Source of the DNA: a virus
Reading direction: 5' to 3' (one strand)
IMG/VR virus record: IMGVR_UViG_3300025896_000080
Span: 1-36,534 of that record
Length of the DNA stretch: 36,534 nucleotides
Shown here: positions 1-36,534 of the stretch, in pieces
Numbering within the stretch: position 1 is the first letter of the stretch
Layout: each line of letters begins with the position of its first letter
Notes under the pieces: generated by a model
What the model was told of the DNA's origin: nothing
Database searches by the model: none
The model's input: only the letters and a program-made list of their open reading frames with translations
Translations under genes and position numbers: made by a program

Positions 1-1
1 G

Positions 2-46
2 TCGGATTTAAATGAAAGTATAGTAAAAGGCTTAAATGCAATATAA
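2..46 (+). CDS. 3' end of an unidentified upstream gene (partial)
   Basis: An open frame enters from the left edge and ends at TAA (44-46). It supplies the last 14 residues, SDLNESIVKGLNAI. It lies directly upstream of the large terminase gene, where phages often carry the small terminase subunit or an HNH nuclease, so a terS tail is possible. Fourteen residues are too few to assign a family, and the frame could be open by chance. Confidence 0.35.
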   Translation, partial: SDLNESIVKGLNAI

Positions 47-191
47 CTCTGGTTACTTTATATTACAACTGATAACCTATATGATTTACTTTAAAACGCA
101 TATATTAAATCTAAAGTAAGTCAAAATATTTTCTTGACATTTAATATATTATTTTCTTGCTTTAATTTTGCTTTTATTAAAACGATTAAGA
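47..191 (+). promoter_or_regulatory. AT-rich leader upstream of terL with inverted repeats and a TTGACA box
   Basis: This non-coding stretch precedes the head operon. An 8-bp inverted repeat, TTACTTTA (86-93) and TAAAGTAA (112-119), encloses an 18-nt loop. A second small one, GTCAA (120-124) and TTGAC (134-138), overlaps a consensus -35 hexamer TTGACA (134-139). No good -10 box sits 16-18 bp downstream; the 17-bp position reads TTGCTT. It may be the late promoter with a divergent -10, or the true promoter may lie left of the window. Confidence 0.3.
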
Positions 192-1970
192 ATGCTTGAA
201 AGCTTAGAAGTTGAAAGAACTGCACCTAAAATTACTTTAAATAATGTAACTCGCTCAATTGAAGGTTTAAATCTAACTAATAGATTTAGTAAAGATGTTT
301 ACCCTAATTGCCACGCTGGTCACGAGTATGCAGTTAAAGTTATAACAGGTGAGATAGTTTCTTGTATTTACGTTAAAGGTGCCTGCATTAGGTACATGCG
401 TGATATTAACCATTCATTTTTTAAAAATTTTCAGTTTGAACCGGATAGAGCAGAACACTTCATGGTTGAGGTTCAAAAATTCAAGCATGTTATCGGGGTG
501 GGAACTTGGCCTACTGATTTGATAATGTGGAACCCGTGGCAGAAATTTATATGGATGAACATAATGGGGTTCATAAATAAAGACACTGGATTTAGAAGAT
601 TCAGGGTTGCACATCTTGAAGTACCAAGAGGTCAAGCCAAGTCAACTATGGCCTCTCAAGCTTCTTTGTATTTTTTAGGTTTAGATCCTAAGTCACCTAG
701 AGGTAATCAGATAGCGACAGCCGCGACAAAAAAGGATCAGGCGCGTATAGTGTTAGATGCAGCTAGAGCTATGGGTATGGGTAGTGATGACTACTCTAGT
801 AGAGCTAATGTGAAAATTCGAGCGCATGATATAGTAGGGTTAGATGCTATAAGTAAAATGAGAGCCTTATCTGCCGAAGCTCAGACACTAGATGGTCTAA
901 ATGACGTACTCGCTGTAACCGATGAACTCCATTCTATGAAACGTGATGTTTACGAAGTTATATCTTCTGGTATGTCTAAACGTAAAGATTCGTTACTATT
1001 ATCTATAACTACTGCAGGTAAAGACTTATCTTCGGTAGGTTACAGCGAATCTAATTATTCTAAAAAATTATGTTTAGGTGAAGAAGAAGACGATCAGAGA
1101 TTTTCTATAATATATACTATAGATGAAGATGACGACTGGACTGAAGAGACGTCGTGGCGAAAAGCTAACCCTGAATACGGCATGGCCGTAGATCCTGTCA
1201 CGTTCGCGGCTAAAGTTAAAAAAGCTATATCGACACCTGCAGACGAAGCTAACGTAAAAATAAAACATCTTAATATATGGGTTAACGAAGCTTCTGCATA
1301 TTATGATAAAAAAATATGGGATGTGGGTGCAGACTTAAGTTTAGTTATAGAGGCTTTTAGTAAACGTGATGTAATAATGAGTGTAGATAAAGCCCAGCAT
1401 TTAGATTTGAATTCATTAGTTTATTTATTTGAGCGCGATAATAAATTTTATATGTTTGATAAAACGTACTGCCCTGAAGCTACCATAGATAAAAAAGATA
1501 ATGATAATTATTTAAAATGGGTTCGAGATGGATATTTAATAAAAACATCAGGTGAAGTAATGAACCAAAAATTAATAGAGGATGAAATACTTAAAGATAG
1601 TAAAATATATAACATAATACAGTTAGGTTACGATCCATATAATGCCGTTGAGCTAGGTCAAAACTTAGAGAGGGCTAATGTTAACGCCGTAGCCTTTGGA
1701 ATGAATGTGAGAAATTTATCTGAACCTACTAAAAAATTAGACGAATATATGAGAAATAAAAAAATATTTCACAACGGTTCACCGTTGATGTCATGGTGTA
1801 TATCTAACGTGGTATGTAAAGTAGATCATAATGAAAACGTGTATCCGAGAAAAAATAATGTTAAGCAAAAGATAGATCCGGTGATAGCGCTACTGATGTG
1901 CATAGGTATAAGATTGCAATACGGTAAACCATTAGAACAACAGAAATTTAACGGATTTAAGAGAATTTAG
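192..1970 (+). CDS. terL: Phage terminase large subunit
   Basis: This is the ATP-driven packaging motor and headful or site-specific nuclease that loads DNA through the portal. From the ATG at 192 it encodes 592 residues, a normal length. The N-terminal ATPase shows a P-loop variant, VPRGQAKST (about residues 145-153), and a Walker B ending in the catalytic pair DE (AVTDELHS, about 241-248). The C-terminal nuclease half keeps the expected acidic positions: SVDKAQHLDLNSLVYLF (about 398), GYDPYNAVELG (about 485) and KIDPVIALL near the end. This layout fits Terminase_1/HK97-type enzymes. A longer frame opens at TTG 168, but neither start has a clear Shine-Dalgarno and ATG 192 gives the more usual N-terminus. 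The gene opens the rightward head operon. Confidence 0.93.
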   Translation: MLESLEVERTAPKITLNNVTRSIEGLNLTNRFSKDVYPNCHAGHEYAVKVITGEIVSCIYVKGACIRYMRDINHSFFKNFQFEPDRAEHFMVEVQKFKHVIGVGTWPTDLIMWNPWQKFIWMNIMGFINKDTGFRRFRVAHLEVPRGQAKSTMASQASLYFLGLDPKSPRGNQIATAATKKDQARIVLDAARAMGMGSDDYSSRANVKIRAHDIVGLDAISKMRALSAEAQTLDGLNDVLAVTDELHSMKRDVYEVISSGMSKRKDSLLLSITTAGKDLSSVGYSESNYSKKLCLGEEEDDQRFSIIYTIDEDDDWTEETSWRKANPEYGMAVDPVTFAAKVKKAISTPADEANVKIKHLNIWVNEASAYYDKKIWDVGADLSLVIEAFSKRDVIMSVDKAQHLDLNSLVYLFERDNKFYMFDKTYCPEATIDKKDNDNYLKWVRDGYLIKTSGEVMNQKLIEDEILKDSKIYNIIQLGYDPYNAVELGQNLERANVNAVAFGMNVRNLSEPTKKLDEYMRNKKIFHNGSPLMSWCISNVVCKVDHNENVYPRKNNVKQKIDPVIALLMCIGIRLQYGKPLEQQKFNGFKRI

Positions 1971-2025
1971 TCCAGACTAAAGAATTAGCTTGAATTATAA
2001 TTAAATTTGGGCAAGCTGAAAGTAT

Positions 2026-2745
2026 ATGTCAAAAATATTACACTCCGATAAGAATTTTGCAGTATTAATGTCCAGCGATGAAAAAGCTGAAATAACTATA
2101 TATGGTCGAATTGGACCTAGTTTTTGGGATGAAGGTCTAACGACTGAATCTGTAGATAGGGAGTTAAAAAAACTACCATCTAGTGTCAAAAAATTGACTA
2201 TTAGAATTAATAGTTTAGGTGGAAGTTATTTCGATGGTTTAGGTATTTATAATAGACTAAAATCCAGTAAATTACATAAAACCGTTATCATCGACGCTAC
2301 TGCGGCATCTGCTGCATCTATAATTATGTTAGCTGGTGACACTATCGAAATGGGTACAGGCTCAATGATGATGATACATTTACCTTGGATAGGTGTAATG
2401 GCGAATCGTATCGAAATGCAGAAATACATTACCGATCTTAAAGTTTACGAAGAGAGTGCTCTATCGGTTTACATGACTAAAGCTAAAGGTCTTACTAAAG
2501 AGCAAGTAAGACAGAAGATGATAGATGAAACTTGGTTTACTGCTGAAGAGTGTGTAAAATTCGGTTTCGCAGATAAAATAAATGCAGATATAGTTAAAGT
2601 TGCAGCTTCAGCTTTTGATAAATGCGACTGGATTAGAAAAGATAGAGTACCTAAAAATTTAGTTTCAATGACTGAAAACGATAGACCTCAAGTTAATGAA
2701 ACTAAAAAGAATATAACTGATATTTTAAAACTTATAGAATCTTAA
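2026..2745 (+). CDS. ClpP-type prohead (head maturation) protease, S14 family
   Basis: This serine protease cleaves the capsid delta domain during prohead maturation. The 239 residues follow the ClpP fold. The nucleophile region is ATAASAAS (Ser about 95), the catalytic His is in MMIHLPW (His about 118), and the characteristic end of the domain is DETWFTAEECVKFGFADKI. The third catalytic residue was not assigned with certainty. The gene sits between terL and the major capsid gene, as expected for its role, although the portal that usually precedes it is absent here and found at 5010. The ribosome-binding site is weak (GAAAG before the ATG). Confidence 0.93.
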   Translation: MSKILHSDKNFAVLMSSDEKAEITIYGRIGPSFWDEGLTTESVDRELKKLPSSVKKLTIRINSLGGSYFDGLGIYNRLKSSKLHKTVIIDATAASAASIIMLAGDTIEMGTGSMMMIHLPWIGVMANRIEMQKYITDLKVYEESALSVYMTKAKGLTKEQVRQKMIDETWFTAEECVKFGFADKINADIVKVAASAFDKCDWIRKDRVPKNLVSMTENDRPQVNETKKNITDILKLIES

Positions 2746-2812
2746 CATTTTGTAATACTCGACCTAGATCGCAGTTAACAGATGTAAGTTAATTGAAGAA
2801 ATGGAGTAACAT

Positions 2813-4084
2813 ATGAATAAAATTCAAAAACTAAAAGCAAGGTTACAGATTATTAAAAATAGTCTAAAAGCTTTCGCTGATAAAGAAGATTTCACTGATG
2901 AAGAAAAGGCTCAAATTGAAAACTTAAATAAAGAGGCTAAAGAAGTATTAGCTAGTATTAAAACACTAGAAGATATTGAAAGTTCTATTAATAGTTTAGA
3001 TCAGACTCCTGCTGATCCAGTAGTTGCTGCTGATCCAGTTAAAGTTACAGTAACTAAGAATTCATTCCAAGATGCTACAGGTTTTAAAAATTCAGGTGAG
3101 TTTTTAATGGCTGTAAAAAATGATAAATTAGGTAAGAAAAGTGCAGTTTTAGAAAACTCTATTTACACTAGAGATGATGAAGCTTCTATTTTTGTACCTG
3201 AAGAAATCAGTGATATTGTAGTTAGTGCCATCGGGGACGATGACTCTCTTTTTGCTAAGGCTACTCAGCTTAAGTGCGATGGTAATAGCTTTTCACATCC
3301 TGTAGATAATAAAAGACCTTGGAACTCAGGTATCAATGTTTACATGGCTGCTGAAGGCTCAACGATGACTAAGAGTGATTTAGCTCAAATGGATCATGTA
3401 GAACATAAACTTAAAAAAATGTATGCTTACACTGAAGTATCCAATGAGACTATGGAAGATGCTTCAGGGTTTACTAGCTTACTTGAAAGTAAAGTACCGC
3501 AGGCTATTAAACATAAAATGAACTCATTGATTATATCAGGTGCAGGTGGCGGTGGACTACCTCAAGGTATATTAAACAGCGGTCACTTATTGACTGTTGC
3601 TAAAGAATCAGGTCAAGCTGCTGATACTATTATAACATTGAACATCATTAAGATGATGGCTGGATTAATCAAAGGCGGGATGCCTGTGTGGCTATACAAT
3701 CCTGCTGCTGAAACCCAGCTTAGAACATTAAAAGATGACAATGATAATTACATCTTTTTAGCCTCTGGTTCACAAATGAACAATAGTCCTTATAATGTAT
3801 TGTTCAATATACCTATGTTACCTATGCTCGGTGGTGTAAAAGCATTAGGTGATAAAGGTGACATTATACTTTGCGACCTTAAAAATGGTTACGAAGTATT
3901 AACTAAGGCTGGTCAAACTGATGTTAAAAAAGCTATGTCTCCACATGTAGCTTTCGATCAGGATAAAATGGCTTTCAAGTGGACTCTTAGATGGGATGGT
4001 AAATGTCCATTCAAGTCTACTGTAACTAATGAGACAGGTGATGCAACATTGTCTTACTTAGTAGCTTTAGCTGATCGAGCTTAA
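2813..4084 (+). CDS. Major capsid protein, HK97 family
   Basis: This is the main shell protein, 423 residues, the usual HK97-type length when the scaffold is fused. Residues 1-60 are a highly charged helical coiled-coil segment, the delta/scaffold domain that the upstream protease would remove. An Ala/Pro/Asp-rich linker (about 65-80) follows, then the HK97 core with typical text such as IFVPEEISD, EVSNETMED and GGGLPQGIL. The exact cleavage point cannot be read from sequence; the linker at 65-80 or the start of the core near 115-120 are candidates. A strong GGAG ribosome-binding site lies 8 nt before the ATG. A long stem-loop follows the stop. Confidence 0.93.
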   Translation: MNKIQKLKARLQIIKNSLKAFADKEDFTDEEKAQIENLNKEAKEVLASIKTLEDIESSINSLDQTPADPVVAADPVKVTVTKNSFQDATGFKNSGEFLMAVKNDKLGKKSAVLENSIYTRDDEASIFVPEEISDIVVSAIGDDDSLFAKATQLKCDGNSFSHPVDNKRPWNSGINVYMAAEGSTMTKSDLAQMDHVEHKLKKMYAYTEVSNETMEDASGFTSLLESKVPQAIKHKMNSLIISGAGGGGLPQGILNSGHLLTVAKESGQAADTIITLNIIKMMAGLIKGGMPVWLYNPAAETQLRTLKDDNDNYIFLASGSQMNNSPYNVLFNIPMLPMLGGVKALGDKGDIILCDLKNGYEVLTKAGQTDVKKAMSPHVAFDQDKMAFKWTLRWDGKCPFKSTVTNETGDATLSYLVALADRA

Positions 4085-4098
4085 TTGAATAATTAAGT

Positions 4099-4155
4099 AC
4101 ATCCTGAATCTAAAACCTTACTTAGATTCAGGATGTTAAATAGAGTAAGGTTTTA
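4099..4155 (+). promoter_or_regulatory. Two mutually exclusive RNA hairpins after the capsid gene
   Basis: A perfect 15-bp stem pairs 4099-4113 with 4122-4136 around an 8-nt loop, AACCTTAC. The loop plus three flanking bases (4111-4121, TAAAACCTTAC) is perfectly complementary to 4145-4155 (GTAAGGTTTTA). Two structures therefore compete for 4111-4121, or form a loop-to-tail contact. No run of T follows, so this is not a standard intrinsic terminator. It lies between the capsid and decoration-like genes and may act as mRNA processing, stability or partial-termination control. Confidence 0.6.
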
Positions 4156-4189
4156 CTGAAAACTATAATTTTAAACAAGGGGTTATAAA

Positions 4190-4678
4190 ATGAAAGCAAG
4201 TCTACCATATGTTAATAATTTTAAGACAGGTAATGCTGTAGCTAACGCTACTTCAGGTCTTACCGGAGCTAGATGTAAACTAGATAACGCTAAGAAGATT
4301 TACTTCTTAATTATGATCGGCGCAGGTACAGCCGGAACATTTACTTTTACTTTGAAGCAGCATAACGCAGCTACATCTGGTACAAGTAAAGCTTTATCTA
4401 TCAGCGGTCAATATTATCACAAACTTCATACAGCTACAGTAATGACTAAAGTTGACATAGCTGAAGGTTCTGAAGCTTCAGCTATAACATTATCTACTGA
4501 AGTAGGGGCCAACGCGGGTATGGTTCTACTTGAAGCTGACGCTACACAACTAGATATAAATAACGGATTCTATTGGGCTTCAGTAGATACTTCTGCTGTA
4601 GGTCAAGACCGATATGTTAGTATCGCTGCTATAGGAGCTGAAGCAGATTTCAAACCAGCCTACGAAACTACTTTTTAG
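4190..4678 (+). CDS. Putative capsid decoration / head-stabilising protein
   Basis: A 162-residue beta-rich, Ala/Thr/Gly-rich protein with no predicted membrane segment. It follows the major capsid gene and is bounded by the hairpin element at 4099-4155 and a strong terminator at 4695, as expected for a highly expressed virion protein. Segments such as GTFTFTLKQHNAATSGTSKA and the alternation of short beta strands resemble cement or decoration proteins found at this position in HK97-type phages. Ribosome-binding site AAGGGG precedes the ATG. The assignment rests on position and composition, not on a motif. Confidence 0.6.
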   Translation: MKASLPYVNNFKTGNAVANATSGLTGARCKLDNAKKIYFLIMIGAGTAGTFTFTLKQHNAATSGTSKALSISGQYYHKLHTATVMTKVDIAEGSEASAITLSTEVGANAGMVLLEADATQLDINNGFYWASVDTSAVGQDRYVSIAAIGAEADFKPAYETTF

Positions 4679-4694
4679 TATACTGTAGTAGGCT

Positions 4695-4734
4695 TAACAG
4701 TGAAGAAGTTATGACCCTTCACTGTTATTTTTTT
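4695..4734 (+). terminator. Rho-independent terminator after the decoration gene
   Basis: An 11-bp perfect stem, TAACAGTGAAG (4695-4705) with CTTCACTGTTA (4717-4727), has an 11-nt loop and is followed at once by seven T (4728-4734). It closes the protease/capsid/decoration block and would reduce read-through into the portal and neck genes. Confidence 0.85.
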
Positions 4735-4754
4735 AATTAAACGAGGAGTGATAT

Positions 4755-5009
4755 ATGACGAAAGAGCAAGTTAAACAAAAAGCGGAAGCTAAACCTGAAA
4801 CTAAAGCTGAAGTTAAACCTGAAGTTAAAGTTGAAGCTAAAGTTAAACCTGAAGTTAAAGTTGAAGCTGAAGTGGATGTAGTTAAATTATACTTTCCATT
4901 CGATGCTATCGTAGATGATGAAGTAGTTTATCCTGCAGGGGAGCATGAAGTACCGAAAAAGGGTGGTAGTGCTGAACGATGGATTAAACGTGGAGCACAG
5001 GTAATATAA
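4755..5009 (+). CDS. Small head-region protein with KE/P-rich N-terminus
   Basis: 84 residues. The first 40 are a low-complexity Lys/Glu/Pro/Val tract (KPEVKVEAKVKPEVKVEAEV), probably extended and disordered. The last 40 form a small conserved-looking domain ending FPFDAIVDDEVVYPAGEHEV and AERWIKRGAQVI. Similar small C-terminal domains occur in unassigned phage genes near capsid and neck genes. A good GAGGAG ribosome-binding site precedes the ATG and the stop abuts the portal start. It could be a minor virion or head-completion protein; function unknown. Confidence 0.7.
   Translation: MTKEQVKQKAEAKPETKAEVKPEVKVEAKVKPEVKVEAEVDVVKLYFPFDAIVDDEVVYPAGEHEVPKKGGSAERWIKRGAQVI
4811..4868 (+). repeat. 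Two perfect 28-bp direct repeats, 30-bp period
   Basis: Bases 4811-4838 recur at 4841-4868 and encode the repeated V-K-P-E-V-K-V-E-A segment of the small KE/P-rich protein. The 30-bp period keeps frame, so copy number could change without breaking the gene. More degenerate KPE/KAE units lie just upstream. Confidence 0.85.
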
Positions 5010-6302
5010 ATGAATATTCTTAACCGAGTTTTTAATTATATATGGTCGGGATCGAGTGAATCAATAGCTTACTCCGGTGCTAAAAATTTTAGACTCGGTA
5101 CAGAAAATGTAACACCTGACACTATAAACAAAGTGTCAGCTTACAATAGAGCTGTAAATATAATAAAAAGTCATGTAGCTAAATTAAATTTTGAAATTTA
5201 TGATAGTCAGAAAAATAAAATAAATAATTCAATTCGTTATTTACTTAATGTATCACCCGATGGTGAACTGAATGCATTTGACTTCAAATCTATGATGATA
5301 GAAAGAAGTATTAACAGAGGTAATTTTTACGCTAGAATAATAAAAACGTATTCAGGTGAAATTAAAGCCTTGAAATTCATAGATGATTCTAGAGTTACAC
5401 CTAAACGTGATTTATCCGGTAAACTATATTATGAAATAACCAACAGTAAGACTTCCAGTGTAAGACTTGAAAATTCAGATGTGATACATATAAAAAGCCC
5501 GTGGCTTTCATCAGATGGTTTGACAGGTATGAGTGTATCTACCTATGGTCGAGATGTATTAGGTATATCTCTAAATTACTCTAGTACAATTTTAAATTTT
5601 TTTAAAAACGTGGTTTTACCATTAGGTATATATAAAACTAAAGGTAATCTAGATCCTGAATCACATTCTAGAATTAAATCTAATTTCAATAAGGATGAAG
5701 AGACAGGTAGTGACTCAAGAGGTTCGATAGCTATAGTAGAAGGTCAACATGAGTATGAAAACTTAGAGTACGATGAAGATCCTCTGCAATTTGTTAAATC
5801 AAGAAAATTTACGGTAGCTGAGATAGCTAGATTCTTAAATATTAATACATTATGGCTATCTGATACAGACTTAACAGCTTCAGTTAAATTTAACGATCTT
5901 GAATTAAATCTATATAAAGATACGTTAAGCCCTTGGATTACAAAAATAGAATGTGAAATAAACATGAAGTTACTAAACTTCAGTTATGCCGATAAATATT
6001 GTAGGGCCGATGTGGATATATTAACTCTAGAAGATAAAAAATCAATGGCTGAATACTATAATAAATTACATCAAAATACAGTATACTCCGGTAACGAAAT
6101 CCGCAGTAAATTGAATGAGTCAGATTATGAAGGTGGGAATAGAAGATTTGTAGCCCTGAACAATCTTAAACCTCTTGATAGAATCGACGAAATGATAGAC
6201 TCTGAAATAGAATCAAGTAAACCTCAATTACAACCTAGAGATGTAACAGAGGACGTTAACACTATGGTTATAGAAATGTTTAAAGGTTCACAGGATGAAT
6301 AA
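5010..6302 (+). CDS. Portal protein, HK97 family
   Basis: The dodecameric portal forms the DNA channel at the unique vertex and the docking site for terminase and neck proteins. At 430 residues it has the usual HK97 portal length. Typical segments are YNRAVNIIKSHVAKLNFEIY near residue 50, the NRGNFYARIIK stretch near 105, DVIHIKSPWLSSDGLTGMS near 160, and the wing/stem region with EIARFLNIN near 280. It starts directly after the stop of the small KE/P-rich gene. Finding it after the capsid genes rather than between terL and the protease is unusual for HK97-type modules. Confidence 0.9.
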   Translation: MNILNRVFNYIWSGSSESIAYSGAKNFRLGTENVTPDTINKVSAYNRAVNIIKSHVAKLNFEIYDSQKNKINNSIRYLLNVSPDGELNAFDFKSMMIERSINRGNFYARIIKTYSGEIKALKFIDDSRVTPKRDLSGKLYYEITNSKTSSVRLENSDVIHIKSPWLSSDGLTGMSVSTYGRDVLGISLNYSSTILNFFKNVVLPLGIYKTKGNLDPESHSRIKSNFNKDEETGSDSRGSIAIVEGQHEYENLEYDEDPLQFVKSRKFTVAEIARFLNINTLWLSDTDLTASVKFNDLELNLYKDTLSPWITKIECEINMKLLNFSYADKYCRADVDILTLEDKKSMAEYYNKLHQNTVYSGNEIRSKLNESDYEGGNRRFVALNNLKPLDRIDEMIDSEIESSKPQLQPRDVTEDVNTMVIEMFKGSQDE

Positions 6303-7320
6303 AGAGTTAAGAGAAATACTAATTAAATTAATCGAATCTAGAATTGAAGCTAGAATTGAGTCATTTAATAAACCGGACCGATTGACGTTTGACGATCTTA
6401 CACCTGAGCAAAAAGAACAGCTTAAAGGACCTAAAGGCGATTCAGGTAAAGATGTAGAGTTATCTAGTTTGACTCCATTTTTAGAGATAATGGTTAAAAA
6501 TCATGTTTTTGAAAATTTATCTAAACTTAAATTATCATTCGATGATCTTACACCTGAGCAAAAAGAACAGCTTAAAGGACCTAAAGGTGATTCAGGTAAA
6601 GATGTAAATATAAATGATTTAATACCTGAAATAGATAGAATCGTAGAGAGTAGATTTAACAATTATATTTCTAAACTTAAATTATCATTCGATGATCTTA
6701 CACCTGAGCAAAAAGAACAGCTTAAAGGACCTAAAGGTGATTCAGGTTTAGATTTTGATATAACTAAATGTTTTGATTTAATTAAATCTATTGTAAGTAA
6801 CCATTTAATAGAAAATAGAAAAATATACTCACTTTCATTCGATGATCTTACACCTGAGCAAAAAGAACAGCTTAAAGGACCTAAAGGTGATTCAGGTTTA
6901 GATTTTGACTACATGAAATATGAAGATAAAATAAAAGATACGCTTGCTGAAAACGTAGCTGCATTAAGAGACGATTTAAAATTAAAGTTTTCAGATTTAA
7001 CAGAGGAAGAAAAAGATCAGTTGAAATTTAATTTCTCGAATTTAACCGAATCAGACTTACTTGAGATAGCTAAAAGGGCAGGTAGAGGTCAAAGAGGTAA
7101 AACTGGAATGAGCGCCTACGAAATGGCTGTACTCAGAGGTTATAAAGGTACAGAATCGGAATACATGGTCGGTCTACATGGTGATAGAGGCTTGGACGCA
7201 CCTAAGATAACTTCTGCTGAATTAAAAAAATTAGAAGATAAATCCGTATATGTGGTTTTTACTATGAGCGATGGCAGTACAGTAGAAACTAATACTGTGA
7301 GAGGTCTATATGCTGGTTAG
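6295..7320 (+). CDS. Collagen-like / fibre-motif structural protein
   Basis: 341 residues built from a 50-residue repeat present five times (the fifth degenerate). Each repeat has a nearly invariant block, DDLTPEQKEQLKGPKGDSG, then about 27 residues of differing sequence. The GPKGDSG segments are collagen-like Gly-X-Y, and the variable segments look helical and could trimerise. The C-terminus (about 270-305) carries a phage-fibre motif, SAYEMAVLRGYKGTESEY, followed by LHGDRG. These features suggest a trimeric virion fibre. Its position overlapping the portal stop by 8 nt and before the connector suggests a neck or head appendage rather than a tail fibre. Confidence 0.75.
   Translation: MNKELREILIKLIESRIEARIESFNKPDRLTFDDLTPEQKEQLKGPKGDSGKDVELSSLTPFLEIMVKNHVFENLSKLKLSFDDLTPEQKEQLKGPKGDSGKDVNINDLIPEIDRIVESRFNNYISKLKLSFDDLTPEQKEQLKGPKGDSGLDFDITKCFDLIKSIVSNHLIENRKIYSLSFDDLTPEQKEQLKGPKGDSGLDFDYMKYEDKIKDTLAENVAALRDDLKLKFSDLTEEEKDQLKFNFSNLTESDLLEIAKRAGRGQRGKTGMSAYEMAVLRGYKGTESEYMVGLHGDRGLDAPKITSAELKKLEDKSVYVVFTMSDGSTVETNTVRGLYAG
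6391..7029 (+). repeat. Five-copy repeat with exact 150-nt period
   Basis: Copies begin at 6391, 6541, 6691, 6841 and (degenerate) 6991, each exactly 150 nt apart. The first about 60 nt of each of the first four copies are almost identical at the DNA level, including synonymous positions. The other about 90 nt differ strongly in sequence but not in length. Confidence 0.9.
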
Positions 7321-7951
7321 TTTATCTGATATGAAGACTCATTTAGGTGTAGTAGGATCTACGTACGATACTTTTTTAACCGATCAGCTAAACGTAGTAT
7401 CTGCAGCAATAGAAGGTTACTGCGGTCGGAAGTTTATACAAAACCAATATACTCAAACTTTTTATCGTGATGAATATAAATTAGCACCAAAAAGGTTAAT
7501 ACTTTATCACTATCCGGTAGTTTCAATAGATGACATAGAAGAAGATGATGTAGATTTAGAATCGACAGATTATAGAATATCGAAAAATAACGGTATATTA
7601 GTATCTGAAAACAATGGATTTATGATTTGCGCTGATAAATTAGAAGTAACCTATACTTCAGGTTATCTATACGCTGATATACCTTATGTGATAACCTATG
7701 TAGTTAAAGCTATAGTTAAAGAAGCCTACGATAGGAAAGTATCAGGTTTGGATGTTTCAGTAGGTAAAGAAGTAAGCAGGATGTCGTTAGTTGGAGTTAT
7801 AAGCTTTGATTTTGACCATACTTTGAGTAATTCAGATCGAGATATTAAATTCGGTAAAATCATAGGTAGTTACGTTAATATGTTAGATCCGTATAGAACT
7901 GAACACTCATTAGGTTTAAATTCTGGTCAAATATACATAGTGGAGACGTAA
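7310..7951 (+). CDS. Head-tail connector protein (gp6/gp15-like adaptor)
   Basis: 213 residues. The N-terminus (LVSLSDMKTHLGVVGSTYDT, then LNVVSAAIEGYCGRKFIQ) matches the helical start of phage head-tail connector/adaptor proteins that bind under the portal. A middle section, YHYPVVSIDDIE, and the helical C-terminal part (YVVKAIVKEAYDR) are also typical of the family. The ATG overlaps the end of the collagen-like gene by 11 nt. The next neck gene starts directly after the stop. Confidence 0.8.
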   Translation: MLVSLSDMKTHLGVVGSTYDTFLTDQLNVVSAAIEGYCGRKFIQNQYTQTFYRDEYKLAPKRLILYHYPVVSIDDIEEDDVDLESTDYRISKNNGILVSENNGFMICADKLEVTYTSGYLYADIPYVITYVVKAIVKEAYDRKVSGLDVSVGKEVSRMSLVGVISFDFDHTLSNSDRDIKFGKIIGSYVNMLDPYRTEHSLGLNSGQIYIVET

Positions 7952-8287
7952 ATGTTATCGGTAGCTAATACCTTTAGAACTATAGTTAGGATGGTTACTA
8001 GAAATCAAAAACCTCACACTTGGACTAGATATGGTGATCCAGATGTAACAGGTAACGTAGCTTTAGCTAAAAGTAATTACTTTAGAAAGTTAGTAGCCAT
8101 TGAAGAAATTAATCTTAGTGGTTATGAATTTATAGTGTTACAGGAAGACTTAACATCTATAGCTATTAGTACGCCTAAGAAGGGTGACGTAATAAATCAC
8201 GCTAATTTCGGAATACTTACTTTAGACTACATAGATCCTATTGAAGATTTAGGTACTGTAATAGCGTATCGTATAAGGACTGTATAA
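7952..8287 (+). CDS. Head-closure / head-tail adaptor protein
   Basis: 111 residues, beta-rich, in the slot between connector and tail terminator where SPP1 gp16-like head-closure proteins are encoded. The text KKGDVINHANFGILTLDYID is compatible with the small beta-barrel of that family. Start codon directly follows the connector stop, and the stop overlaps the next ATG by one base (TAATG), so the neck genes are probably translationally coupled. Assignment is mainly by gene order and size. Confidence 0.6.
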   Translation: MLSVANTFRTIVRMVTRNQKPHTWTRYGDPDVTGNVALAKSNYFRKLVAIEEINLSGYEFIVLQEDLTSIAISTPKKGDVINHANFGILTLDYIDPIEDLGTVIAYRIRTV

Positions 8288-8769
8288 TGAGTAGTAAAGC
8301 AGTTAGAGATAAAATTAGAGTTTTTTTATCGGATGAGTTATCTTCAGAAAAAATAGCTGAGATAGATGGGGATTTTGAAGACCTAAAAGAGTTTTTAGCT
8401 AATCAAATAAATACAGTCACCTCGGTTGCTACACCTATAACTATGGTTGAACCTTGGTTAGGGTTGCAATATATAGGTGACCAAGAGCAGGTAGTATCAG
8501 TTAACGCTAATAATTCATCAGGTAGATATAGAGAGTCAGGTAGTATAACCTTACATGTTGTAGATAAAGCTAAAGTTGGAGCTAATAGAACTATTTTAAC
8601 CAGATGTGATACGATAGTTGAAAAATTCAGAGGTAGAAATATAGATGGGGTTAGAATAAATGGTATAGTACCTGCTAACTTTTCAAGGGGTGCCACTTTA
8701 GATTTTGTAGGCGGTGGTTATGTCAGCGCTACTGTAACACTATTATATGAATATGATAGGGATTTATGA
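8287..8769 (+). CDS. Tail terminator-like protein
   Basis: 160 residues. A helical N-terminus is followed by a core with WLGLQYIGDQEQVVSV, the beta strand SGSITLHVVDKAKVG, the helix RCDTIVEKFRGR, and a terminal strand with SATVTLLYEYDR. This alpha/beta order is typical of tail terminators (lambda gpU/HK97 gp10-type), which cap the finished tail tube and join it to the head. It begins on the overlapping TAATG and ends on an ATGA overlap with the next gene. Confidence 0.7.
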   Translation: MSSKAVRDKIRVFLSDELSSEKIAEIDGDFEDLKEFLANQINTVTSVATPITMVEPWLGLQYIGDQEQVVSVNANNSSGRYRESGSITLHVVDKAKVGANRTILTRCDTIVEKFRGRNIDGVRINGIVPANFSRGATLDFVGGGYVSATVTLLYEYDRDL

Positions 8770-9584
8770 AGATAAACGCTTCGATAAAGATTACTGAAGG
8801 TGGTAAAGAATCAGCTTACGATCTACCATCTGATTTATCGGGTGAAGTTACTTATCAGCAGTTTTCGGAATTCGTAAGAAACGCAATTATAAAAGTGTCA
8901 TATGATGTTTTAAAAGAAGAACAGTCTTTAGGTAGATTAAAAGATCCGGTAATACTTGTAGATAATACTAAAAAACCTATAGATCAAGTTAAACCATTTG
9001 GTGAAGTATTCATGGCTGAGAAGTTAGAAGGTTCTCAAATATTAATTAACATTTATAGTTTGATAGTTAGTAAATCACCTATAGGTCAATCGAAAACATA
9101 TGAAGCTTTCAATGTAGTCATAGTTAATAATGTTGAAATAGCTAGAACTATGAAAGAGCTTCAGGACTGGACTAAAGTTAATACTTTAAAGAAAGGTGAT
9201 TTTGTTAGATTTGTCAACTTAACGCCTTACGCTTCAATGTTAGAGCGAGAAGGTATAAGTAGAGGGCGAGAAAAAAAGAAAACATCACTGAGTAAAACTA
9301 AAAAATGGCGCAACAGGGGTATAAAAGTTAGAGTACCGAATGGTACTTATATATTAGCTCAGAGGCAATCGGCTAAATCACTTAAGGGTAATGTTAGGTC
9401 TAGTTTCAGTTGGATTAACGGTAAATACTTAAATTTCGCAGCTAAACCTAAATCCACACTAGGACCTAACAACGGTAAGATAAGAGAGCTTAGAACTAAT
9501 TTTAGCCGTAGTGCTAGAAATGCAGTGGGAAGAAAAATAAAAGGGGATTACGTTTACCCTTCTATCGTATTGACGATAGTTTAA
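8766..9584 (+). CDS. Basic neck/minor tail protein (tail-completion slot)
   Basis: 272 residues, not firmly recognised. The N-terminal half has a folded domain (YQQFSEFVRNAIIKVSYDVL). The middle has KKGDFVRFVNLTPYASMLER, a phrase also common in tail-completion proteins, where it is followed by a GISRGREK-type stretch. The C-terminal third is strongly basic (Lys/Arg-rich, about residues 165-260), with VRVPNGTYILAQRQSAKSLK. Position between tail terminator and tube suggests a neck or tail-completion role. The basic region could contact DNA in the tail lumen. It overlaps the upstream gene by ATGA. Confidence 0.55.
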   Translation: MKINASIKITEGGKESAYDLPSDLSGEVTYQQFSEFVRNAIIKVSYDVLKEEQSLGRLKDPVILVDNTKKPIDQVKPFGEVFMAEKLEGSQILINIYSLIVSKSPIGQSKTYEAFNVVIVNNVEIARTMKELQDWTKVNTLKKGDFVRFVNLTPYASMLEREGISRGREKKKTSLSKTKKWRNRGIKVRVPNGTYILAQRQSAKSLKGNVRSSFSWINGKYLNFAAKPKSTLGPNNGKIRELRTNFSRSARNAVGRKIKGDYVYPSIVLTIV

Positions 9585-9616
9585 AATAATGTATCTTTAA
9601 ATAGAAAGAGGTGTTT

Positions 9617-10807
9617 ATGGGTTCATCTAATTTAGCAAAAATTACAGTTATTGAAGAGTCTACATACGGTACTGTACCAGTTTCAGGATCTTTCGATACT
9701 GTTAGGTATACGTCTGAAGGTTTAAGTGGTTCACCTCAGTTAACTGAATCTCAAACTATTAGAACTGACAGGATGTCTTCAGGGCAAGTAGTGGTAGGGT
9801 TAGATGTAGCAGGTCCTATAAATACTGAATTAGCTAAAGATTCGGTTACTGATTTATTCATTAGGGCGGCTATGAAAAGTTCATGGCAAACTAGCTCGGC
9901 AGTAACAGTAGATTTAACTTACGATGCTTCAGCTAAAACCTTCACTAGAGCATCAGGTTCATGGCCTTCTGACATAGTAGGTAAAGTAATAACTACTACA
10001 GGTTTTGCTAGCTCAAGCGGAATCAATAACGATGATTTCTTTGTATCAGTTAGGACATCAGCTACAGTAATTGTAGTTATACCTAAATCAGATATTACAT
10101 ATGTCAATGAAACAGGTTCAGGTACTACATACGAAATAGCAGATTATATTAATATCGGTTCATCTACTGTTTCCGTAGATTTACAGAAAGAGTTTACTGA
10201 TTTAACCACTAAGGCCATCATATATAAAGGTTGTGTAGTTAACGAGATGACCATTAATGCTACTTACGGTTCTATCTGTACAGCTAACTTCGGTTTCATG
10301 GCTAACGCTCAAGTTTTAGCTGATTCATCTGGTGAACTGATAACTAACTCTAGAACAGTTAATGACCCTGCAACATCAGCTTCTATGAACGGATCAATAG
10401 ACATGCCTGTATTAGGTATTGAAGACTCTAGCTTTGTAGCTTCAGGTATAGTTGTGGAGTCAGTTAATATAAACCTAAATAATAATAATCAGCCCAAGAA
10501 TGGTATAGGTGAAGCGGCACCGCTAGCTTACGATGCTGGTACGGCTAGAATTCAAGTAGAGATGTCAGCGTATCTAGACGATAACGCTTGGGCACTCTTA
10601 GGTAAGAGAACTAATCAGACTTCATTTAAAGTAGGATTCATACTTGAAAATAGCGGCGGTTTGTACGCATTCTATTTACCTGCAGTTCAGGTATCATTTG
10701 ATGATCCTCAATCGGGTGGTATAGACCAACAAATTAAATTAAATTTAAGAGGAGTTGCTAAAGTTGGTTCAAGTGGTGAATCAGCTCTTACAATTTCTAA
10801 AATATAA
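9617..10807 (+). CDS. Major tail tube protein
   Basis: 396 residues from ATG 9617, which sits 5 nt after a strong AAGAGGTG ribosome-binding site (an in-frame GTG at 9611 lies inside that site and is rejected). The N-terminal half has the phage-tube signature: RYTSEGLSGSPQLTESQTI, then RTDRMSSGQVVVGLDVAG. The protein polymerises into the hollow tube of a non-contractile tail. An insertion at about 100-175, Ser/Thr-rich and beta-like, may be a surface domain. The gene is followed by the G/GT chaperone pair, as in lambda-like tails. Confidence 0.88.
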   Translation: MGSSNLAKITVIEESTYGTVPVSGSFDTVRYTSEGLSGSPQLTESQTIRTDRMSSGQVVVGLDVAGPINTELAKDSVTDLFIRAAMKSSWQTSSAVTVDLTYDASAKTFTRASGSWPSDIVGKVITTTGFASSSGINNDDFFVSVRTSATVIVVIPKSDITYVNETGSGTTYEIADYINIGSSTVSVDLQKEFTDLTTKAIIYKGCVVNEMTINATYGSICTANFGFMANAQVLADSSGELITNSRTVNDPATSASMNGSIDMPVLGIEDSSFVASGIVVESVNINLNNNNQPKNGIGEAAPLAYDAGTARIQVEMSAYLDDNAWALLGKRTNQTSFKVGFILENSGGLYAFYLPAVQVSFDDPQSGGIDQQIKLNLRGVAKVGSSGESALTISKI

Positions 10808-10819
10808 AAGGGTAATTAA

Positions 10820-11227
10820 ATGAAACTAACTCTCAGGCAGATATACGGTAAAGACCGTAAGCTTGTGACTGAAGGGTTCGAGTATAAAATACCGAACTCT
10901 AATGTCGTATTCAAGCTTAGACAGTATGATTCTATTCTTAACGAGCAACTAACTAAAGAAGCGGCTAATAAAGAATTCAGGCCGTATTCTAAAAAACTTG
11001 AAGATGGATCTTTGTCTTCAGAAAAACAGTTAGAGATAGCCGTTAGAGTATTTGTAACTGTATCCTTAGTATCATGGTCAGGTGTGGTCGATGATAACGG
11101 TCAAGATATACCTTTCACTGTCGATAATGCAGTTAAAATTCTTTGCGAGTACGAAGATTTATTTAAAGAATTAATCAGGCAAGCTAAAGACAGTAGAAAT
11201 TATCTAGAATCAATGGGAAACGATTAG
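10820..11227 (+). CDS. Tail assembly chaperone, unshifted form (G-like)
   Basis: 135 residues, MKLTLRQIYGKDRK... to ESMGND. It lies between the tube and tape measure genes, the fixed place for lambda gpG-type chaperones that coat the tape measure before tube assembly. The last codons include the slippery heptamer G-GGA-AAC just before the stop, so this is the zero-frame product. Helical text such as AVRVFVTVSLVSWSG is compatible with the family. Ribosome-binding site AAAAGGG precedes the ATG. Confidence 0.85.
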   Translation: MKLTLRQIYGKDRKLVTEGFEYKIPNSNVVFKLRQYDSILNEQLTKEAANKEFRPYSKKLEDGSLSSEKQLEIAVRVFVTVSLVSWSGVVDDNGQDIPFTVDNAVKILCEYEDLFKELIRQAKDSRNYLESMGND

Positions 11228-11604
11228 AAGCCGTAATTGAATTTAATTTCAAATACGGTGATACTCTCGAATCCGGTTTATTTTATGAATTAAAGCGTAA
11301 AGGTTTAGTTAAATCAGAAGAGCCTGACGTTAATGGTTTAAATTTATATATTTCTGCATTTAAAGAACTATCTACATGTAGAAATTCAGGATTCGGTCTA
11401 GCTGCTATTCCTTTTACATCTATAGTGGAATATCATAACATTTATAGTTGTGATAGTTTCGTTGAATTTTTATATTTAATAAGGCGAATGGATGATAAAT
11501 ATTTAAAGTTAGAATCTGAAAGGCAGAAAAATAAAAATGACAGGAAACCTAACTCCATCCCAGATACAACAACGAATCGTAAGAGTCGTCGTAAGCACAC
11601 CTGA
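10820..11604 (+). CDS. Tail assembly chaperone, -1 frameshift fusion (GT-like)
   Basis: Shift product of the gene above: 134 codons in frame 0, then 127 codons in frame -1 starting with CGA at 11221, giving about 261 residues. The T part begins RLEAVIEFNFKYGDTLESG and contains GLNLYISAFKELSTCRNSG and VEFLYLIRRMDDKYLKLE, a continuous coding-like sequence with no start codon of its own near the stop. The tail ends in a very basic stretch (NRKSRRKHT) and overlaps the tape measure start by 68 nt. In lambda the T domain links the tape measure to tube subunits. Without the shift the 309-nt gap 11228-11536 would look empty. Confidence 0.85.
11215..11221 (+). promoter_or_regulatory. -1 programmed frameshift site GGGAAAC
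   Basis: The heptamer reads X-XXY-YYZ in the zero frame (the last base of ATG, then GGA, AAC), three bases before the TAG stop. It is one base different from the lambda G/GT site GGGAAAG. Slipping back one base opens a frame of 127 more codons, to TGA at 11602-11604. Position, frame and downstream open frame all agree with the known tail-chaperone frameshift. Confidence 0.88.
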
Positions 11605-14203
11605 GTCATCCAAAAAAGAACTTAGGGATATTGCTAAAGGTTTAGGTGATGTTAATAAAGCTGTATCTTCAATTAATAGTGCTACAAATATTCTTAAAGG
11701 TTTATGGGCAGCTCAACTATTCGGGTTTGGTATAAGTGAATTAACAGGTATGGCCGATAGTATGACTTTAATGGCAGCTAGAGCTACGATATTTTCTAAA
11801 GCAGGTACAGATGTAAATGTAGTTGTAAGTGAACTTATAGACCTATCTAGAGAGGTTAGAGGGCCTATAGATGATATATCTTCTGCTTTTTCAAGAATTC
11901 AATTATCTACCACTGATCTTAACGTCAGTACTGAAGCTCAGATAGCTTTAACTGAAACTTTAGCTAAGTCTTTTAAATTATCCGGTGCTACCACCGCTGA
12001 AGCAGTTAACTCTATGATCCAGCTCGGTCAAGCATTCCAGCGAGGTAGCCTTAGAGGTCAGGAATTAAATTCAGTATTAACTCAAAATGCCATAGTAGCT
12101 AAAGCGTTAAAAGATTCAGCTAGAGAAGCGGGTAGTGATGTTAGAACATTAGCTGAACAAGGGTTTTTCACTAACCAAAGAGTATTCGATATATTAAGAA
12201 AAATTGCACCTGAGATTGAAGATCAATTCAGCAAACTACCGCCTACATTCGCTGATATATTTTCAAGACTTAGAACTGAAGTAACTGTAACTGCAGGTAA
12301 AATAAATTCAGCTTTAGGTATATCGAGTGGTATATACAATGGGTTGGAATATATGCTTAAAGTTTTACCTAAGATAGCCGATGTTATGGTTCCGCTGACT
12401 GCAGGTGTAACAGGTGCAGCACTAGCCTTTGATTTATTAGCTGCAGCCATGGGTGGTACTAGCGTAGCTCTTACTGTACTTACAGGTATAGCGGCTAAAA
12501 TCGCTTTACCTTTTACAGCTTTAGCAGGAGCGATAGGGGTTTTAGGTAGTTTAAGTTTACCGATTCTTGTAACTACTGTAGCTGTAGTTGGATCTCTAGT
12601 CGCTGGAATATCTTACTTAACGTCTAAGAGTATAGAATTATACGGTGGATTTAGTGACTTAACTAGCTTGAGTAAAGCTATGAGTTTAACATGGGATAAT
12701 ATTTTAAATAGGTCAATAGTCGGTATATCTTATGCACTAGAGACATTACTTTTAGTAGGTAGGGCTACAGCGGCGTTTTTCACTGCTGGTATATCCGAAG
12801 TTGCGTTTGGTGATTTCTTTAACGGTATTACAGATAGTCTACGAAGATTTAGGGAAGAAGCTAATGTTAAAATCGACACTAATAATATACAGAAAAATTT
12901 AATTTCAATCGAAGCGCTAGCTAATAAAAACTTTTATGAAAATAACGCCAAGAAAGAAAATTCAATATTCGATCAGTTAACAGAGTTATATAATAATTCT
13001 AAAAAATACGGTAATGTAAAAAAAGAAATACTCTCTATATCAGAGCAGATAGGTAGACTTAATTCTGAATTCGCTAAGACAGGTAATTTTGACAAGTATA
13101 ACTCTAGAATAAAAGTATTAGAAAAATTAGAATTAGCTGAGAGGCTTAATAAAGGTCAATTAGCGTTAAAGAAATATAATTTAGAATTAGAAAGACTTGA
13201 TTTAGCTGAATTCCAAAGAAAGCTAGAAGCTGGTAAAGCTTCACTTCTAGAGTTTGAAGTAGCAGCTAATACGTTTAAAATAAAAGAGTTAGCTGATAAA
13301 TTCGATTCAGCTAAAATATCGGCTATTGAATTTAATCAAGAGATATTAAAATTAGCAGATAAAGGCACTGTTGATGTTTTAGATCCTAAAATAGTTGAAA
13401 TATTTAAAAGGTTAAATGTAGAAGTAGGTATATTTTCTAAAGGTATTGAAAACGCTTCTAGTAAAATAAGTTACGGTTTTAAATCCGGCCTTAAGCAGTA
13501 TGAAGATGGGATAATGGGTTTAACTGAAAGTGTAGCGTCAGCTACAACGAGTGTTTTTTCAGAATTAGAAGATACACTACTTGACTCATTCAGCGGTCAA
13601 AAAGATGCTTTCGCTGACTTTAGTAGATTCATAATAAATGAAATACAGAGAATCGTTATCAGACTATCTATAATAAAACCTTTACTTGAGTCTATTAATG
13701 CTACTGCAAATTCAGGTAATTTATTTAATCTGGTAGGTGGACTATTTTCAGGTGGTAATACTTCACCTCAATTAGCTGGTCAAACAGGTTTACTGACTGG
13801 ATCTGAAAGTGGTTCTAACTTAGGTGTTAGTTTACTAGGTACTAAAGGTATACAGAGTATAAGTAATAATTACTCTAACTCATTCGATAACACTATACAG
13901 AAAGCTAACAGTGGTTCTAACTTAGGTGTTAGTTTACTAGGTACTAAAGGTATACAGAGTATAAGTAATAATTACTCTAACTCATTCGATAACACTATAC
14001 AGAAAGCTAACTATGATTCTCAAGTAATAGTTAATGTTACAAATAATACACCTTCAGAAATTAAAGTAACTGAGTCTACTTCATCCGATGGATTTAAAAG
14101 TATAGACATCATGGTTGAAGCTAAAGTTAATAAAGGTATAGCTGAAGGTAAATTCGATAGTTCACTCAGACAGTCTTATGGTCTTCAGAGGAGAGGTCAG
14201 TAA
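11537..14203 (+). CDS. Tape measure protein
   Basis: 888 residues; sets tail length (very roughly 130 nm by the usual 1.5 Å per residue rule) and is ejected with the DNA. The N-terminal region (about 45-235) matches the tape-measure N-terminal domain, with ISSAFSRIQLSTT, QLGQAFQRGSLRGQELNSVL and a LAEQGFF segment. Hydrophobic segments lie at about 275-360, the likely membrane-crossing part, followed by long charged helices (430-640). A Gly/Ser/Asn-rich zone near 735-830 contains a perfect 34-residue tandem duplication. The gene starts inside the T frame of the chaperone and ends in a TAATG overlap with the next tail gene. Confidence 0.93.
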   Translation: MTGNLTPSQIQQRIVRVVVSTPESSKKELRDIAKGLGDVNKAVSSINSATNILKGLWAAQLFGFGISELTGMADSMTLMAARATIFSKAGTDVNVVVSELIDLSREVRGPIDDISSAFSRIQLSTTDLNVSTEAQIALTETLAKSFKLSGATTAEAVNSMIQLGQAFQRGSLRGQELNSVLTQNAIVAKALKDSAREAGSDVRTLAEQGFFTNQRVFDILRKIAPEIEDQFSKLPPTFADIFSRLRTEVTVTAGKINSALGISSGIYNGLEYMLKVLPKIADVMVPLTAGVTGAALAFDLLAAAMGGTSVALTVLTGIAAKIALPFTALAGAIGVLGSLSLPILVTTVAVVGSLVAGISYLTSKSIELYGGFSDLTSLSKAMSLTWDNILNRSIVGISYALETLLLVGRATAAFFTAGISEVAFGDFFNGITDSLRRFREEANVKIDTNNIQKNLISIEALANKNFYENNAKKENSIFDQLTELYNNSKKYGNVKKEILSISEQIGRLNSEFAKTGNFDKYNSRIKVLEKLELAERLNKGQLALKKYNLELERLDLAEFQRKLEAGKASLLEFEVAANTFKIKELADKFDSAKISAIEFNQEILKLADKGTVDVLDPKIVEIFKRLNVEVGIFSKGIENASSKISYGFKSGLKQYEDGIMGLTESVASATTSVFSELEDTLLDSFSGQKDAFADFSRFIINEIQRIVIRLSIIKPLLESINATANSGNLFNLVGGLFSGGNTSPQLAGQTGLLTGSESGSNLGVSLLGTKGIQSISNNYSNSFDNTIQKANSGSNLGVSLLGTKGIQSISNNYSNSFDNTIQKANYDSQVIVNVTNNTPSEIKVTESTSSDGFKSIDIMVEAKVNKGIAEGKFDSSLRQSYGLQRRGQ
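13808..14011 (+). repeat. Perfect 102-bp tandem duplication in the tape measure gene
   Basis: Bases 13808-13909 recur without a single change at 13910-14011. The unit encodes 34 residues beginning SGSNLGVSLLGTKG. Identity at every synonymous site implies a recent duplication or ongoing gene conversion; a change in copy number would alter tape length in 34-residue steps. Confidence 0.95.
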
Positions 14204-14559
14204 TGCCTACAGTAGCTTGGCCCACATCGTTACAGCAGATTTTAGATGGTGATAACTTTACGCTTCAGATGGGTTCTATGGTAACCAGAACTGAAAACCA
14301 GAATGGATTAGCTAAAGTAAGGCGTAAGTTTACTAAACCTATAGATGTGGTATCAGGTAAAATGGTTATAGATTATTCTTTATATTCAGACTTAGAGACA
14401 TTTTATCGAGTTACTACCGATGGTGGTGTTAACAGTTTTACGATGCTTCATCCTATATTCGGTGTAACAGCTACATTTAGGTTTTTAGCACCGCCTCAGT
14501 TATCTCATCTAGGTGGTGCTAAATTCATAGTTAACTTACAGCTTGAGGTAATGCCGTGA
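14203..14559 (+). CDS. Minor tail protein, lambda M-like
   Basis: 118 residues. The start MPTVAWPTSLQQ, the run KVRRKFTKPIDVVSG and the end (ATFRFLAPPQLSHLGG, then VNLQLEVMP) fit the small beta-sandwich tail-tip proteins of the lambda gpM type. It joins the tape measure end by a TAATG overlap and the next gene by a GTGA overlap, consistent with a translationally coupled tail-tip operon in the order M-, L-, K-, I/J-like. Confidence 0.75.
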   Translation: MPTVAWPTSLQQILDGDNFTLQMGSMVTRTENQNGLAKVRRKFTKPIDVVSGKMVIDYSLYSDLETFYRVTTDGGVNSFTMLHPIFGVTATFRFLAPPQLSHLGGAKFIVNLQLEVMP

Positions 14560-15029
14560 GTAGAGATTTAAGCGATGAATTACTATCGCAATTAAACGCT
14601 CAAGACTCAGAAGATCCGTTACTTACATTAATAACTGTAACCCATGATGACATTGAAACGCCGTTAAGGTTTGTAAATAACACTGAAAATATAACATCTA
14701 GGTCTAATGTTTTTACAGCATTTAGTTTTTCAGTAGGTTTACCTGCGGACGATGGTCAAACATTAAAACAGGTTCAGATTCAAATTGATAATACTTCACT
14801 CGAATTAATATCTTCATTTAGAAGTATCACTACACCTTTAACTGCAACAGTTGAATTTGTTTTAGCTTCTGATCCTGATACAGTCCAGCTATCAATAGAT
14901 GACTTAACTGTAAGGTCTATGAACTACGACCAAAGTCTTATACGTCTAGTGTTATCGGTAGACGATATTATGAATACAGCGTTAACCAGCGAGGAGTATA
15001 GCCCATCTTTATATAGGGGTTTATTCTGA
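14556..15029 (+). CDS. Minor tail protein, lambda L-like (DUF1833 type)
   Basis: 157 residues from a GTG start that overlaps the previous stop (GTGA). Text such as DPLLTLITVTHDDIETPLRFVNN near the N-terminus (DxLxLxxxTH-type) and the middle RSITTPLTATVEFVLASDPD resemble DUF1833 tail proteins, which occupy the lambda gpL position beside the tail tip. No iron-sulfur cysteine cluster like that of lambda gpL is present: the protein has no cysteines. The stop at 15027-15029 overlaps the probable CTG start of the next gene. Confidence 0.72.
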   Translation: MSRDLSDELLSQLNAQDSEDPLLTLITVTHDDIETPLRFVNNTENITSRSNVFTAFSFSVGLPADDGQTLKQVQIQIDNTSLELISSFRSITTPLTATVEFVLASDPDTVQLSIDDLTVRSMNYDQSLIRLVLSVDDIMNTALTSEEYSPSLYRGLF

Positions 15030-15379
15030 CAGATTTAGTAGGTATACCTTACTCTAGATTGAACTGCTGGCAGTTGTGCCAAAAGTACTACAGTCAGGTT
15101 CTTAACCTTAATCTTGATTACGATTTTCAATATGATACCGATAACCTTTCATATAACTGCTCGCTTATAAAAATTAATAAGAAACATTTTAAAAAAGTGA
15201 CTAAACCGGATGTTCATGCCCTAATGGTTATAAGAATAAAAAACATAGAAAGTCATGTAGGTGTTTACTTAGGTGAAGGTTTATTCTTACATACCACTAA
15301 GACTACCGGATCAGTGATAGACAGAATTTCGAGGTGGTCTAAAATGATAGAAGGTTATTATATTTATGATTCACTTTAG
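15026..15379 (+). CDS. NlpC/P60-type tail peptidase, lambda K-like, probable CTG start
   Basis: Cell-wall peptidase of the tail tip. The conserved opening DLVGIPYSRLNCWQL contains the catalytic Cys, and HVGVYLGEGLFLHT carries the family's first His and the glycine strand. A TTG at 15059 would start only two residues before the catalytic Cys and drop the conserved VGIPY. The frame has no ATG, GTG or TTG between the in-frame stop at 15014-15016 and 15059. CTG at 15026 gives 117 residues, lies about 6 nt after AGGGG (15015-15019) and makes a CTGA overlap like the GTGA and ATGA junctions upstream. ATT at 15023 is the other option. Confidence 0.75.
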   Translation: MTDLVGIPYSRLNCWQLCQKYYSQVLNLNLDYDFQYDTDNLSYNCSLIKINKKHFKKVTKPDVHALMVIRIKNIESHVGVYLGEGLFLHTTKTTGSVIDRISRWSKMIEGYYIYDSL

Positions 15380-18300
15380 ATATTCATATTTTAAAAAAAC
15401 ATCTAAAGATTTTAGTGTAGATAGTTCTATATATTCAGGTAAGACCATAGTCGAATTGGTTTCTAAACTTTCTTACTTGTCTAAATTAAATAAATCGGAA
15501 TTCGGATTTAAAGTAGTCATAAATGGATCAATATTAGATAGGAAGAAATGGTCAAACTACAGGTTATCTAAATCAGATAGAGTTATAGTTTTACCTGAAC
15601 TTAAAACAGGTAACGGTCAAGCTGACTTATTTCAGTTAGCTGTAATAATAGGCGCGGCTTATACAGGTGGCGCTACTACTGCATTTACAGGTAGTCAATT
15701 TGCCGGAGCTGTAGCATCAGCTACAGTAATGACTATAGGTAGTAGGCAGTTGCAATATTTAATACCTACACCTTCATTAAACAGTAATCAAGATCCACAG
15801 CGTGAATCACAAGTTTACAGTATTGAAGGTCAATCGAATCAAGTTAAAAGATTAGGTAAAGTACCTAAAATATACGGTGAACATAAAGTCTATCCTAATC
15901 TGGCTGCAACACCATACACTGAATTAGAGTTAGATCCAAATACAGGTAAATTAGCTCAATATTTCTATGCGATATACCATATAGGTTTAGGTCAATATCA
16001 GGTTTCAGATTTAAGGATAGGTAGCACGTCAATAGATTTATTTACAGGTTGTACAAATAGACTGGTCGATATAAACAAACCTTCAGTTGACGAAAATGAT
16101 TTCGATAGGGCGTACTCTAAAAATTTTGAACTGTATAAAGGTAGTGTAAGAACTGAAACAGTAGGTACTGAATTAAATTCAGATGAAGTTAATGGTGGTG
16201 CGCAGTCTAATTATCAAATTACTAGAAATTGTCCTAGTAATGTAGATTTAAAAAAGCAGCAGATAAATATTAATTTTATTTGCCCATCTGGGTTAATTTC
16301 TTATAACTCTAATGGTTCAAAAGGTGCAGCGTACATAGATGTAGATATAAAATTTAGTAAAGTTAGTGAGACAGTATGGAGATCATTTGATGATCCTGAG
16401 TATGTAGAAAGTAGTTATGCAGTAGGTGCTAAATCAAGTTTAAATACTTCAACTACTACTAATTTATATCCATTTAACGCTTCCACATTTAATCCTGATT
16501 CACCTACAGCACCTTATTCAATTGTAACATCTACTCAAGAAAAAGTTTATAAGATGTACGAAGGTTATGTAGCTCAAACAGTTAGGGATTACACTGTAGG
16601 TTTAAAGTTAACCTCAATACTACCTTTAGTATTTAGTAATGAATCGGGTATAACAATAGGTGATAAATTAGTGGTAGATGGTGAGGTTGTAGCTACAGTA
16701 ACTTCAACTACTTCATTCGACAATGGTTATACAGCCTATTACGTTAATCCAGTTAAAACATATATACCTCTTTTTAAATGTCGGAGAATAACAGATAGGA
16801 TAACTTTAGGGCCTTATGTGAATGGCACTAAAGTAACTACCTGTGAAAATTCAAGCGTATCGAATAGAATAACAAAACTCGTTACTGTAGGTAGACTGGT
16901 TATAGCCTCTGATGAATCAGGCGCTCACTTAGCTTCAGTTAAATTTACACCTAGAGAAGTAGGTGAATATAAAGTTTTAATAACTAGGTATCAATCAAGG
17001 CAAGTATATAACAGTAGCGTGATTAACGCATTAACAGTATCTAATATTTTAAGTAGATATGACGATTCACCTATTCAAACTACTAAAAGAAATTCATATC
17101 TTGAAGTTAGACTTAAAGCTACAGGTCAGTTATCAGGTGTAATTGATAACTTAAACTGTGTTGCTAAATCGGTGTTAGATGTATGGAATGGTTCATCGTG
17201 GATTAGAGCAGCTACAAGTAATCCGGCTTGGGTGTTTACAGACTTGCTGACAGGTGAAGTTAATAAAAGGGCTATCGCTAAAAGTAAATTAGACATTGAT
17301 AGTATATACAATTGGGCGCAGTACTGTGATGCCGTACCTACAGCAGTCGATTATGATTATTACGCTAAAAGATATGAATGTAATTTCATATTAGATTTCG
17401 ATATAACACTTCAGAACTTGATAGCTAAAGTTACTAATTCTTGCCAAGCAAGTTTAAGATATAATAACGGACTATATGGTGTATTACAGGATAGATTACA
17501 ATCAACACCTATACAATTATTTACACCTAGGAACTCAAGTAATTTTAGTTCAACGAGAGTATTTTCAGATGTTATACATGGGATTAAAGTTACATTTGTA
17601 GATCCAAATAAAGATTGGCAGTTAAACAGTATTACAGTTTATCGAACTGGATACAGTGATACTAATTCTACTAACATCGAAGAGATGGATAGTTTCGCAT
17701 GTACCAGTGTAGAGCAAGCATTTAGACTCGGTAAATATTTTTTATTTCAAGATGAAAATAGAAAAGAGAATATTAAGCTTACTGTGGATTTTGAAAGTTT
17801 AGTTTGTACTAGAGGTGATTATATACATTACGTCCAGCCTATAATGAAGGTAGGTGGATTATCAGCTAGAGTTAAAACTGTAGATTCAGGAATAAATCAA
17901 ATAACTATAGATGATGGTTTCGATTTAGATGAATTATTAGATTACGGTTATGAATTTAGATCATCTACAGGTGAAATAATAAGTGGTCTAATAGATTCTA
18001 TAGATTCTGATGATACTTTTACTTTAGATGGTGATCTACCTGAAGTCGGGGATTTAATAACTATAGGTGAAGTAGAATTAACTTCACTTAAAGCTATAGT
18101 TAAAAGTATTGAACCTTTAGATAATGAATCAGCTACTTTAACTTTAATAGAACAAGCTCCGGTAATATATGACTTCGAGTCTATCGAAGAGATACCTAAT
18201 TATAACCCTAGTTTATCAAGTGTTACTGATGGTGCAACGAGACCGCCATCTCAGGTTTTAAATTTAACAGTAGATGCTAATAGTTATACTGTAGTAGGTA

Positions 18301-19634
18301 ATGAATATCAGTATTATATTGATTTAGATTGGGATTCACCTGAAGGTTCAAGTTACGCATTATTTGAAATTCATGCCGATTACGGATCAGGATACTCTCT
18401 TGTCGATACATCAGAGGTTAGTAATTACAGATATATAGTAGATTCAGCTAATGTTAATGTTTTACATAGTTTTAAGGTTTTAGCTGTTAGTTCATCTGGT
18501 AAAAAAATAACATTAGTTGATGCACCTACAACTACAGCTACACCATTATCTAAATCATCTAGACCTAGTGACATTACGCAATTTAATGCCGATATATCCA
18601 ATGAGACCTTACAGTTATTCTGGAATCAATTATCAGATTTAGATATTAAAAATTATTCAATTAGGTTCACACCTCAGTTAGATGGTACATGGGAGAGGTC
18701 AGAGCAATTACAAGTTGTATCTAATAGAACTACTTTAATAACTACTCAGATTAGAACAGGTACATATTTAATAAAAGCTATAGACTTTAACGGTAATGAA
18801 TCTGCAAACGCTAAGAAGATTCAAACTACTATTTCAGGTTTAAATAATATTCAGGCCATAGACACTATAACTGACTTCCCATTATTCAATGGTATATTCG
18901 ACAGAACTGAATTAATAGGTTCTAAAATTACTTTAGCTAAGTCAGTCGATAGTCCAGTCTTAGGTGAAGAAGTATATTATACTGAAGGCTACTATTATTT
19001 TTCAGATTTACTTAACTTAACAGTAAACAGTCAGGTAAGACTTCAATCTAATTTAGAAGTAAGGGCTACTACCGCCGCTGATTTAATATCGAATTGGTCT
19101 AGCCTAGCTTCGGTAACTTCACTGTATACACCTCAGACTACAGATTGGGATGTAGAACTACAGTACAGGGCTACCAGCGCTTTAAATTCAATTGCAGACT
19201 GGTCTAGTCTAGCTTCAGTAACCTCACTTGCTGAAGGTAATCCTGTAGTTTGGACCGAATGGCGTAAACTATTGATAACTGATATACAGGCTAAATTCGT
19301 GCAGTTTAGGTTAAAGTTAACTTCACTTAAATCTAACGTCAGCCCTGTAGTAACTAACGCTTCTATAACTGCCACCATGACTGCAAGGGTTGAATCCGGT
19401 AAAGATTTAATATGTCCGGATACAGGTTTAGATGTTGTATTCGATAATAGTTTTTATGCTACCCCTAGTATAAATATAACGCTACAATCTAGTGAGAATA
19501 CGGACTATTGGGATATTACAGATAGATCCCCAGATGGTTTCAGTATAGTTTTTTATCACGGTGGTAATGAGGTAGAGAGAACATTCGATTATCAAGCTGT
19601 AGGCTACGGTAAAAAGGCTACAGAAGTTTTATAA
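15366..19634 (+). CDS. Tail tip / host-specificity protein, fused I-J-like
   Basis: 1422 residues, the largest gene. Residues 1-80 resemble a beta-grasp (gpI-type) domain. A Gly/Ala-rich hydrophobic section at about 88-125 follows, then the J-like core with QSNQVKRLGKVPKIYGE and HIGLGQYQVSDLRIG. Fibronectin-III-like domains occupy about 950-1155 (SRPSDITQFNADISNETLQL). The C-terminus repeats a motif, WSSLASVTSL, twice and ends in a beta-rich region, the likely receptor-facing end. A fused I/J avoids a separate gpI gene, and none was found. It overlaps the K-like gene by 14 nt and the fibre gene follows 15 nt later. Confidence 0.88.
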   Translation: MIHFRYSYFKKTSKDFSVDSSIYSGKTIVELVSKLSYLSKLNKSEFGFKVVINGSILDRKKWSNYRLSKSDRVIVLPELKTGNGQADLFQLAVIIGAAYTGGATTAFTGSQFAGAVASATVMTIGSRQLQYLIPTPSLNSNQDPQRESQVYSIEGQSNQVKRLGKVPKIYGEHKVYPNLAATPYTELELDPNTGKLAQYFYAIYHIGLGQYQVSDLRIGSTSIDLFTGCTNRLVDINKPSVDENDFDRAYSKNFELYKGSVRTETVGTELNSDEVNGGAQSNYQITRNCPSNVDLKKQQININFICPSGLISYNSNGSKGAAYIDVDIKFSKVSETVWRSFDDPEYVESSYAVGAKSSLNTSTTTNLYPFNASTFNPDSPTAPYSIVTSTQEKVYKMYEGYVAQTVRDYTVGLKLTSILPLVFSNESGITIGDKLVVDGEVVATVTSTTSFDNGYTAYYVNPVKTYIPLFKCRRITDRITLGPYVNGTKVTTCENSSVSNRITKLVTVGRLVIASDESGAHLASVKFTPREVGEYKVLITRYQSRQVYNSSVINALTVSNILSRYDDSPIQTTKRNSYLEVRLKATGQLSGVIDNLNCVAKSVLDVWNGSSWIRAATSNPAWVFTDLLTGEVNKRAIAKSKLDIDSIYNWAQYCDAVPTAVDYDYYAKRYECNFILDFDITLQNLIAKVTNSCQASLRYNNGLYGVLQDRLQSTPIQLFTPRNSSNFSSTRVFSDVIHGIKVTFVDPNKDWQLNSITVYRTGYSDTNSTNIEEMDSFACTSVEQAFRLGKYFLFQDENRKENIKLTVDFESLVCTRGDYIHYVQPIMKVGGLSARVKTVDSGINQITIDDGFDLDELLDYGYEFRSSTGEIISGLIDSIDSDDTFTLDGDLPEVGDLITIGEVELTSLKAIVKSIEPLDNESATLTLIEQAPVIYDFESIEEIPNYNPSLSSVTDGATRPPSQVLNLTVDANSYTVVGNEYQYYIDLDWDSPEGSSYALFEIHADYGSGYSLVDTSEVSNYRYIVDSANVNVLHSFKVLAVSSSGKKITLVDAPTTTATPLSKSSRPSDITQFNADISNETLQLFWNQLSDLDIKNYSIRFTPQLDGTWERSEQLQVVSNRTTLITTQIRTGTYLIKAIDFNGNESANAKKIQTTISGLNNIQAIDTITDFPLFNGIFDRTELIGSKITLAKSVDSPVLGEEVYYTEGYYYFSDLLNLTVNSQVRLQSNLEVRATTAADLISNWSSLASVTSLYTPQTTDWDVELQYRATSALNSIADWSSLASVTSLAEGNPVVWTEWRKLLITDIQAKFVQFRLKLTSLKSNVSPVVTNASITATMTARVESGKDLICPDTGLDVVFDNSFYATPSINITLQSSENTDYWDITDRSPDGFSIVFYHGGNEVERTFDYQAVGYGKKATEVL

Positions 19635-19649
19635 AGGGAGAATTAACTT

Positions 19650-21029
19650 ATGGGTATACCTAGCAACATTAATCCGGTTCCGACAGATGGTATAGAATTA
19701 GCAGGTTTGTTTGACGATTTAAAAACTGCTTTTGCCAGTATGAATAAAGGTTCAAGTAGAGACGCTAATTTAGTAGCAGGGGGCTGTTGGGTAGATGATA
19801 CCGATGAAGCTGGATCTGATTTACTTTACATAAAATTATATGATGGCACTACTGACACTGTACTATTTACAGTTAATACTGCCGCAGGTACAGTTACTTT
19901 ACCTACTTCAGCTTCACCTCTTTCAATAAGTAAAGTATCCGCAGATGCAGTAGGCCCTGTAATAAATTTAATAAAGTCTAGAATAGCGTCAAGCGGTCAA
20001 ATAAACACAGGTGATTCTATAGGTGAAGTTATATTTGCAGGTAAAGATAATACTAACACTGTTAGAAATGCAGCGAGAATAAAAGCGTTAGCTCTCGAAA
20101 ACTTTACTTCTTCAGCTAATGGAGCCGAATTAATACTAGAAGTTATTAAAGCTACTGAATCAGCATACACTGAAATATTAAGAGTTAAGAACGGATTAAT
20201 AGGTATAGGTACAACTGCACCTTCTACTTCAGTACATGTAGTTAGTACTACAGGCGTTAAGACTGAGACTACAGCAGCGGATAATACTACCCCAGCTAAA
20301 ATTACACTGAGAAAGAAAAGGTCTTCTAGTAGCGGTCAAGTAGCAAGTGGCGATGGACTAGGTTCTGTAATATTTAATTCGACAGATAATGCCGGAACTG
20401 AAATAACTGACGCTGCTTCGATAGATGCCGTATCTACTCAGACTCATACCTCTAGCGCTCACGGGACTAAATTAGATTTCTACATTAAGAAATTATCTGA
20501 AACAAGTAAGACTAAAGCTTTCACTATAGGTGATACAGTAGATGCTCACCTAATATTATCGTTAGTGTCAGGTGGTCTAAAGTTCCCATCTACACCAGTA
20601 TCCTCTTCTGATGCTAACACTCTAGATCATTATGGTGAATTTGACTGGACACCTGCATTTACAGCTACCGGATCAAATCCTACTTGTAGTTATTCAATTC
20701 AGGAAGGTGTAGGTCTTAAGATAGGTCAGTTTGTATTACTCTTAGGTCGATTACGATTATCGTCTACTTCAGGGGGTTCAGGTACGTTAAAAATAAGCGG
20801 TCTTCCTGTAGCTACATTGAATTCAAGTAATATATTCGCTACAGGGATTGTAGTATTTAAAGAAAACTGGACTACTATAGGTCCTACAGTATTAAGAGCA
20901 ATACCGAACAGCACTGAAATAACAGCTTTAACCGCACATAATGCTACGAATGTAACAGACATGACAGTATCTAACTTGTCTAATACAGCAGATATAATTT
21001 TCGCATTTATTTATAGATCAAATACATAA
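19650..21029 (+). CDS. Tail fibre protein
   Basis: 459 residues. Two related fibre modules are visible at about 110-190 and 220-300. Each has a GDSIGEVIFAGKDN- or GDGLGSVIFNSTDN-type start, an AARI/AASI strand, a SANGAELILEV or SAHGTKLDFYI strand, and (first module) GLIGIGTTAPSTSVHV. The C-terminal domain (about 330-459) opens YGEFDWTPAFTATGSNPTCS and is beta-rich, the likely receptor-binding head. Good GGGAG ribosome-binding site. It is the last tail gene, directly after the J-like protein. Confidence 0.82.
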   Translation: MGIPSNINPVPTDGIELAGLFDDLKTAFASMNKGSSRDANLVAGGCWVDDTDEAGSDLLYIKLYDGTTDTVLFTVNTAAGTVTLPTSASPLSISKVSADAVGPVINLIKSRIASSGQINTGDSIGEVIFAGKDNTNTVRNAARIKALALENFTSSANGAELILEVIKATESAYTEILRVKNGLIGIGTTAPSTSVHVVSTTGVKTETTAADNTTPAKITLRKKRSSSSGQVASGDGLGSVIFNSTDNAGTEITDAASIDAVSTQTHTSSAHGTKLDFYIKKLSETSKTKAFTIGDTVDAHLILSLVSGGLKFPSTPVSSSDANTLDHYGEFDWTPAFTATGSNPTCSYSIQEGVGLKIGQFVLLLGRLRLSSTSGGSGTLKISGLPVATLNSSNIFATGIVVFKENWTTIGPTVLRAIPNSTEITALTAHNATNVTDMTVSNLSNTADIIFAFIYRSNT

Positions 21030-21038
21030 GAGGTTGAA

Positions 21039-21290
21039 ATGGAATTAAAGAAAGAAGTTAAATATCAAGTTAGTGTTACACCTACTAACATAATTGAAGT
21101 AGTCAGAATTACTACAGTTATGGAAGGTGATAAACAATTAGGTAACCCTGAGTACCATAGACACTGTTTACAGGTTGGTTCCGATCTAAGTAATGAATCA
21201 GATATAGTTAAAAAGATAGCTGAAGCTGTATGGACACCTGAAGTAATAAATAATTATAAAAAATCCATTGAAGAAGCCGAAGATATTTAA
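21039..21290 (+). CDS. Small protein downstream of the fibre, unknown function
   Basis: 83 acidic residues, no cysteine cluster apart from one Cys, no membrane segment. The C-terminus AEAVWTPEVINNYKKSIEEA looks helical. An AAGAGG ribosome-binding site lies 9 nt after the fibre stop, so the two genes are probably co-expressed. Small genes in this place are sometimes fibre chaperones or fibre subunits, but no motif supports that here. Confidence 0.65.
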   Translation: MELKKEVKYQVSVTPTNIIEVVRITTVMEGDKQLGNPEYHRHCLQVGSDLSNESDIVKKIAEAVWTPEVINNYKKSIEEAEDI

Positions 21291-21669
21291 TCCAAGACCT
21301 GAAGGGTTTAGACCTAGAGTTTTTAAATCTCAAACTAGAGATTGGGCTTATCTTTATCAGAATTATAGGTGGCGCAAATATAGGGATGCTTTTATTAAAG
21401 CTAATCCTACATGTTATGCCTGTGGTGATAAATCTGAAGTATGCGATCATATAGTGCCACACAAGGGTAATCTTGAACTATTTGAAAATACTGAAAATCA
21501 TCTACCTTTATGTAGTCTAGACCATAACTACTGTACGGCTAATTTCGATAAGTTTGATAAACCTAAAACCGCAGAAAAAATAAAATATTTAACAGATAAA
21601 AGAAAAGCTAATAATTTAGTTAAGAAAGTTTTTATATTATCTAGACTTATTTACTTCCCTAAAGTTTGA
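21268..21669 (+). CDS. HNH endonuclease
   Basis: 133 residues from TTG 21268, overlapping the previous gene by 23 nt; no ATG lies near the start, so TTG is the best available start. The HNH core is clear: YRWRKYRDAFIKANPTCYAC, then the CxxC knuckle, VCDHIVPH (the D-H of the active site), the Asn in TENHLPLC and the final His in SLDHNYC. Single-domain HNH enzymes of this kind act in packaging next to terL in many HK97-type phages, or as free-standing homing-type nucleases. Here it sits 20 kb from terL, between fibre and lysis genes. Confidence 0.85.
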   Translation: MKKPKIFNPRPEGFRPRVFKSQTRDWAYLYQNYRWRKYRDAFIKANPTCYACGDKSEVCDHIVPHKGNLELFENTENHLPLCSLDHNYCTANFDKFDKPKTAEKIKYLTDKRKANNLVKKVFILSRLIYFPKV

Positions 21670-21699
21670 CTTTAGTTCAGTGAAAGTTAGAATTAAATT

Positions 21700-22020
21700 A
21701 TGGAATTAGATTTAAGTATTAAATTAATAGTTATCGCAGGATCAGTATTATCATGCGGTGTAGGTTTTATAGTATCGTTTAGATTATCTCAAATTAAAAT
21801 AGCTGAACTAAATGAAAAAAATAAAGAGTTAGAGCGAAACTTAGAAGCTGACTTAAAAAAGTTAGAATATGATTTACTAACTAGACTAAAAGACCATAAA
21901 GATGAAACCTATTCTAATTCTAAAGCTATATGGGATAAGATAGATAAGCTTGGTGATAAATTTGATAAAGTAATTCAAGCGGTTGGCGAAATAAAAGGTC
22001 TAATGTCAAAAGGCGATTAA
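21700..22020 (+). CDS. Membrane-anchored coiled-coil protein
   Basis: 106 residues: one N-terminal membrane helix (about 6-26, IKLIVIAGSVLSCGVGFIVS), then a long highly charged helix with heptad-like spacing (AELNEKNKELERNLEADLKK). It abuts the holin-like gene (TAA followed at once by ATG). The organisation resembles small lysis-cassette or phage envelope proteins. A holin partner, an antiholin or an i-spanin-like role are all possible; none is proven. Confidence 0.68.
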   Translation: MELDLSIKLIVIAGSVLSCGVGFIVSFRLSQIKIAELNEKNKELERNLEADLKKLEYDLLTRLKDHKDETYSNSKAIWDKIDKLGDKFDKVIQAVGEIKGLMSKGD

Positions 22021-22200
22021 ATGAAAAAAATATGGGACGACCGAAGAGTGTTCTTATCTACAATAGCTATAATCGGCTTACTTTACATTATGTACAGTAA
22101 AGATAAAGACTACGGTGTAGAAGTAGTAGCGTTAGCTGGATGTGTGTCCATCGTTAACGCATGGGAGAAGACTAAAATGAAAGGTGGTAAAGATGTTTAA
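22021..22200 (+). CDS. Putative holin (59 residues)
   Basis: A short gene, starting directly after the preceding stop. It opens MKKIWDDRRVFLSTIAIIGL and has two predicted membrane helices (about 10-25 and 36-51) with a charged turn YSKDKDYG between them and a positive C-terminus. Small two-helix proteins of this shape, found among lysis genes, are typical phage holins, which open the inner membrane to release or activate the endolysin. The ribosome-binding site is inside the upstream gene (AAAAGG about 12 nt before the ATG). Its end overlaps the next start by 8 nt. Confidence 0.65.
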   Translation: MKKIWDDRRVFLSTIAIIGLLYIMYSKDKDYGVEVVALAGCVSIVNAWEKTKMKGGKDV

Positions 22201-22735
22201 AAAAGAATTGGTTATATATTTAGTTTTATGTACTTTACCTGTAGTGACTTATTTTTTAGGTAAATCGTCTACACCTAAACCTGAAAAAGTAGAAGTGATA
22301 AAGTATGTTGATGTCATTAAAACTCAGTATGTTGAAGTTAAAGAAAACAGACTAGATAAAGTTAATCGTACTACAAAAACTAAAATTACTTCAGCTTCAG
22401 GTGATGTTACTGAAACTGAAATCACTGAAAATTCAATAGTCGAATCTAACACTCAGATAGATCAATTCTTAAGTGAAAAACTTAAACAGTCAGAACAAAC
22501 CAAGGTTGAATATCTAAGCTTTAAAAATATTTTAGAATTAGAGTATATTCACTTCAGGGATAAAAAATACAGTATAGCTGGATTAATAAATTTTAACTAT
22601 GGTAGGTTAGTATTAGATACAGACTATTTTAGATTATACAGTAAATTAGGATTAGGTATGGAATACGATTATTCTAACCCTAGTCAATACAGTAAGCCTG
22701 TTTCGATCAACGGTGGTGTAATCTTACAGTATTAA
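22193..22735 (+). CDS. Membrane-anchored envelope protein, possible spanin
   Basis: 180 residues from ATG 22193, which follows AAAGGTGG; an earlier GTG (22184) lies inside that site. One N-terminal membrane helix (YLVLCTLPVVTYFLG, about 8-24) is followed by a Lys/Glu/Val-rich periplasmic stalk. The C-terminal 60 residues are beta-like and tyrosine-rich (YGRLVLDTDYFRLYSKLGL). The fusion of an inner-membrane anchor to a beta-rich end is compatible with a spanin, which joins inner and outer membranes in Gram-negative lysis. No lipobox or clear spanin motif was seen, so a structural envelope protein is an alternative. Confidence 0.6.
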   Translation: MFKKELVIYLVLCTLPVVTYFLGKSSTPKPEKVEVIKYVDVIKTQYVEVKENRLDKVNRTTKTKITSASGDVTETEITENSIVESNTQIDQFLSEKLKQSEQTKVEYLSFKNILELEYIHFRDKKYSIAGLINFNYGRLVLDTDYFRLYSKLGLGMEYDYSNPSQYSKPVSINGGVILQY

Positions 22736-22747
22736 TGGCTTACTGTA
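22725..22747. other. Palindrome spanning the convergent stop codons
   Basis: TACAGTA (22725-22731) and TACTGTA (22741-22747) form a perfect 7-bp inverted repeat. The 9-nt loop holds both stop codons of the convergent genes (rightward TAA 22733-22735, leftward TTA 22732-22734 on the plus strand). No T-run follows on either strand, so it is not a typical intrinsic terminator, though it could weakly stop or process both messages. Confidence 0.5.
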
Positions 22748-23094
22748 GCCTGTAATCTAGATTCAATAATTCGATTTATGTATTTGTCACACTCATAACA
22801 TTCACCATGGTCTATATTAGGATCAGCTTTAAAATATTCTAAATCGTAATCACCGTAATACATTAGTTTATGTACAGTTCTATACATAGTTTGATCTGCA
22901 TGCCAGAATGCAGTTACTCTAACCCATCTTCTACATACATCCATTTGGTGCTGATTTTTACAGCCTATAATTATTTTAGTCATTAACTCTATTTTATCTT
23001 GTACAGTCATATGACGCATAAAACCTACTTTGCAATCTGTAATATTATTTACAATTAAAGCTAGTAATACTATAACTAAAGTTAAGATAATCAT
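22732..23094 (-). CDS. Small membrane-anchored/secreted Cys-containing protein
   Basis: 120 residues, last gene of the leftward operon. The N-terminus (MIILTLVIVLLALIVNNITD) is a signal anchor or signal peptide. The rest has six cysteines (CK, CKN, C in DVCRRW, then GECYECDKY), suggesting disulfides or metal binding outside the membrane. Its start overlaps the endolysin stop by ATGA, so it may be a lysis accessory, such as a spanin or an endolysin partner. Function not recognised. Confidence 0.6.
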   Translation of the reverse strand: MIILTLVIVLLALIVNNITDCKVGFMRHMTVQDKIELMTKIIIGCKNQHQMDVCRRWVRVTAFWHADQTMYRTVHKLMYYGDYDLEYFKADPNIDHGECYECDKYINRIIESRLQATVSH

Positions 23095-23672
23095 ATATGA
23101 AATTTTCTAGATTTCTCAGGGGTCCAGCTTGGGTAAGGCATAAACTGTAAATGAGCCCAAGTCTTAGTATGGTCTGGGTGCTCCATCCATGCGCCTAACT
23201 CTTCAAGTATTTCTTCAGTTAAAAATTTATGTAACTCAGATATAGGTCTATTTTTAGGTACACAATCAAAGGCTTGAAGTACTAGGTGTTTAGATCCGAA
23301 TGGTATAGTTAATGGATTTAAGCCTGCTAACACTCTATCTTTATTTATTTTATTGTATATTCTAAGGTGGTGCTCTCTAGATCTAAATACCGACGTGTAA
23401 ATTAATTCACCGAATAGATATTCTAACTTCATAGCCTTATGTTTAATTAACTCGAAATTAGCTAGTAAATACTTAGGTATATCGTCAAGCTTATATACAG
23501 TAAGAAGTTTTCTAGAGATTGCACCGTGATTATAATTCGATATAATATTTGATTTTTCTTCAGCAGTTAACTCTATATAGTTCTCTACTGTATCTTCAGG
23601 TAGTAATATGTAAGGTTGTTCAGGTGTGAGTACACCGCTTAATATTTTATTAGTTAAATCGCTATTCATCAT
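23091..23672 (-). CDS. M15-type peptidase, probable endolysin
   Basis: 193 residues. The zinc-site pattern of M15 (VanY/T5-lysin-like) peptidases is present: SxHxxxxAxD as SKHLVLQAFD (His 129, Asp 136), a candidate base Glu in GAWMEHPDH (Glu 164), and WxHxQ as TWAHLQ (His 174). In M15 enzymes His, Asp and His bind zinc and the Glu activates water to cut peptide cross-links of the cell wall. The N-terminal 90 residues have no signal peptide, so release would need the holin. GAGG precedes the ATG. It is read leftward, opposite to the holin-like gene. Confidence 0.78.
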   Translation of the reverse strand: MMNSDLTNKILSGVLTPEQPYILLPEDTVENYIELTAEEKSNIISNYNHGAISRKLLTVYKLDDIPKYLLANFELIKHKAMKLEYLFGELIYTSVFRSREHHLRIYNKINKDRVLAGLNPLTIPFGSKHLVLQAFDCVPKNRPISELHKFLTEEILEELGAWMEHPDHTKTWAHLQFMPYPSWTPEKSRKFHI

Positions 23673-23701
23673 AAAAACCTCAATCCGTGAGAGTTAATAT
23701 T

Positions 23702-23938
23702 TTATTTTTTATCGCGCCAGATAGTTTTACCGGATCTACCTAAACCTGAATATCTTATTATCCATTTAATTTTAGGATCTTCATTACATTTTTTATTAAT
23801 TCGAGTCACAGCAGATATTATAATATTACTAGCGTTAGGCATCTTACTTATGTCGTAAAGCTCCATGGCTAATTCTTTTACTTTAACTTTACGTTTACCT
23901 AGTGTATCTATAACTCGCTGTTCATTTGGACTAAACAT
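23702..23938 (-). CDS. Small winged-helix DNA-binding protein
   Basis: 78 residues. The order NEQRVIDTLGKRKVKVKEL, then LYDISKMPNASNIIISAVTR, then RINKKC and the end RYSGLGRSGKTIW matches the helix-helix-recognition helix-wing order of small winged-helix domains (OmpR C-terminal-like). It may regulate the phage operons or assist replication. The start overlaps the polymerase stop by 8 nt, so it is made from the same leftward message. Confidence 0.7.
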   Translation of the reverse strand: MFSPNEQRVIDTLGKRKVKVKELAMELYDISKMPNASNIIISAVTRINKKCNEDPKIKWIIRYSGLGRSGKTIWRDKK

Positions 23939-25886
23939 GATTAAACCCTTCTATTAATTTATTAACTTCACATATATAGTATTCATAATCTAGATCACCC
24001 CAGTCAAACTGTTTTACATGTTGACATTGTTTAACTAGGTAACCCTTCTCAAGTGATGACTCTCTTAAATCATATTTAGACCTATTAGATGTGTGTATTC
24101 TTTCATCCCATTCACCTTCAGCTAATTCAGACTTAACACTATTATAGTATTCATCATCTATACCGTTCCTACGTTTCCATTCGCCTATAGGGCCTTTAGC
24201 GTCCATATGTTTTACTAGATCACCGCCAGCTTTAGAAATATAACACCTTAAAGTCTTTGGTTGAATATCACCATTCAATGTTACCTTTATGGATTTAGAG
24301 CTTTTATGTAAAATCATGTAATCGAATTTATCTACAAAACATCTTATAACATCTTCAGGTTTCACATTATTAATTAAACAGTATTCAGTACATTTAGGTA
24401 CTACCATCATCGAATAATCTTTATACCAAAAACCTTCATAGTCATCCATCGTCTTAGGGTAAAAGTAAGCTCCTTTACCTTTCGTACTACCATCGTACTT
24501 TAATGATAGATAATTATTAACGTCTCTAACCCACATTGATTTATACCTTACTTCTTCTAACTCTAACCCTACCTCTATCTGCCACTTGTCTTTAATGTCA
24601 TCGAATAACCACATTAAATCTTTAGGGACATAAGCGGTTATGCCATCGGTATTAGCTTGGATTATTTTTAACTTAGGTATTCCGTTTAATGATTCAACTA
24701 AACGCCACAGTTGAAGTTGACCATTTATAGTGATTCGATATAAAAATAATAAATCAAATAAAAATGACCACAGGTCACCAGACTTACCGAATACGGCGTT
24801 AGCTGCTAACTTAAATAGTTTACCTAGTGATGTTTTCTTCCCATGGATTTTACGCTGTTTAGGGATTTCAGCATATATTTTAACGAATTGCTCACCTAAA
24901 TGTTCAGGGTAGAATTTATTAACTATGGCTATAGCTGGATACATACCTGATACGTCTATATCTATTATCTCGTATTCATCGTTAGAGTGAAAAGAAGACT
25001 TTTTAACTGAACCATGTATACCACCTAATCCGAATTTATACTCGACACCATTAATCTCAGTTTTAAATTTAGGTTTAATTTTTTTAGCTGGTTTAATTAT
25101 TAAAGATTTATACCATTGTAACACTTGGTCGTATTCAGAATTTTTAAAATAGCAATTAGGTAAAACTACAGTTTTAAAATTTATTTCAGACCTGTGGGTC
25201 TGTATAGGTTTACCTTTATATCTAGTTTTATTTTTACCTAATTGTTTTTCTATGTACTTTTCACCTATAGATTGGTCAGCCATATTTAAAGCGTCGCCAT
25301 CTATAGTTTTTAAAGTCATTAAATCCATACGCATAGCTATAGCTGGTTTATTAAGTCTACCGAATTGTCTAGTAGTAAAAGTGTCATGAACCATGTAAAG
25401 GGTTAGTATATCCATTTCTTCAGAAGTCAGGTCGCGAAGCGGGAATGGTAAATCTTCTACTGATTCACACCTCATATTAAATTGAAGATGCTTGAGTGAA
25501 GTACGTCGCGCTTTTCTATCGAAGCCATTGATAGCCATTAAATCTACTTGGATTAGTGTCCTGTTCTCATACCACATAGGTCTATAAGGTTGGGCTGAAT
25601 CTTGTGATTTAATTATTTGGTTAGCTAACTGATGTAATATTAAAGCTGTTAACCCGTATGGGTTTCTTAAAATATACTCTAATATTTCATTGTCGAATTT
25701 TACGTTATTATAACCTTGCATTTTTACGTTATGCTGTTTGAGATAATAAAGAAAATTAATTAACTCAGGTATTTGATTTTTACGATCTGATAACTCAAAT
25801 ATAAAATATTGGTCTGAATCTTCTAATAGAAAACATGATGTAAATATATTAGGGTATGTTTCTAAATCGTAAGTTATAAGATTCAT
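23931..25886 (-). CDS. DNA polymerase, family B, with proofreading exonuclease
   Basis: 651 residues from ATG 25886. The exonuclease triad is complete: Exo I YDLETYPN (residues 5-12), Exo II GYNNVKFDNEI (about 62), Exo III YMVHD (about 190). Polymerase motif A is DVSGMYPAI (about 310) and motif B is KLAANAVFG (about 360). Motif C is ANTDG (about 412), where the first Asp of the usual DTD is Asn. Only about 50 residues separate motifs A and B, so the fingers are very short. The C-terminus carries EWKRRNGIDDEYYNSV and WDERIHTSNRSK, related to motifs in the 28013-28732 protein. An in-frame GTG at 25919 is less likely as the start because a hairpin lies between. Confidence 0.9.
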   Translation of the reverse strand: MNLITYDLETYPNIFTSCFLLEDSDQYFIFELSDRKNQIPELINFLYYLKQHNVKMQGYNNVKFDNEILEYILRNPYGLTALILHQLANQIIKSQDSAQPYRPMWYENRTLIQVDLMAINGFDRKARRTSLKHLQFNMRCESVEDLPFPLRDLTSEEMDILTLYMVHDTFTTRQFGRLNKPAIAMRMDLMTLKTIDGDALNMADQSIGEKYIEKQLGKNKTRYKGKPIQTHRSEINFKTVVLPNCYFKNSEYDQVLQWYKSLIIKPAKKIKPKFKTEINGVEYKFGLGGIHGSVKKSSFHSNDEYEIIDIDVSGMYPAIAIVNKFYPEHLGEQFVKIYAEIPKQRKIHGKKTSLGKLFKLAANAVFGKSGDLWSFLFDLLFLYRITINGQLQLWRLVESLNGIPKLKIIQANTDGITAYVPKDLMWLFDDIKDKWQIEVGLELEEVRYKSMWVRDVNNYLSLKYDGSTKGKGAYFYPKTMDDYEGFWYKDYSMMVVPKCTEYCLINNVKPEDVIRCFVDKFDYMILHKSSKSIKVTLNGDIQPKTLRCYISKAGGDLVKHMDAKGPIGEWKRRNGIDDEYYNSVKSELAEGEWDERIHTSNRSKYDLRESSLEKGYLVKQCQHVKQFDWGDLDYEYYICEVNKLIEGFNHV

Positions 25887-25894
25887 TAAATAGT

Positions 25895-25916
25895 GTACCG
25901 ACTTGAGGCTCGGTAC
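25895..25916 (-). promoter_or_regulatory. Hairpin between Shine-Dalgarno and start of the polymerase gene
   Basis: On the leftward message the order is AAAAGG (25926-25921), then a perfect 7-bp hairpin (GTACCGA, loop GCCTCAAG, TCGGTAC), then ATG 25886. The linear distance from AAAAGG to ATG is about 34 nt, too long. Folding the 22-nt hairpin leaves about 12 nt. A similar structured spacer is known from phage T4 gene 38. It could make polymerase translation structure-dependent. Confidence 0.5.
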
Positions 25917-25931
25917 CACACCTTTTATATA

Positions 25932-26888
25932 CTATCGCTGTTGAAAAGGATTAAAAGTGTTCTGTTGAGGTTGAGCTACACCACCTGCTTGCGCCCCAAA
26001 AGGATTAACTTGAGCTTGCTGTTGAGGTTGAGCTACACCACCTGCTTGCGAGCCAAAAGGATTAACTTGAGCTTGCTGTTGAGGTTGAACTATAGAACTA
26101 GGGTTAAATATAGTTTGATGTGGCTGTGCCTGTTGAGGTTGAGCTACACCACCTGCTTGCGCACCAAAAGGATTAACTTGAGCTTGCTGTTGAGGTTGTG
26201 GGTTAAAACCTGAATTTACCGGAGCTAGAGGGCTAGAGCTAGCGCCTTGAGGTAAACCTACAGGCTGATTAGCATTAAACATACCTATAACATCCGGTCT
26301 AACACTAATCACTTCACCGTGACCTATACGCATCATCCCAATAATGTTTAAATACATTCCAGCTTTACCTCTACCTACAGCAGTATGACCTTTAACTGTC
26401 ATAGCTACTTGATAATAGTCACCGCAGTTAAGACCTACGTTAACTGTTTTAGCTTGTCTTGATTGATAATCATAATCAGCAAACGTAGGTGGCCAATAAC
26501 TACTTAAAGTTAATACGAAATGACCAGCGTATCCTGTTCTCTGATTAAATGGATTATTTCTAGAATCTGCTGCGGTTGAATCACCATCTATCATCTTCCA
26601 ACTAAAGTCTGAGCCTCTACCTGAAAAATTATAACTTAAAGGGATACCTAATGCTGAAGCTTCAGCGTTAATAACTGAAAATACTTCACCTCTACCACCT
26701 TCTTGTGTTTCATTCATAACCGATTTCGGTATTGCGAACATATAACACCATTGTTTTTTAGGTTGACCTGATTCATCCAGTACAGGTTTACCATCGTCGT
26801 CCGTTACAGGACCGCCATTAAATAAATCCCCTACGAGACCTACCATACGGCATTCTTTTATTAATACTGATTTACCTTTTGTTTCCAT
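25932..26888 (-). CDS. ssDNA-binding protein (DUF2815-like) with Q/P/NPF-rich repeated tail
   Basis: 318 residues. The first about 195 resemble phage single-strand binding proteins of the DUF2815 kind: KQWCYMFAIPKS, NNPFNQRTGYAGHFVLTLSS, and the central strand CGDYYQVAMTVKG. It is co-transcribed with a DUF2800-type nuclease and the polymerase, the usual partners. The last about 115 residues are low complexity, with a 19-residue unit, QPQQQAQVNPFGAQAGGVA, nearly three times over. Five NPF tripeptides occur in all. The tail ends NPFQQR and lacks the acidic end common in bacterial SSBs, so partner contacts may use NPF motifs instead. Good GGAGAAG ribosome-binding site. Confidence 0.75.
   Translation of the reverse strand: METKGKSVLIKECRMVGLVGDLFNGGPVTDDDGKPVLDESGQPKKQWCYMFAIPKSVMNETQEGGRGEVFSVINAEASALGIPLSYNFSGRGSDFSWKMIDGDSTAADSRNNPFNQRTGYAGHFVLTLSSYWPPTFADYDYQSRQAKTVNVGLNCGDYYQVAMTVKGHTAVGRGKAGMYLNIIGMMRIGHGEVISVRPDVIGMFNANQPVGLPQGASSSPLAPVNSGFNPQPQQQAQVNPFGAQAGGVAQPQQAQPHQTIFNPSSIVQPQQQAQVNPFGSQAGGVAQPQQQAQVNPFGAQAGGVAQPQQNTFNPFQQR
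25962..26195 (-). repeat. 57-bp repeat units in the ssDNA-binding protein tail
   Basis: Units start (plus-strand coordinates) at 25962 and 26019, and a third, spaced by a diverged insert, at 26130. They are nearly identical at DNA level, with small changes such as GCCCC/GAGCC/GCACC. The 57-bp period is in frame (19 residues), so copy number can vary without breaking the gene. Confidence 0.85.
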
Positions 26889-26891
26889 GAT

Positions 26892-28010
26892 CTACTTCTC
26901 CTTTGTTATGTTTAGATCAAACATTTTATTTAATAATTTACTATCTTCAATACGCTTTAAAGTTTTACCTTTGAAAGGTGTATGACTGATGCTATCAATT
27001 ATACTTCTACTGAAACCTTCATCTTCTAACTGACTCGGAGTCTTAAGTACTTTCCTGTATGGGTCAGTACCTAATAATGTTTTTATTACTTCCGGTGTAG
27101 CAGAGCTATTTAAAACTCTTTTAGACCTTGCATCTACCATAGTATAATTTGGTACTTTTTTACCTTGAATTATTAAAGACTTAACATACTGTTCAAGCAT
27201 ATCATACCGATGTTCAAGAATAGATGTAGCTCTATTAATTTGGTCCATGAGTAAAGATGCCTGATCTGGGTTAATATTATCTTTAACACCATCGTGGTAA
27301 ACATAATCTAAAGTTAAATTTAATGCTCTACTAGCACTAGGGCAGTCTACAGCCAAGTAAGGGCAGTATCTACAGTGAGGACCACTTCTTAAGGTTCTGT
27401 CACCTCTGTTTATTTCACCTAAACGATCTGAAATATCATTATATATTTTTATCATTTCGTCTCGTGATATAGACCACTTCCTGACAGGGCCTTCTTCATG
27501 GTGTGCTCTAGGCTGCATAATAACATAATGGTAGTAATCAAATATTTTACCTGATGGATAACCTATCATGTAATTAGATAACTGATAGTTGTTAACTACA
27601 TCTACAATTCCGAACCCATATTTATAATCACCTACGATTAAGTGACTATACCCTGAGCCATCTGTGTACTCGTAGCAAACGTCTAAGGTGCCAGTCACTT
27701 TAGTACCTGAAGGTGCTATCCATTCTGTCTTAACTTGATGTCTGCCGCTTTTAACCCAAGGTTCCATAGCTATAATTTTTTCAGCTTGGATATACATTTC
27801 TTCATCAAAATATATACCGTTAGAAGCCTGTAAAGTTTCAGGTTTTTTACCTGCCGCTAATATTTCAAATAATTCACCTGCCGCCGTACCTTCTGCCGCT
27901 GCAGGATCTTCTGGTTGATCGTAAGAAGCAGTTAGAAAAACTGGACCACTACACTGCATGAGTCTAGAGAATGTAGATGATCTTACTGTTTTAAGCACAG
28001 GTGAATTCAT
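26892..28010 (-). CDS. PD-(D/E)XK nuclease, DUF2800 type
   Basis: 372 residues. The start TVRSSTFSRLMQCSGPVFLT fits the S-x-R-x-x-x-C-x-G opening of RecB/Cas4-like phage nucleases. The catalytic core reads VTGTLDVCYEY (the Asp) and LIVGDYKYGFG (D-x-K, about 165), followed by NYQLSNYMIGY, a typical Q-x3-Y helix. A Cys cluster, CRYCPYLAVDC (about 225), fits an iron-sulfur or zinc site. It likely processes DNA ends in recombination with the ssDNA-binding protein encoded next. AAGG ribosome-binding site. Confidence 0.82.
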   Translation of the reverse strand: MNSPVLKTVRSSTFSRLMQCSGPVFLTASYDQPEDPAAAEGTAAGELFEILAAGKKPETLQASNGIYFDEEMYIQAEKIIAMEPWVKSGRHQVKTEWIAPSGTKVTGTLDVCYEYTDGSGYSHLIVGDYKYGFGIVDVVNNYQLSNYMIGYPSGKIFDYYHYVIMQPRAHHEEGPVRKWSISRDEMIKIYNDISDRLGEINRGDRTLRSGPHCRYCPYLAVDCPSASRALNLTLDYVYHDGVKDNINPDQASLLMDQINRATSILEHRYDMLEQYVKSLIIQGKKVPNYTMVDARSKRVLNSSATPEVIKTLLGTDPYRKVLKTPSQLEDEGFSRSIIDSISHTPFKGKTLKRIEDSKLLNKMFDLNITKEK

Positions 28011-28012
28011 AA

Positions 28013-28732
28013 TTAAACCTTAGTTATAATTTGATGCTGAACCATTACATTATATAAATCTTCTACTGATTTATCGTCTTCTTTTAGTTTAAATATATCA
28101 GAGTGTTTGTAATGAGCGAGCGCTTGCTCTAAGAATTCAGCATTGATTTTTTTATCATTTATAGCCTGTGAAATAATAGTGATTAAATTAGCTTTGAAAC
28201 TAACTAAGGTATGAGAATAACCTATACTATTTTCAACAGGGGATTTAAACATGTTAGATACAGGTTCAGACTTAACAAAAGGATTAGCTACCTGACCTAC
28301 ACTAGCATTAAGGGGAGAGGCGACGCTGGTATTAGATACAGGTAACTGACCTTTTAATTTATTTTTTAACTCTGACTCTACTTCTGCAACATATTCCGGT
28401 TTCAAACCTCTTCGTTTCTTCCATACACCAGACGATAGTTTAGGCTTACCTACCATGTGTATTCTGTTATCCCAAGGTATACCAGATGAATCTAACTCTT
28501 GATCTTTAGAATCATCTTTATACACCGCTGAACCTTCAGACACTAAAGGGTTAGAAGTCATTACAGTGTCTTGAACAACTACATGTTTCTCTTGAACTAA
28601 AGGTTTGATAACTTCGGGTTCACTGTGTAAAACATGCAGTGGTTTACTGCTAGTTACACCGAAGAGTAAGGCCAGTTCAGTAACCTTAGCTTTCATATCT
28701 TCTGCTGATTCCGCCATCAACGTTATCTTCAT
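28013..28732 (-). CDS. Replication-operon protein with WDxRIH motif
   Basis: 239 residues, first gene of the leftward operon. The middle holds IPWDNRIHMVGK and then VWKKRRGLKPEYVAEVESEL (about 95-125), a motif frequent in phage proteins of unknown function near SSB genes. The flanks are Val/Ser/Pro-rich and probably disordered, and the C-terminus is helical (YKHSDIFKLKEDDKSVEDLY). The same two motif halves occur in reversed order at the end of the polymerase (WKRRNG, then WDERIH). It may mediate contact with a replisome partner. GAGG lies 8 nt before the ATG. Confidence 0.65.
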   Translation of the reverse strand: MKITLMAESAEDMKAKVTELALLFGVTSSKPLHVLHSEPEVIKPLVQEKHVVVQDTVMTSNPLVSEGSAVYKDDSKDQELDSSGIPWDNRIHMVGKPKLSSGVWKKRRGLKPEYVAEVESELKNKLKGQLPVSNTSVASPLNASVGQVANPFVKSEPVSNMFKSPVENSIGYSHTLVSFKANLITIISQAINDKKINAEFLEQALAHYKHSDIFKLKEDDKSVEDLYNVMVQHQIITKV

Positions 28733-28902
28733 TTTATTTTCCTCGCTTTGTTATAGTAGTTAAAACTACTTGTTAATATGTCAGTAACTTGACGCTGAAC
28801 TAAAGACCAAAGTAAAGCAACAGAAAAAGTAAAGCAAAGCAAAAGCGTCAATTTTCTGGACCTTAGATTGACAAAACCCACATATAATAAAACCATAGTC
28901 GG
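28733..28902. promoter_or_regulatory. Divergent control region between the two early operons
   Basis: 170 bp without a gene. It contains a 16-bp palindrome, AGTAGTTAAAACTACT (28755-28770); an inverted pair, TTGACGC (28789-28795) and GCGTCAA (28845-28851); and two direct copies of AGTAAAGCAA (28811-28820, 28828-28837). It also has TTGACA (28868-28873) and TATAAT (28883-28888). TTGACA and TATAAT are only 9 bp apart, so they are not one promoter. If TATAAT is the -10 box, the helicase message starts about 8 nt before its ATG, nearly leaderless. The palindromes are candidate operators, perhaps for the winged-helix protein; the direct repeats could mark an origin. Confidence 0.5.
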
Positions 28903-30630
28903 ATGCTAGTAAACCTAAGACCTTATCAAAACAATGTGAACAGTCAAATCATTGACATACTTAACAAAAATCCGACAGGTTATAATATCTTAGGTGTAAT
29001 GGCTACAGGTACAGGTAAGACTGTTACATTTTGTACTCTAGCTCACTTCTTATGTCTAGATCCTAGAGGTCCTATGTTCCCTACTGTGATAGGTGTTCAT
29101 AGAAAAGAATTGTTATCTCAGATTAGTTTAACTTTAGCTGGTTTTGGAGTAAGGCATAATTTCGTAGCTCAAAGAGATACAGTTAGCGAAATTCTATCAC
29201 TTCACCAGACTGCATTCAAAAAACAATTCTACGATCATTCTAGTAAGCTCACTTTAATGTCTGTAGATACTTTTACGGCTAGAGAAGAAGGGTTAAAAAA
29301 TTTCGCTCTACAACAGAAACTATGGATAATGGATGAAGCCCATCACATACTTAAAGAAAATAAATGGGGTAAAGCTGTAAGTAATTTTAAAAACGCATAC
29401 GGATATGGTTGTACGGCATTACCTAGAAGGTTAGATGGTAAAGGTTTAGGTAGAAACTATCACGGTGTGTTCGATGAACTAATAGTAGGTATGTCTACTA
29501 ACCTAGCTATAAGAGAAGGGTATCTTTGCGATTTTATAATTAGAGCACCTGAAACATATTACAGAGATCACTTAGGTAAAATTGAAACAGGTAAAGAAGT
29601 TACCAGAGATCAACTAAGAAATGCCGAAATGAAATCTAAGATAATAGGTGACACTGTAGAAAATTATATTAAATACGCTAACGGTAAGCAGTTCATATGT
29701 TTCAACGGTACTTATGAAGGTGCATTAGATACTTTAAATAATTTTAAAGCTAAAGGTGTATCTGCAATATTACTTACATCTAAATCTACTGCTGCTGAAA
29801 GGTTTAAAGGAATGCAGGATTTTAAATCTAAAAAGATTCAAGGTTTACTTAATATCGCGTTATTTGACGAAGGTCTCGACGTACCTAATGTAGAATGTGT
29901 AATTCATGCTGCTTTTTCTAATTCTGAAAGTAAAGTAACTCAAATCAACGGTAGAGTGTTAAGACCAGTTTACAAAGATGGTTTCGATTTATCATATAGA
30001 GAAGGTAGATTAGAAGCACAGAGATTAGGTCCTAAGCCTCACGGTATAATAATAGACCAAGTTGGCAATATTAAATATCATGGCGCACCTAATAAAATTA
30101 AAAGGTTTAGTTTAGAAGATAATAAAAGACCTAAAATAGATAACACTATAAGAAGATGTAGAAACTTTTTATGTGATATAGAGTACGAAAGAATATTATC
30201 ACACTGCCCTCAATGCGGTACTTCAGCTTTCGATCCTGATAAAATCAGAAATTCTGAAGGTAGAACTACACCTGAAATGGTCGATGGTGATCTAATGCTT
30301 CTAGATTCTAAAACGCTTTTAGAAATGGAACTAGCTTCAGATATTGAAAAATATTTAGAAAACCCTGTACACCTTGAAAGTAGGGTGTCATTCGCTGCAG
30401 GTAATATAGCAGGTAGAGCGCAAGCGAACAAACAGCGTGAAAGAATCGAATACGCTAAATCACTAAAATATGAAATAGAATTATGGGCTGGTAAATTAAG
30501 AGATGAAGGTTATACAGATAGGGAGATTCACATGCATTTTTATTTAACATTTGAAAAAACTATGTTTCAAGCTGTAACAGAAAAAAAAACAGAAATGGAG
30601 AAGACTATGAAGGGATTAAAAAATGGTTAA
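28903..30630 (+). CDS. SF2 (DEAD/DEAH) helicase
   Basis: 575 residues. Motifs in order: the opening LRPYQ (Q-motif-like), Walker A MATGTGKT (32-39), motif II DEAH (144-147), motif III as GCTAL in place of the usual TAT, and motif VI QINGRVLRP (about 347). After the helicase core comes a zinc-ribbon-like CRNFLC/CPQCG (about 418-440) and a helical C-terminus. These are features of phage recombination/replication helicases that unwind DNA 3'-5' or remodel forks. No strong ribosome-binding site precedes the ATG; it may use a very short leader. The stop overlaps the next gene by 8 nt. Confidence 0.9.
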   Translation: MLVNLRPYQNNVNSQIIDILNKNPTGYNILGVMATGTGKTVTFCTLAHFLCLDPRGPMFPTVIGVHRKELLSQISLTLAGFGVRHNFVAQRDTVSEILSLHQTAFKKQFYDHSSKLTLMSVDTFTAREEGLKNFALQQKLWIMDEAHHILKENKWGKAVSNFKNAYGYGCTALPRRLDGKGLGRNYHGVFDELIVGMSTNLAIREGYLCDFIIRAPETYYRDHLGKIETGKEVTRDQLRNAEMKSKIIGDTVENYIKYANGKQFICFNGTYEGALDTLNNFKAKGVSAILLTSKSTAAERFKGMQDFKSKKIQGLLNIALFDEGLDVPNVECVIHAAFSNSESKVTQINGRVLRPVYKDGFDLSYREGRLEAQRLGPKPHGIIIDQVGNIKYHGAPNKIKRFSLEDNKRPKIDNTIRRCRNFLCDIEYERILSHCPQCGTSAFDPDKIRNSEGRTTPEMVDGDLMLLDSKTLLEMELASDIEKYLENPVHLESRVSFAAGNIAGRAQANKQRERIEYAKSLKYEIELWAGKLRDEGYTDREIHMHFYLTFEKTMFQAVTEKKTEMEKTMKGLKNG

Positions 30631-31234
30631 GGTCGTAATAATATCAGGTAAGCAAGGCTCAGGTAAAACTACACTGGCTAATTTAATATGTAGAGAATAT
30701 AAAACTCTAGGTTATGACCAAGTGAGAGTTTTGACGTTTGCTGAAGAGCTAAAAAAAATACAAGATTACATTTTAAATACAATGGAACGTCTGACAGGGG
30801 TAAAAAGGCCGAGTAAGGATGGTGACCTACTGCAGATGATCGGTACAGATTGGGCATGGCCTAAATACGGTGATGACGTTTGGATTAAAATAGTCAAAAG
30901 GAAAATAGAATATATAAAAAATCACTGCTCTTCTAAAACTTTAATTATCATAGAAGATTGTAGGACTGAATCGGAGTTTGATGCCTTTCCTGATTCACTT
31001 TCAATACGATTGTTCGCTAATGAAGACGATAGACGTAAGCGAGCTGAATATTGGAGACACAATATTAACCACATCTCTGAAACTGGATTAGACACATATT
31101 CAGCTTCAGGTAAATTTGATTATTATTTCGATACTTCAGATAAACACATTAATATTACACCTAAATATATTTTAAACGCTTTAATTGAAAATAGTAAATT
31201 ACACCATGTACCTGAAGAGTTTTCACATGGATAA
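30623..31234 (+). CDS. Deoxynucleoside monophosphate kinase-like P-loop protein
   Basis: 203 residues. The N-terminus has ISGKQGSGKTTLANLI (Walker A, 8-16). The middle has LLQMIGTDWAWPKYGDDVWI, a phrase typical of phage dNMP kinases (T4 gene 1 relatives), then a DCRTESEFDAF strand-loop. Such enzymes convert dNMPs from host DNA breakdown to dNDPs for phage synthesis. The gene overlaps the helicase by 8 nt and the nuclease gene by 8 nt, so all three are coupled. A general P-loop NTPase of other function is possible. Confidence 0.75.
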   Translation: MVKVVIISGKQGSGKTTLANLICREYKTLGYDQVRVLTFAEELKKIQDYILNTMERLTGVKRPSKDGDLLQMIGTDWAWPKYGDDVWIKIVKRKIEYIKNHCSSKTLIIIEDCRTESEFDAFPDSLSIRLFANEDDRRKRAEYWRHNINHISETGLDTYSASGKFDYYFDTSDKHINITPKYILNALIENSKLHHVPEEFSHG

Positions 31235-31616
31235 ATTAGAAAAAGAAATAGAAAAAGAAATACTAGCTGAAGCAGGTAGATATAATATTAATCTGTGGGT
31301 AAATAATACAGGAGCTTTAGATACCCCAGATGGTAGACACATCAGATTCGGTTTAGGTAATTCATCACATGACGTTAATAAAAGATTAAAATTTCCGGAT
31401 AGGATAGGTATACTACCTATTAAAATTACACCTGATATGATCGGATTAACTGTCGGTATATTTATAGGTGTAGAGCTTAAAAGGGAAAACTGGAAGTACA
31501 CAGGTCAAGGTAGAGAGCAAGCTCAACATAACGCCATAGAGTTAATTAAGCATAAAGGTGGTATAGCTGGGTTTGTTAATTCGATTGACTCGTTTAGAAA
31601 ATTAATAGGATTATAA
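31227..31616 (+). CDS. VRR-NUC domain nuclease
   Basis: 129 residues from ATG 31227, preceded by GAAGAG (a longer frame from 31185 is not needed). The VRR-NUC signature is clear: WVNNTGALDTPDGRHIRFGL near the N-terminus, the catalytic strand FIGVELKRENW (E-x-K, about 88), then the helix-plus-strand GREQAQHNAIELI and GGIAGFVNS. Stand-alone phage VRR-NUC proteins are small Holliday-junction or flap nucleases used in replication and recombination. It is followed by a structured non-coding element. Confidence 0.88.
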   Translation: MDKLEKEIEKEILAEAGRYNINLWVNNTGALDTPDGRHIRFGLGNSSHDVNKRLKFPDRIGILPIKITPDMIGLTVGIFIGVELKRENWKYTGQGREQAQHNAIELIKHKGGIAGFVNSIDSFRKLIGL

Positions 31617-31624
31617 TTATATTC

Positions 31625-31708
31625 GCTTGTGAGACTACTGACATTTGATCCATGTTGGGAAAAGTAAGTCTTCTACCTGTCTCACAAGCATTTTATTAAC
31701 TGAAGACT
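31625..31708 (+). ncRNA. Structured RNA element: 11-bp stem with 43-nt loop, possible pseudoknot
   Basis: GCTTGTGAGAC (31625-31635) pairs perfectly with GTCTCACAAGC (31679-31689) around a 43-nt loop. Within the loop AGTCTTC (31667-31673) is complementary to GAAGACT (31702-31708), just downstream, so a pseudoknot can form. The primase-helicase ATG is 18 nt further on. The sequence AAGTAAG appears both in the loop and before that ATG. This fits a 5' leader regulator or a stable small RNA; no known riboswitch class was recognised, and it is not a tRNA. Confidence 0.5.
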
Positions 31709-31725
31709 AAGAAGATTGAAGTAAG

Positions 31726-33693
31726 ATGTTTAAAATAATACCAGTTGAAATATTACCGGATGGTCGAAAAAAACCTCTAATTAAAGACTGGACTGAAAGA
31801 GCCAGTAACGATTTAGATCAAATTAATAAATGGGTGCAGAAATTCGGTAGCAGAATAAAATATTGGGGTATTCCAACAGGTTCAGTAAATGGAATATACG
31901 CTTTAGATGTGGATACTAAAGGTGTTAACGGATGGGATACGATTAGAAATGAAGGTTATCAAATACCACATACCTTAACTCAAAGGACACCTTCAGGTGG
32001 CGCTCACTTTATATTTAAGTATCCTGCTGACGATGGTTACGACTATAAGAATTCTGTAGATACTGAATTGGGTTTAGACACTAGGTCTGAAAAAGGTTTT
32101 ATAGTGTGGTATGAAAGTACTATACCTACGGAATATCACTTAGCTGAAGTACCCGAATGGTTAAAAGTTAAGGTTAGAAAAAAACCGAATGAAATTAGAT
32201 CGGGTAAAATAATACAGGTTAATTCTCAGTTTATAGATAATTTACTTTATGTAGCGTCATGGAATATTAGGAATGCCGAGGCCCACGGTGCTAACAATGT
32301 AATAAACGAAATGGCTTTTAAGGTAGGTCAATACCTATATTCTGGGTTAAATAAAGATCATGCGTTAAATACCTTACTTCATGCAGCTAGAATTAGAGGT
32401 AAAGACGACAGTGAATCTATAGCTACAATTAATTCAGGTCTAGAAGGTGGATCTAAATTACCTGAGATTGAATATTTCGATTGTATTGACGTAAAAAAAC
32501 CAGTTGGATCTATTGATTTAGCTATGTTCGTAATGGCTGGGAATACGAGATATACGCCTGTCAGAGGTACAATACATGAACTATTCGATGATAAAGCTTT
32601 GAAAAGAGAATCACTGTTTGAAGGTTGGTCTACTAAGGATTTATCTATTATATCCGGTGATGGCGGCGTAGGTAAATCGACGTTAGCGATAATGGAATCT
32701 ATATGTTTAAGGTTAGGTCTACCGTTCTTAGGTTTCAATAACAGTTTGCAGGGCGGTAAAACTCTTTACTTAACTGCAGAAGACAATAATAAAAAGATAT
32801 TAGCTGTAGCAGGTAAAATACTAACTCAGATGGGTTATAAGTCAGACTACAACAGATTAAATCATTTACTTGATGGATTTTTTGTAAAACTAGATCCTAC
32901 ATTAAAGTTAGTATCTAGAGATTCATCAGGTGCAATAGTATCGAATAAAGCTATGGTAGATAAAATACTTGAAGCGGCTCAAGATTTAAAACCAGATAGA
33001 ATAGTATTCGATCCTATCAGCTACATGTGGGCTTACGAATCTCAAGTTAATGAAATGGGTGACGCTTTAGCTCAAGCTATGGCTAAAATTAGAGATGAAG
33101 TTAACTGTGAAACTCATGCTGTAAATCACATAGGTAAAACCTCATCTAACCATAAAGATATGACACAATTCGCAGGTAGAGGTGGTACAGCGTTTGTTAA
33201 TAGATCGAGAGTTACTAAGATATTAATAACTTTATCGAATGACGACTACCGTAAATACACAGGTAAAGAATTAAAAGATAAAGAAACAGGTATACTCTGT
33301 AACATAGCTAAATTTACCGATGGTAGTGACCACTTCAATAAACCTTTTGTCATTAAAAGAGAGGGTTACTTATTTGTTAGAGAAGACGTAACTGGATCTC
33401 TAGATGAAGATTTCGAGTCAGATGGTTTAAGTGACCATGCGTTAATGACTAAAATAATAAACTTTATAAAGTATGAAAGGCAGCAAGAAGAGTATCCACC
33501 TGAAGCTATGGTAGAAGCTCACATGACTTCGGGATCTAATAAAATTGCTAAAATTAAATTACGATCTTTGATAGCTAAACTTGAATATCACGGTATGGAT
33601 GGTATTAGAGTTTCCAGAATGAAAAATCCAGATTTAACTAAGTCAGGTAATGTATATTATTTAATTAACGATATGGATGAAGAAATAAAATGA
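31726..33693 (+). CDS. Bifunctional primase-polymerase / RecA-fold replicative helicase
   Basis: 655 residues. The N-terminal prim-pol domain (AEP type) has WGIPTGSVNGIYALDVDTKG (metal Asp pair about 60-62), PSGGAHFIF (the catalytic His region, about 90) and DTRSEKGFIVW (about 124). The C-terminal RecA/RepA-like helicase has Walker A SGDGGVGKST (about 309-318), Walker B DRIVFDPISYMW (about 424) and the AVNHIGKT strand. The protein would unwind DNA and make primers for the family-B polymerase. The ending, SGNVYYLIND, is a small winged-type domain. ATGA overlap with the next gene. A structured leader precedes it. Confidence 0.9.
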   Translation: MFKIIPVEILPDGRKKPLIKDWTERASNDLDQINKWVQKFGSRIKYWGIPTGSVNGIYALDVDTKGVNGWDTIRNEGYQIPHTLTQRTPSGGAHFIFKYPADDGYDYKNSVDTELGLDTRSEKGFIVWYESTIPTEYHLAEVPEWLKVKVRKKPNEIRSGKIIQVNSQFIDNLLYVASWNIRNAEAHGANNVINEMAFKVGQYLYSGLNKDHALNTLLHAARIRGKDDSESIATINSGLEGGSKLPEIEYFDCIDVKKPVGSIDLAMFVMAGNTRYTPVRGTIHELFDDKALKRESLFEGWSTKDLSIISGDGGVGKSTLAIMESICLRLGLPFLGFNNSLQGGKTLYLTAEDNNKKILAVAGKILTQMGYKSDYNRLNHLLDGFFVKLDPTLKLVSRDSSGAIVSNKAMVDKILEAAQDLKPDRIVFDPISYMWAYESQVNEMGDALAQAMAKIRDEVNCETHAVNHIGKTSSNHKDMTQFAGRGGTAFVNRSRVTKILITLSNDDYRKYTGKELKDKETGILCNIAKFTDGSDHFNKPFVIKREGYLFVREDVTGSLDEDFESDGLSDHALMTKIINFIKYERQQEEYPPEAMVEAHMTSGSNKIAKIKLRSLIAKLEYHGMDGIRVSRMKNPDLTKSGNVYYLINDMDEEIK

Positions 33694-33914
33694 TTACAGT
33701 ATGTGAATATTTATTAAGATACAGTATATCTTACGAAGATATACAAAAGTGGGGTAATACCGATAAAAGTAATATTAAATCAGAGTTATTCTTACTTGAT
33801 ATTAGAAACAGACGTTTAGTTTTATTAAATTTAAAACAGTTAAAATGGTTAAATAGCGTTAAAAGTGATTTAATTCGATTTAAAGCTAAAAATAGTTGTT
33901 GCACATCTGTATAA
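33690..33914 (+). CDS. Small protein coupled to the primase-helicase, unknown function
   Basis: 74 residues, mostly helical, Leu/Lys/Asn-rich, ending KAKNSCCTSV with two adjacent cysteines. It starts on an ATGA overlap with the primase-helicase stop, so it is translationally coupled to it. The N-terminus (VCEYLLRYSISYEDIQKWGN) could be a small HTH-like bundle. No family recognised. Confidence 0.6.
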   Translation: MITVCEYLLRYSISYEDIQKWGNTDKSNIKSELFLLDIRNRRLVLLNLKQLKWLNSVKSDLIRFKAKNSCCTSV

Positions 33915-33950
33915 CGTCTGTATGATATATGTATATAAGGGGTTGGCAAG

Positions 33951-34169
33951 ATGATATACCTAAGGTGTCAATGTCAAAAACAGATACCGATAAGCGCTTA
34001 TAAAGTAATTAAAAATGGAATTACTCTAGAGTGTGAATGTGGAATAAAACGAGAAGTAAATTTAAAATTTTTAGAAACAAGAATTAGAGAGCCTAAAAAC
34101 TCTGAAAAAGACAACAAAATTCTGTTAAAAATAATAACAGAAATAAAAATGAAAGGGTTAGATTTATGA
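33951..34169 (+). CDS. Small CxC/CxCG zinc-ribbon-like protein
   Basis: 72 residues. Two cysteine pairs, CQC (residues 6-8) and CECG (about 28-30), resemble a small zinc ribbon. The rest is a basic helix. Strong AAGGGG ribosome-binding site and a 36-nt gap upstream. From this gene on, glycine codons shift from almost only GGT to frequent GGA and GGC, unlike the phage body, so this may be the left edge of an acquired block. It overlaps the next gene by ATGA. Function unknown. Confidence 0.65.
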   Translation: MIYLRCQCQKQIPISAYKVIKNGITLECECGIKREVNLKFLETRIREPKNSEKDNKILLKIITEIKMKGLDL

Positions 34170-34540
34170 GTAAAGAAATAATAATAGTACCACAAGGCGA
34201 TTGCGTCTTAAAAAGATGCGGACCATATGAGAAGTATTTTGGAAAAACTAATGTTTTAAAAATTCCAAAAGATGCAGTAAAGCAAGACACTGTGCTTGTT
34301 TTAAAAGGTGATAATAACAGTCACGCTTTAGCTGGTGGAAATTTTGAAATATTAAAAGACCAAAAACGAACATACGTTAGGGTATTGTCTAGCGGTGTAT
34401 TTTTAAGTCACGTTACAGATTTGAACAGTATGAAGATGGCTGAACACTTTGAAAAAGAAATTCCTGTCGGGGATTGGTTTTATCAACCTTTACAAGAGTT
34501 TGACCACATCTTAAACGAACAAAGAACAATTATAGATTAA
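34166..34540 (+). CDS. Companion protein of the DUF6745-like gene
   Basis: 124 residues. IIIVPQGDCVLKRC at the N-terminus, GDNNSHALAGGNFEIL in the middle, and YVRVLSSGVFLSHV then EKEIPVGDWFYQPLQEFDH match the outline of a small beta-rich family (QGDV ... GHAHR ... HEEH ... G-Y-x-V-x-x-Q-x-E-Y). From memory, that family is often encoded next to DUF6745 genes. The usual GHxH is here reduced to SHA. It starts on the ATGA overlap and its stop lies 17 nt before the DUF6745-like gene. The biochemical role is not known to me. Confidence 0.6.
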   Translation: MSKEIIIVPQGDCVLKRCGPYEKYFGKTNVLKIPKDAVKQDTVLVLKGDNNSHALAGGNFEILKDQKRTYVRVLSSGVFLSHVTDLNSMKMAEHFEKEIPVGDWFYQPLQEFDHILNEQRTIID

Positions 34541-34557
34541 TAAAGGATTATAATTTT

Positions 34558-35412
34558 ATGATAAAAGAACTAACACAAGAACAAAAAAGCAAGTTTCCTG
34601 AATATGTAAAAAAATGGACTGATATTGGCAGATCAACAGGTGTCACGACGCCAGAAATGCGAGAAAAAGCTGAAGAAATAGTTCGCAAAATTTACGAAAT
34701 ATCTAAGTTAAATAAAAATGTTGAAATTGTTTGGTGTACTTCACCAGAAGACGCTTTGAAAAAAGGAGTAAAATCGGATGCCGCAAGATATGTACAAGGG
34801 TATGCAGGCTGGGAAGGATTTGTAGATTTTTTTAGAACAGAATGCGGATTAGTTAAAGAAACAGAAAACTCTCTTGAGGGTGAGCTTTCTAAAAATATAT
34901 TTATGTACTTTGTTTACGACACGAAATGTTTTTTAGTTGAAAAACCGATAGAGATGAATTTTGATTCTCAAAATCGAGCGCATAGTTATAACAGACCTTC
35001 TCATTTGTGGAGCGATGGCAGTTGTTTGTGTCACTTTTCAGGGATTAAAGTACCTATGAAATATGTTAAAGCTAAAACTTTTACAAAAGAAGAAATTCTA
35101 AGCGAGAAAAATGCGGATATACGCCGCGAAATGGTGGCTAAAATTGGAATTATAGAAGCTGAGAAAATATTAGGGTCTGTTTGTATAGATCGTTTAGAAA
35201 CTAAGTTTGGCGGCGTGTATGAATTGCTACTTATAGACTACAATAATTCTGGTGAGGAAAGGCCATATTTAAAAATGAAAAACCCAAGTTTAGAAAACAT
35301 GTACCATATTGAGGGCATTGGTAAAGATGTGAAAACAGTTAAAGAAGCGATTATGTTTAGGTGGGACCTTAAAGAACTACCAGACGAAGACATGATTTCT
35401 TCGGTGACTTAA
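34558..35412 (+). CDS. DUF6745-like protein
   Basis: 284 residues. The family outline, recalled from other bacteria and phages, is visible. An AGWEGFVDFFRTECGL segment (83-98) aligns with the W-x-x-Y/F-x-x-FFR opening. FLVEKPIEMNFDSQNRAHSY and PSHLWSDGSCLCHFSGIKVP (147-166) align with the D-x-x-xRxH ... GPSxxWRDGxxLYxWxGVxVP core. SEKNADIRREMVAKIGI aligns with the EN-x-x-x-RRA helix. Relatives often carry long runs of valine tetrapeptides before this core; here they are absent, and follow instead as separate genes. The very last codons (TCT TCG GTG ACT TAA) read SSVT, a repeat-like unit in the array's own codons. AAAGGA ribosome-binding site. Codon use (CGC, GGC, GGA) differs from the phage body. 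Confidence 0.72.
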   Translation: MIKELTQEQKSKFPEYVKKWTDIGRSTGVTTPEMREKAEEIVRKIYEISKLNKNVEIVWCTSPEDALKKGVKSDAARYVQGYAGWEGFVDFFRTECGLVKETENSLEGELSKNIFMYFVYDTKCFLVEKPIEMNFDSQNRAHSYNRPSHLWSDGSCLCHFSGIKVPMKYVKAKTFTKEEILSEKNADIRREMVAKIGIIEAEKILGSVCIDRLETKFGGVYELLLIDYNNSGEERPYLKMKNPSLENMYHIEGIGKDVKTVKEAIMFRWDLKELPDEDMISSVT

Positions 35413-35413
35413 A

Positions 35414-35650
35414 ATGAAATCGGTGGATTCTCAGGTGAATTCTACGGTGTATTCTTCGGTGAGGTCTGCGGTGTATTCTTCGGTGAGGTCTGCGGTGTTG
35501 GATGCGGTGTGGGCTGAGGTGTGGGATCCGGTGTCTTCTGAGGTGGATTCTGCGGTGGATTCTGCGGTGTGGGCTGAGGTGAATTCTTCGGTGTGGGCTG
35601 AGGTGAATTCTTCGGTGTATTCTTCAAGCTTCGAAAGGTGGATAGAATGA
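35414..35650 (+). CDS. Tetrapeptide-repeat mini-protein 1
   Basis: 78 residues: cap MKSV, 16 tetrapeptides (such as YSSV, RSAV, LDAV, WAEV, WDPV), and the tail YSSSFERWIE. It starts 1 nt after the DUF6745-like stop. There is no strong Shine-Dalgarno, only GGTG about 8 nt before the ATG, so it may be translated by coupling. Every fourth residue is Val. The residue after each Val varies among Y, W, D, N, R, L, S and G. Its codons carry the ribosome-binding site of mini-gene 2 (GAAAGGTGG). No enzyme motif, signal or membrane segment. Confidence 0.8.
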   Translation: MKSVDSQVNSTVYSSVRSAVYSSVRSAVLDAVWAEVWDPVSSEVDSAVDSAVWAEVNSSVWAEVNSSVYSSSFERWIE

Positions 35651-35883
35651 AATCGGTGAATTCTGCGGTGTATTCTTCGGTGAGGTCTGCGGTGTATTCT
35701 TCGGTGAGGTCTGCGGTGTATTCTTCGGTGGGTTCTGAGGTGTGGGATCCGGTGTCTTCTGCGGTGGGTTCTGAGGTGTGGGATGCGGTGTCTTCTGAGG
35801 TGTGGGATGAGGTGAATTCTGCGGTGTATTCTGCGGTGTTGGATGCGGTGAGGTCTTCAAACTTCGAAAGGTGGATAGAATGA
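35647..35883 (+). CDS. Tetrapeptide-repeat mini-protein 2
   Basis: 78 residues from ATG 35647, which overlaps the previous stop (ATGA) and lies 5 nt after AGGTGG; an in-frame GTG 9 nt earlier lies inside that site. MKSV cap, 16 tetrapeptides and the tail RSSNFERWIE. It shares a YSSV-RSAV doublet run with protein 1 near the start, then diverges with GSEV, WDPV, WDAV and WDEV units. The Ser of the previous tail is replaced by Asn. Confidence 0.82.
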   Translation: MKSVNSAVYSSVRSAVYSSVRSAVYSSVGSEVWDPVSSAVGSEVWDAVSSEVWDEVNSAVYSAVLDAVRSSNFERWIE

Positions 35884-36092
35884 AATCGGTGAATTCTGCG
35901 GTGTGGGCTGAGGTGAGTTCTGCGGTGTATTCTGAGGTGTATTCTTCGGTGAATTCTGCGGTGTATTCTGCGGTGTTGGATGCGGTGAATTCTTCGGTGT
36001 ATTCTGCGGTGTTGGATGCGGTGTATTCTGCGGTGTTGGATGCGGTGAATTCTTCGGTGGGTTCTTCAAGCTTCGAAAGGTGGATAGAATGA
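35880..36092 (+). CDS. Tetrapeptide-repeat mini-protein 3
   Basis: 70 residues from ATG 35880 (ATGA overlap). MKSV cap, 14 tetrapeptides, and tail GSSSFERWIE. YSAV-LDAV pairs occur three times (the first two flanked by NSSV), showing local duplication of two-unit blocks. No WDxV unit. Ribosome-binding site supplied by the FERW codons of protein 2. Confidence 0.82.
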   Translation: MKSVNSAVWAEVSSAVYSEVYSSVNSAVYSAVLDAVNSSVYSAVLDAVYSAVLDAVNSSVGSSSFERWIE

Positions 36093-36289
36093 AATCGGTG
36101 GATTCTGAGGTGGATTCTGCGGTGTCTTCTGCGGTGGATTCTGAGGTGAATTCTGCGGTGGATTCTGCGGTGTCTTCTGCGGTGGATTCTGCGGTGGATT
36201 CTGCGGTGTGGGCTGAGGTGAGTTCTACTGTGAATTCTGCGGTGTTGGATGCGGTGAGGTCTTCAAACTTCGAAAGGTGGATAGAATGA
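36089..36289 (+). CDS. Tetrapeptide-repeat mini-protein 4
   Basis: 66 residues from ATG 36089 (ATGA overlap). MKSV cap, 13 tetrapeptides dominated by DSAV, DSEV and SSAV, and tail RSSNFERWIE preceded by LDAV exactly as in protein 2. It is the most acidic member of the set and has only one WAEV. Much of its order (SSAV-DSEV-NSAV) is shared with protein 5. Confidence 0.82.
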   Translation: MKSVDSEVDSAVSSAVDSEVNSAVDSAVSSAVDSAVDSAVWAEVSSTVNSAVLDAVRSSNFERWIE

Positions 36290-36474
36290 ATTCGGTGGAT
36301 TCTGAGGTGGATTCTGCGGTGTGGGCTGAGGTGGATTCTGCGGTGTCTTCTGCGGTGGATTCTGAGGTGAATTCTGCGGTGTATTCTGCGGTGTGGTCTT
36401 CGGTGTATTCTGCGGTGTGGGCTGAGGTGGATTCTGCGATGAGGGATTCAAGCTTCGAAAGGTGGGCAGAGTGA
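36286..36474 (+). CDS. Tetrapeptide-repeat mini-protein 5
   Basis: 62 residues from ATG 36286 (ATGA overlap). The cap is MNSV instead of MKSV (AAA changed to AAT). Twelve tetrapeptides, the last one DSAM with ATG in place of GTG, and a tail RDSSFERWAE with Ala for Ile. It is the most diverged copy, and its stop overlaps a GTG start. Array members thus get shorter along the array: 16, 16, 14, 13 and 12 units. Confidence 0.82.
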   Translation: MNSVDSEVDSAVWAEVDSAVSSAVDSEVNSAVYSAVWSSVYSAVWAEVDSAMRDSSFERWAE

Positions 36475-36534
36475 AGTCGGTGTATTCTGCGGTGTGGTCT
36501 TCGGTGTATTCTGCGGTGTGGGATGCGGTGTGGG
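36471..36534 (+). CDS. Tetrapeptide-repeat mini-protein 6 (partial)
   Basis: Starts with GTG (GTGA overlap with the previous stop) after the conserved GAAAGGTGG. The visible 21 codons encode the MKSV cap and the units YSAV, WSSV, YSAV and WDAV before the window ends. GTG replaces ATG as the start, otherwise the arrangement is the same. Length and tail are unknown. Confidence 0.75.
   Translation, partial: MKSVYSAVWSSVYSAVWDAVW

Follow-up and report, generated by a model that had tools for sequence, protein, structure and literature searches.

The window analysed here, a viral DNA stretch of 36,534 nucleotides (IMG/VR record IMGVR_UViG_3300025896_000080), ends in a cassette composed of a companion gene, a gene coding for a DUF6745 protein, and at least six mini-genes of V-anchored tetrapeptides, the last of which runs into the end of the record. 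The cassette lies 3' of the primase operon and far from the terminase-to-tail block (168-21029). Its placement in the early region would fit a replication role as well. The features of the region, all on the plus strand, are as follows.

31726..33693, +, primase-polymerase/AAA helicase gene, directly 5' of the cassette operon (Pfam Prim-Pol, E 2.8e-18; AAA_25, E 1.8e-20)
33690..33914, +, small ORF without Pfam or PHROG family, its start overlapping the primase stop (ATGA)
33951..34169, +, small Cys-rich ORF (CQC..CEC), its stop overlapping the companion start (ATGA) (sequence)
34166..34540, +, companion, a divergent member of the QGDV/GHxH family (PHROG 27831-like) (profile built without it, E 4.9e-5; alignment)
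34558..35412, +, DUF6745 protein, N-terminal FPEYVKKW domain and core, without tetrapeptide array (PF20530, alignment, tree)
34747..34803, +, approximate site at which the fused array of relatives sits, about residues 64-82, KKGVKSDAARYV (alignment)
35414..35650, +, mini-gene 1, 78 aa, MKSV...SFERWIE (sequence)
35634..35650, +, representative junction, Shine-Dalgarno-like AAAGGTGG and ATGA stop-start overlap, recurring at every mini-gene boundary (sequence)
35647..35883, +, mini-gene 2, 78 aa, MKSV...NFERWIE (sequence)
35880..36092, +, mini-gene 3, 70 aa (sequence)
36089..36289, +, mini-gene 4, 66 aa (sequence)
36286..36474, +, mini-gene 5, 62 aa, C-terminus FERWAE (sequence)
36471..36534, +, mini-gene 6, GTG start, cut by the record end (sequence)

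The battery comprises 74 in-register units, drawn from 21 different 12-mers, with the V encoded by GTG in 74/74, and it may continue past the record end. Its genes are coupled by ATGA or GTGA stop-start overlaps. The DNA encoding FERWIE (GAA AGG TGG ATA GAA TGA) contains the Shine-Dalgarno-like AAAGGTGG together with the ATGA overlap of the next gene, so that translation coupling accounts for this C-terminal cap at least in part. The first-pass annotation had described the repeats as separate capped genes; they are indeed separate genes, but the cap has to be re-read as, at least in part, a ribosome-binding and stop-start junction. The criterion used to detect mini-genes found nothing else in the window, the other 35.4 kb of which were scanned on both strands, and the DNA pattern of the junction cap had no match in the viral contigs. 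Single-sequence scans of these contigs with the companion, the primase and a mini-gene returned no confirmed relatives, and the whole phage is therefore without close kin in that collection. Complementarity reaches only 75% in an inverted repeat shared by the companion gene and the beginning of mini-gene 1.

The DUF6745 protein and its companion

The Pfam search assigned the 34558-35412 ORF to DUF6745 (PF20530, E 1.3e-10, 41.4 bits against a gathering score of 27), which bears out the family proposed from sequence alone. The conserved core residues (the NA.IRR motif, the core His, DG and GV) are kept in the window protein, and the invariant alignment columns H190, N235, A236, R239 and A308 hold with the window row included. 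What the protein lacks is the fused-array architecture: in relatives L002-L004 the FPEYVKKW N-terminal part is separated from the core by 20-40 tetrapeptides, whereas the window protein has about 15 repeat-free residues there. Fused runs of V-tetrapeptides had thus been rightly ascribed to relatives, but they were said to lie before the core and are normally found between the N-terminal domain and the core. The SSVT ending of the window protein had been taken as a match to the repeat unit. The letters are present, but the argument falls, as relatives also end in ...LT (SPDVLT in L006, VPIKLT in L014, NPNQLT in L018); the final [LV]T is therefore the family's own C-terminus, and the preceding TCTTCG is the sole resemblance to the repeat.

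A scan of genome contigs yielded a single locus, in a Nitrospirae MAG; DUF6745 matches occur in 4 of 148 genomes from its phylum, 3 of them above the cut-off, which marks the family as rare in this phylum. In the core, the Pfam search revealed neither a nuclease nor a nucleic-acid-binding domain. Sequence searches of the PDB with core and companion profiles gave nothing convincing, and a PDB fold search with the core returned no match at E < 0.001 and no VIA-align row above Z 3.2. In the viral structure library, the convincing matches to the core were DUF6745 relatives only. PADLOC and NCBIfam profiles had no significant match to core, companion or array, low-complexity matches lying far below cut-off.

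With regard to the companion (34166-34540), no match was obtained in Pfam, nor in PHROG at E 0.1. However, a profile made from seven companions in other phages, the window being excluded, matched it end to end (E 4.9e-5 among 9,535 ORFs). It resembles the companion family, PHROG 27831, by its full-length alignment with other companions, its QGD start and its R.V/ID end, and differs in missing the PHROG model itself and in the loss of the histidine pattern, the GHxH/HEEH motifs being eroded to NNSHA and AEHFE. Of the 76 loci, 61 have the companion adjoining the DUF6745 gene; three further loci of the deduplicated set carry it fused to the core (examples L008, L050, L225), as do the near-identical strains L007, L009 and L010. 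The small QGDV-type protein expected nearby is thus present, in the window as a divergent copy.

The DUF6745 core domain (PF20530; PHROG 31813) is common to the window, Ma-LMM01 gp174 and Mycobacterium phage prophiGD102-1 gp38, and the companion stands next to the DUF6745 gene in the two latter phages as well (gp175 and gp37, respectively). The three differ in array placement: prophiGD102-1 has an internally fused xxQL array, Ma-LMM01 has none and the window has a separate battery. A search of the entire records of L006 and Microcystis phage Ma-LMM01 found no V- or QL-type array.

Fused and detached arrays among DUF6745 loci

Sorted by array, the 76 DUF6745 loci comprise 41 fused and 25 detached cases, 3 in which the array is cut off and 7 in which none was found; no locus has both forms. 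L189, L200, L216, L227 and L230 (fused) and L198 and L205 (detached) were classed by reading the sequences. Linkage of array and DUF6745 gene, on which the first-pass reading depended, is consequently the rule in other genomes; the array is not universal, since seven loci have a core with no array found. Detached arrays consist of one long ORF or of up to 17 mini-genes. In the automatic table, mini-genes occur at 0/36 fused against 23/39 non-fused loci (Fisher p 3e-9, uncorrected for kinship), and neither the 551 kb of sequence around 47 fused loci, a few of which are duplicates, nor 201 kb of control strands contained anything that the mini-gene criterion picked up. A general 12-bp-period GT pattern retrieved 80 loci, mostly GT-rich simple repeats, with L064 among them.

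In the tree, the window nests among fused lineages (99/96 support), L023 and L064 group with the fused L016, and the detached label requires at least 8 changes on supported branches; detachment of the array arose repeatedly. Since dozens of other phages show the choice between fused and detached as well, the repeats give the impression of a genuine functional part that can be exchanged.

Variation of the repeat unit and possible roles

In 54 of 54 arrays, amino-acid changes at residue 1 of the unit outnumber silent changes in all four codons (208 vs 66 in fused and 519 vs 234 in detached arrays; sign p 5e-10 and 5e-7, values that are indicative only, because changes were counted on unit-type networks in recombining arrays). 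The entropy of the first nucleotide averages 1.5-1.7 bits. Residue 1 is rich in W, R, G and Y, and the same set (W, R, G, Y, D, N, S) recurs on the unrelated backbones DSV, AQV, SQL and QAT. W reaches 16-20% at this position, far above the approximately 1% of ordinary protein composition. Array length and gene number also differ between near-identical phages: L172 and L173, which share about 95% identity around the cassette, carry 2 and 6 mini-genes, and L007 and L008, 99.5% identical, have 10 and 20 units. That residue 1 diversifies in all the arrays analysed is suggestive of an arms race. AlphaFold2 models the array as a helix with a pLDDT of about 70-90, on the basis of 18-19 sequences of low-complexity repeats. 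Against this prediction, G, N, S, Y and W are residues unfavourable to helix.

Two known systems are worth comparing. Diversity-generating retroelements likewise vary few codons strongly on a constant scaffold, but here variation is spread over hundreds of repeats and silent sites are frozen; such an element was rejected, reverse transcriptase PF00078 being absent from all 11 records (the window and 10 related ones) and present in control genomes. TALE, PUF and other one-unit-one-contact repeat proteins combine a constant backbone unit with one hypervariable position and change in unit order and number, as the arrays do. Their unit is about 34-36 residues long instead of four, there is no sequence relation, and the tetrapeptide array, for its part, is available in trans.

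The first-pass annotation had suggested a constant protein acting with exchangeable repeat peptides. We infer as much from mutual exclusion, repeated detachment and residue-1 diversification, which point there. The DUF6745-companion pair and the variable array may form a three-part module serving recognition in host takeover or counter-defence, a proposal that we regard as plausible, if somewhat short of probable. In such a module, the constant pair would work with an array that is probably an extended, largely helical rod, the first of every four residues facing a changing partner. In most phages, the rod would be an internal part of the DUF6745 protein, placed between its N-terminal domain and the core; in the window phage, and in others independently, the internal array would have been lost and its supply taken over in trans by a series of short genes with coupled translation, so that one core could be paired with several alternative rods, changing by unit shuffling and gene duplication. 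The most likely use would come early in infection, in recognising factors of the host or of competitors. We further infer that detached rods bind the core and that residue 1 contacts a target. More specifically, and somewhat unlikely in this exact form, the module would be a combinatorial recognition system that has no known counterpart, in which the complex would load one of several exchangeable rods, each with its own residue-1 string (W/R/G/Y/D/N/S), new specificities arising by reshuffling of 12-bp words and duplication of coupled mini-genes.

The arrays could instead serve assembly, as multivalent rods or coiled segments through which the core-companion complex oligomerises or condenses, with residue 1 exposed and merely tolerant and detachment altering stoichiometry only. 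Their low complexity, variable length and strict periodicity, the helix predictions, and the difference in length between near-identical strains agree with this; however, a tolerant residue 1 predicts no excess over silent changes, contrary to what all 54 arrays display, and the recurrence of one residue-1 set on unrelated backbones, with its high W content, also speaks against it, which leaves such a polymer unlikely. A modular nucleic-acid binder, in which successive units would use residue 1 to read bases or phosphates, in the manner of TALE or PUF arrays, and the core would act on the bound DNA or RNA, would account for the Arg, aromatic and Gly bias at residue 1 and for neighbours that are often DNA-acting (methyltransferases, a Cas4-type exonuclease, a ParB-like protein, homing endonucleases). 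A 55-residue piece of the core also resembles, very weakly (Z 3.2), the C-terminal region of mycobacterial topoisomerase I, but this match is below a meaningful level, the four-residue pitch fits the base step of no known reader, and the core has none of the corresponding domains; we hold this role to be improbable.

Decidedly improbable is a virion or adhesin role, also raised by the first-pass annotation, with peptides decorating the particle and varying with the receptor. Hypervariability, copy-number change and the phage setting are in its favour, but it is disfavoured because none of 20 sampled cassette neighbours is structural and the window cassette follows the primase operon, at a distance from the terminase-to-tail block; DUF6745 proteins are, moreover, found on plasmids too. 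Finally, the 12-bp array might be a recombination or regulatory repeat in which open frames are incidental, given that codons 2-4 are almost frozen as DNA in many arrays, that other frames are open too and that the record end falls inside the array. In L023, however, 102 V-anchored units are spelled by 96 different 12-mers, and at the third position of the V codon the bases are close to random (1.57 bits), which means that the pattern is retained in the protein after it has faded from the DNA; with start-stop coupling at every junction and homologous arrays in frame within DUF6745 proteins, a pure DNA element appears highly improbable.

Returning to the proposed recognition module, its core comes from a catalogued, uncharacterised family, DUF6745. 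No mention of DUF6745 or of the tetrapeptide repeats was found in the open-access literature searched, a scope outside which most subscription papers fall. A family known by a DUF number only gains a definable three-part architecture: a near-constant partner, an array that varies, and repeated switching of this array between the fused state and a set of small genes. As the unit is very small, its recognition code, if any, could be deciphered in simple experiments.

Organisation of the cassette in the window

The first-pass annotation had proposed that a DUF6745-like gene, a small companion protein and a detached tetrapeptide array form one cassette, for which we find the following gene order:

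31726–33693: primase-polymerase/AAA gene, first in order and followed by two small ORFs
34166–34540: companion ORF, between the small ORFs and the DUF6745 gene
34558–35412: DUF6745 ORF (PF20530)
Downstream of the DUF6745 gene, as far as the end of the record (36534): consecutive short ORFs (mini-genes)

The Pfam profile search makes the DUF6745 assignment solid (PF20530, E 1.3e-10, 41.4 bits for a cut-off of 27). The companion has no match in family libraries; a profile of seven companions from other phages, built without the window, recovered it end to end among 9,535 ORFs (E 4.9e-5), its histidine motifs being eroded. The stop of a small Cys-rich ORF (33951–34169), which carries two CxC pairs and has no family match, overlaps the companion start.

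The mini-genes are 78, 78, 70, 66 and 62 codons long, with a sixth incomplete at the record end, and are joined by ATGA stop-start overlaps (GTGA once), with AAAGGTGG just before each. Together they hold 74 in-register units, all 74 encoding the anchoring V as GTG; residue 2 varies among S, D and A, residue 3 is chiefly A, E or S, and nine codons specify eight different amino acids at residue 1. The FERWIE cap noticed earlier is present in the mini-genes, but it is the translation of the ribosome-binding junction (GAA AGG TGG ATA GAA TGA). Since in two other loci, L064 and L187, a single stretch of 17 bases read in two frames gives both the C-terminal and the N-terminal cap, caps should not be taken as protein domains without more proof. 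The DUF6745 protein ends in SSVT, whose codons were earlier noted to match the repeat unit, but this end is largely the terminus of the family itself (SPDVLT, VPIKLT and NPNQLT in relatives); of its codons, TCTTCG alone recalls the repeat and may be chance or a junction relic.

Other repeats occur in the window. In the ORF at 6295–7320, LSFDDLTPEQKEQLKGPKGDSG recurs four times as a 150-bp tandem repeat, a collagen-like linker of a type characteristic of tail-associated proteins. A perfect 102-bp tandem duplication (13808–14011) lies close to the C-terminal end of the tape-measure ORF, and 57-bp repeats (QAQVNPFGAQAGGVAQPQQ, 25962–26198) occupy the C-terminus of the minus-strand ORF 25932–26888, adjoining the DNA polymerase gene.

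Fused and detached arrays in related loci

Viral-contig scans (protein, alignments and a general 12-bp-period pattern) plus named records of phages and plasmids yielded 76 deduplicated DUF6745 loci, among which a few near-identical strains remain. Most carry a long array, with units of the form X-[DAS]-[SQN]-V or -L, between an FPEYVKKW-like N-terminal domain and the core. By automatic scoring, 36 loci were fused, 23 detached, one split and 16 neither; the last two groups were re-scored by reading the sequences. This moved L216, L230, L189, L227 and L200, with xQAT, xDAT, I-anchored, degenerate or truncated arrays, to the fused class; L198 and L205, each with one long array ORF immediately preceding the core, joined the detached class. 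The final tally, 41 fused, 25 detached, none with both, three truncated at a contig end and seven without an array found, bears out the fused runs announced for other DUF6745 proteins. No V- or QL-type array turned up when the complete L006 and Ma-LMM01 records were searched; array-less cores therefore exist. Detached batteries are not due to chance, because the mini-gene criterion gave zero matches in the flanks of 47 fused loci (551 kb; a few of these loci are duplicates), in control strands totalling about 201 kb and in the rest of the window.

Batteries comprise at least 16 mini-genes in L023 (starting MN.DEVR), 11 in L187 (MKQSLNN...NKINETIT), ten clear ones in L226 (METKDIT...NPIRDDLNGN), nine to eleven in L175, eight in L186 and five in L188, anchored by L. 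The companion-core-battery order of the window recurs in L064, L165, L177, L186 and L188; other loci have the battery upstream or a few kb distant. In a tree of the N-terminal part and core, the window nests within fused lineages (support 99/96), and L023 and L064 stand beside the fused L016; in a larger tree, the detached label has to change at least eight times along supported branches. Detachment, or its reversal, has thus taken place repeatedly.

A third arrangement, between fused and battery, is seen in L205 (~7400–7990) and L198 (1–324), where one long array ORF immediately precedes a complete core. In L216 (7041–8480) and L230 (3814–5268), units end in A-T (DQATRQATYQAT; DDATNDAT) instead of V or L, residue 1 being still variable. 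L185 (7920–9002) and L231 (7998–9044) keep the N-terminal part of the core protein intact, with no array found by the searches used. G152, the contig of L178 and a large phage, bears long GT-rich arrays of VTVGVTV-type reading (~80700–93600 and 217400–218900), with a unit unrelated to that of the DUF6745 arrays.

In 61 of the 76 loci no more than 200 bp separate the companion from the core, and in four the distance is 0.5–2 kb. The companion is joined to the core C-terminus in three deduplicated loci (L008, L050 and L225), and also in L007, L009 and L010, near-identical to L008. Fusion of adjacent genes is a classic sign of shared function, and we infer direct contact between companion and core.

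Array diversification and predicted structure

When unit types are linked in minimum-spanning networks, residue 1 shows more amino-acid changes than there are silent changes in the entire unit in 54 of 54 arrays (208 vs 66 in fused, 519 vs 234 in detached), counts that rest on networks of recombining units and make p-values indicative only. Silent changes would be expected to be equally frequent if residue 1 were simply free of constraint. Bases 1 and 2 alone distinguish 41 units in L018. W (16–20%) and R (19–28%) lead at residue 1, followed by G, Y, D, S, E and N, and this composition recurs on unrelated unit backbones; judged from sequence, the array looks like a recognition surface. Arrays also differ in length between close relatives, with 10 vs 20 units in L007 and L008 (99.5% identity) and 2 vs 6 mini-genes in L172 and L173 (~95% identity around the cassette). 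A diversity-generating retroelement was ruled out as the source of variation, since 11 records contain no reverse transcriptase.

AlphaFold2 modelling of the natural core-companion fusion of L007 (18 rows) gave a confident N-terminal part and core, an array of two helices and an unresolved companion; a mini-gene product was modelled as a single long helix (pLDDT 84, pTM 0.39). The predicted helical array is provisional, because low-complexity repeats often model as helices and the residues have no strong helix-forming tendency. A PDB fold search gave no convincing match for the core, and its strong matches in a viral structure library are DUF6745 relatives and one phage fragment only.

Novelty and proposed role

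PF20530 is catalogued without an assigned function, defence-system profiles do not match the cassette proteins, and in the open-access library searched no paper mentions DUF6745, the repeat strings seen here or batteries of tandem tetrapeptides. The parts list is already known; the system is undescribed in anything that we could search, its chief novelty being the choice between fused array and battery combined with a diversified residue 1.

The best reading is that core and companion would form a constant complex bearing the array as a variable rod, which would be built into the DUF6745 protein in most phages and provided in trans by the coupled battery in the window phage. Less probably, the arrays may serve multivalent assembly or nucleic-acid reading. 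A virion-diversity role had been suggested earlier; the neighbouring genes in ten loci include methyltransferases, a Cas4-type exonuclease, homing endonucleases, ATPases, a transposase and a ParB-like protein, and none of the 20 sampled is structural, so that an early, host-directed or DNA-directed role fits better. From the placement and diversification of the constant complex with its variable rod, our guess is that it may serve counter-defence or host takeover.

Follow-up and report, generated by a model that had tools for sequence, protein, structure and literature searches.

What does a phage make from a row of very small, nearly alike genes that is still running when its contig ends, and does this row act alone? 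The stretch of DNA that raises the question, here called the window, makes up an entire virus record, linear and 36,534 bases long (IMG/VR IMGVR_UViG_3300025896_000080), and its contig end falls inside the array. Terminase, major capsid and tape-measure genes are present in the window, and the window phage is therefore a tailed phage.

A row of capped mini-genes

On the plus strand, six head-to-tail open reading frames fill positions 35414-36534, five of them complete and the sixth truncated; since the contig ends within the array, the number of mini-genes is a minimum (at least six). The row is directly adjoined upstream by a gene for a DUF6745 protein, and mini-gene 1 starts 1 nt past the stop codon of this gene, a link that was absent from the preliminary description of the locus. 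The features are as follows.

34558-35412, + strand: DUF6745 gene, 284 aa, without tetrapeptide array (Pfam PF20530, E 1.3e-10)
35414-35650, + strand: mini-gene 1, 78 aa, 16 tetrapeptides, MKSV...FERWIE
35647-35883, + strand: mini-gene 2, 78 aa, 16 tetrapeptides, ATGA overlap with mini-gene 1
35880-36092, + strand: mini-gene 3, 70 aa, 14 tetrapeptides, ATGA overlap
36089-36289, + strand: mini-gene 4, 66 aa, 13 tetrapeptides, ATGA overlap
36286-36474, + strand: mini-gene 5, 62 aa, 12 tetrapeptides, MNSV...FERWAE, ATGA overlap
36471-36534, + strand: mini-gene 6, GTG start (GTGA overlap), VKSV and four units, truncated at the contig end
35630-35650, + strand: junction cassette TTCGAAAGGTGGATAGAATGA, made up of end cap, stop and the following start, from the junction-pattern search
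35863-35883, 36072-36092 and 36269-36289, + strand: repeats of the junction cassette, same search
36454-36474, + strand: changed copy of the junction cassette, same search
35636-35640, + strand: AGGTG, candidate Shine-Dalgarno site within the FERW (ERW) codons, 6 nt ahead of the mini-gene 2 ATG

The preliminary description, which had been made from the sequence alone, reported tandem tiny genes with common caps around 12-16 tetrapeptides in the complete members, and this reading holds: 74 of the 75 units end in Val, the exception being DSAM in mini-gene 5. Its front cap, MKSV or MNSV, is right for the five complete members but not for the sixth, which has VKSV. The small set of residues from which the variable position was said to be drawn is confirmed by the counts in the window units (Y 15, D 14, W 14, N 12, S 8, L 6, R 4, G 2). 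Each start codon overlaps the preceding stop by 4 nt, as ATGA or, for the sixth mini-gene, GTGA, and at the junctions the end cap FERWIE or FERWAE is followed by M or V, K or N, and SV. A degenerate pattern of this cap junction gives five matches in the window, with 0.00 expected from shuffles. Shine-Dalgarno-type sites are complementary to the 3' end of 16S rRNA, and AGGTG, which is also found six bases 5' of the starts of mini-genes 3-6, may serve the mini-genes as such a site. Coupled starts, fixed caps and frame-preserving changes give indirect support to the view that the mini-genes may be translated.

The array has a period of 12 bp and a G+C content of 52.5%, compared with 34.4% for the window. 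The fixed Val of the units is always coded by GTG (74/74) and the fixed Ala by GCG (41/41), whereas four long genes taken from this phage use these codons for 6% of their Val and 11% of their Ala. The mini-genes share runs of up to four consecutive units, and their summed longest shared runs (23) exceed those of all 2000 shuffles (mean 14.0). The proposal that such genes arise by shuffling of 12-bp units thus stands for the differences between relatives described below, but the mini-genes of the window are not independent shuffles, and have shared runs as block duplication would give.

None of the five complete mini-genes matches DUF6745 (PF20530) in a Pfam search, and PADLOC, NCBIfam and PHROGs assign a function to neither the window DUF6745 protein nor the mini-genes. 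A search with the mini-gene sequences gave no confirmed relatives, probably because repeats are filtered and the caps are lineage-specific. A search of other genomes for the exact FERWxE junction was equally unproductive, with 14 single chance matches and none in tandem. A scan for GTN every 12 nt yielded mostly low-complexity GTN-rich frames; its useful results were L118, L043, L069, L063 and several fused genes. No nucleotide relatives of the window were found in the phage collection, and no relatives of its primase in viral contigs.

Three further repeats occur elsewhere in the window. Positions 13808-14011, close to the tape-measure gene's 3' end, hold an exact 102-bp tandem duplication (two copies, 100% identical), which may be real or an assembly artefact. 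Repeats of about 150 bp at 6394-6897 lie in the gene 6295-7320, which gives repeated DDLTPEQKEQLKGPKGDSG as collagen-like motifs. In a gene for a single-strand-binding protein that resembles gp2.5, 57-bp repeats at 25962-26198 fall within the C-terminal tail (QPQQQAQVNPFGAQAGGVAQ).

The DUF6745 neighbour and its fused relatives

With 41.4 bits, the window DUF6745 protein lies above the curated PF20530 cut-off of 27, and the search of the whole record gives an E-value of 1.4e-12. In most DUF6745 relatives a tetrapeptide array is internal to the protein and comprises up to 166 units. Of 14 aligned DUF6745 proteins, 12 have this array in the stretch that separates two conserved blocks, two of these 12 being fragments without the first block; it is absent from the window protein. 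When the fused class is defined by at least 10 tetrapeptides between WCxSP and YGxHDA in one protein, the window protein falls outside it. The earlier view that the array is not a single structural repeat protein is not supported in that form, as most of these relatives carry it as a domain inside one DUF6745 protein. The fused proteins and the window have in common the companion domain and four-residue units from 12-bp repeats; unlike in the fused proteins, the array of the window stands outside DUF6745 and is divided into several differing capped mini-genes. We hold it to be very probable that the array of the window is a split form of the DUF6745 tetrapeptide module.

Fused relatives, with long internal arrays such as WDSVRASVGDSV, were found in other phage contigs (L016-L018) as well as in those of Deltaproteobacteria, Cyanobacteria, Planctomycetes, Peregrinibacteria, Gastranaerophilales, Chloroflexi and others. 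Among named phages, the fused type is present in cta39025 (UOF77368.1), with units xSSL, and in the Mycobacterium abscessus prophage prophiGD102-1 (gp38), with units x[DG]QL. L223:3984-6728 is a single fused DUF6745 open reading frame of 914 aa, in which the tetrapeptide units number about 166. The array module also exists outside DUF6745, as x-x-S-V arrays of the same kind occur within an unrelated protein family, in L029:2701-3618 (which begins MYKLTRPNGKDFYS) and L030:2602-3593 (MATYYKLARPDGFDFYS), from Dehalococcoidia and Desulfobacula contigs.

In some bacterial proteins, from genomes drawn from the phylum of L024, DUF6745 is joined to leucine-rich repeats (L287:1-2091, L295:127-1806, L301:1-1143), and some genomes of this phylum have 7-8 DUF6745 genes each. 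Leucine-rich repeats are a known recognition module, and such fusions fit a division in which DUF6745 would stay constant and recognition or tuning would fall to the repeats.

Recurrence of the split form

The split arrangement is not restricted to the window. From IMG/VR viral contigs, 104 DUF6745 loci were fetched with two alignments, and 61 complete genes were left after removal of near-copies. The split class was defined as an array-less DUF6745 gene accompanied by capped same-strand mini-genes within 5 kb, and a mini-gene was counted if it had at least 11 units, lay on the same strand and was no more than 5 kb from DUF6745. Mini-genes, one to twelve in each case, accompany 23 of the 31 array-less loci (the window and 22 others) and none of the 30 loci with an internal array, an association with a Fisher p of 2.6e-10 when relatives are counted as independent. 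The first alignment had been built partly from loci with mini-genes already known; among array-less loci found by the fused-form alignment alone the numbers are 7/12 vs 0/30 (p 2.9e-5). The control strand, 252 kb in all, contains no qualifying open reading frame. At seven array-less loci mini-genes were not found in the available DNA of those loci, and L222, which is counted among the 31, retains some four to five units as a remnant.

A tree of DUF6745 requires between three changes of array state, when well-supported branches are considered, and five. The array-less state arose at least three times, one of these being the window, which sits on a long and uncertain branch. In the two to three independent contrasts that differ, mini-genes always accompany the array-less state, a number too small for significance.

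The rows themselves differ from phage to phage. In L043, an independent phage contig, an array-less DUF6745 gene is followed by four mini-genes of the WNQV type, and the end cap and the next start cap are coded by the same bases in two frames. Within one phage the overlap is constant: it measures 4 nt in the window, 11 nt in L175, 13 nt in L214 and 17 nt in both L043 and L187. Spacing is looser in L166, L172 and L216. The caps are likewise alike within a phage and unlike between phages, for example MKQSLNN...NKINETIT in L187, MTLKDSV...LIKSHDT in L175 and MNNFNIRKAV...DYFQNDLR in L172; an ATG start is used by 116 of 124 mini-genes. The lineage-specific caps and overlaps suggest that each lineage amplified its own cassette.

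Rows larger than that of the window, with 8-12 mini-genes, are present at L187:1377-3498, L175:27-1698, L172:6625-10315 and L168:128-3418. A row of at least six mini-genes of the form MNNSxxYKAV...DYFANELR is found at the end of a 48,319-base contig (L118:1-1466); its caps resemble those beside DUF6745 in L172, and DUF6745 was not detected in this contig, which starts inside the array.

Contigs often end in such arrays, as do the window and 19 fused loci, and the tetrapeptide arrays would be the reason why many phage contigs stop there. This could be taken as a sign of an assembly artefact, or of a functionless, selfish repeat spread by slippage. Both are very improbable explanations, as complete arrays with intact flanks are found inside the contigs of many phages, and as the coding structure has been kept in at least three lineages.

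Variation and turnover of the arrays

In nearly every fused array checked, residues 3 and 4 of the unit are near-fixed, and residues 1 and 2 vary, mostly among W/R/G and D/A. The codons of the fixed Ser-Val pair differ by phage (TCC GTA, AGC GTC, TCA GTC, AGT GTT), and positional entropies give the third codon positions as the least variable in most arrays, so that changes are mostly amino-acid altering. From the differing Ser-Val codons together with the least-variable third positions, it follows that the constraint acts on the peptide, in the coding frame. This bears on the explanation that the 12-bp repeats serve in the DNA as sites for binding or recombination, with open frames that are incidental, for which the periodicity and the G+C content of the array, well above that of the window, could be cited. 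We give this explanation hardly any weight, because the nucleotide unit varies between phages with the peptide pattern kept in one frame, because conservation extends to caps, start codons and the fixed overlaps, and because the 12-bp insertions and deletions keep the frame.

Comparison of close relatives makes it clear that the arrays turn over fast. In their DUF6745 flanks, L201 and L202 share 86 of 87 and 200 of 209 residues, yet the order of units in their arrays (28 and 30 units) is as unlike as if shuffled, with a longest common subsequence of 15 vs 15.2; L182 and L183 are similar to this pair, with a weak trace of a common order remaining. Over 7.3 kb, L243 differs from L244 in nothing but one 12-bp unit inside a mini-gene, and in L189 and L191 the flanks are 98-99% identical and the mini-genes have been replaced. 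An identical unit order in all relatives, which had been named as evidence against a repertoire, was consequently not what the comparison found, and the idea of a repertoire of short variable peptides gains from relatives that differ by single 12-bp units or in their whole order. The correlation between unit positions decays with distance and has no clear peak at lags of up to nine units, which fits local duplication and slippage; no solenoid geometry can be read from it.

Predicted structure

Given mini-gene 1 and 13 relatives, AlphaFold2 predicts a single helix that runs the full length of the chain (mean pLDDT 88.8, pTM 0.47). In the fused protein L016, the DUF6745 part is predicted with confidence and the array mostly with pLDDT below 50. 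Of the helical or solenoid face that had been suggested as possible from the strict Val spacing, the prediction for a single member thus supports the helix, over all of mini-gene 1, but no solenoid, and the low confidence for the fused array does not favour a solenoid either. As a working model, the free mini-protein may be a rod-like helix. For the DUF6745 fold, Foldseek found no PDB match and VIA-align no row above Z 4.1; significant matches in BFVD are DUF6745 proteins and one phage fragment. The array sequence gave low-complexity matches only when compared with solved structures.

A single long helix is also what would be expected if the mini-proteins were structural or spacer rods, in which the length matters and the sequence is near-neutral, the mini-genes being spare or filament-forming copies. 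The random-like unit order of L201 and L202 agrees with this, as do the escape mutants of phage Tweety, which are reported to alter repeat number (PMC9262239). Nevertheless we judge such rods to be improbable: neutral drift would also alter third codon positions, yet these vary least, and the same small alphabet (W/R/G, then D/A) is used in unrelated phages and with unrelated codons.

A split module and its possible role

Domains that are fused in some genomes and encoded separately in others are a classical sign of parts that work together. The two architectures of the tetrapeptide array, fused and free, point in this sense to a joint action of array and DUF6745, and we consider it rather likely that the mini-proteins are variable subunits acting with DUF6745. 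One gene would provide the constant DUF6745 protein, and the translationally coupled row would provide several short rods, capped at both ends and differing in unit order. Each unit joins the fixed Val and small residues to one variable position, filled from W/R/G/Y/D/N/S/L. New variants would be generated when 12-bp units are gained, lost or rearranged, and when whole cassettes are duplicated from cap to cap. Most likely, the rods would act in trans with DUF6745 as interchangeable recognition or tuning subunits, a role for which the precedent of Tweety gp54 and the fusions of DUF6745 to leucine-rich repeats speak by analogy.

The task of this module would most likely be counter-defence during infection. 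As gp54 shows no detectable homology to DUF6745, this step is an analogy only, and counter-defence is put forward tentatively, as the leading candidate among roles that each fall short of an even chance. Alternatively, the mini-proteins could bind targets outside defence, with or without DUF6745, for example in exclusion of competitors or at phage receptors, on proteins of satellite or superinfecting phages, or as decoys. The variable W, Y, R, G, D, N and S are typical of binding surfaces, and many different rods per genome with fast turnover would suit such targets as well; the strict coupling to array-less DUF6745 argues instead for a job in common with DUF6745, and in a non-systematic look neither signal peptides nor a link to structural genes came to notice. 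We think that binding outside defence is somewhat unlikely. For the complete model, with a split multi-copy module, rods that act in trans with DUF6745 and a function in counter-defence, the chances appear to be slightly below even.

If the model is true, viruses have a new way to keep a repertoire of variable binding proteins. The existence of two architectures predicts that DUF6745 is a physical partner of the rods, dozens of natural variants are available for comparison, and the meaning of the array order becomes a testable question.

Comparison with known systems

Pentapeptide-repeat proteins also have short-period repeats with one fixed hydrophobic position, in which they resemble the window units. 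An identity with them was rejected, as the window period is four residues (12 bp) and not five, and as there is no Pfam match. Diversity-generating retroelements bring about a targeted, fast diversification of proteins in phages; unlike there, the changes here come in 12-bp units. No reverse transcriptase was found in 16 array-bearing records including the window, most of them fragments, and a retroelement of this kind is not indicated by these records.

For Bordetella phage BMP-1, the repeat region VR2 in bbp36 is reported to vary in copy number among isolates, with unknown function (cited in PMC2884959). Set beside the window by this description alone, it differs in its 24-bp units and in being a single gene. 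Literature on DUF6745 or on these repeat strings was not found in a search that left subscription papers and preprints largely outside, and on phage tetrapeptide repeats only the work on Tweety was relevant; the split mini-gene form was not found described there.

For function, the one experimental lead is Tweety gp54, a protein of tetrapeptides coded by 12-bp units, with a published sequence description (PMC2884959). Two reviews from the mycobacteriophage field report that prophage defences, those of Phrann or MichelleMyBell, are overcome by gp54 mutants with altered repeat number, so that the copy number decides which defence is escaped (PMC9262239, PMC8549241). Like the arrays here, gp54 (and its counterparts Che8 gp57 and PMC gp51) has 12-bp, tetrapeptide repeats in a phage protein, and non-synonymous variation, invariant third codon positions and a copy number that differs among relatives are common to both (PMC2884959). 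The Tweety-type pattern, in which codon positions 1 and 2 of the 12-bp units vary and the third is fixed, is also what positional entropies give for the arrays here. On the other hand, gp54 is one gene with one array, unrelated flanking domains and no row of mini-genes, and its unit, AA[GWQ][SY], is without the Val register. It has no Pfam DUF6745 match, and hhalign against the DUF6745 alignment gives a probability of 0.1%, by which membership in the Tweety gp54 family through homologous N- and C-terminal domains was rejected. As gp54 has no detectable kinship to DUF6745, the comparison supports the statement that the arrays work like gp54, and not that they belong to its family.

We take the mini-gene repertoire for a variant of the tetrapeptide-repeat phage proteins, and there is a fair chance that it forms a separate system. 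We would suggest, with due caution as this is a possibility short of an even chance, that phages of many bacterial groups hold a hitherto undescribed repertoire, in which a constant DUF6745 protein would be combined with rods, made at the same time and continually re-diversified, as exchangeable and tunable binders against host or prophage defences. Tweety gp54 has so far been a single curiosity, whereas the arrays here are linked to DUF6745, a widespread domain of unknown function, and come in two exchangeable architectures: a single long array within the protein, or many genes that carry a short array each.
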